A stretch of DNA of 35,618 bases, taken from NCBI GenBank assembly GCA_016282135.1, contig JAEEKA010000100.1, positions 1 through 35,618 on the forward strand, written 5' to 3'. The translations under genes and the position numbers were made by a program. This document shows, in pieces, positions 1-35,618 of the stretch; the first letter of the stretch is position 1, and every line of letters begins with the position of its first letter. The notes beneath the pieces are model-generated. The model saw nothing but the letters and a program-made list of their open reading frames with translations, had not been told where the DNA came from and searched no databases. This DNA comes from Oscillospiraceae bacterium (GTDB lineage Bacteria > Bacillota > Clostridia > Oscillospirales > Oscillospiraceae).

Positions 1-498
1 CGGGTGGTCCACGTCGCACTGGAGGTTCACCAGGGTGGGCCGCTGCTCCAGAATGCCGGTGCGGTAGCCGTCCTCCAGGGCGTCCATGAAGGTCTTCATG
101 TATTCGTGGCCCTGGTGGATGTACATGTCGTCCCGGATGCCGATGACGTCGGCCATAAAGGAGACCATGTTGGCGGTCTCCCGGACGGTCTCGCCGTGGG
201 CGATCTGGGATTTTTTCTCGTCAAGAACCTGCTCCTCCAGGCCCAGCAGATTGCAGGCGGAGGCGAAGGAGAAGCGGGTGCGGGTGGAGTTGTCCCGGAA
301 CAGGGAGATGCCCAGGCCGGAGTTGAAGATCCGGGTGGACTTGTTGTGCTCCCGCAGGTCCCGGAGGGCGTCGGCCACGGCGAAGACCGCGGCGATTTCG
401 TCGTCGGTCTTGTCCCAGGTCCAATAGAAGTCCTGCTTGTACATGTTGTTGATCCGCAGCTTTTCCAGCTCGCGGGCAAGTTCAAATGCTTTGCTCAT
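1..498 (-). CDS. ygeW: Knotted carbamoyltransferase, YgeW type (3' end outside window)
   Basis: The first 166 codons are present and the C-terminus lies beyond the left edge. The protein begins MSKAFELARELEKLRI and carries the carbamoyl-phosphate-binding motif of aspartate/ornithine carbamoyltransferases, seen here as FRDNSTRTRFSF near residues 70-80. It also has a K-S-Q-I-A-H-G-E-T segment typical of the YgeW branch, which differs from true OTCase and is linked to YgeX/YgeY/SsnA gene clusters. YgeW's physiological substrate is not settled. The ATG is fixed by AAGGAG on the minus strand (positions 508-513) nine bases upstream. It is the second gene of a leftward pair with ygeY, 318 bp apart, and that gap holds hairpins rather than a clear promoter. 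Family assignment is fairly secure from the N-terminal half; function is inferred. Confidence 0.85.
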   Translation of the reverse strand, partial: MSKAFELARELEKLRINNMYKQDFYWTWDKTDDEIAAVFAVADALRDLREHNKSTRIFNSGLGISLFRDNSTRTRFSFASACNLLGLEEQVLDEKKSQIAHGETVRETANMVSFMADVIGIRDDMYIHQGHEYMKTFMDALEDGYRTGILEQRPTLVNLQCDVDHP

Positions 499-507
499 TG
501 TGTCAAG

Positions 508-513
508 CTCCTT
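508..513 (-). promoter_or_regulatory. Ribosome-binding site of ygeW
   Basis: AAGGAG on the minus strand lies nine bases before the ATG at 498 and decides that start. Confidence 0.75.
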
Positions 514-520
514 ATACTTT

Positions 521-544
521 TGTAGGGACAAGCATCGCTTGTCC
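521..544. repeat. TGTAGG-headed perfect hairpin
   Basis: The sequence TGTAG is followed by an 8-bp perfect stem, GGACAAGC, a three-base loop ATC, and GCTTGTCC. It lies just upstream of the ygeW ribosome-binding site. The TGTAGG head is the same as that of the larger hairpin element starting at 646, so the two are probably related intergenic repeats. No run of T follows on either strand, so it does not look like an intrinsic terminator. Confidence 0.7.
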
Positions 545-645
545 GCATTTTTACATTTTGCGTTTTGCATTCCGGCGGCAGGTTCCCCGTCCAGGGTAAA
601 TTGAGAATTGAGGATGGAAGGTGTTTTGCAGATTGCTGTTCCTGC

Positions 646-797
646 TGTAGGGGCGGCCGATGACCGCCCGGCATTCGGAACGAATGCAATTTGCCGGAGG
701 CAAATCCAGCCGGGTCCCGTCAACGTGCCCGGTTGGATCGCCCTGTCGGGCGATTGTTCGCCATTGGCGAACCGGGCGGCCGATGACTGCGCCTACG
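646..797. repeat. Intergenic element made of a string of short hairpins
   Basis: This occupies most of the 318-bp gap between ygeY and ygeW; I see no gene in the gap. Reading rightward there are six hairpins in a row: 651-669 (GGGCGG/CCGCCC), 671-687 (7-bp stem, loop GAA), 689-705 (7-bp stem, loop GGA), 706-736 (9-bp stem with one G-T pair), 737-754 (7-bp stem, loop TGTC) and 756-772 (7-bp stem, loop ATT). Every stem has a different sequence. A 14-base direct repeat GGGCGGCCGATGAC stands at 651-664 and 774-787, and GTAGGGGCGG at 647-656 is an imperfect inverted match to 787-796. It resembles a non-autonomous REP/MITE-like repeat, but no named family is recognised. Confidence 0.75.
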
Positions 798-801
798 GCC
801 C

Positions 802-816
802 CTGATCCTTGATCCC
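802..816 (-). repeat. Post-stop repeat, copy 1 (after ygeY)
   Basis: On the minus strand GGGATCAAGGATCAG follows the ygeY TAA directly. It matches 14 of 15 bases with GGGAACAAGGATCAG at 8192-8206, four bases after the threonine synthase stop codon. Confidence 0.6.
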
Positions 817-2214
817 TTATCTGATCTCGTTCCCGGTCAATTCCTGCCGGAAGGCAGTGGCGGAGCCGTCCTTGTTCTCGGGCTTGTAGAGCATGGGAAC
901 GGCGGCGTAGAGGGCGGCGCAGACTACCAGATCGTGCTTCCAGGTGATCTCATTGGGAGCGTGGGCCTGGCTCTCCGCTCCGGGGCCGAAGCCCACGCAA
1001 GGGATGCCGTAGCGGCCCTGGATGGACACGCCGTTGGTGGAGAAGGTCCACTTATCCGTCAGGGGACGGCCCTCCCGCTTGGCCCGGGCGGTCTCGTCCA
1101 CCCACAGGCGCTTGTCGCCCCAGAGGGCGTGGTGGGCGTCCACCAGAGCCTGCACGTGGGGAGCGGTGGCCTTGTTGATCCAGGTGGGGAAGAAGGCCTC
1201 GGTCTCGTAGACGTGGCCGGTCCAGGAGGGACGGTCATACATATACATGGAGACCTTCACGTCCTTGGCGTACTTCTTCACGGCGGGCAGCTCCTCGATC
1301 TCCTTGAGGCAGGACTTGTAGGTCTCGCCGGCGGTCATGCGGCGGTCGATGGAGATGGCGCAGGAGTCCGCCACCGCGCAGCGGCTGGGAGAGGTGTAGA
1401 AGATCTGGCTGGTGGTGCAGGTGCCCCGGCCCAGGAAACGGGCGTCCTCCCAATGCTCGGGATTGTACTTGGGATCCAGCATCTTGACCAGGCCCTTGAT
1501 TTCCTTGTCGTCGCCGGCGTCGTTCTCGTTCAGGTCCCGGACGTTCAGCAGGATTTCCGCCATCTTGTGAATGGCGTTGTCACCCCGCTCGGGGGCGGAG
1601 CCGTGGCAGCTCACCCCGTGGACGTCCACCCGGATCTCCATGCGGCCCCGGTGGCCCCGGTAAATGCCGCCGTCAGTGGGCTCGGTGGAGATGACAAACT
1701 CGATCTTGTTCCGGGCGTCCTCGGGCCCGTCAAAGTACTCGTTGACGATGGACTGCCAGCACATGCCGTCGCAGTCCTCCTCCTGGACGGAGCCTACCAC
1801 CATGAGCTTGTAGCCCTTGGGCAGCAGGCCCAGGTCCTTCATAATCTTGCCGCCGTAGGCGGCGGCGGCCATGCCGCCCTCCTGGTCGGAACCGCCCCGG
1901 CCGTAGATGATGGCGTCGGTTTCGTAGCCCTCGTAGGGGTCGGCCTCCCAGTTGGCCCGGTTGCCGATGCCCACGGTGTCGATGTGGGAATCGATGGCGA
2001 TGATCTTGTCGCCCTCGCCCAGCCAGCCGATCACGTTGCCCAGCTTGTCAAATTCCACCTTGTCGTAGCCCAGCGCAGTGAGCTCCCGGGCGATGCGCTT
2101 TGCCACGCCCTCCTCCTCACAGGATTCGGAGGGAATGGCGATCATGTCCCGCAGGAAACGGGTCATGTCCTTCTGGTATTCCTCGGCTGCCTGCCGAATC
2201 TGTTCGTAATCCAT
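817..2214 (-). CDS. ygeY: YgeY-family M20 metallohydrolase (selenium-metabolism-linked type)
   Basis: This is a 465-aa cytosolic M20/ArgE/DapE-like zinc hydrolase expected to cleave an amide or N-acyl bond; the YgeY substrate is not established. Visible M20 landmarks are the first metal-ligand motif DSHIDTV (H77, D79), the [10 protein letters not shown] motif with bridging D110, the catalytic/metal pair E145-E146 in [11 protein letters not shown], a later metal-site segment EFVISTEPT, and a C-terminal histidine in [14 protein letters not shown]. Its length is normal for YgeY (about 400-465 aa). The ATG is preceded by GGAGGT (minus strand, 2220-2225). YgeY often travels with YgeW, as here, in purine/diamino-acid or selenium-linked catabolic clusters. 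It is divergent from a PAS-HTH regulator that may control it. The sequence gives no evidence of a selenoprotein. Confidence 0.88.
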
Positions 2215-2219
2215 AGTAG

Positions 2220-2225
2220 ACCTCC
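2220..2225 (-). promoter_or_regulatory. Ribosome-binding site of ygeY
   Basis: GGAGGT on the minus strand, five bases before the ATG at 2214. Confidence 0.7.
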
Positions 2226-2283
2226 GTTCGTCTGATCACGTCTGACGTATCTTGTTCCTTATTAAAGTATTTTACCAAATGAT

Positions 2284-2311
2284 AGTGTAGCATAAATGTT
2301 TCGGAAGTCAA
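2284..2311 (-). promoter_or_regulatory. Promoter of ygeY
   Basis: On the minus strand a -35 box TTGACT (2306-2311) is followed by a 16-bp spacer and an extended -10, TGC-TACACT (hexamer at 2284-2289). This fits a housekeeping sigma factor. It sits in the gap shared with the divergent regulator gene, so a regulator bound here could affect both directions. Confidence 0.65.
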
Positions 2312-2373
2312 CCCATTTTCAAAATATTTTCAGATTCCCCAAAAACTTTTTTTGCGATCGAAAAGATTATTTG

Positions 2374-2401
2374 TTGATTTCTGAAAAAGTTGTGGTATTA
2401 T
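2374..2401 (+). promoter_or_regulatory. Promoter of the PAS-HTH regulator operon
   Basis: A -35 box TTGATT (2374-2379), a 16-bp spacer, and -10 TATTAT (2396-2401) with an upstream TGG that makes an extended -10. An overlapping TATAAT at 2399-2404 is an alternative -10 with a longer, 19-bp spacer. The region around it is strongly AT-rich. Confidence 0.6.
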
Positions 2402-2439
2402 AATAAGGATAAATAACCCAAAACGCAAGGAGGTTTCCT

Positions 2440-3099
2440 ATGCTCAAACCCCATGAGCTGGAGATGCTGCGGACTGTCGCCAAGGGAGTCGCCGCCCAAT
2501 TCGGCAGCGGCTGCGAGGTGGTGGTGCACGAGATCTCTCCCCAGGCGGCGGAGCACTCTCTGGTCGCCATTGAAAACGGCCACGTCACCGGACGCAAGCT
2601 GGGAGACGGGCCCAGCCAGGTGGTCCTGGAGCAGCTGAAAAAGGCTGGCGAGGACCCGGCTGCCGACCGGCTGTGCTATCTGACCCGAACCCCCAACGGC
2701 AAGCTGCTGAAATCCTCCACGGTCTTTCTCCGGGGGGAGGACGGCAAGGTCTGCGCCCTTTTCGGCATCAACTTCGACGTTTCCGCCCTGGCCCTGGCCG
2801 GGGACGTGCTGTCGGAGCTGAGCTCTCCCATGGAGACGGCCCAGGCGGAGCCCGCCCAGATTCCCAACAACGTCAACGATCTGCTGGAGGACCTGATCGA
2901 CCGCTCCGTGCGGCTGGTGGGCAAGCCGGTGGACCGGATGAGCAAGGAGGACAAGATCACCGCCATCCGCTTCCTCTCCGACAGCGGCGCCATGCTCATC
3001 ACCAAATCCGGCGATAAGATTGCAAAATTCTTCGGGATTTCCAAATACACCCTATATTCTTACTTAGATGCCAAACAGGAGGATAAACATCATGATTGA
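2440..3099 (+). CDS. YheO/DauR-like PAS-HTH transcriptional regulator
   Basis: This 219-aa protein has a YheO-like PAS domain (about residues 5-115; GCEVVVHEISPQ near the start and VCALFGINFDVSAL near 105-115 fit the family). It is followed by a linker and a C-terminal DauR-like helix-turn-helix (about 150-215; DRMSKEDKITAIRFLSDSG and AKFFGISKYTLYSYL). Family members act as regulators; DauR controls D-arginine catabolism in Pseudomonas. The start is fixed by AAGGAGG at 2427-2433, six bases upstream. Its 3' end overlaps the next gene by 8 bp, so the two are translationally coupled. Divergence from ygeY suggests it senses the substrate or product of this catabolic cluster. The ligand is unknown. 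Confidence 0.85.
   Translation: MLKPHELEMLRTVAKGVAAQFGSGCEVVVHEISPQAAEHSLVAIENGHVTGRKLGDGPSQVVLEQLKKAGEDPAADRLCYLTRTPNGKLLKSSTVFLRGEDGKVCALFGINFDVSALALAGDVLSELSSPMETAQAEPAQIPNNVNDLLEDLIDRSVRLVGKPVDRMSKEDKITAIRFLSDSGAMLITKSGDKIAKFFGISKYTLYSYLDAKQEDKHHD
3077..3082 (+). promoter_or_regulatory. Ribosome-binding site deciding the PLP-enzyme start
   Basis: AGGAGG lies inside the end of the regulator gene, nine bases before the ATG at 3092. It supports that ATG over a possible in-frame start further upstream. Confidence 0.75.
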
Positions 3100-4564
3100 C
3101 CTTTCCATTTGCAAGGAAGGCCTCGCCCGCAACATCAAAAAGGCCAGAGAAAACAACGTCATCATCCCCACCATCGCCCAGATGCAGAATCCGGACCTGA
3201 TCCCCGGAAAGATCAAGGCCAAGCTTGCCAAGACCGACCTCTGGGCTGTAGACCCCATCAATCTTTTCCGCATCAACTGGCACAACGAGGCCAAGGAATC
3301 CGGCGGCCTGTTCCAGAAGGTTCCCAACTACGTAGAGATTCCCTCCGCCCTCTCCGGCGTGCCCTGCCGCATTCTGGCCATGGCCGGCAAGTGGTTCCCC
3401 ACGGGCTGCCACAAGGTGGGTGCTTCCTACGGCTGCCTGGTGCCCCGTCTGGTCACCGGCCAGTTTGACGCTACCTACCACCACGCGGTCTGGCCCTCCA
3501 CCGGCAACTACTGCCGGGGCGGCGCCTTCAACTCCAAACTGCTGGCTGTGGACTCCGTGGCTATTCTGCCCCAGGATATGTCCAAGGAGCGCTTCGACTG
3601 GCTGAAATCCATCGCCGGCCAGATTATCGCCACCCCCGGCTGCGAGTCCAACGTCAAGGAAATCTTTGACAAGACCTGGGAGCTGAAGCAGGATCCCACC
3701 ATGATGATCTTCAACCAGTTTGCCGAGATGGGCAATCCCCTGTGGCACTACAACGTCACCGGCACCGCCCTGGCGGAGGTCTTTGAGGCGGCCAAGAAGC
3801 CCGGCCAGCGTCTGGCGGGCGCGGCCTTCACCTCCGGCTCCGCCGGCACCATGTCTGCGGGCGACCTGCTGAAGGAGCGCTATCCCTACATGAAGCTGGC
3901 GGTGGGCGAGGCCCTCCAGTGCCCCACCATCGTGAACAACGGCTTCGGCGGCCACCGGATCGAGGGCATCGGCGACAAGCACATTCCCTGGGTCCACAAC
4001 GTCCGCAACACCGACATGGGCATCGCCATCGACGACGAGGACTCCCAGCGCCTGCTTCGCCTCTTCAACACCCCCGAGGGTCAGAAGTACCTGAAGGACG
4101 AGCTGAAGATGACTGACGAGCAGATCGAGAAGTTCACCTGGATGGGCATTTCCGGCATCGCCAACGTGCTTTGCTGCATCAAGATGGCCAAGTGGTACGA
4201 GCTGACTGAGGACGACGTGCTGGTCACCGTGCTCACCGACTCCGCCGTGATGTACAAGTCCCGGGTGGATGAGCTCAACGAGATGTACGGCAGCTACTCC
4301 GTTACCGAGGCCGCCAAGGATCACGCCCTGCACATGCTGGGGCTGAAGACCGACTCCATGCTGGAGCTGACATACCCCGAGCGCAAGCGGGTCCACAACC
4401 TGAAGTACTACACCTGGGTGGAGCAGCAGCAGATGGACGTGGAGGACCTGAACGACCAGTGGTACAAGCCCCAGGTCTGGGACGAGATTCACAGGCAGGC
4501 CGCCGAGCTGGACAAGCTCACCGAAGCCTTCAACGAGGAAGTTGGCCTGCTGGCAAAGCTGTAA
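3092..4564 (+). CDS. Fold-type II PLP-dependent enzyme of unknown substrate
   Basis: A 490-aa protein of the tryptophan-synthase-beta/cysteine-synthase superfamily. The likely PLP lysine is K108 in FPTGCHKVGAS, which resembles the TrpB GAHK motif. WPSTGNYCRGGAF (S136-T137-G138-N139) is the asparagine loop that contacts the cofactor ring, and TSGSAGTMSAGD (about 248-260) is a glycine-rich phosphate-binding loop. It is longer than cysteine synthase (about 310 aa) and TrpB (about 400 aa), with an extra C-terminal region of roughly 150 residues. It is not a clear YgeX (diaminopropionate ammonia-lyase) or OrtB by the motifs I know. It overlaps the PAS-HTH regulator by 8 bp and lies across the divergent promoter from ygeY/ygeW, so a lyase or beta-substitution reaction on an amino acid feeding that pathway is the best inference. 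I do not assign a reaction. Confidence 0.75.
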   Translation: MIDLSICKEGLARNIKKARENNVIIPTIAQMQNPDLIPGKIKAKLAKTDLWAVDPINLFRINWHNEAKESGGLFQKVPNYVEIPSALSGVPCRILAMAGKWFPTGCHKVGASYGCLVPRLVTGQFDATYHHAVWPSTGNYCRGGAFNSKLLAVDSVAILPQDMSKERFDWLKSIAGQIIATPGCESNVKEIFDKTWELKQDPTMMIFNQFAEMGNPLWHYNVTGTALAEVFEAAKKPGQRLAGAAFTSGSAGTMSAGDLLKERYPYMKLAVGEALQCPTIVNNGFGGHRIEGIGDKHIPWVHNVRNTDMGIAIDDEDSQRLLRLFNTPEGQKYLKDELKMTDEQIEKFTWMGISGIANVLCCIKMAKWYELTEDDVLVTVLTDSAVMYKSRVDELNEMYGSYSVTEAAKDHALHMLGLKTDSMLELTYPERKRVHNLKYYTWVEQQQMDVEDLNDQWYKPQVWDEIHRQAAELDKLTEAFNEEVGLLAKL

Positions 4565-4677
4565 TTCGGCCCGCCTGTGGGAGCGGCACTGCCATGCAAA
4601 AGCTCCGGCAGCCAAACACGCCGCCTCCTGTGCAATACTTTGACAGTCCAAACAGATATGAGAAAAGGAGAATTACC

Positions 4678-6843
4678 ATGAAGCATTCCCTTACCCGCGT
4701 TCTGGCGCTTCTGCTTGTCATGGTTATGGCTGTGGGTTTGATGCCCACGGTAGCCCTGGCCGGAGGCGACGACGAACTCATTGAAGAGACCTACGTTCAC
4801 GTAACCTACCCCGTGGCCGGCGAGCATCCGAATCTGACCGGCCTTCCCATGTATGACGATGATCCCTTTACGGTGGATGAAGTCCATTTCTTCGAGGTGG
4901 ACGGAGACGGCAACCCCGTGGGGAAAGCCCTGGACGAGAGCTATACCTTTGAGGCGGGCAAAGCGTATGCCTGCCAGGTATTCCTGACGGCCAAGGAGCA
5001 CTATTGCTACGGCGAGTATTCCCACGGCTGGATCAACTTCCGTTACGGCGAGATGAACGTCATTTCCAACAAAGAGGCGGCTGTGACGGTTTCCTTCATC
5101 TGCGCCTCCGGAAAGGTCACAGTCACCTTCGATTCCAACGGCAGCGAGGACGCCCCTCCCGCCCCCATCCAGGTGCCCATCGGCGGCTGTGTTTGGGACG
5201 CGATTCGGTCCTCTGAGGACGTGAGACTGTCCGACAAGCTCTGGGAGCAGTTCTATGACTGGAGCCTGGACCCCTTTGCTACGGACTTCGGAGCGTTCTA
5301 CCCCTTCAGTGACCCGGTTTATGACGACCTGACCCTCTATGCCATGTGGATCCCCTGTGAGCGTTCCGTGGAGCTTTGGGTGGAGCTCCCCGAGGACTGC
5401 ATGGTAAACGGAGTGGATAAGCCGACGGTTCATGTGCCCGCCGACGCCAACTATTCTGTGGAAGCGGACAATATGTTTGTGGGCCTGTCGGACGGCTTCC
5501 TGCACCTGGATCTGATTTACGGCGATCCCCTCCAGAAGGGCGAGACCTATTACAGCCGCGCCCTTGTGTACACGCCTGTTGCCGGGCAGCTGCCCGAGGT
5601 CATTCTCCACGGTGCAAAGATCGTCAGCGTCCGGGACTACGACAATATGATCGAGGTTATTTACAGCGTGACCCCACAGGCAGGGGACACGCTGAGCAAG
5701 GCCAGCTTCGCCATCAACACCCCCAGAGCAGGCCAGAATGCCATTACATACCACCCGGAGGTCATCAGTCTGACTCCCGGCGTCCACGCCGGCGTGCAGG
5801 GCTGGTTCGATTCCCCGGAGTTGGGCACGGAGCTCTATGAGGGCAATCTGGAGGGCGGCAAGACCTATTACGCCCTGGTTTACGTGGGGGACGACACCGG
5901 AAACTACGTCGTCTCTGCCGATACGCTGCAGCTGAACGTAGAGGGAAAGAACGTACAAGTTGTGCGGAAGGTGGACCTGTCGGATACCATGCCCAACTAC
6001 GTGGGCGCGGTGGTGGCCGTAACCGTCCCCAGCGCGTACAGCTTCACCGCGGACGTGTACTATGGCGGCGGCAAGATCCGCTCCGACCGGGAGCCGAGCA
6101 AGTGGGTCACCGTTATGGATTTCTCAGGCTGCGAGGCCGGCCCCATCACCATGGAGGCCAAGGCGGCTCCCGGCTATATGTTCAAGGGCTGGGTCGACTG
6201 CGAAACCTATGAATACCTGAGCAAAAAGCCGGTTTTCACCTTTAACCTGGACCGCAACAGACACATCCGCGCCTCCTTCGTGGAGAAGCTGCCCTTTGAG
6301 GACGTGGGCGCCTGGGATTATTTCTACGAGCCCGTGGAGTGGGCCATCCATCACGACCCGGTGATTACCGGCGGCGTGGACGCTACCCACTTCGGCCCCA
6401 AGCAGAACTGCACCCGGGAGCAGATCGTCACCTTCCTCTGGAAGGCAAACGGCGCGCCGGAGCCCGAGACCACGGAGAATCCCTTCTCCGACGTCAAGTC
6501 CAACCAGTATTACTATAAGGCTGTCCTCTGGGCTGTGGAGAACCACATCACCGGCGGCGTGGGCGACGGCACAAAGTTCGGCGTGGGCCAGACCTGCACC
6601 CGCGGCCAGGCTATGACCTTCCTGTGGGCCTCCGTGGGCGCGCCGGAACCCGAGCCCGTGTCGGAGAGCCCCTTCTCCGACGTGAAGCCCAATGCCTGGT
6701 ACTATAAGGCGGTCCTCTGGGCTGTTCAGTATACTCCCCCCGTCACCGGCGGCATCGGCGACGGCAAGTTCGGACCGGAAAAGACCTGCACCCGTGCGGA
6801 GATCATCACCTTCCTGTATAAGGTGTACGGACCGAAGGGATAA
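4678..6843 (+). CDS. SLH-domain surface protein, 721 aa
   Basis: This is a secreted, wall-associated protein. Residues 1-28 form a Sec signal peptide (KHSLTR, hydrophobic core, cleavage after ALA before GG). Residues about 147-225 form an InlB-like B-repeat (VTVTFDSNGS near the start, LTLYAMWIP at the end). A second divergent repeat of this kind lies near residues 495-535 (PGYMFKGW and RHIRASF). Residues about 540-721 are three SLH domains of the clostridial variant, with the conserved arginine in CTREQ, CTRGQ and CTRAE. SLH domains bind pyruvylated wall polysaccharide in other Gram-positives. The middle (about 230-490) holds repeated V-N-V/Y-S-V beta-rich stretches that I cannot assign. The start is the ATG preceded by AAAAGGAG seven bases upstream and followed immediately by the signal peptide; the frame stays open further upstream but without a signal or site. 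Its SLH triplet is very like that of the 2453-aa protein at 12345. Confidence 0.88.
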   Translation: MKHSLTRVLALLLVMVMAVGLMPTVALAGGDDELIEETYVHVTYPVAGEHPNLTGLPMYDDDPFTVDEVHFFEVDGDGNPVGKALDESYTFEAGKAYACQVFLTAKEHYCYGEYSHGWINFRYGEMNVISNKEAAVTVSFICASGKVTVTFDSNGSEDAPPAPIQVPIGGCVWDAIRSSEDVRLSDKLWEQFYDWSLDPFATDFGAFYPFSDPVYDDLTLYAMWIPCERSVELWVELPEDCMVNGVDKPTVHVPADANYSVEADNMFVGLSDGFLHLDLIYGDPLQKGETYYSRALVYTPVAGQLPEVILHGAKIVSVRDYDNMIEVIYSVTPQAGDTLSKASFAINTPRAGQNAITYHPEVISLTPGVHAGVQGWFDSPELGTELYEGNLEGGKTYYALVYVGDDTGNYVVSADTLQLNVEGKNVQVVRKVDLSDTMPNYVGAVVAVTVPSAYSFTADVYYGGGKIRSDREPSKWVTVMDFSGCEAGPITMEAKAAPGYMFKGWVDCETYEYLSKKPVFTFNLDRNRHIRASFVEKLPFEDVGAWDYFYEPVEWAIHHDPVITGGVDATHFGPKQNCTREQIVTFLWKANGAPEPETTENPFSDVKSNQYYYKAVLWAVENHITGGVGDGTKFGVGQTCTRGQAMTFLWASVGAPEPEPVSESPFSDVKPNAWYYKAVLWAVQYTPPVTGGIGDGKFGPEKTCTRAEIITFLYKVYGPKG

Positions 6844-6883
6844 TATCAGGGAATCGGGAAGAGTGAATAGGGAATAGGTGAGG

Positions 6884-6909
6884 TGTTTTCAAATTGCCAT
6901 TTGAAAACA
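6884..6909. promoter_or_regulatory. Perfect inverted repeat upstream of threonine synthase
   Basis: GTTTTCAAAT, loop TGCC, ATTTGAAAAC: a 10-bp perfect stem, 11 bp with the flanking T/A pair. It lies 35 bp before the ATG at 6944. No T-run follows, so it is more likely an operator or a leader hairpin than a terminator of the upstream SLH gene. No regulator is identified. Confidence 0.55.
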
Positions 6910-6943
6910 TTTGAACTGAACCCCCATAAACAGGAGATCATCC

Positions 6944-8185
6944 ATGCGAAATGTCATCTGCGGCCGCTGCGTGAAATGCGGCAGGGAATACGAGGCTGTG
7001 CCCAATCTCACCAACTGCGAATGCGGCGGCATCCTCGATATTATCTACGACTACGAATACATCAAAACAAAGCTCACCAAGGAAACCCTGGCGGCCCGGT
7101 CCACCCCCACCATGTGGCGGTATCGGGAGCTGCTGCCTGTGGAGGAGAGTACCCCGGACACCGAACTCCGGGTGGGCTGGTCTCCCCTCTACGAGGCCCC
7201 CCGGCTGGCGAAGAAGCTGGGCATCTGCAAGCTTTGGATCAAGGACGACGGGATCAACCCTACCGCCTCCCTGAAGGACCGGGCCTCCGCCATGGCGGTG
7301 GCCAAGGCCCGGGAGGCCGGGGCGAAGGTTATCGCCTGCTCCTCCACCGGCAACGCCGCCTCCTCTCTGGCGGGCAACGCCGCGGCGGCGGGACTGAAAA
7401 CCTACATCTTCGTCCCGTCCCGAGCCCCCAAGGGCAAGGTGGCCCAGCTCATGACCTTCGGCGCCACGGTGATTTCCGTCCAGGGCAGCTATGAGGACAC
7501 CTTCGAGCTGTCCAAGGCCGCTATCGACCGCTGGGGCTGGTACAACCGCAACGCTGCCATCAACCCCTACCTTTCCGAGGGTAAGAAAACCGTGGGCCTG
7601 GAAATCATGGAGCAGCTGGGCTGGCAGGTGCCGGACTACATCGCCATTTCCGTGGGCGACGGCTGCACTATCGCGGGCCTGTGGAAGGGACTCAAGGACC
7701 TTTACGCCATCGGCTTCATCGACCGGCTGCCCAAGTTGATCTCCGTCCAGGCGGCGGGCTGCTGTCCCATCAACCGGGCCGTGGAGGAGAACGCTCCCTG
7801 GCGGCCCATGGAGGAAAACACCCTGGCGGATTCCATCGCCGTGGGCGTGCCCCGGAACCCGGACAAGGCTATCAACGCCATCCGGGAATCCCAGGGGCTC
7901 ACGGTGGAGGTCACCGACGCGGAGATTATGGCCGCCCAGAAGCTTCTGGGCACGACCTGCGGCGTCTTCGGCGAGCCCGCCGGCGTCACCGGCGCGGCGG
8001 GGCTGAAAAAGCTCTGCGAGCAGGGGAAACTCTCCCCCGACGCCACCGTGGTCTCCGTGGTCACCGGAAACGGCCTGAAGGACGTAGCCAACGCCATCCA
8101 GGCCTGCGGCGAGCCCATCTCCGTCCCCTCGGATATGGAGAAGCTCTTGAGCGCCTTCGCGGAGCGGGAGATTCCGCTGCGTTAG
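6944..8185 (+). CDS. thrC: Threonine synthase
   Basis: A 413-aa PLP enzyme converting O-phospho-L-homoserine to L-threonine. The N-terminus holds a small Cys4 zinc-ribbon-like segment (CGRCVKCG near residues 5-12, then CECGG near 27-31), as in archaeal/plant-type threonine synthases. The cofactor lysine sits in NPTASLKDRASA (about residue 111). SSTGNAASSLAGNAAAAGL is the asparagine/substrate loop and SVGDGCTIAGLWKG the glycine-rich phosphate loop. The length suits this short branch of ThrC. AGGAG seven bases upstream supports the ATG. No hom or thrB lies nearby, so this is an isolated biosynthetic gene rather than a thr operon. A threonine-synthase-like paralogue of other function cannot be fully excluded. 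Confidence 0.87.
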   Translation: MRNVICGRCVKCGREYEAVPNLTNCECGGILDIIYDYEYIKTKLTKETLAARSTPTMWRYRELLPVEESTPDTELRVGWSPLYEAPRLAKKLGICKLWIKDDGINPTASLKDRASAMAVAKAREAGAKVIACSSTGNAASSLAGNAAAAGLKTYIFVPSRAPKGKVAQLMTFGATVISVQGSYEDTFELSKAAIDRWGWYNRNAAINPYLSEGKKTVGLEIMEQLGWQVPDYIAISVGDGCTIAGLWKGLKDLYAIGFIDRLPKLISVQAAGCCPINRAVEENAPWRPMEENTLADSIAVGVPRNPDKAINAIRESQGLTVEVTDAEIMAAQKLLGTTCGVFGEPAGVTGAAGLKKLCEQGKLSPDATVVSVVTGNGLKDVANAIQACGEPISVPSDMEKLLSAFAEREIPLR

Positions 8186-8191
8186 GAATCA

Positions 8192-8206
8192 GGGAACAAG
8201 GATCAG
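8192..8206 (+). repeat. Post-stop repeat, copy 2 (after threonine synthase)
   Basis: GGGAACAAGGATCAG lies just after the thrC TAG and differs at one base from the copy after ygeY. A looser purine-rich run of GGGAAT-like words also follows the 721-aa SLH gene (about 6847-6880). Confidence 0.55.
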
Positions 8207-8266
8207 CGAGCAGGGGACGGCGCTGTCGTCCGCTGACGATAGGCAGGCGGCGCGCCGCCTGCCTAT
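8203..8266. repeat. Nested inverted repeat plus 28-bp perfect palindrome
   Basis: From 8203, TCAGCG pairs with CGCTGA (8231-8236) and encloses GGACG/CGTCC. This is followed at 8239-8266 by a perfect 28-bp palindrome with no spacer, whose left half is ATAGGCAGGCGGCG. No T-run follows, so termination of thrC would have to be by another route. The layout (GC-rich hairpins in an intergenic gap) recalls the element at 646-797. Confidence 0.7.
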
Positions 8267-8270
8267 GCTG

Positions 8271-8348
8271 TGTTCAAAATTTCCTTGCGTTTTGTTCACA
8301 ATCTTTTCTATTATTTCGCAAATTCTGTTCAAATTTCCGCGTTACAAT
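8271..8348 (+). promoter_or_regulatory. AT-rich upstream region of htrA with direct repeats
   Basis: A possible -10, TACAAT, is at 8343-8348; no convincing -35 stands at the usual distance, so an activator or alternative sigma factor is possible. TGTTCAAAATTTCC at 8271 recurs as TGTTCAAATTTCC at 8326, each followed by a (T)GCGTT-like end. A related TTGTTCACAATC lies between them. These may be regulator sites, which would suit a stress-induced protease. Confidence 0.4.
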
Positions 8349-8391
8349 GACAGCGTCAAAAGGAAAAACTACTGCGAAGGAGCGTTGAGAT

Positions 8392-10089
8392 ATGAACGAA
8401 TACGATCTGAACCGGGAAGAACTGAATCAGCTGCCGGAGGAGCAGGAGCAGCCTGTGGAGCAGGAGGCCTTTGCGGAGCAGCCTGTGGAGCAGGAGGTCT
8501 TTGCGGAGCGGGAAGCCGCTGCGGAGCAGTCCGCTGCGCAGGAAGCCCCCGCGGAGTCCGTTTACGAGGCCCCGGCGGAGCCCGCTTATGGAGCCCCCGC
8601 GGAGCCCTCCTACCAGGATTATTTCTATGCTTCCGGTCCCATTCGGACCGCCCGGCCCGCGCAGAACTACAATCCCCAGGCCGGAATGCCCAACTACGGC
8701 GCGCCGAACTATAGCGCCCCGAACTATGGAGCGCCCAACTATGGGGCCCCCGGTTACGGCGTACCCAACTATGGCGCGCCGAGCTACGGGAATCCCCGTT
8801 ACGCCGCGCCGAATTACGCCCAGCCCCAGGCCCCTTCCGCACCGGAAAAGAAGACCGGGAAGAAGCGGGGCTTCTGGAAGAAGGCCGTGGCCGCGGCGCT
8901 GGCCTGCGTTCTGCTGGGCGGCGGCGCCGGCGTGGGCGGCGCCCTGCTGGTGAATCGCTACCGGGAAAACGACTCCGGCGCTTCCTCCACGGCGGTCCAG
9001 GTGGCCGCGCCCCGGGAGACCAAGGATCTGAACGTGGTCACCGTGGACAGCGGCAAGCTCATGAGCGCCTCCCAGGTCTACAAGGCCAACGTCGATTCCA
9101 CCGTGGGCATCACCACGGAAATCACCACCACCAATTTCTGGGGCTATCAGTCCACCGGCGCGGCCGCGGGCTCCGGCTTTATCCTTACGGAGGACGGCTA
9201 TATTCTCACCAATCAGCACGTCATCGAGAAAGCCAACACCATCACCGTGGCCATGTACGACGGCACCACCTATCCCGCCAAGCTCATCGGCTATGACGCC
9301 AGCAATGACATCGCTGTGCTGAAGATCGAGGCCACCGGCCTGACCCCCGTGACTCTGGGCGACTCTGACGCCCTGGAGGTGGGCGACGAGGTTGTGGCCA
9401 TCGGCAATCCCCTGGGCGAGCTGACCTTCTCCCTGACCAAGGGCAACGTCAGCGCCCTGAACCGGGCCGTGACCCTTTCCAGCAGCGTCACCATGAATCT
9501 GATCCAGACCGACGCCGCCATCAACTCCGGCAACTCCGGCGGCGCGCTGTTCAACATGTACGGCGAGGTGGTGGGCATCACCAACGCCAAGTATTCCACC
9601 AGCAGCTTCTCCTCCTCCGCCAGCATCGACAACATCGGCTTTGCCATCCCCATCAACTCCGTGCGGAATATTGTGACCTCTATCATTGAGAAGGGCTATA
9701 TCTCCACGCCTTATATCGGCGTCAGCGTGGCCAACGTGGGCGAGGAGAGCCAGAGCTACGGCATGCCGCTGGGCGCTTCCATCCGTTCCGTGGAGAAGGA
9801 CAGTCCCGCGGAGCAGGCGGGCCTGCAGTCCGGCGACATCGTGACCGCGGTGAACGGCCAGGAGATCACGACCTATGAGGGTTTGAAGGAGCATATCAGC
9901 GACGCCGCGGTGGGGGACCAGCTGGAGCTTACCGTCTATCGCCGGAGCGAGACCCTGACCATTACCGTCACCGTGGGCGAACGTACCCAGAGCGCCCTGC
10001 CCGAGGACAACAACAGCCAGAGCGATAACGGTTACGGCGGCTATGGCGGCCAAGGCGGCATCCCCTGGGGCTATCCCGACAATCCGTGA
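8392..10089 (+). CDS. htrA: Membrane-anchored HtrA/DegP-like serine protease with PDZ domain
   Basis: A 565-aa envelope quality-control protease. The cytoplasmic N-terminus (1-160) is low in complexity: a Glu/Gln-rich stretch with repeated EQPVEQE words, then a tyrosine/proline repeat (101-143). One membrane segment follows (about 165-190, after the basic KKTGKKRGFWKK), placing the protease outside. The chymotrypsin-fold domain has the triad H276 (TNQHV), D306 (SNDIAVL) and S382 (GNSGGAL). A PDZ domain covers about 435-535 (YIGVSVANVGEES, SPAEQAGLQSGDIVTAVNG). The tail is Gly/Tyr-rich. The architecture is standard for Gram-positive HtrA (about 400-450 aa) except for the long N-terminal extension. 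GAAGGAG about nine bases upstream supports the ATG. It is monocistronic, with a terminator at 10158. Confidence 0.93.
   Translation: MNEYDLNREELNQLPEEQEQPVEQEAFAEQPVEQEVFAEREAAAEQSAAQEAPAESVYEAPAEPAYGAPAEPSYQDYFYASGPIRTARPAQNYNPQAGMPNYGAPNYSAPNYGAPNYGAPGYGVPNYGAPSYGNPRYAAPNYAQPQAPSAPEKKTGKKRGFWKKAVAAALACVLLGGGAGVGGALLVNRYRENDSGASSTAVQVAAPRETKDLNVVTVDSGKLMSASQVYKANVDSTVGITTEITTTNFWGYQSTGAAAGSGFILTEDGYILTNQHVIEKANTITVAMYDGTTYPAKLIGYDASNDIAVLKIEATGLTPVTLGDSDALEVGDEVVAIGNPLGELTFSLTKGNVSALNRAVTLSSSVTMNLIQTDAAINSGNSGGALFNMYGEVVGITNAKYSTSSFSSSASIDNIGFAIPINSVRNIVTSIIEKGYISTPYIGVSVANVGEESQSYGMPLGASIRSVEKDSPAEQAGLQSGDIVTAVNGQEITTYEGLKEHISDAAVGDQLELTVYRRSETLTITVTVGERTQSALPEDNNSQSDNGYGGYGGQGGIPWGYPDNP
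8692..8820 (+). repeat. NYGAP-type pentapeptide repeat inside htrA
   Basis: About eight to nine degenerate copies of a 15-bp unit encode N/G/S/R-Y-G/S/A-A/V/N-P in the cytoplasmic part of HtrA. The copies differ at third positions, so the repeat is old or under selection rather than freshly expanded. Confidence 0.8.
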
Positions 10090-10102
10090 GTCAAGCGACA
10101 AC

Positions 10103-10124
10103 GGGGCGGCGCCTGCGCCGCTCC
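10103..10124. repeat. GC-rich hairpin after htrA
   Basis: GGGGCGGCG, loop CCTG, CGCCGCTCC: a 9-bp stem with one G-T pair, about 13 bp after the htrA stop. There is no T-run; the true terminator is the hairpin at 10158. Confidence 0.5.
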
Positions 10125-10157
10125 GAACGCAGAATATGGGACAAGCGATGTGAAAAA

Positions 10158-10187
10158 GAAAGAGACCGAAATCGGCCTCTTTCTTTT
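10158..10187 (+). terminator. Intrinsic terminator of htrA
   Basis: GAAAGAG-A-CCG, loop AAAT, CGG-C-CTCTTTC, then TTTT. The stem has a single A/C mismatch. Confidence 0.75.
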
Positions 10188-10270
10188 CCGTTTTTCCTGA
10201 AAACGCCGCAGGTATCAACGCTCAATTTCCCCACCGTCTCTGCGGGGACTCCGCGCTGCGGCAATACTGC

Positions 10271-10313
10271 CCGGGCTTTTCCGTATCAACGGAGAAGCCC
10301 GGACAGTTTTTTT
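10271..10313 (+). terminator. Second rightward intrinsic terminator
   Basis: A 14-bp stem (CCGGGCTTTTCCGT / ACGGAGAAGCCCGG, one G-T pair) with loop ATCA, followed by ACAG and seven T. The T-run is on the plus strand, so it backs up the first terminator and protects the convergent peptidase gene from read-through. Confidence 0.8.
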
Positions 10314-10369
10314 CATTCGGTGCAAGCCCGGTGATGCTTCACCCGGTTTCCGTGGGCAGCCCCGGGCTG

Positions 10370-12136
10370 TCAGCCTAAGGGGCCCAGCTTTTCCCGGAGC
10401 AGGGCGGCGACCTTTTCCATCCTGCCCGGGGCGAAGGGGTCCTCCAGGCCCCCCTGCCGGATGACGGTTTCCAGGAAGCTGTCCCGGTTCCGGGGCAGCA
10501 TGTCGTTCCAGCAATCCAGACCCGCATCCGGTTCCGCGCATTCCCGCTCGTAGATCTGGAAGGCTGCACCGTTGGAGACGCAGTAGCTTACCACGTAGAA
10601 GGGACGGTCAAAGAAGTGGGGAATGTCAATCCAGTTTTTGCCGTAGTATTCCTCTGCGTCTGAGCGCAGATAGCCGTAATCCCGGGCCAGCCGCAGGGAG
10701 AGCGAGTTCAGCTCCTCCACGGTCCATTCCGCGGCGGGGCGGGCGTAGACCTCGTGCTCAAACTCCGCAAAGCTGCCCTGCTCCAGGAAGGTGTCCAGCG
10801 TGTCCAGTAGCTTGAACTCCGTCAGCTCTTCCCGGTAGTCCTCCGGGACCCGGCTGAGCAGCAAATACTCCATGCCCTGTGAGAAGACCTCGGACAAGTC
10901 GTAGCTGCCGGTGGCATTGTGGTTATACCAGGCGTCCGCAAAATGGCCGAATTCGTGGCCGAAGTTGAGAATGTCGTCGCTGAAGCCCTCGGTTTTGACA
11001 AAGACAAAGGGCTGATCGTAGGAATAGAGGTAGCACTGGAAGGAGGTATCGCCCTTCTTTTCCGAAACGTCAATGTCATAGAGCTCATAGCGCGCCAAAT
11101 CCGCGTACGCCTCGGCGATGCTCCCGCCCATGGCCTCCGCGGCGCAGCCCAGGGCCTCCAGGTTTTCCGCCTCGTTGAGCTCGGTGTAGCGGAGCTGATC
11201 CCAGCGCGCGTGAATCCCCAGATCCGTGTAGACAGGAGCCAGAATTTCCCGGATCTCGGTGAGCAGCTCAACTGCCTTAGCAGGGGAGTAGTCCCGGTCA
11301 TAGAGCGCGTAGTAGGCGTATTCCTCGTAGCCGCTCAACCCAAGATAGTCCGCCATCTGCTGACGGACGCCCACCAGGCGGATGTAGAGCTCCCCCAAAA
11401 TCGGAGTGTATTTTTCGTAGTAGAGGCCGTTGATCTCCGTCCATTCCTCGCTGTCGATGGAATCGTCCCAGCTCAGCTCCAGATAGGAGCGCTCCTCCCC
11501 CTGCCAGAAGACGGTGGGATCGGCGGTGATCCGGTGATACTCAGAGAGAATGGCGTTCTCCTGCCGGATCAGATCGTAGAAGGCGCTGTCCGTGGAGGAG
11601 CTTTCCGGAGAATCACCGGTCTCGCCGTACTCCTCAACCACCCAGCCGCCCCAGAACGCGTAGTCCAGATAGTCGGCCAGTTCACAGTTGGCGGAGGACC
11701 GGCACAGCGCCACAAAGCACTGATCGACCTCCGGCTCAGCTTCCAGAAACCAGTCAAATTCATCGGCGTAGAAGCTGTCGGTGACGTTGTGATAATAACG
11801 CAGCTCCGCCACACTCCGCATGGTGTAGAAATCATCGTATTCCCGATAGACTGTCTGCAGCCGGGAGAGAGCGTCCCGCCTGGACAGGCGGTTTTCCGTG
11901 AGATCGTCGCACAGCGTGTCAAAGTCGCCGCAGAGCGCCTCCAGATCCGGGCGGGTGTAGACGATCTCGGAGAAGCGGGGCATCTGCCGGGGGGCGTCCG
12001 TGGGGCGAGCCGCGCTTTCCCCGCTGTATTCGGGGAACAGGACCTCACAGCTGCAAAACAGCAGTGTGACCAGGGCCAGCAGCAGGGAAAGCAGGCCGGT
12101 GCCTGTTAAAATGGGCCTTCGATGGGACGAAATCAT
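10370..12136 (-). CDS. M3-family (oligoendopeptidase F-like) zinc peptidase, membrane-linked
   Basis: A 588-aa putative exported peptidase. The N-terminus (MISSHRRPIL, hydrophobic core to about residue 27, LLFCSC) looks like a signal peptide ending in a poor lipobox. It may be a lipoprotein or be held by an uncleaved signal. The M3 zinc site is present: H394-E-F-G-H398, with E416 in SEVFSQGMEY as the probable third ligand, as in the family's HExxH...E pattern. A C-terminal segment DRPFYVVSYCVS also suits M3 enzymes. The start is the ATG with AGGAGG eight bases upstream; the frame is open further upstream without support. It is transcribed toward htrA and is divergent from the giant SLH gene. 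It may process surface or nutrient peptides. Substrate is unknown. Confidence 0.85.
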   Translation of the reverse strand: MISSHRRPILTGTGLLSLLLALVTLLFCSCEVLFPEYSGESAARPTDAPRQMPRFSEIVYTRPDLEALCGDFDTLCDDLTENRLSRRDALSRLQTVYREYDDFYTMRSVAELRYYHNVTDSFYADEFDWFLEAEPEVDQCFVALCRSSANCELADYLDYAFWGGWVVEEYGETGDSPESSSTDSAFYDLIRQENAILSEYHRITADPTVFWQGEERSYLELSWDDSIDSEEWTEINGLYYEKYTPILGELYIRLVGVRQQMADYLGLSGYEEYAYYALYDRDYSPAKAVELLTEIREILAPVYTDLGIHARWDQLRYTELNEAENLEALGCAAEAMGGSIAEAYADLARYELYDIDVSEKKGDTSFQCYLYSYDQPFVFVKTEGFSDDILNFGHEFGHFADAWYNHNATGSYDLSEVFSQGMEYLLLSRVPEDYREELTEFKLLDTLDTFLEQGSFAEFEHEVYARPAAEWTVEELNSLSLRLARDYGYLRSDAEEYYGKNWIDIPHFFDRPFYVVSYCVSNGAAFQIYERECAEPDAGLDCWNDMLPRNRDSFLETVIRQGGLEDPFAPGRMEKVAALLREKLGPLG

Positions 12137-12151
12137 GCGCGCAGCCTCCTG

Positions 12152-12171
12152 TTGTCGCTTTTTGTCGCTTT
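12152..12171 (-). repeat. Tandem 10-bp repeat in the peptidase leader
   Basis: TTGTCGCTTT occurs twice head to tail (minus-strand AAAGCGACAA x2) between the -10 and the ribosome-binding site of the M3 peptidase. Copy-number change here would alter the leader length. Confidence 0.6.
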
Positions 12172-12176
12172 CTGCC

Positions 12177-12205
12177 ATTATACCTGACGACGGCGGATTT
12201 TGCAA
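12177..12205 (-). promoter_or_regulatory. Promoter of the M3 peptidase gene
   Basis: On the minus strand -35 TTGCAA (12200-12205), a 17-bp spacer and -10 TATAAT (12177-12182). The start of transcription should fall near 12170. Confidence 0.75.
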
Positions 12206-12251
12206 TCACCGGATAATTCTTAAAAATCTTTACAAAATCTTCATTTTTGTG

Positions 12252-12280
12252 TGGACAACCTAAATATTTTTTGGTAGAAT
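12252..12280 (+). promoter_or_regulatory. Promoter of the 2453-aa SLH protein
   Basis: -35 TGGACA (12252-12257), 17-bp spacer, and an extended -10 TGG-TAGAAT (hexamer 12275-12280). It is close to consensus, as expected for an abundant surface protein. Confidence 0.75.
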
Positions 12281-12344
12281 GACCTCAATTGGCAGCGAGC
12301 GAACCGCTGCAAACAGTATTCTATCAAAGGAGGAAGCAATACAC

Positions 12345-15300
12345 ATGAGAAATTATTCAAGAAGATTTCTCGCCCTGTTGATCGCGCTGGTGATGGTCGT
12401 CGGACTGTTCCCCGCCGCGGCCTTTGCCGAGACGCCCGCGGAAGCAGAACCTACTGATCAGACCCACGTGTTTACGGAGGGCGAGGAAGCAATCCTGAAC
12501 GACGACGGATTCGCCGGAATCGACGAGGTCGAGGCTGCCCAAGACGACCGGGACGGCCAAGGCAGCGTGGACGCGGTCCGAAGTGTCAACCCTGCCGCGG
12601 TTCCCCAGGGCGACGGCTGCGAGGTGACTGCCGTTGCCAACAACGCCGAATATGGCAGCGTTTCCGTGAACGGCAGCATCATCACGGCCACGCCCAACGA
12701 GGGCTATGAGGTTACCGGCTATGAGGTGCTGGAGGGTACCGCCGTTGTGACCCGGGACGGCAACGTCTTTACCGTGGAGTCAGACTCCGACTGCACCGTG
12801 CAGATCAACTTTGCCCCCAAGACGGCCGCCGTTGTTGCCTACGTTTCCAGTGGTACCGTCATCGGCACGGAAAACGCCTATGTGGGCGACAGCGTGACCC
12901 TGCCCACCGACGTGACGCAGGTTGTGAATTGGACCTTCATCGGCTGGGTGACCGGCCAAATCGACAGAACTGCCGATAAGCCCGAATATCTGAAGCCCGG
13001 CGCGAGCTACACCGTCAACGCCGAGAACGTCACCCTCTTCGCCGTCTACAAGCAGGTCGAGGGCAACGGCGGCACCATCTACCAGCTTGTCACCGAGACC
13101 CCCGCCGATTGGGAAGGCAACTACGTTATCTCTTCTGCCAAGACCGACGGAATGATCGTGATGAAGGGCGCGGCAGGCGACGACGGGATCGAGAGCACCG
13201 GCAACTGCAACGCTGCCTTTGCCGTCACCGGGATCGTGTTGGAGGACGACGTGCTGCGGGATGTGGACGAGCTCTACGTCTTCGAAGTCGAGGCGCGCGG
13301 CAGCGACAGCTACTCCTTCCGGAATGCCAGCCAGGGTTCCTATCTGGCTGTCTTCAACGACTATCTCTGGACCCGCGCCAACTATGACAGCAGCTGCTGC
13401 AACTGGTTCCTGACGTGCTCCTCCGGCGGTATCATGATGAAGTGCGACACCAGCTCCGGCTGGCCCTATCTGTACTGCGCCGACGACAAATTCGGCGCCG
13501 TGGGCGAAAGCAGCGCCGCCCCGATCCAGCTGTGGAAGGAAACCGACGACGGTGAGGTCTGGTATTGGACCGATCCAGCGGTGGAAGCGCACGAGCATGA
13601 GCTGACCGAGTACCCCACCCAGGCTCCCACCTGCGGCGTCGAGGGCCATTCCGCTTACTACCAGTGCTCCGTCTGCTATAAGTACTTCTCTGACGAAGCC
13701 GGCGAAAACGAAATTACCCTGTCATCCACTGTGATCCCCGCCACCGGCGAGCACGTTTTCAGCGCGTGGAGCTCCAACAACGACGGCACCCACAGCCACC
13801 GCTGCACCGTCTGCGGCCGCGTCGAAAAGGAGGATTGCAGCTACGATGCGGTTGTGACCGCACCTACTGCCACCCAGCAGGGCTACACTACCTACACCTG
13901 CACCGTCTGCGACTACAGCTACGTGGGGGATTATACCCAGCCTCTGGGGGAAAATTATACGGTTCAGTTCATAGTCCCCGCTGCGTGCGAGACCGTGAAC
14001 GACATGATCTCCAACACCAACACCGGCATCATCCTGCCCGTGGTGGAGGCCCCCGAGGGCTACCGCTTCATGGGCTGGGTGGAGGATATCTACGACAATG
14101 TGGAAACCCGTCCCAGTGCCATCTTCACCGGCCGCTACGTTGCACACAGCGACGTCATTCTTTTCGCCCTGTTCAGGTATACGACCGGCGAGAGCGGCGC
14201 CACTGCCTACGAGCTGGTCACCGAGGAGCCTAACGACTGGGAGGGAAGGTATCTCATCTCCTATGGCATGGATACCGACCTCTATCTTCTGGCGGGCATC
14301 GAACCGGGAAGCTACGAAACCACTTCGGCCAACGGCTGCAACAATTATGCAGCCTCCGGCGTGAACCTGACTGAGGATATAATCACCGATGTGAGTGATC
14401 GCTTCATCTTCCAGGTGGAGCCCAGAGGCGAAAACTGGTCTATCCAGAACATAGAGAAGGGCAGCTACGTCGTGGACGAAGGCGGTACGCTCAGGGCAGC
14501 TGCGGAATTCAGCGCCGCGACCGCCATCTGGGAATTGAGCATGGGCGCAGGCAGCAGCGTTGCCATCAGAAACACCGGCGGGTCCACTTACCCCTACGTC
14601 AACTTCAATGAAGGCAGCAAGTACTTCTGGGTTATGACCAACCCAAACGAAAAAATCCACATGTGGCGGGAGACTGAAGAAGGTACGCCCTATTGGACTA
14701 CCGTGATCGGCGAGTTCGATCCCGGCGTGGGCTACACCGTGAGCTTCACCACGCCTTATGGCGTCACTGCGCCCGAGCCCAGGATGATCAACTCCATCTC
14801 CGGCGCCACCCTGCCCACGGTGGAGGCCCCCGAGGGCTACCGCTTCATGGGCTGGGTCCTGGAGGACTACGACAATGTGGAACTGAAGCCCGACAAAATC
14901 CTGAGCGGCAGATACAGGCCCCAGTCCGACGTTACCCTGAAGGCTCTGTTCAGCTACTTTGGTGGAGACGGCAAATCCGTCTACGCGCTTGTCACCGAGA
15001 ATCAGACTGACTGGAGCGGTGACTACGTCATCACCTGCAACAAAGAGACCGGGAGTATGATTATCCTGCGGGGCGCGGCCGGGGAGATCACCTACGAGAG
15101 TGAGCAGAGCGACGGCATGGTTCAGTTCGCGGATTCCGGTATGACCTTGGAAGATAATATGCTCCTCGACGTGGATGAGAGCCTCGTTTTCCACCTGGAG
15201 GACCGGGGCGCGGGCTACTCCATCCAAAACCGGGCGATGGAGAACTACCTGGGTCGGAACGTGACCAGTCAATCCCAGTCCGCAAGGCTTTGGAGCTACG

Positions 15301-18300
15301 GGGAATACGAGCCTGCCTACTGCCGCTGGAGCTTCACCTACGGCGAAAACGGTTCAACACAGAACAGGGATAATATTTTGATTGCGCACGTCAATGATTA
15401 CGGCTTAGACGGCAGCTATCCCTATCTGGGCTGCGGCTGGTTCTATCACTACAACAACGAGAGCGACAGCTACCCCTTCTTCTGGGTGGATGGTTCCGGT
15501 GAAAGCTACGACAGCGACGTCTTCTATATGTACATGTGGAAGGAAACCGGGAGCGGCACCCGCTACTGGACCACGGTGCTTCCCGGCATGGACTACACCG
15601 TTCATTTCTCCGTTCCCAGAGGATGCGAGCAGCCGGAGGATATGATTTCCAACACCGACGAGGGTATTATTCTGCCCAGTGTGACGAATCCCGAGGGCTA
15701 TACCTTCCTGGGCTGGGTGGAGAGCAGCTATGACAACGTTGCCGACTGCCCCGAAACCGTTCTGACCGGCAAATATGTGGCGGATGAGGACGTCACCCTT
15801 TACGCACTGTTCTCCTATCTCGGAGAGAGCAGCGGCGAGGTGGCCTACCGGCTCACCGATGCCGTTGAAAACGGCGGCAAGTACATTATTGTGAGCGAGG
15901 AGAGCATCACCGACAACTCCGCTCTCGCTGTGGGCAATTCCGTTGTGATTAACGAGCATTATCTGAGCCCCATTGAAGCAACCATCGTCAGCGACGACAC
16001 CGTTGCCGTCTCCGATCCGGCCAGAGTGCTTTGGGAGGCTTCCGGCAGCCCGGACCAGGGCTTCAGCTTCTATAACGCCGCTTCCGGCAAGTATATGGGT
16101 CTGGATTCCTCAGAGTATTTGTATCCCTCTGATACGCCTCTGTCCTGGCTTTATACGGCAGATCGCTATCTGGACAACATGGTGGACAGCGAGGGCTATT
16201 ACTACCTGAGCTACGACCAGATGATGAAAAGATATACCACTTCCAAAGAGGGCAGAGTAATCCGCTTCTATCAAGAGTCTGAGGTATTCCCCATGGTCTA
16301 CACCACCGTAATTGAAGGACTCATGGTGGCCCCGGTGGTTGTGTACTTCGTGGATCAGGACAACAACGAAGCGGCGTACGTCTACGCTTCCGGCGAAGGA
16401 ACCGAGAACGCACCCTTCCCCGGCGTCCCCGTCACTGCTCTGGGCGTTGACGAGAACGGCTGGAATTTCTACATGATTACCCTGGATCGGGACGTCTTCA
16501 CCGGTGTGACCTTCTCCGGCGGCACCGACGAAACCCGTACCGCTGAGCTGGGCCTGGGCGAAGAAGGCTACATTGTCTACTACGTCGGCAGCGGCAATGC
16601 TTCCGTTGAGGCCGACGTTTGGCCCGGTCCCGGCGAGGAGCAGGAGGCTACCTGCACCGAGCCCGGCACAATCGTCTATACCGGTCTGCTAACCGGCGAC
16701 GTCCACGGGACGGAGATTGCCCCCCTGGGCCATGATTATCAGGCTGTGGTCACCGAGCCCACCTGCACTGTGGCCGGTTACACCACCCACACCTGCTCCC
16801 GCTGCGGCGAAAGCTACACGGACGAGGAGACCGAGGCTCTGGGCCACGACTTCGGCGAGTGGACCGAGACCACCGCGCCTACCTGCACTGAAGCCGGTGA
16901 GGAGACCCGGACCTGCTCCCGCTGCGACGCGATCGATACCCGCCCGGTGGAAGCGCTGGGTCACGACTTCGGCGAGTGGACCGAGACCACCGCGCCTACC
17001 TGCACCGAAGCCGGTGAGGAGACCCGGACCTGTTCCCGCTGCGACGCAGTGGAGACCCGCCCCGTGGAGGCGCTTGGTCACGACTATCAGGCCGTGGTGA
17101 CGGAGCCCAGCTGCACCGAGGGAGGCTATACGACTTACACCTGCGCCCGCTGCGGCGATACCTATACCGCTGACGAGACCGAAGCCTTGGGCCATGATTA
17201 CAAGGCCGTGGTGACCAGCGCTACGTGCACTGAGGGCGGCTTTACCACCTATACCTGCTCCCGCTGCGGCGACAGCTACACGGACGAGGAGACCGAGCCT
17301 CTTGGCCACGACTTCGGTGAGTGGGCCGAGACCACCGCGCCCACCTGCCTTGATGCCGGTGAGGAGACCCGTTCCTGCTCCCGCTGCGACGCAGTGGAGA
17401 CCCGCCCCGTGGAGGCCCTGGGCCACGACTATCAGGCTGTGGTGACGGAGCCCACCTGCACCGAGGCCGGTTACACCACCCATACCTGCTCCCGCTGCGG
17501 CGATACCTATACCGCTGAGGAGACCGAAGCCTTGGGCCATGATTACCAGGCCGTGGTGACCAGCGCTAGCTGCACCGAGGGCGGCTTTACCACCCATACC
17601 TGCGCCCGCTGCGGCGACAGCTACACGGACGAGGAGACCGAGCCTCTTGGCCACGACTTCGGCGAGTGGGCCGAGACCACCGCGCCCACCTGCCTTGATG
17701 CCGGTGAGGAGACCCGTTCCTGCTCCCGCTGCGACGCTGTGGAGACCCGCCCTGTGGAGGCCCTGGGCCACGACTATCAGGCTGTGGTGACGGAGCCCAC
17801 CTGCACCGAGGCCGGTTACACCACCCATACCTGCGCCCGCTGCGGCGACAGCTATACCGACAGCGAGACCGCTGCCCTGGGCCACGACTTTGGCGAATGG
17901 GCTGTGACCACCGCGCCCAGCTGCACCGAGGCCGGTGAGGAGACCCGTTCCTGCTCCCGCTGTGACGCTTTTGAAACCCAGCCCGTGGAGGCTTTGGGTC
18001 ATGATTACCAGGCCGTGGTGACGGAGCCCACCTGCACCGCAGGCGGCTACACCACCTACACCTGTTCCCGCTGCCAGGACAGCTACACCGACAGCGAAAC
18101 CGACGCGCTGGGCCACGATTACGTCTACGCCGTCACCGTCGCTCCCAAGGTCAATATGCCCGGACTGCTTACCGGGACCTGCTCCCGCTGCCAGGCGACC
18201 ACCACAGTCATGCTGCCCAAGCTGACCGAAGCGGATTATGACTACGAAGTGACCACGGAGCCTACCTGCACCGAAGCCGGCGTGGGCACCTACACCTGGA

Positions 18301-19706
18301 AGACTACCACCTACGGGACCTTCTCCTTCGACGTGACGCTGGAGGATCTGGGCCACGATTACCAGGCAGTTGTCACCGAGCCTACCTGCACCGAAGGCGG
18401 CTACACCACCCATACCTGCTCCCGCTGCGGCGACAGCTACACCGACAGCGAGACCGAGGCCCTGGGGCACGACTTCGTTTACACCGTCACCGTTGCCCCG
18501 AAGGTCAATATGCCCGGCCTGCTGACCGGCACCTGCACCCGCTGCCAGGAGACCACCACGGTGCTGCTGCCCAAGCTGAACACCGAGGATTACGACTACG
18601 CCGAAACCACCGCCCCCACCTGTACTGAGGCCGGCGCGGCTGTTTACACCTGGAAGACCACCGACTACGGTACCTTCTCCTTCGACGTGACCCTGGAGGC
18701 TCTGGGCCACGACTTCGGTGACTGGACCGTGACCACCGCGCCCACCTGCCTTGATGTCGGTGAGGAAACCCGGAGCTGCTCCCGCTGCGACGCTGTGGAG
18801 ACTCGCACCGTGGAGGCCCTGGGCCACGACTATCAGGCCGTGGTGACGGAGCCCACCTGCACCGAGGCCGGTTACACCACCCACACTTGCTCCCGCTGCG
18901 GCGACAGCTACACCGACAGCGAGACCGAGGCCCTGGGCCACGACTATCAGGCCGTGGTGACGGAGCCCACCTGCACCGAGTCCGGCTTCACCACCTATAC
19001 CTGCTCCCGCTGCGGCGATTCCTATTCCGCCGATGACACCTTTGTGCTGGGTCATGCCTGGGATGCGGGTGAAGTGATTGCGGCTGCCTCCCATCAGGCG
19101 TCCGGCGAGATGAAGTTCACCTGCACCCGCTGCGGCGAGACCAAGACGGAGGAGATCCCGAAGCTGGACAATCCCTTCGTGGATGTCCATGAGGGCGACT
19201 ACTTCTTTGATCCTGTCATGTGGGCCCTGGATGAATCCGTTACCGGCGGCGTGGATGCAACTCATTTCGGACCCAAGCAGAGCTGCACCCGCGAGCAGAT
19301 CGTGACCTTCCTCTGGGCTGCCGCAGGCAGACCGGAGCCTGAGACCGAGGAGAATCCCTTCTCCGATGTCAAGTCCACGGACTACTTCTGCAAGGCTGTT
19401 CTGTGGGCTGCGGAGAACGGCGTTACCGGCGGCGTCGGCAACGGCAAGTTCGGCGTCGGCCAGGCCTGCACCCGCGCCGAAGCCATGACCTTCCTGTGGA
19501 AGGCAAAGGGCTCCCCGGAGCCCGAGACCACGGAGAATCCCTTCTCCGATGTCAAGCCCGATAAGTATTACTTCAAGCCGGTTCTCTGGGCTGTGGAGAA
19601 CGGCGTCACCGCCGGCGTCGGCGACGGCAGGTTCGGCGTCGGCCAGCCCTGCACCCGTGGGGAGATCATCACCTTCCTGTACAAGGCTTTCTCCATCGAG
19701 GAGTAA
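12345..19706 (+). CDS. Giant SLH surface protein with repeated beta modules and C...CxxC array, 2453 aa
   Basis: A secreted, wall-anchored protein. Residues 1-30 form a signal peptide (RNYSRRF, hydrophobic core, AFA-ET). Beta-rich InlB-like repeats (GYRFMGW, FMGWVLEDYDN, FLGWVESSYDN) alternate with four copies of an unassigned module beginning Y-x-L-V-T, near residues 246, 622, 880 and 1168. The module contains DWEGNYVI-like and RGxxYSIQN-like words that recall beta-trefoil or lectin folds. Two Cys-rich segments (about 420-530) precede the main array of nineteen C...CxxC modules at 1461-2274. Three SLH domains (about 2275-2453) end the protein. The ATG has AAAGGAGGA about 11 bases upstream and a good promoter. 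It looks like an adhesin or S-layer-associated protein; ligand binding is inference. Internal tandem duplications make copy-number variation likely. Confidence 0.88.
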   Translation: MRNYSRRFLALLIALVMVVGLFPAAAFAETPAEAEPTDQTHVFTEGEEAILNDDGFAGIDEVEAAQDDRDGQGSVDAVRSVNPAAVPQGDGCEVTAVANNAEYGSVSVNGSIITATPNEGYEVTGYEVLEGTAVVTRDGNVFTVESDSDCTVQINFAPKTAAVVAYVSSGTVIGTENAYVGDSVTLPTDVTQVVNWTFIGWVTGQIDRTADKPEYLKPGASYTVNAENVTLFAVYKQVEGNGGTIYQLVTETPADWEGNYVISSAKTDGMIVMKGAAGDDGIESTGNCNAAFAVTGIVLEDDVLRDVDELYVFEVEARGSDSYSFRNASQGSYLAVFNDYLWTRANYDSSCCNWFLTCSSGGIMMKCDTSSGWPYLYCADDKFGAVGESSAAPIQLWKETDDGEVWYWTDPAVEAHEHELTEYPTQAPTCGVEGHSAYYQCSVCYKYFSDEAGENEITLSSTVIPATGEHVFSAWSSNNDGTHSHRCTVCGRVEKEDCSYDAVVTAPTATQQGYTTYTCTVCDYSYVGDYTQPLGENYTVQFIVPAACETVNDMISNTNTGIILPVVEAPEGYRFMGWVEDIYDNVETRPSAIFTGRYVAHSDVILFALFRYTTGESGATAYELVTEEPNDWEGRYLISYGMDTDLYLLAGIEPGSYETTSANGCNNYAASGVNLTEDIITDVSDRFIFQVEPRGENWSIQNIEKGSYVVDEGGTLRAAAEFSAATAIWELSMGAGSSVAIRNTGGSTYPYVNFNEGSKYFWVMTNPNEKIHMWRETEEGTPYWTTVIGEFDPGVGYTVSFTTPYGVTAPEPRMINSISGATLPTVEAPEGYRFMGWVLEDYDNVELKPDKILSGRYRPQSDVTLKALFSYFGGDGKSVYALVTENQTDWSGDYVITCNKETGSMIILRGAAGEITYESEQSDGMVQFADSGMTLEDNMLLDVDESLVFHLEDRGAGYSIQNRAMENYLGRNVTSQSQSARLWSYGEYEPAYCRWSFTYGENGSTQNRDNILIAHVNDYGLDGSYPYLGCGWFYHYNNESDSYPFFWVDGSGESYDSDVFYMYMWKETGSGTRYWTTVLPGMDYTVHFSVPRGCEQPEDMISNTDEGIILPSVTNPEGYTFLGWVESSYDNVADCPETVLTGKYVADEDVTLYALFSYLGESSGEVAYRLTDAVENGGKYIIVSEESITDNSALAVGNSVVINEHYLSPIEATIVSDDTVAVSDPARVLWEASGSPDQGFSFYNAASGKYMGLDSSEYLYPSDTPLSWLYTADRYLDNMVDSEGYYYLSYDQMMKRYTTSKEGRVIRFYQESEVFPMVYTTVIEGLMVAPVVVYFVDQDNNEAAYVYASGEGTENAPFPGVPVTALGVDENGWNFYMITLDRDVFTGVTFSGGTDETRTAELGLGEEGYIVYYVGSGNASVEADVWPGPGEEQEATCTEPGTIVYTGLLTGDVHGTEIAPLGHDYQAVVTEPTCTVAGYTTHTCSRCGESYTDEETEALGHDFGEWTETTAPTCTEAGEETRTCSRCDAIDTRPVEALGHDFGEWTETTAPTCTEAGEETRTCSRCDAVETRPVEALGHDYQAVVTEPSCTEGGYTTYTCARCGDTYTADETEALGHDYKAVVTSATCTEGGFTTYTCSRCGDSYTDEETEPLGHDFGEWAETTAPTCLDAGEETRSCSRCDAVETRPVEALGHDYQAVVTEPTCTEAGYTTHTCSRCGDTYTAEETEALGHDYQAVVTSASCTEGGFTTHTCARCGDSYTDEETEPLGHDFGEWAETTAPTCLDAGEETRSCSRCDAVETRPVEALGHDYQAVVTEPTCTEAGYTTHTCARCGDSYTDSETAALGHDFGEWAVTTAPSCTEAGEETRSCSRCDAFETQPVEALGHDYQAVVTEPTCTAGGYTTYTCSRCQDSYTDSETDALGHDYVYAVTVAPKVNMPGLLTGTCSRCQATTTVMLPKLTEADYDYEVTTEPTCTEAGVGTYTWKTTTYGTFSFDVTLEDLGHDYQAVVTEPTCTEGGYTTHTCSRCGDSYTDSETEALGHDFVYTVTVAPKVNMPGLLTGTCTRCQETTTVLLPKLNTEDYDYAETTAPTCTEAGAAVYTWKTTDYGTFSFDVTLEALGHDFGDWTVTTAPTCLDVGEETRSCSRCDAVETRTVEALGHDYQAVVTEPTCTEAGYTTHTCSRCGDSYTDSETEALGHDYQAVVTEPTCTESGFTTYTCSRCGDSYSADDTFVLGHAWDAGEVIAAASHQASGEMKFTCTRCGETKTEEIPKLDNPFVDVHEGDYFFDPVMWALDESVTGGVDATHFGPKQSCTREQIVTFLWAAAGRPEPETEENPFSDVKSTDYFCKAVLWAAENGVTGGVGNGKFGVGQACTRAEAMTFLWKAKGSPEPETTENPFSDVKPDKYYFKPVLWAVENGVTAGVGDGRFGVGQPCTRGEIITFLYKAFSIEE
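16839..17072 (+). repeat. 117-bp tandem duplication (modules 2 and 3)
   Basis: 16839-16955 and 16956-17072 are nearly identical at the DNA level, differing mainly in the codons for AID versus AVE near the end and a few third positions. Confidence 0.8.
17187..17876 (+). repeat. 345-bp tandem duplication (modules 5-7 and 8-10)
   Basis: 17187-17531 and 17532-17876 are equal in length and consist of the same A-B-A order. In the central 117-bp B units I count three base differences. This is a recent in-frame block duplication. Confidence 0.8.
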
Positions 19707-19737
19707 TCGCAAACCCTGGGCGTAAGCCCGAAAACCA

Positions 19738-19768
19738 ACAAGGCCGTCGGCAATGCCGGCGGCCTTGT
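19738..19768 (+). terminator. Strong hairpin after the giant SLH gene
   Basis: ACAAGGCCGTCGGC, loop AAT, GCCGGCGGCCTTGT: a 14-bp stem with one T-G pair, 31 bp after the stop. The following GCTTAATGG is only weakly T-rich, so it may act as a terminator or mainly protect the mRNA 3' end. Confidence 0.55.
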
Positions 19769-19920
19769 GCTTAATGGTATAAACTTCCATGGAGTGAAAA
19801 TGATGGAAGCAGCATGAACGAGCCTATGCAGGCTTCTGCGGCGGGTATCTCACGCCCGGAAAACCGTTTGGGAGGGATTCGCACAGGATATGTAATATGA
19901 GTGAAATATGCAGAAAACGC

Positions 19921-19949
19921 TTGAAATGACAGAGCTTATTTGCTACAAT
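19921..19949 (+). promoter_or_regulatory. Promoter of the polysaccharide operon
   Basis: -35 TTGAAA (19921-19926), exactly 17 bp, then extended -10 TGC-TACAAT (hexamer 19944-19949). Transcription should begin near 19956, giving a leader of about 150 nt before the first gene. No other good promoter is seen inside the operon. Confidence 0.75.
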
Positions 19950-19980
19950 ATATTGCGGTGGAGGAGGAGAATCCCCAAAA

Positions 19981-20016
19981 ATGCGGCGAAATATGGTTTT
20001 TGCTGCATTTATATGA
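19981..20016 (+). CDS. Possible leader peptide, 11 aa
   Basis: MRRNMVFAAFI followed by TGA, in the leader just after the promoter. A strong GGAGGAGGAG stretch (19960-19969) ends 11 bases before its ATG. It could couple translation to the downstream hairpins, but such a short frame may be chance. No amino acid is over-represented, so classical attenuation on a specific tRNA is not indicated. Confidence 0.3.
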   Translation: MRRNMVFAAFI

Positions 20017-20043
20017 GATGAGAAGTTTTCCATAACCGGGAAA

Positions 20044-20083
20044 TCAGCGCTTGCTGAAATATGTATAAGAGCATATTTCAGCA
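20044..20083 (+). promoter_or_regulatory. Two mutually exclusive leader hairpins
   Basis: Hairpin 1 pairs TCAGC (20044-20048) with GCTGA (20053-20057). Hairpin 2 is a perfect 12-bp stem, TGCTGAAATATG (20052-20063) with CATATTTCAGCA (20072-20083), loop TATAAGAG. They share GCTGA, so only one can form. Hairpin 2 ends eight bases before the GGAGGAG of the first gene. It could be an antitermination/attenuation site or control translation; LoaP-type NusG paralogues bind leader hairpins of similar operons in Firmicutes, which is only an analogy here. Confidence 0.5.
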
Positions 20084-20109
20084 GATTAGTGGAGGAGAGA
20101 AACAGCGTA

Positions 20110-21456
20110 ATGAAAGAACGGATTATTCCATTTAGTCCTCCTGATATCAGCGAGCTTGAAATTGCTGAGGTTGCCGAAGCGATGCGGTCCGGCTGGATCA
20201 CAACGGGACCGCGCACAAAGCTTCTGGAGCGTCGCTTGGCAGCCTACATAGAAACCGGCCGGCCGGACGTAGACTGCGCCAGCCAGGAATCTATCGAACA
20301 GTTTGGTCAGAGAGTGGTTTGCCTGAACAGCGCCACCGCTGCGGAGGAGCTCAACCTCCGCATTTGGGGAATCCGGGAGGGCGATGAGGTCATCGTCCCG
20401 GCTTACACGTATACGGCAACCGCGTCCGCGGCGGTCCACTGCGGGGCGACAGTGCGATTTGTCGATATCCGGAAGGACGGGGATCCGATTACCCACATGC
20501 CCGAGATGGACTATGACGCCCTGGAGGCGGCTGTCTCAGAGAAGACCAAAGCGATTATCGCCGTAGATCTTGGCGGCATTGTGTGCGATTATGATCGGAT
20601 TTTTGAGATTGTTGAGAGAAAACGGTCCCTGTTTACTCCCCTGGAATCCGATGGCACGCCCTTGGGTGATTTGTCCTCCCGCATCCAGAAAGCGACCGGC
20701 CGGGTGGCTGTCGTATGCGACGCGGCCCATGCCCTCGGCGCCTCCCGGGTGGTTGGGCACACGGGCGCGGGGAAGGTTGAAAGGGCAAAAAGATACGTCG
20801 GCGCAATCGCGGACTGGACCAGCTTCAGTTTTCACGCCGTGAAGAATTTCACCACCGCCGAGGGCGGGGCGTCCACGTGGCTGCCGATCAAGGGAATCGG
20901 GAACAGCGAGATTTACAAGATGTATCAGCTCCTGTCTCTCCACGGCCAGAGCAAGGACGCCCTGGCGAAGACGAAAATCGGCGCGTGGGAGTATGACGTT
21001 ATCGGTCCGTGGTATAAATGCAACATGACCGATATTATGGCTGCGATTGGTCTTCGGCAGCTTGACCGGTATCTCGGCCTGCTGGAGCGCAGAGCGGAGA
21101 TCATCAAGCGGTATGACGCGGCCTGTGATGCGTTGGGAATCAGCCATCTGATTCACCATGCGGAGGGAATGGACAGCTCCAATCATCTGTATTTGATCCG
21201 GGTTCCCGGAATAAACGTGGAGACCCGGAATCTGATGATTGAAAAAATGGCGGCGCACGGAGTGGCCGTCAACGTCCACTATAAACCCCTGCCGATGATG
21301 ACGGCCTACGGCGGGGATTGCGGGGAATATCCGAATGCGTATGACTATTACCACAACCTGATTACCCTCCCGCTGCACACGCGGCTGAGCGATGAGGACG
21401 TGGAGTATGTGTGCGAGACGCTGGAAAAAATAGCTGCAGATTGCGCGAGGGATTAG
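20110..21456 (+). CDS. DegT/DnrJ/EryC1/StrS-family sugar aminotransferase
   Basis: A 448-aa fold-type I PLP enzyme expected to transfer an amino group from glutamate to a nucleotide-linked keto-sugar. Landmarks: GWITTGPRTKLLE near the start, VCLNSATAAEEL (cofactor phosphate loop), DEVIVPAYTYTATASA, the aspartate of VVCDAAHALGA that contacts the ring nitrogen, and the PLP lysine in SFSFHAVKNFTTAEGG. It is longer than most members (370-400 aa) because of extra residues around 60-75 and 175-215, before the aspartate loop. The ATG is chosen because GGAGGAG (20091-20097) lies about 12 bases upstream; a GTG at 20089 overlaps that site. It is the first gene of the operon. Product is probably an amino-sugar nucleotide for the surface glycan. 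Confidence 0.88.
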   Translation: MKERIIPFSPPDISELEIAEVAEAMRSGWITTGPRTKLLERRLAAYIETGRPDVDCASQESIEQFGQRVVCLNSATAAEELNLRIWGIREGDEVIVPAYTYTATASAAVHCGATVRFVDIRKDGDPITHMPEMDYDALEAAVSEKTKAIIAVDLGGIVCDYDRIFEIVERKRSLFTPLESDGTPLGDLSSRIQKATGRVAVVCDAAHALGASRVVGHTGAGKVERAKRYVGAIADWTSFSFHAVKNFTTAEGGASTWLPIKGIGNSEIYKMYQLLSLHGQSKDALAKTKIGAWEYDVIGPWYKCNMTDIMAAIGLRQLDRYLGLLERRAEIIKRYDAACDALGISHLIHHAEGMDSSNHLYLIRVPGINVETRNLMIEKMAAHGVAVNVHYKPLPMMTAYGGDCGEYPNAYDYYHNLITLPLHTRLSDEDVEYVCETLEKIAADCARD

Positions 21457-21489
21457 CTGTCTTTGAGTAGTTAAGTCGGAGGATTAGTT

Positions 21490-22500
21490 ATGTACATTAT
21501 TGTTGGGGCTTCAAGCTTCATTGGCGTTTATACAGCTGATGAATTTGTGAAACAAGGCTGTGAAATAATAGTGACGGGACGAAACAACAAATTCAAAGAA
21601 CATTATGACAAACTTGGTGTGAAGTATGTAAACCTTGATCTGACAAATGAAGCGGACTTCGAACAACTCCCCCAACATGGGGTAGATGGGGTTATTCTCC
21701 TGAGCGGGCTTCTTCCCGCTAATGTTGATGTAAATCTTGATGTGGATGAGAATGCGGCGGATTATTTCCGAATCAATACCATCGGAACAATCAATGTTCT
21801 TGAGTATTGCCGGAAAAACGGTGTTAAGCGGGTTATTTCTAACTGCTCTTATGCTGATGTTCGTGGAGCATGGGGCAAGAAAGTTATTACCGAGGAGGAG
21901 CCTAGAGATTTTCTTTACAAAGGCGACCATGCTGTATATGTGTTTTCTAAGAATGCCGCAAACGATACGATGGAGTATTACAACCAGCAGCATGGCATGA
22001 AAAATGCTTGGTTCCGTTTTCCACCGGTATATGGCGTTGGCCCTCATGACAGTCTTTTCATCAATGGTGTTCTTAAGAAATCTGGTCTGAAGATTTTTAT
22101 TGATAATGCCTCTGAATGCAAGGATATCTGCATTTTCGGCGATCCAAACCTGAGTCGTGATGTGGTGTATGTGAAAGACGTTGCTCACGCCTTCTTCCTC
22201 GCAATAAAGAGTGAGAATACCTATGGCCTCTATAATATGACCTCTGGCCGCGGTGTAACTCTCCAGGAGCAGGCCGAGGTGATTTCAGAGCTGTGGGCAC
22301 CGAGTCCCGAAAAGAAATCAAAGATAACATATAAACCGGAAGTAAAAAACAATACGCCCTCGTATTTGTTCTCCATGGAGAAGGCGAAGAGAGATTTTGG
22401 ATTTGTTCCTGCTTATGCAGATTTCCGTGTGATGATGACAGACTATAAAAATGATTTAGATGCCAACAGGTACCAGGAGTTGTTCCACTATGTCAAGTGA
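21490..22500 (+). CDS. NAD-dependent sugar epimerase/dehydratase (extended SDR)
   Basis: A 336-aa nucleotide-sugar modifying enzyme. The N-terminal NAD-binding loop is GASSFIG at residues 5-11, and the catalytic Tyr-x-x-x-Lys appears as YVFSK (about 157-161) with a serine in ISNCSYADVRG. A sugar-specific C-terminal half follows (FRFPPVYGVGPHD, DVVYVKDVAHAF). It could be a 4-epimerase, 4,6-dehydratase or 4-keto reductase; the aminotransferase next to it makes a role in the same amino-sugar route likely. GGAGG seven bases upstream sets the start. It overlaps the next gene by 11 bp. Confidence 0.85.
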   Translation: MYIIVGASSFIGVYTADEFVKQGCEIIVTGRNNKFKEHYDKLGVKYVNLDLTNEADFEQLPQHGVDGVILLSGLLPANVDVNLDVDENAADYFRINTIGTINVLEYCRKNGVKRVISNCSYADVRGAWGKKVITEEEPRDFLYKGDHAVYVFSKNAANDTMEYYNQQHGMKNAWFRFPPVYGVGPHDSLFINGVLKKSGLKIFIDNASECKDICIFGDPNLSRDVVYVKDVAHAFFLAIKSENTYGLYNMTSGRGVTLQEQAEVISELWAPSPEKKSKITYKPEVKNNTPSYLFSMEKAKRDFGFVPAYADFRVMMTDYKNDLDANRYQELFHYVK

Positions 22501-23173
22501 GATGAAGCCGTCTGGAAGTTTTATATATCGTTTCATAAAGCGTTTATTTGATGTGGTTGTATCTGCCATTCTGATGATTCCGATTGGTCTGGTGATTGGT
22601 ATCTCTGGACTGTTCATCAAGTCAGAGGATAAAGGACCTATCTTCTACATGGCGGATAGAACAGGACGCTTCGGAAGAATCTTCAAAATGTATAAACTTC
22701 GTTCTATGAAAGTCAATGCGCCGGATATTCGTCTGGCTGATGGCTCTACGTATAACGGCGAAGACGACCCACGTGTGACGAAGTTCGGAAAGTTTGCGCG
22801 TAAGACCAGTATCGACGAACTCCCCCAGGTAATCAATATTCTGAAGGGCGACATGACCTTTATAGGACCGCGCCCCGACACGCCTGTTGGTTCAGCGGCG
22901 TATACGGAAGAAGAGAAGATTATTCTCACTGTGCGTCCTGGCATTACAGGGTATAACCAGGCGGTCAATCGGAACTCTGTGCTGACCAAGGAAAAGCTGA
23001 AAAACGATATTTACTATGCAAAACACCTTTCTCTGTGGTTTGATATCAAAATTGTGTTTATGACCATTGCAACTGTTCTTGGACATAAGAATATCAACAG
23101 AGAGGATGTCAGCACAGAAAACGCATATGTTCTTGAGAAAGATGGAACCAGGTCATCCACAGAAATAAAATAA
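22490..23173 (+). CDS. PglC/WcaJ-type phosphoglycosyl transferase initiating the repeat unit
   Basis: A 227-aa monotopic enzyme that moves a phospho-sugar from a UDP-sugar to undecaprenyl phosphate at the inner membrane face, the first step of polysaccharide assembly. The single hydrophobic re-entrant helix covers about residues 13-40 (KRLFDVVVSAILMIP). The core includes KMYKLRSM, the catalytic Asp-Glu pair D109-E110 in TSIDELPQ, and GDMTFIGPRPD. Its size matches the short PglC-like form without extra N-terminal membrane helices. The ATG lies inside the end of the preceding gene with AGGAG upstream; an in-frame ATG at 22502 is an alternative start. Confidence 0.9.
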   Translation: MSSEMKPSGSFIYRFIKRLFDVVVSAILMIPIGLVIGISGLFIKSEDKGPIFYMADRTGRFGRIFKMYKLRSMKVNAPDIRLADGSTYNGEDDPRVTKFGKFARKTSIDELPQVINILKGDMTFIGPRPDTPVGSAAYTEEEKIILTVRPGITGYNQAVNRNSVLTKEKLKNDIYYAKHLSLWFDIKIVFMTIATVLGHKNINREDVSTENAYVLEKDGTRSSTEIK

Positions 23174-23193
23174 CCCATCAAAGAGGGAAGAGA

Positions 23194-24393
23194 ATGAAGA
23201 AGATAATGATACTGGGAGCCAGTATTCTTCAGCTCCCGGCAATCGAAAAAGCAATAGAGATGGGTCTTGAAGTGATTGCTGTGGATATGAATCCAGTGGC
23301 AGTAGGTTTTGGTGTCAATGGTGTTAAAAAGGAGATTATTAGCACCATTGACACCCCCGCCATTTTGGAAGCGGCGAAAAGCCATAAGATAGATGGAATT
23401 ATGACTTTGGCTTCTGATATGCCCATGCAGTCTGTGGCCGTTGTCAGCCATGAACTGGGCTTGGTTGGGATTAGTGAAGATACTGCCTTGAAAGCCACAA
23501 ACAAGGCTTATATGCGAGACGCTCTTAAAAAAGCGGGAGTTCCTGTTCCGCTTTATTTCCGTGTAAATGGGGAAGAAGAGTTTAAGGAGGCAGTAAAGCA
23601 GGTCAGACATGCGGGGTACAAGTGCATCGTCAAGCCGGCCGACAACTCTGGTTCAAGAGGTGTAGATCTTTTGAAAGAAGACAGCGATCTCGAAGCCGCA
23701 TATAATTACACTATTCGTTATTCCCGCGGAGGAGAGATTGTTGTTGAAGAATATATGGAGGGTCCCGAGGTCAGCGTAGAGACGCTTGCTGTTGATGGGA
23801 TTGTCCATGTAATTCAGATCACTGACAAATTAACCACAGGTGCCCCGTATTTTGTTGAGATGGGCCATAGCCAGCCTAGTCAACTAAGCAAAGAGACAAA
23901 AGAGAGAATAGCTGAAGTCGCCATTGCGGCAAATAAGGCAATTGGTATTCAGAATGGTCCCTCCCATACAGAAATCAAGGTAACTAAAGATGGCCCTAAG
24001 ATTGTCGAACTTGGAGCACGACTGGGTGGTGATTGCATTACTACGCACCTGGTTCCGCTATCGACTGGTGTGAATATGGTTGAGTGCAGTATACGGATTG
24101 CGCTTGGGGAAAAACCGGATTTAACTGCGAAGTGGGATAAGGGCGCGGCTATTCGATATCTAAAAACCGGAACAGGAATTATACAGGGAATAACTGGACT
24201 ACAAGAAGCGGAAGATATCCCCGGCGTTGTCCAGGTTTCCATAGTCCATGGAGTTGCTGAACAAGTCGGTGAAATAAGGAACAGCGTGGACCGGGTAGGA
24301 TTTATAATAGCACAGGCTGAGGATGCGGTGAGCGCTGTTGAAATTGCCGAAGAAGGCGCTGAGAGGATTAAAGTATTAACCATAGAGGAATGA
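23194..24393 (+). CDS. ATP-grasp ligase of the polysaccharide locus
   Basis: A 399-aa ATP-grasp enzyme, which joins a carboxylate to an amine or other nucleophile through an acyl-phosphate. The N-terminal domain is Rossmann-like (KKIMILGASILQLPAIEKA, VIAVDMNP). ATP-grasp signatures are CIVKPADNSGSRGVDLL (lysine at about 146), VVEEYMEGPEVSVE (about 183-197) and KIVELGARLGGD (about 270-280, metal ligands). No biotin-carboxylase or purine operon context exists. Between an aminotransferase/phosphoglycosyl transferase pair and glycosyltransferases, a likely role is coupling an amino acid or other acid to an amino sugar or uronic acid. This is inference. Its stop nearly meets the next start. Confidence 0.8.
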   Translation: MKKIMILGASILQLPAIEKAIEMGLEVIAVDMNPVAVGFGVNGVKKEIISTIDTPAILEAAKSHKIDGIMTLASDMPMQSVAVVSHELGLVGISEDTALKATNKAYMRDALKKAGVPVPLYFRVNGEEEFKEAVKQVRHAGYKCIVKPADNSGSRGVDLLKEDSDLEAAYNYTIRYSRGGEIVVEEYMEGPEVSVETLAVDGIVHVIQITDKLTTGAPYFVEMGHSQPSQLSKETKERIAEVAIAANKAIGIQNGPSHTEIKVTKDGPKIVELGARLGGDCITTHLVPLSTGVNMVECSIRIALGEKPDLTAKWDKGAAIRYLKTGTGIIQGITGLQEAEDIPGVVQVSIVHGVAEQVGEIRNSVDRVGFIIAQAEDAVSAVEIAEEGAERIKVLTIEE

Positions 24394-24398
24394 GGAGC

Positions 24399-25637
24399 AT
24401 GAATCTATTACTGTATAGCGCTTACTATGAACCAGAAGTTGCTGCGAGCTTGTATTTGTCTACGAATTTGTATGAAGATTTTGCTGCGTCTGGAATGAAC
24501 ACAAGGTTGTATGTTCCGTTGCCAACTCGCGGGGTTTCGGAAGAAGTCAGAAATCAGTATAAAGGGAAAAGTGAAAAGAAAGCAGACGGTAAACTTGAAA
24601 TAATTCGTGTTAATATTCCCAAGGAGGGGCGGAACGCAGTTAAGAGAGCATTTAGATATCTTTGGATGAATCTGGTGTTTATTCACGTATCGCGAAAATT
24701 TGATGCGGATGCAATATTTGTTCAATCTACTCCACCAACGCAGGGAGCCATGGCGGCAATAATTAAAAAGAGAAAAAAGATACCATTTATTTATAATCTT
24801 CAAGATGTTTTTCCTGATTCGTTAGTTGGCTCAGGCATGACGTCTGAGGGTTCGGTAATATATAAAATTGGAAGGAAAATTGAGGATTTTACATATAAGC
24901 ATGCAGATCGAATCATTGTAATTTCAAACGACATAAAAGCAAATATACAAAAAAAGGGGGTCCCCGAAAGGAAAATAGTTGTGGTTCCAAACTGGATTGA
25001 TTTTGATGCGGTCCACCCGGTTAGAAAGGAAGAAAATTATCTTTTTGATAAATATGACATAGATAGGGAAAAATTCACAGTTGTATATGCAGGGAATCTT
25101 GGCTATGCACAAAATATTGAAGTGATTATTCGAGCGGCAGAAAAACTTCAAGACAATGACGCGATTCAGTTTGTTTTGTTTGGGAAAGGTGCCCAGGAGG
25201 AAGAATACAAAGAATTAGCAAGTGGTTTGAAGAATCTCGCTTTTTTCCCAATTCAACCGTACAGTGAAGTGTCGTATGTGTACAGTTTAGGGGATGTTTC
25301 GATTGTGCCTTGCAAAAAAGGGTTTGGCGGAAGTGCGATGCCCAGTAAAACCTGGAGCATCATGGCTGCGGGCACTCCAGTCCTCGCAAGCTTTGATCGT
25401 GGAACGGATTTAGAAAGACTGATCAAAGATGAAAATGTTGGATTGTTTTCAACTGCGGACGATGTAGAAGGCTTAGTTTCAAATATTCTTGCGTTATTCA
25501 ATGACGCTAAGATTAAGGAACAGATGGGGGCGAATGCGCGCAACTATGTAAAAAATAACCTGAGTAGAGAAGTTTGCACCAAACAATACATCAATGTTAT
25601 CAATTCTGCGTTAACAGGAAGAAAGGGAAACAAATGA
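24399..25637 (+). CDS. GT4-family glycosyltransferase (WbuB-like)
   Basis: A 412-aa GT-B fold enzyme adding a sugar to the growing lipid-linked unit in the cytoplasm. The N-terminal domain starts MNLLLYSAYYEPEVAAS, typical of WbuB-like enzymes, and contains FIYNLQDVFPDSL. The donor-binding domain begins around FTVVYAGNLGYAQN (about residue 228) and carries GFGGSAMPSKTWSIMAAGTP, the E/K-rich loop of this subgroup. The start at 24399 is preferred over the ATG at 24390, which overlaps the previous stop and leaves no room for a ribosome-binding site; AGAGGA lies nine bases before 24399. Confidence 0.85.
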   Translation: MNLLLYSAYYEPEVAASLYLSTNLYEDFAASGMNTRLYVPLPTRGVSEEVRNQYKGKSEKKADGKLEIIRVNIPKEGRNAVKRAFRYLWMNLVFIHVSRKFDADAIFVQSTPPTQGAMAAIIKKRKKIPFIYNLQDVFPDSLVGSGMTSEGSVIYKIGRKIEDFTYKHADRIIVISNDIKANIQKKGVPERKIVVVPNWIDFDAVHPVRKEENYLFDKYDIDREKFTVVYAGNLGYAQNIEVIIRAAEKLQDNDAIQFVLFGKGAQEEEYKELASGLKNLAFFPIQPYSEVSYVYSLGDVSIVPCKKGFGGSAMPSKTWSIMAAGTPVLASFDRGTDLERLIKDENVGLFSTADDVEGLVSNILALFNDAKIKEQMGANARNYVKNNLSREVCTKQYINVINSALTGRKGNK

Positions 25638-25867
25638 AGCGCGTATTTCGCGGTCTGCGGAGCTCCTGCTATTCTTCTACGCCGATAATATTGATGTGGA
25701 TTACGCTTTATTTTTCGTGTTTCCAATCATGTTTTTATTTTCTTTCTCTTTGCGGGAAGTTTGATTGGGAAAAGTACAAATTGTTCATTGATTAAAGTGA
25801 TGTCAATGGCACCGCTTGTATGTGATTCAATTTGTGTTGTTGTAAATCACAAGGAGGGCTTTGGAAT
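25634..25867 (+). other. 230-bp gap with possible small ORF or gene remnant
   Basis: Between the GT4 gene and the dehydrogenase there is no clear gene. A 53-codon frame (25634-25795, MKRVFRGLRSSCYSS at its start) overlaps the GT4 stop but has unusual composition and weak translation signals. In another frame AELLLFFYADNIDVDYALFF reads like the hydrophobic end of a lost membrane protein before a stop. I favour a decayed remnant. AAGGAGG at 25851-25857 belongs to the next gene. Confidence 0.35.
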
Positions 25868-27190
25868 TTGAAACTGTACGATGCGTTGATAAACAGGGAA
25901 GAAACGCTTGCCCTTGTAGGACTTGGCTACGTAGGGATGCCAATTGCGCACGCTTTTTCAAAAAAAGGCATAAATGTGATTGGTTTTGACCTTAATGAAG
26001 CGAAGGTTGAACTGTATAAGGCCGGAATTGATCCGACGAAGGAAGTCGGGGACGAGGAGATAAAGAATACAACGATTCAATTCACGTCGGATGAGACAGA
26101 GCTGAAAAGGGCAAAATTCATCATTGTTGCGGTACCTACCCCTGTAAATACAGATCACACGCCGGACCTATCCCCGGTTATTGGCGCCTCTGAAATAGTG
26201 GGGCGTAATCTCAAGCCCGGGGCAATTGTGGTTTATGAGTCAACGGTATATCCTGGCTGCACAGAAGACGTTTGTATTCCGATTTTGGAAAAGCAGAGTG
26301 GACTTAAGTGCGGTGCAGACTTTAAAGTTGGATACTCTCCCGAGCGCATCAATCCTGGCGATAAGGTACATCGGCTGGAAAACATTCATAAAATCGTGTC
26401 CGGCATCGATGAGGATAGTTTGCGAGAGATAAAAGCTGTTTATGATCTCGTGATCGAAGTCGGGACGCATCCGGTTTCAAACCTGCGGACTGCCGAGGCT
26501 GTTAAGGTCGTTGAAAACAGTCAACGCGATATTAATATTGCTTTCATGAATGAGCTGGCAATGGTGTTTGACCGTATGGATATTGATACCAATGAGGTTG
26601 TTGACGGCATGAACACCAAGTGGAATGCCTTGGGCTTTCGCCCGGGGTTGGTCGGCGGTCATTGCATTGGTGTAGATCCATACTATTTTACCTATGAGGC
26701 TGAAAAGCTTGGCTATCATAGTCAGATTATCCTGAACGGCCGCATTGTCAATGATAGCATGGGTGCTTTTGTGGCAGATAAAGCGGTCAAGAAGATGGTT
26801 GAAGCCGGATTGGCGCCGAGGAAGTGCAAGGTAGTCATTCTTGGATTGACGTTTAAGGAGAACTGCCCCGATACAAGAAACAGTAAGGTCGACGATATTA
26901 TCAAGCAGTTGAAAACTTACGGTATCGAACCGATTGTTGTCGACCCTTGGGCTTCTGAGCGTGATGCGATGCATGAATACGGGGTGCGCTTGACCAAGAT
27001 GGAGAACGTAAGGGATGCTGATTGCGTGATTGTTGCTGTGGCGCACAATGAGTTCAGAGCCTTATCGCTCGATAAGCTTCGGATGCTGTTTAAAGCGAGT
27101 GATAATTCCCAAAAAGTTCTCATTGATGTGAAGGGGTTGTATAAGGTGGAGGATTTGAAAGCTTCCGGCATGCAGTGGTGGAGGCTGTAG
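25868..27190 (+). CDS. UDP-N-acetylhexosamine 6-dehydrogenase (WbpA/TviB/WecC type)
   Basis: A 440-aa UDP-sugar dehydrogenase that oxidises C6 to a uronic acid with two NAD+. The Rossmann loop is LALVGLGYVGMPIAHAF. TPVNTDHTPDLSPV and YESTVYPGCTEDVC follow, and the catalytic cysteine is in LVGGHCIGVDPYYFT. The GHCIGVDPYY form and KWNALGFRPGL match the HexNAc-specific branch rather than UDP-glucose dehydrogenase. With wecB downstream the product may be UDP-ManNAcA; UDP-GlcNAcA or GalNAcA are alternatives. The start is probably TTG (LKLYDALINREE), since AAGGAGG stands ten bases upstream and the frame's earlier codons read poorly. Confidence 0.87.
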   Translation: MKLYDALINREETLALVGLGYVGMPIAHAFSKKGINVIGFDLNEAKVELYKAGIDPTKEVGDEEIKNTTIQFTSDETELKRAKFIIVAVPTPVNTDHTPDLSPVIGASEIVGRNLKPGAIVVYESTVYPGCTEDVCIPILEKQSGLKCGADFKVGYSPERINPGDKVHRLENIHKIVSGIDEDSLREIKAVYDLVIEVGTHPVSNLRTAEAVKVVENSQRDINIAFMNELAMVFDRMDIDTNEVVDGMNTKWNALGFRPGLVGGHCIGVDPYYFTYEAEKLGYHSQIILNGRIVNDSMGAFVADKAVKKMVEAGLAPRKCKVVILGLTFKENCPDTRNSKVDDIIKQLKTYGIEPIVVDPWASERDAMHEYGVRLTKMENVRDADCVIVAVAHNEFRALSLDKLRMLFKASDNSQKVLIDVKGLYKVEDLKASGMQWWRL

Positions 27191-27312
27191 CGGATTAAGT
27201 GGACAAATGCGTCGATTTCCGTTGTTTTTGAATTGATTTGGCAGTTTGGAAATGAGGACACCAGTGCCATAAATTGAAAAGCTGATTCATTCATTAGGGG
27301 ATAAATCAAGTG

Positions 27313-28626
27313 ATGAAAATTCACATACGCAAAAATGCGGACAGGATTATAAAGCAAGAAGACGTTCTGCTGTTAGCAACGTTTCTTGTGTCTGCGTTTA
27401 ATTCATATTTTCCGATAATTCTGTTCACTGTGTTGGCATTGTACGCTGTGTTTATTCAAAGAGATTCGGCTGTTGTATTAAAAACGCTGTCCTTGTTTGT
27501 GTTAAGGACAACGGCGATGAACAGTCAGCTATTTAGTTCTTTTAATTCCTTTGGCGGGTACAGATACGTACTTATTTTCTTTATGGTCGGGAGTATGATC
27601 TTCTTATCAAAAGTTGACGGTGAGGGGAAACGTGTTTGCACGACACTTTTCATTGGCCTGCTTGTTATCGCTGCAACCAGCGTGTTGAGCATACTCTTCA
27701 ATGGCTCGTTCCCAACGCTTTCGTTGGTAAGATTGCTGCTATACGTTACAGCGTTTTACGGCGTAGTGAAGACGATCGGGGCGACGCATAGAAGGGTTGA
27801 CTGGGTAGAGTATTTTTGCCTTTTTTTCGGGATCATCTTCTTTATTTCGATTTTTACTATACCAATCATGAGCTTAAGAACCCGAAACGGGCATGCCTTT
27901 CAGGGGGTCCTTGGGCATCCAAACACCTTTGGAATATACGCAGCGGTTTATCTTGCGTTTTTGTGTGCAAGCAAAAGAGTTTCCCGTAATTTTCGGGTAT
28001 TTATGATTGCTGCTACAATTTATATGCTCTATTTGAGCGAATCAAGGACGGGAATGCTGTCGGCGTTGCTGGTTGTTGCCCTTGCGATGCTTGTCTATTA
28101 TAAAGATCGAATGGGCCGTTTTGTTTTTATCGTGGTGGTAAGTGTGCTGGCGCTGGCTTTTGCTGCGATTCTTTTTGATGAATTTCTCCCGACTGCAACC
28201 GATGTTGTTTCTGATTTCTTGTGGAAAAAACATAAAGAAAGTCTATTTTACTCAAAGAGGGGCCCAATTAAACAATTCGCGGCCAAGTTTGCGTACGATC
28301 CAATAATTGGTACGGGCTTTATGGCTCCGTTTCAAGCGGGGGTACGGGACTGGTCACTAAACTTTGAATTATTCGTAGAGGATGCGAATGTTTTTCTATC
28401 TGTGCTTGGCAATTGCGGAATTTTAGGCTTTTTGATTTGGATCACGTTGTTTTCAAAATTGTTTTCCGTGGGTAACAAGCGGCTGTGTTATTGCTTCATT
28501 GCCCCCTTTATAATCAGTTCTGGTGAGATGGTGTTCTTTAGCACGAATTCCGCCGGACTGATGCTCTATGTGCTATTTGGGATTTTCCTTTTTTCTCCCA
28601 AAGAAAGCGAGGGTTCACTTTCATGA
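27313..28626 (+). CDS. O-antigen polymerase/ligase-like membrane protein (Wzy)
   Basis: A 437-aa protein with about 11-12 hydrophobic segments. GHPNTFGIYAAVYLAF and SESRTGMLSALLVVA are the conserved elements of the Wzy/WaaL superfamily. A larger hydrophilic loop (about 290-345, including KKHKESLFYSKRGPIKQF) is the expected outer loop. It should polymerise flipped repeat units at the outer face of the membrane. Wzy sequences diverge strongly, so the call rests on topology, the short motifs and the neighbours. GTG at 27310 is an alternative start; AGGGG at 27296 serves either. It overlaps the next gene by 4 bp. Confidence 0.8.
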   Translation: MKIHIRKNADRIIKQEDVLLLATFLVSAFNSYFPIILFTVLALYAVFIQRDSAVVLKTLSLFVLRTTAMNSQLFSSFNSFGGYRYVLIFFMVGSMIFLSKVDGEGKRVCTTLFIGLLVIAATSVLSILFNGSFPTLSLVRLLLYVTAFYGVVKTIGATHRRVDWVEYFCLFFGIIFFISIFTIPIMSLRTRNGHAFQGVLGHPNTFGIYAAVYLAFLCASKRVSRNFRVFMIAATIYMLYLSESRTGMLSALLVVALAMLVYYKDRMGRFVFIVVVSVLALAFAAILFDEFLPTATDVVSDFLWKKHKESLFYSKRGPIKQFAAKFAYDPIIGTGFMAPFQAGVRDWSLNFELFVEDANVFLSVLGNCGILGFLIWITLFSKLFSVGNKRLCYCFIAPFIISSGEMVFFSTNSAGLMLYVLFGIFLFSPKESEGSLS

Positions 28627-29723
28627 AGATTTTGTTTTTGACGAATATTCCCTCCCCATACCGTGTTGATTTTTTTAATGAACTGGGGAAATTGGCGGAG
28701 CTGACGGTCTTGTTTGAGACTGCTGCCTCGGATGAGCGCGACTCGTCGTGGAAGCGGTATCACTTTGCAAACTTTCAAGGAATTGTTATGAAAGGCAAAA
28801 AGACCTCTAAAAACACCGCATTTTGTTCTGAAGTGATAAAGTATTTGCGCCGGAAATGGGATCATATTATTGTGGCCGACGCCACAACTCGAACCGGCAT
28901 GCTGGCAATTCAGTATATGAAGGATCGCAGGATACCGTATTGGATTGAAGGCGACGGAGGCTTTGCCAAAACGGGCAAGGGGTTCAAAGAGCGAATAAAG
29001 AGACATTTCATATCTGGAGCAAAGGGATATTTCAGCACCAGCAAAGCACATGATAACTATTATTTAGCCTATGGTGCGGATTCCTCTAGAATCCATCGAT
29101 ACCCGTTTACTTCAATTTCAAATGAATATATAAAACAGGCACAGAACTTTACAGGATCGGACAGACAATCCCTGCGGGAAGAATTAGATATGACAGAAAA
29201 AAGTGTTATCCTGTCCGTTGGGCGCTTCTCCTATAAGGAAGGCTATGGAAAAGGCTATGATATTTTGCTGCGAATCGCTGAAAGTATGGGCGAAGAGTAT
29301 GGCGTTTTTATCGTAGGGGACGAGCCGACAAGTGAGTTTTTACAATGGAAAGAGGAACGCCATCTTAGCAATGTGCATTTTGTTGGATTTAAGCAAAGAG
29401 ATGAACTCGCAAAGTATTATGCTGCGTCAGATGTTTTTGTACTTCTGTCAAGGGGAGAGGCGTGGGGCCTCGTGATTAACGAGGCGATGGCCCATGGGTT
29501 ACCGATTGTTGCAAGCGACCGCTGCGTGGCTGCTACGGAACTAATTGAAAATGGCGGTAACGGGTACGTTGTTTCTCTCGATAATGAAGATGATGTTGAA
29601 AAAAAGCTACGCCAGAGCATAGATAATAGACAGTTACTTGGCTTGGCAAGTCAAAAAAGAATTGGGGCCTATACGATCGAAAAGATGGCTGAGAGGCACT
29701 ATGAAATTCTGCTGAACGCATAG
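28623..29723 (+). CDS. GT4-family glycosyltransferase
   Basis: A 366-aa GT-B enzyme. The N-terminus MKILFLTNIPSPYRVDFFNE is typical of acceptor domains. The donor domain contains VILSVGRFSYKEGYGKGYDILL, FVGFKQRDELAKYYAASDVF and the nucleotide-sugar loop SRGEAWGLVINEAMAHGLPIV split around the E-x7-E glutamates. It starts in an ATGA overlap with wzy. Sugar specificity cannot be read from the sequence. Confidence 0.88.
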   Translation: MKILFLTNIPSPYRVDFFNELGKLAELTVLFETAASDERDSSWKRYHFANFQGIVMKGKKTSKNTAFCSEVIKYLRRKWDHIIVADATTRTGMLAIQYMKDRRIPYWIEGDGGFAKTGKGFKERIKRHFISGAKGYFSTSKAHDNYYLAYGADSSRIHRYPFTSISNEYIKQAQNFTGSDRQSLREELDMTEKSVILSVGRFSYKEGYGKGYDILLRIAESMGEEYGVFIVGDEPTSEFLQWKEERHLSNVHFVGFKQRDELAKYYAASDVFVLLSRGEAWGLVINEAMAHGLPIVASDRCVAATELIENGGNGYVVSLDNEDDVEKKLRQSIDNRQLLGLASQKRIGAYTIEKMAERHYEILLNA

Positions 29724-29766
29724 GTAGACAAAATCGTTTTACATGGTACAATTCAGGAGAATGACA

Positions 29767-30936
29767 ATGACGAAAGACACGCCGACAAAGAACAAAATAT
29801 TAGTGTTTAATGGATACTATTTGCCTGCCAGAAAGTATGGAGGCCCCCTTACCAGTATGGTAACCATGATCGAGACATGCAGCGACGAAAACACGTTTTA
29901 TGTGGTGGCTGCAAATCACGATTACAAGGAAAGAACACCATTCCCAGGGATTGAATTGGGGTGGAAGAACGTGGGGAAGGCCAAGGTCTTCTATACCGAG
30001 ACGGAGAAATTGGATTGGAACACGAAGGGACTTGCGGAGATCATAGATACAGTGGATCCGGATATGGTGTGGATGACAGGGATCGTTGTACCAAACATAA
30101 AGTGGCCTGCTGCACGGATTTGCAGAAAAAGAGGAATTCCGTACCTTATTTCTCCCCGGGGCGAGGTGAATGAGAATGCTTTTCACATTCATTACCTCAA
30201 AAAACGAGCAATGTCGCTTTTTACAGTTATGTTTGGATTGTACCGGGAAGCGTACTACCATGTGACGACAGAGGAAGAGATTCCCGGGCTGGTAAAGTAC
30301 TTTAGAGTTAAACGCGATCGTATTTTCCTTTGCCCGAATATTGCCGTTCCTCCAATAACGACAGACAGGCATATTCAAAAGAACGCCGGAGAGATCCGGT
30401 GTGTTTATATATCTCGGATTCATCCGATTAAAAATTTATTGACAGCCATTCAGGCGGTAAAGCTCCTGACCGGAAAGGTTGAATTTGACATCTATGGGCC
30501 ACAGGAAGATAAAGAGTATTGGGCGGAGTGCGAAAAGGAAATAGCAAAAGCGCCGGAAAACGTACAGATCCGGTATTGCGGCGCATTGGAGCCAAATCAA
30601 GTGGCAGAGACTTTTATGAAGTATCACTGTTTTCTGTCTCCCAGCCTGAGTGAAAATTTCGGCCACGCTGTTGCGGAGTCTCTTTCCGTTCAGTGCCCGG
30701 TTATTATCTTGCGTGGTGCGACACCGTGGGATAATATTGATGAAAAAGCTGGTTTTGTTTCCGGTGAGAATACGGCGCGGAGTTTTTGCTTATGCGCTAA
30801 AAAAATCATGGATATGGATCAGGGGCGATATGATGAACTGTTAAGAAGTTCATACACATATATTGTTGAAAGAAGAAAAAACGATGATGCGATTGCGCTT
30901 CATAAGGCAATGATCGATAAAGTTTGTTCACGGTAA
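29767..30936 (+). CDS. GT4-family glycosyltransferase
   Basis: A 389-aa GT-B enzyme (ILVFNGYYLPARKYGGPLTS at the N-terminus; VYISRIHPIKNLLTAIQAV near residue 215; SPSLSENFGHAVAESLSVQCP as the donor-binding loop with the E-x7-E pair). This subgroup often acts on cell-surface glycans. Three ATGs lie close together; the third, at 29767, has GGAG seven bases upstream and is chosen. The E-x7-E glutamates (SENFGHAVAE) are intact. Confidence 0.85.
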   Translation: MTKDTPTKNKILVFNGYYLPARKYGGPLTSMVTMIETCSDENTFYVVAANHDYKERTPFPGIELGWKNVGKAKVFYTETEKLDWNTKGLAEIIDTVDPDMVWMTGIVVPNIKWPAARICRKRGIPYLISPRGEVNENAFHIHYLKKRAMSLFTVMFGLYREAYYHVTTEEEIPGLVKYFRVKRDRIFLCPNIAVPPITTDRHIQKNAGEIRCVYISRIHPIKNLLTAIQAVKLLTGKVEFDIYGPQEDKEYWAECEKEIAKAPENVQIRYCGALEPNQVAETFMKYHCFLSPSLSENFGHAVAESLSVQCPVIILRGATPWDNIDEKAGFVSGENTARSFCLCAKKIMDMDQGRYDELLRSSYTYIVERRKNDDAIALHKAMIDKVCSR

Positions 30937-30966
30937 TGAAAGGCAACTTTTTCAAGGAGTAATACT

Positions 30967-32505
30967 ATGTCAAAGCCGCAAACTTTGAAAGACAAAAAAA
31001 CCGCCATTATTATTTCGTATTTAAGTATACTCTTCAACACATTTACGAATTTTATCCTTACCCCAATGTATTTAAAATATCTTGGGATTGAAGAATATGG
31101 CTTATATCAAATGGTATACTCCATGGCACACTATATTCTCATTATGGATTTCGGGATTACAACAACTATGACCCGGTTTGTTTCGTTATTTAAAGCGAAA
31201 CAAGATTTCCACTTAGAAGAAAAATATGTTTCGCATTGCTTCTTTATCGTTATAATTCTGGTTGTTGGAATAATACTAATTGGATTGGTTTTGAACAACT
31301 TCTTAATTGATATTTATCCTTCTATAACTCCAGAAGAGGCAAGACTGGCCCATTCGTTATTCCTTGTTATGGTTTCGACGATTGCGATGGTTGTTTTTTC
31401 TCATTTTATCGAAGGAATTTTAATGGCATACGAGTATTTCGTCGTGATAAAAGGGATGGGATTGATCAAAATGATCCTAAAATTTGTTTTGGTCTTTTCC
31501 TGCTTAATGCTGAATTACGGGACGCTACCGATTGCAATATCTGATTTTGTGTGTGTTACTCTGTCACTGGCATTTTCCGCGTATTTTGTCTTTTTTAGGA
31601 TGAAATATCGTATCCATTTTACCCATTTAGAAAAATCCGTTATCTTAGCAATTCTATCATTTATGTTTGCCATTTTTCTCCAGTCTGTTGTTTCGTATGT
31701 TAATAACACAGTTGACAAAACAATTCTTGGCATTATGATGGGCAAAAAAGATGTTGCCATTTATTCTGTAGGATTGACCTTCATAACGGTATTTAACGCT
31801 TTACCACATACATTATCCGGTTTATTTTTGCCCAATGCAACGCGGTTAGTTGCGAAAAACGCATCCAGGAGTCAATTAACCGAATTTGTTGTAAGGCCTG
31901 GAAGGTATCAGTTTCTGATATGTGGTGCGATCTTATGCGGATTTGTTTTATTTGGGCAAGAGTTTATTCAGTTGTGGACGAAAAAACAAGAAATGCAATT
32001 AGCATGGAGTGTTGCTTTAATCATAATGGTTCCTAATATGATTCCGTTAATCACCGGCACCACTATTCCAATACTCGACGCAAAGAACAAACGTCTTTTT
32101 AGATCGATAGTTATGTTAGCTTTATCGGCGATAAACATAATTTTGACAGTTATTCTCGTAAACTGCTATGGCGCTATTGGAGCTCCGATAGGAACAGGCG
32201 TATCATATTTAATTGGCTATGGCGTTATTATGAGTATATACTATCAGAAGGTAATAGATATTGATGTGCCCAAAATGTTCAAAGGGATTATATCCAAGAC
32301 TTGGCTTTGCCTTTTGATTTCCTCAGTAATTTGCTTTCCGTTGACCAGACTTTTCAAGGAAATAACATGGGGAGCCTTTATCATAAAAGTGTTATCGTTT
32401 ATCACTGTGCTGTTTATAGCTATGATGTTCTTTGGCTTTTCGGCAGAGGAGAGGAAAGATGTTGCGAGGATAAAGAATAAATTACTGAGGAGAAAAACAA
32501 CATGA
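30967..32505 (+). CDS. Wzx-type polysaccharide flippase (MATE-like)
   Basis: A 512-aa membrane protein with about 12-14 helices, which should flip the undecaprenyl-linked repeat unit across the membrane. The N-terminus (ILFNTFTNFILTPMYLKYLG, then EEYGLYQMV) is the classical start of the Wzx/RfbX family. Strongly AT-rich base composition here contrasts with genes left of 20 kb. AAGGAG eight bases upstream sets the start, and the gene ends in an ATGA overlap with the pyruvyltransferase. Confidence 0.9.
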   Translation: MSKPQTLKDKKTAIIISYLSILFNTFTNFILTPMYLKYLGIEEYGLYQMVYSMAHYILIMDFGITTTMTRFVSLFKAKQDFHLEEKYVSHCFFIVIILVVGIILIGLVLNNFLIDIYPSITPEEARLAHSLFLVMVSTIAMVVFSHFIEGILMAYEYFVVIKGMGLIKMILKFVLVFSCLMLNYGTLPIAISDFVCVTLSLAFSAYFVFFRMKYRIHFTHLEKSVILAILSFMFAIFLQSVVSYVNNTVDKTILGIMMGKKDVAIYSVGLTFITVFNALPHTLSGLFLPNATRLVAKNASRSQLTEFVVRPGRYQFLICGAILCGFVLFGQEFIQLWTKKQEMQLAWSVALIIMVPNMIPLITGTTIPILDAKNKRLFRSIVMLALSAINIILTVILVNCYGAIGAPIGTGVSYLIGYGVIMSIYYQKVIDIDVPKMFKGIISKTWLCLLISSVICFPLTRLFKEITWGAFIIKVLSFITVLFIAMMFFGFSAEERKDVARIKNKLLRRKTT

Positions 32506-33623
32506 GTTACAAAAAAGTTGGCATTATCACCATGCATCAAGTTTTGAATTATGGATCCTTCCTGCAGGCATACGCTACTCAGCGCATCATTGAAAAACTG
32601 GGGTATAAAGCAGAAATTATTGATTATAAGTATCCAAATGAATTGCATGGCACGAAAAAGTCTCTAAAGAAGCAAGTACTTCATTTCTTTAACGTTGCTA
32701 CTAAAAATATAATTCCGGGGAGGCCCTATAATACATATCTGAAGAGATACAAAGAGGCGCACTCGAAATATTTTCATCTCAGCGAATACTATTCTTCAAG
32801 GGAGGCAATTCTTAAAAGACCACCCATATACGATATCTATTTGGTTGGCAGTGATCAGGTTTGGAACGATAAGTTTATTAAGAATGACGAAACTTTTTTT
32901 GCTGGTTTTGCTCCGGAAGGAAGAAAAAAAATTGCTTTTGCTTCCAGTTTTGGAAAGAAAGATATTTCCGCGGAAAACACCGGGTTTTATCAGGATAATC
33001 TAAGAAAACTTGCCCATATTGCGGTAAGAGAAAAATCTGGAGTTGAACTTGTAAACAGATTGACAGGTAAAAGTGATACGAGACAAGTACTTGACCCGAC
33101 ATTATTGCTGGATCGGCAAGAATGGGAAAAAATCTTGGTTCCGTTTACTCGAACTAAGAAGAAGTATGTATTTGTTTATGGAAGTCACATGAGCGATTAT
33201 ATGCTTTCTATTGCTTGGAGAATCGCAAAAGAGAAAGGTTGGGAATTGTTTCGGGTAAATGGGAGTATTGTTGACTATTTTGGTTCAAAGGGACATTGCT
33301 TATTGGATATAGGACCTCTCGAATGGCTTGGGTTAATTTCCAAAGCTGAAATGGTTATTTGCTGCTCTTTTCATGGACTGGTGTTTTCTATTCTTTTTAA
33401 TCGGCCGTTTCTGGCTATGTTTACTGGCGATAATCAGTTCGACACGAGATTTGATAGTCTTCTTAATTTGGTTTCATTACAATCCCACAGAATTGACGTA
33501 AAGACACCTGAAGAAAATTACCTAGAAGCCGCATTTAATACGGATTGGGATATGGTGAACGAGGTAATCGAAAAAAAGAGAGATGAATCGATTCGGGTAT
33601 TGGAAGAGTTTTTGAAGAATTAG
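32502..33623 (+). CDS. Polysaccharide pyruvyltransferase-family protein
   Basis: A 373-aa protein of the CsaB/WcaK-like family, whose members transfer pyruvate from phosphoenolpyruvate to form ketals on sugars, although many are untested. Marks are the N-terminal MHQVLNYGSFLQAYATQ, IYLVGSDQVWND, IAFASSFGKKD, and the C-terminal AEMVICCSFHGLVFSILFNRP. It is translationally coupled to the flippase. The following FrhB-like gene is a frequent partner of this protein in bacterial glycan loci. If active, it would add a negatively charged pyruvyl group that SLH domains could recognise. Confidence 0.85.
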   Translation: MSYKKVGIITMHQVLNYGSFLQAYATQRIIEKLGYKAEIIDYKYPNELHGTKKSLKKQVLHFFNVATKNIIPGRPYNTYLKRYKEAHSKYFHLSEYYSSREAILKRPPIYDIYLVGSDQVWNDKFIKNDETFFAGFAPEGRKKIAFASSFGKKDISAENTGFYQDNLRKLAHIAVREKSGVELVNRLTGKSDTRQVLDPTLLLDRQEWEKILVPFTRTKKKYVFVYGSHMSDYMLSIAWRIAKEKGWELFRVNGSIVDYFGSKGHCLLDIGPLEWLGLISKAEMVICCSFHGLVFSILFNRPFLAMFTGDNQFDTRFDSLLNLVSLQSHRIDVKTPEENYLEAAFNTDWDMVNEVIEKKRDESIRVLEEFLKN

Positions 33624-33663
33624 ATTCAGGGAAATAGGAAACATTTAGAAGGGGATCATTGTT

Positions 33664-34680
33664 ATGGATGATCAAAAAACAATTCATGATATTGCGGTGT
33701 ACGCGGCATATTGTAACAATAAGGAAGTCCTCAAATATAGTGCATCTGGGGGAATTGCAGCTGCTTTATGTATATATACTGTTAAGAAAGGCGGATATAT
33801 AGCTGGAGTAACATATACTGATGACTATTTGGACGCAGAGTACATTTTGACAAATGATTTGAAAGACATTTCGCGTATTCAAGGTTCAAAGTATATCAAG
33901 GCAAAGACAAATAACATCTATATAAGAGTCAAGGAAAAACTCGAAGACGGAGAACATGTTCTGTTTACAGGCTTACCCTGTAACGTCGCCGCACTGAAAA
34001 GCGTATTAAAAAAGGATTATGAAAATCTTATTACTTGCGAGTTGATTTGCAATGGTCCTACAAAGACACAAATCCATAGGGAATATATAAAACATCTGGA
34101 AGAAAAATACGACAGCACGATTTCTTCTTTTTCTGTTCGATATAAAAAATTTGGTTGGCCAACTCCATATTTGAGAGCAGTTTTCAGAAACGGTAAGGTT
34201 TTTGAAGAACAATTCTATTCTACTGAATATGGATATGCCTTCAGACTGTGTGGATATGACGGTTGCTATCAATGCAAGTATAAAGGTGACAATCGGGCGG
34301 GAGACCTAATGATTGGAGATTTTTGGGGAGCTGGAAAGAGAGACTGTTTTTGGAACAGATATGGTGTCTCTGCAGTTCTGGTTCATACAGAAAAAGCAAA
34401 TCAATTATTGAAGAGCGTTGATTGTATTACGCTGTTTGATAGCAGCTTCGAGAGAGTTGTAAGCAGAAACAAGCGTATCATGACTCCCCTTGCGAGAACG
34501 CATGAACGGGACAGATTTAACACGTTGCTTGATGAAGTTGGACTTTTTGCTGCTGTCAAGCAAGTAATGCCAACTAAAAGAAGGGTAAAAATGCGGATAA
34601 AAGCGTTCACGCCACCTGCTTTTAGGTGGGTCTTTGAAAAGTTTTATGATTTCTATAATACTAATTCGCATTTTAAGTAG
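33664..34680 (+). CDS. FrhB/FdhB-like protein (coenzyme F420 hydrogenase beta-subunit family)
   Basis: A 338-aa protein related to the FrhB C-terminal domain. Visible: SASGGIAAALCIYTVKKGG near residues 27-45, LFTGLPCNVAALKSVL, TCELICNGP, a cysteine group CGYDGCYQCKYKGDN, and GDLMIGDFWG. The usual N-terminal ferredoxin-like segment with two CxxCxxCxxxC motifs is missing, so it is a short form. Such proteins are common beside pyruvyltransferase genes in polysaccharide loci. Their role there is unknown; F420 itself is not expected in this organism. AAGGGG ahead of the ATG supports the start. Confidence 0.8.
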   Translation: MDDQKTIHDIAVYAAYCNNKEVLKYSASGGIAAALCIYTVKKGGYIAGVTYTDDYLDAEYILTNDLKDISRIQGSKYIKAKTNNIYIRVKEKLEDGEHVLFTGLPCNVAALKSVLKKDYENLITCELICNGPTKTQIHREYIKHLEEKYDSTISSFSVRYKKFGWPTPYLRAVFRNGKVFEEQFYSTEYGYAFRLCGYDGCYQCKYKGDNRAGDLMIGDFWGAGKRDCFWNRYGVSAVLVHTEKANQLLKSVDCITLFDSSFERVVSRNKRIMTPLARTHERDRFNTLLDEVGLFAAVKQVMPTKRRVKMRIKAFTPPAFRWVFEKFYDFYNTNSHFK

Positions 34681-34709
34681 CGCGAAATGGACATTCATAT
34701 AATTGTGCA

Positions 34710-35246
34710 ATGCTTTACTTTGAGGCAATTCTCCTTGTCGGATACACAATATGGCTTTCTATGTGTATAAAAAGATGGCCACACAGACACTGCCTGATTC
34801 GAATAACGGCAGCGCTATTGTTTGTCGTTCTTTTTACACTGGTAAGACCGGGTTTCCCGGAACGGAAAAGCATCGTCACGCCTTTTCAGGCGTTTGCCGC
34901 CATTTGGAGTTCAAATTGGCGGCAGCACGGGCGCTACGTTTTTCGGGCAGTCGTAGGGAATATCATTCTTTTCATTCCACTTGGACTTGCGCTGCCCTGT
35001 GAAAAGAGGAGTCGATTGATTTACACGATTCCGGTGATTGTTTCAATAACTGTTGAAATATTGCAATACGCGGTGTCAATTGGGACTTTTGAGATTGATG
35101 ATATTATCTGTAACAGCATTGGCGGCTTAACCGGATGTGAATTGAGAAAGCGCATTGCAGGCTCGGGGAATGGTTCTTTCTGGATGATTGGTGTCTATGT
35201 TTCTTTTTTGGCATTGGTGTGTTTCAGGTCGATTGTGTTCAATTAG
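34710..35246 (+). CDS. VanZ-like membrane protein
   Basis: A 178-aa protein with about four membrane helices. The VanZ-family core is seen in VGNIILFIPLGLALP, then SITVEILQYAVSIGTFEIDD and ICNSIGGLTG. VanZ proteins occur in envelope-glycan loci and teicoplanin resistance; biochemical function is unsettled. No clear ribosome-binding site precedes the ATG, so the start is less sure than the frame. It lies between the FrhB-like gene and wecB. Confidence 0.8.
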   Translation: MLYFEAILLVGYTIWLSMCIKRWPHRHCLIRITAALLFVVLFTLVRPGFPERKSIVTPFQAFAAIWSSNWRQHGRYVFRAVVGNIILFIPLGLALPCEKRSRLIYTIPVIVSITVEILQYAVSIGTFEIDDIICNSIGGLTGCELRKRIAGSGNGSFWMIGVYVSFLALVCFRSIVFN

Positions 35247-35292
35247 CGCACAAAGGACGCAGAAATCAAAGCAGAATATGTTTGCATTAATT

Positions 35293-35298
35293 GAGGAG
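35293..35298 (+). promoter_or_regulatory. Ribosome-binding site of wecB
   Basis: GAGGAG seven bases before the ATG at 35306. Confidence 0.7.
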
Positions 35299-35305
35299 AA
35301 TGCCC

Positions 35306-35618
35306 ATGAAAAAAGTGATGCTTGCCTTTGGAACTCGCCCAGAGGCAATTAAAATGTGCCCGCTGGTTAATGAATTGAAAACGAGGAAGGGCGTTCAGAC
35401 CGTGGTTTGTGTCACGGCCCAGCATCGGCAGATGCTGGATCAGGTCCTGGAGACCTTCAACGTCGTCCCGGACTATGATTTGAACATCATGAAGGACAGG
35501 CAGACCCTTTTCGACATTACGACGAATATCCTCAACGGCATCAAGGAAGTGTTGGAAAAGGAGAAGCCGGACGTGGTACTGGTCCACGGCGACACCTCCA
35601 CGACGTTTGTGACCGCCC
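35306..35618 (+). CDS. wecB: UDP-N-acetylglucosamine 2-epimerase (3' end outside window)
   Basis: The first 104 codons are present. The enzyme interconverts UDP-GlcNAc and UDP-ManNAc, the first step toward ManNAc or ManNAcA in wall glycans. [17 protein letters not shown] at the N-terminus, [16 protein letters not shown] and [12 protein letters not shown] are family hallmarks. The base composition becomes GC-rich again within this gene, unlike the genes before it, hinting at a boundary of the AT-rich block. With the HexNAc dehydrogenase at 25868 it could supply UDP-ManNAcA. Confidence 0.9.

Follow-up and report, generated by a model that had tools for sequence, protein, structure and literature searches.

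The window, i.e., the whole stretch of 35,618 nucleotides analysed here, belongs to a draft assembly of 2.51 Mb that is 86% complete. Close to its left edge a hairpin-rich element lies downstream of ygeY and upstream of ygeW, both of which are encoded on the minus strand. The features of the region are as follows:

1–498, minus strand: ygeW, a knotted carbamoyltransferase gene cut by the window edge (TIGR03316, E 1.6e-90)
522–544, plus strand: a separate single REP, GTAGGGACAAGCATCGCTTGTCC, just upstream of ygeW and about 24 bp before its start
647–796: the whole element, made up of GTAG, a terminal hairpin, four core hairpins around a variable centre, an inverted terminal hairpin and CTAC
647–650, plus strand: GTAG tag of the left terminal REP, at the same spot in 47 of 63 family copies
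651–669, plus strand: left terminal REP hairpin, GGGCGGCC-GAT-GACCGCCC, with 7 of 8 pairs; helix 1 of the family, which covaries
671–687, plus strand: core hairpin H1, GCATTCG/CGAATGC, with 99.1% of cells paired and one pair double-changed
689–705, plus strand: core hairpin H2, ATTTGCC/GGCAAAT, nearly invariant
706–736, plus strand: variable centre, an imperfect third stem whose pairing is not conserved across the family
737–754, plus strand: core hairpin H4, ATCGCCC/GGGCGAT, with three pairs double-changed
756–772, plus strand: core hairpin H5, GTTCGCC/GGCGAAC, with five pairs double-changed; most copies have GTTTGC/GCAAAC
774–792, minus strand: right terminal REP hairpin, inverted and decayed, with two non-standard pairs and one wobble; helix 5 of the family
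793–796, minus strand: CTAC, complementary to the GTAG of the right REP
817–2214, minus strand: ygeY, a selenium-metabolism-linked hydrolase gene (NF009555, E 1.4e-176)

A near copy of the single REP GTAGGGACAAGCATCGCTTGTCC is found at the same place in the relative G007, and at a similar place in G006 there is a REP with a different stem.

The initial annotation described this region as six consecutive, unrelated hairpins with perfect or near-perfect stems, and the cluster is real. Four perfect 7-bp hairpins with loops of 3–4 bases are found at 671–687, 689–705, 737–754, and 756–772. When the window was scanned for hairpins with a stem of at least 6 bp and a loop of 3–5 bases in a span of 125 bp, four were found here and nowhere else in the 35.6 kb. 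Three were found at one further site, and the maximum in 40 dinucleotide shuffles was two. For positions 640–802 the predicted fold has z-scores of −6.1 (RNA) and −5.7 (DNA) on the plus strand and of −5.2 (RNA) on the minus strand, and 0 of 200 shuffles were as low in each case. The four core hairpins and two terminal ones uphold much of the original description, but the central stem (706–736) is imperfect and was rejected as a conserved part, as 49.3% of its cells are paired across the family compared with 47.5% in shuffles. The extent of the element, first given as 646–797, was corrected to 647–796, as the terminal hairpins at 651–669 and 774–792 carry GTAG and CTAC, respectively. The 14-base direct repeat said to frame the set was also recovered (651–664 and 774–787), and it can be extended to 17 bases at 94% identity. 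We read this repeat as two near-palindromic REP hairpins, one of which is flipped relative to its tag: the left terminal hairpin of the window copy is flipped in this way, unlike that of most tagged copies, and would thus be the source of the direct repeat.

A cluster of this kind could have been a local accident, provided that no other copies existed in the genome or its relatives and that the stems were not conserved as pairs. The own genome holds dozens of copies, and close relatives have them too. The 14-base end piece occurs at 28 places in the own genome with at most one mismatch (3 for a reversed control). Of these, 22 fitted the pattern used for counting hairpin orientation, and 13 of the 22 have CTAC on one side. 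The core gave 29 blastn matches in the own genome. With a covariance model based on 48 copies, 40 rows at E ≤ 0.01 were obtained, corresponding to 38 places, as two rows are the opposite strand of a listed place; these E-values are rough and the weakest places lie near the threshold. With stricter filters 27 rows at E ≤ 1e-4 remained. By blastn the core was present in 20 of 23 genomes of the same genus, the other three having no match, and in 0 of 16 genomes of other genera; copies from relatives were chosen from among the blastn matches listed. The covariance model with stricter filters matched none of 146 other genomes of the order, the own genome being the sole match among 147 and no other genome of the genus being among the rows listed. 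Tandem whole copies occur, as do core fragments without one or both ends. Contig ends are no more than a few hundred bases away from some of the copies (e.g., C95:270 and C26:154), and such repeats may help to break these assemblies.

The order of parts in the family is GTAG, a terminal hairpin with an 8-bp stem, H1, H2, the variable centre, H4, H5, a second terminal hairpin and CTAC, and the 63 copies span 122–184 bp. They derive from 69 distinct cores after removal of two that were nested, one that was truncated and three that lacked CTAC; CTAC is therefore present in 63 of 63 by selection, having been an inclusion criterion. GTAG is found exactly 23 nt ahead of the core in 47 of 63. For covariation, 54 of the 63 copies were aligned, nine with inserts, a shifted start, or unusually long or irregular ends being dropped (L147, two of L120, L043, one of L121, L158, L171, L177, and L169); a second alignment comprised 48 copies hand-chosen from a slightly different set of 63. 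The 37 pairs of the five helices are paired in 96.6% of cells in the 54 aligned copies. Fifteen pairs have changed on both sides, giving 91 double-changed cells compared with 21.5 ± 3.5 in shuffles, which ignore the kinship of the copies, and at most 29 in slid controls, which account for it. The two terminal hairpins, with 5 and 6 of their 8 pairs affected, account for most of the double changes and, together with H5, are foremost in compensatory change. H5 reads GTTTGC/GCAAAC in 36 of 54 copies and GTTCGCC/GGCGAAC in 8 of 54. The stems are conserved as pairs, the central one excepted. The proposal that selection keeps pairing more than sequence fits the terminal hairpins and H5 better than it fits H1 and H2. 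Within the window copy the stems differ from each other as first described. Between copies, the sequence of H1 and H2 hardly varies, which could also reflect recent spread.

The terminal hairpins have the form of GTAG REPs, as GTAG on the 5' side of a hairpin is a published mark of these elements (PMC3733652; PMC6006769; PMC8266576). In a 400 kb sample of the own genome, made up of 20 stretches largely from contigs known to hold copies, GTAG stood directly before a hairpin of at least 8 bp 39 times where 1.0 was expected, an approximately 40-fold enrichment that applies to that sample. The 39 tagged perfect hairpins comprise 18 hairpin sequences, and the next tetranucleotides before hairpins, GCAG, CAAA, and AAAA, reach at most 8 (expected 2.8, 1.4, and 1.9, respectively). 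The tag directly 5' of the hairpin in 47 of 63 copies and the high, dispersed copy number are those of REP sequences, and the inverted, head-to-head orientation of the two ends is that of REPINs and BIMEs. The two ends of one copy often differ. Among the 47 of 63 copies with GTAG, 28 have ends of differing stem type and 19 have an equal stem 8-mer at both ends, the shuffle mean being 13.0 and a fraction of 0.0185 of 2000 shuffles being as high. These counts suggest that the two ends are weakly coupled in stem type, and that the coupling is weaker than would be expected if one RAYT moved both ends together. Some end pairs are one compensatory change apart, so that mutation alone could explain part of the mixing, but the combination of GGGCGGCC with GGACGAGC needs more than that. 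Within the REP family of the window, the hairpin is inverted behind an upright GTAG in 3 of 22 cases (window 651–669, L014:512, and L027:505), for which hairpin flipping is a possible cause.

A search for a Y1/REP transposase gene, which the initial annotation had proposed, identified RAYT genes in the genus, three of them in the own genome. Twelve RAYT-like proteins of 147–165 aa as aligned carry NH[IVL]H, WQ and mostly YI[ED]NNP motifs. The best solved relative of their profile is E. coli TnpA-REP (4er8, E 1.4e-13), and this similarity together with the HuH, WQ and Y...NP motifs marks them as RAYTs. All 12 match NF047646 at E ≤ 0.001, one member scoring 62.6 bits and thus under the cut-off of 80. 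Residues W94, Q95, E100, H101, and R104, reported for the region of GTAG contact (PMC6006769), align to W122, Q123, D128, H129, and R132, i.e., W, Q, H, and R are kept and D replaces E. The surroundings of 17 RAYT loci, consisting of 15 of the 23 Y1_Tnp rows of the genus and two genes on C81, were searched for tagged hairpins, with spans that were set by hand and that for L115 have no visible frame. Outward GTAG-hairpins were found within 300 bp on both sides at 12 of the 17 loci, 11 of them with matching stems, and 5 of 17 did not show this two-sided arrangement under the same rule; scrambled control tags gave 0, 0, 2, and 0. A cognate RAYT flanked by the same REP, as in REPIN and BIME systems, is accordingly found in the genus (11 of 17 loci). 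The eight other Y1_Tnp rows, of which two were taken for IS200 type, five were longer or unclear and one was a fragment, lie outside the tag test except for the gene on C8 (L033). The latter was set aside as a candidate mover, being of a different, longer type with no GTAG-hairpin in its 2 kb locus; its frame runs to the contig end and its downstream side lies outside the view. Tandem arrays of GTAG-hairpins flank the RAYT on both sides at L112:1351–2536 (G019:C17) and L111:1131–2103 (G010:C31), with a regular spacing of 81–82 bp and 53 bp, respectively.

REP stem type tends to follow the RAYT, as judged from the sequences beside these genes. GGGCGAGC is common to two RAYTs at 89% identity, and two RAYTs at 82% identity carry GGACAAGC or GGACGAGC, with a whole composite element adjoining both; these last two types are the commonest composite ends, accounting for 39 of 47 left ends. 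Two RAYTs at 55% identity, in G004 and G006, have GGGCGGCC in common, which is also the stem type at both ends of the window element. In G006 three stem types lie beside three RAYTs. The cognate RAYT of the GGGCGGCC type was not found in the own genome (86% complete assembly), whose three RAYTs, one on C64 and two on C81, are 35–43% identical to the GGGCGGCC-type RAYT of G006. Given the decay of its right end and the failure to find a RAYT closely related to the GGGCGGCC type in that assembly, the window copy is probably an inactive relic. The Pfam search (PF01797) missed the C81 pair, i.e., two of the three RAYTs of the own genome, and gave no Y1_Tnp hit in eight core-bearing genomes, all draft MAGs (G002, G003, G007, G008, G011, G012, G013, and G022). 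The C81 genes (G000:C81:13494–13961 and 16091–16516; L279 and L280) are about 2.6 kb apart, and one of them is bracketed by a REP with an TGGCCGCGCA stem. Among the best 80 of at least 500 RAYT-like loci of named genomes, GTAG-hairpins were found within 500 bp upstream of 24, downstream of 22 and on both sides of 10, and 44 had none within 500 bp on either side. Six other tags gave 1–6 per side at the same 80 loci, one of them (GTGG) being itself a published variant.

Indirect indication of mobility comes from presence and absence at two gene junctions. The ygeW-ygeY junction was located in the own genome and in eight genomes of the same genus, 22 having been searched, and the core is missing from it in 7 of these 8 relatives. 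In G003, G008, G009, and G010 ygeY and ygeW are about 12–31 bp apart with no GTAG-hairpin between them. In G002, G004, and G007 the junction holds other insertions with REPs or REP remnants, and the composite of G006 differs in its ends (GGACGGCA type) and shows a compensatory change in H1. A similar long extra stretch, possibly coding and flanked by REPs or remnants, is seen at the junction of G002 and G007 (L264:791–1497 and L271:679–1504). A second copy, located between a kbl-like gene and mazG, is absent in G002 and G006. Of 23 genomes, mazG could be located in 7, and the own genome, G002 and G006 were the only ones with both flanks; the G002 site has a REP-like remnant. No target-site duplication or footprint could be defined at the filled sites compared, as these carry other REP debris.

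Taken together, the tags, the copies, the RAYT flanks, the covariation and the presence/absence pattern lend good support to the earlier suggestion of a DNA element processed through hairpins by a TnpA-REP-like transposase, and the element is most likely a non-autonomous mobile DNA of the REP/BIME/REPIN type, with RAYTs as movers and single-stranded DNA as the intermediate. In it, a family-specific core of four hairpins is enclosed by two REP hairpins that bear GTAG tags and face head to head. When the region becomes single-stranded, e.g., during replication, a RAYT (TnpA-REP, HuH/Y1 type) would recognise the GTAG-hairpin and cut beside it, and the strand would be moved to another intergenic site; on the opposite strand, the right end would present a GTAG-hairpin of this kind too. 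Single-stranded REP is cleaved beside GTAG by E. coli TnpA-REP, which leaves the inverted strand uncut (PMC8266576), and by analogy the same cleavage and strand-transfer chemistry is inferred here. The core hairpins would keep the inner DNA compact, so that the ends may either form one long duplex together or each fold into a REP hairpin of its own, the core serving as a compact spacer that permits both end states. In predicted single-stranded DNA folds, the left and right ends are base-paired with each other in 6 of 7 elements, with the core hairpins as a cap; in the mixed-end copy L036 the left end folds by itself. Excised REPINs have been found in sequencing reads, for which long-hairpin and less stable clover forms were sketched (PMC3116915). 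More tentatively, the four-hairpin core may be a separate selfish module with exchangeable REP ends from several RAYT families, swapped or flipped by single-strand hairpin recombination. This possibility is raised by the composites of G000 (the own genome) and G006, which have different end pairs at the same gene junction, and by the 3 of 22 hairpins inverted behind an upright tag. If true, exchangeable ends would let the core outlive any one RAYT.

Some observations count against movement by RAYTs, namely the three genomes of the genus with no core match, the eight core-bearing genomes with no Y1_Tnp hit, the RAYT loci short of tagged hairpins (5 of 17 in the genus, 44 of 80 from named genomes), the weak coupling of the two ends and the missing target-site footprint. 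Other explanations have to be weighed as well. The core could be an older fixed sequence that repeatedly attracted single REPs, the composite being no unit of movement. The combination of different stem types in 28 of 47 copies and the core fragments that lack one or both ends would fit such a history, which is nevertheless unlikely given the exact 23-nt distance from GTAG to the core in 47 of 63 copies, the whole composites present where relatives have neither core nor ends, and the tandem whole copies. The initial annotation had also offered a structured RNA, and the element might act mainly as RNA, transcribed with ygeY-ygeW and stabilising or attenuating the mRNA, with mobility being incidental. 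It does fold very strongly on both strands, it lies between two genes of the same direction and REPs elsewhere have been suggested to be RNA elements (PMC3733652). We consider such a role improbable. The core is absent from the same junction in 7 of 8 relatives, four of which have no REP there, copies of the element occupy many places, in one genus in the samples, and at gathering scores nothing in the window matches Rfam. On the same grounds, a primary function as conserved structured RNA is unsupported and was rejected.

DDE transposases use matching double-stranded ends. A conventional MITE, with a DDE transposase acting on terminal inverted repeats and a coincidental likeness of the ends to REPs, would account for the presence/absence between relatives and for matched-end copies such as L040 and L103, which can pair their terminal 23 bases with each other. 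It is very improbable all the same, as the ends are hairpins with an exact GTAG tag common to single REPs and RAYT flanks, stem type differs between the ends in 28 of 47 copies and no target-site duplication was defined at the sites compared. A chance cluster of hairpins has practically nothing in its favour, being refuted already by the copies, and in addition by the covariation, the z-score of the fold and the hairpin scan relative to shuffles.

A non-autonomous element moved by RAYTs has its closest counterparts in the REPINs of Pseudomonas (PMC3116915) and in BIMEs (PMC8266576), in which two inverted REPs likewise enclose a spacer, occur singly and in tandem and can pair into a long hairpin, and where RAYT genes adjoin the same REP type. 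The present family differs in that its two REPs are set apart by a conserved core, formed by four individual hairpins and a variable centre (whole elements of 122–184 bp in 63 copies), that the ends of one copy are often of different stem types and that the host belongs to Clostridia. It resembles the GTAG REP families (PMC3733652) in its 5' GTAG before a stem, of 6–13 bp there, with a short loop, in forming head-to-head dimers and in compensatory stem variants. GTAG REPs and RAYTs are described as largely gamma-proteobacterial with scattered members elsewhere (PMC3733652; PMC8266576). The text of PMC3733652, which lists species in figures, makes no mention of Firmicutes, Clostridi-, Ruminococc-, or Faecalibacterium, and the text of PMC6006769 names Clostridia for the IS200-type subclass 1.1 alone, with subclass 2.4 covering "various phyla". 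A literature search with subscription journals largely outside its scope returned no account of REPINs in Clostridia, an absence that is unproven. Judged by its sequence, the element thus appears unusual among known REPINs in its conserved multi-hairpin core inside a REP dimer, its often mismatched ends, the flipped left hairpin and the clostridial host.

In this genus of gut Clostridia one genome (G006) has several RAYT-REP pairs, and sister RAYTs at 55% identity keep the same REP stem. Together with a composite of mixed REP ends, this brings two questions within experimental reach, namely the choice of hairpin by a RAYT and the possible exchange of REP ends. IS200/IS605 elements use a HuH/Y1 enzyme and single-strand chemistry, with hairpins at or near their ends. 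Compared with these, there is no tnpA inside the present element, and the RAYT genes are few and divergent. By motif only, they can be assigned to TnpA-REP/RAYT subclass 2.4 (Bertels group 4; PMC6006769), with which they share the NH[IVL]H, WQ and YI[ED]NNP-like motifs. They are shorter (147–165 aa compared with a median of 194; PMC6006769) and their REPs are short single-foot hairpins. REPs inside the gene are reported for subclass 2.4 (PMC6006769), and here REPs adjoin the gene and, for L117, L118, and L279, fall within it or within the match span. In the RAYT-like genes at L118:1387–1875 and L117:1376–1909, which come from other genera, the GTAG-hairpins lie inside the open frame.
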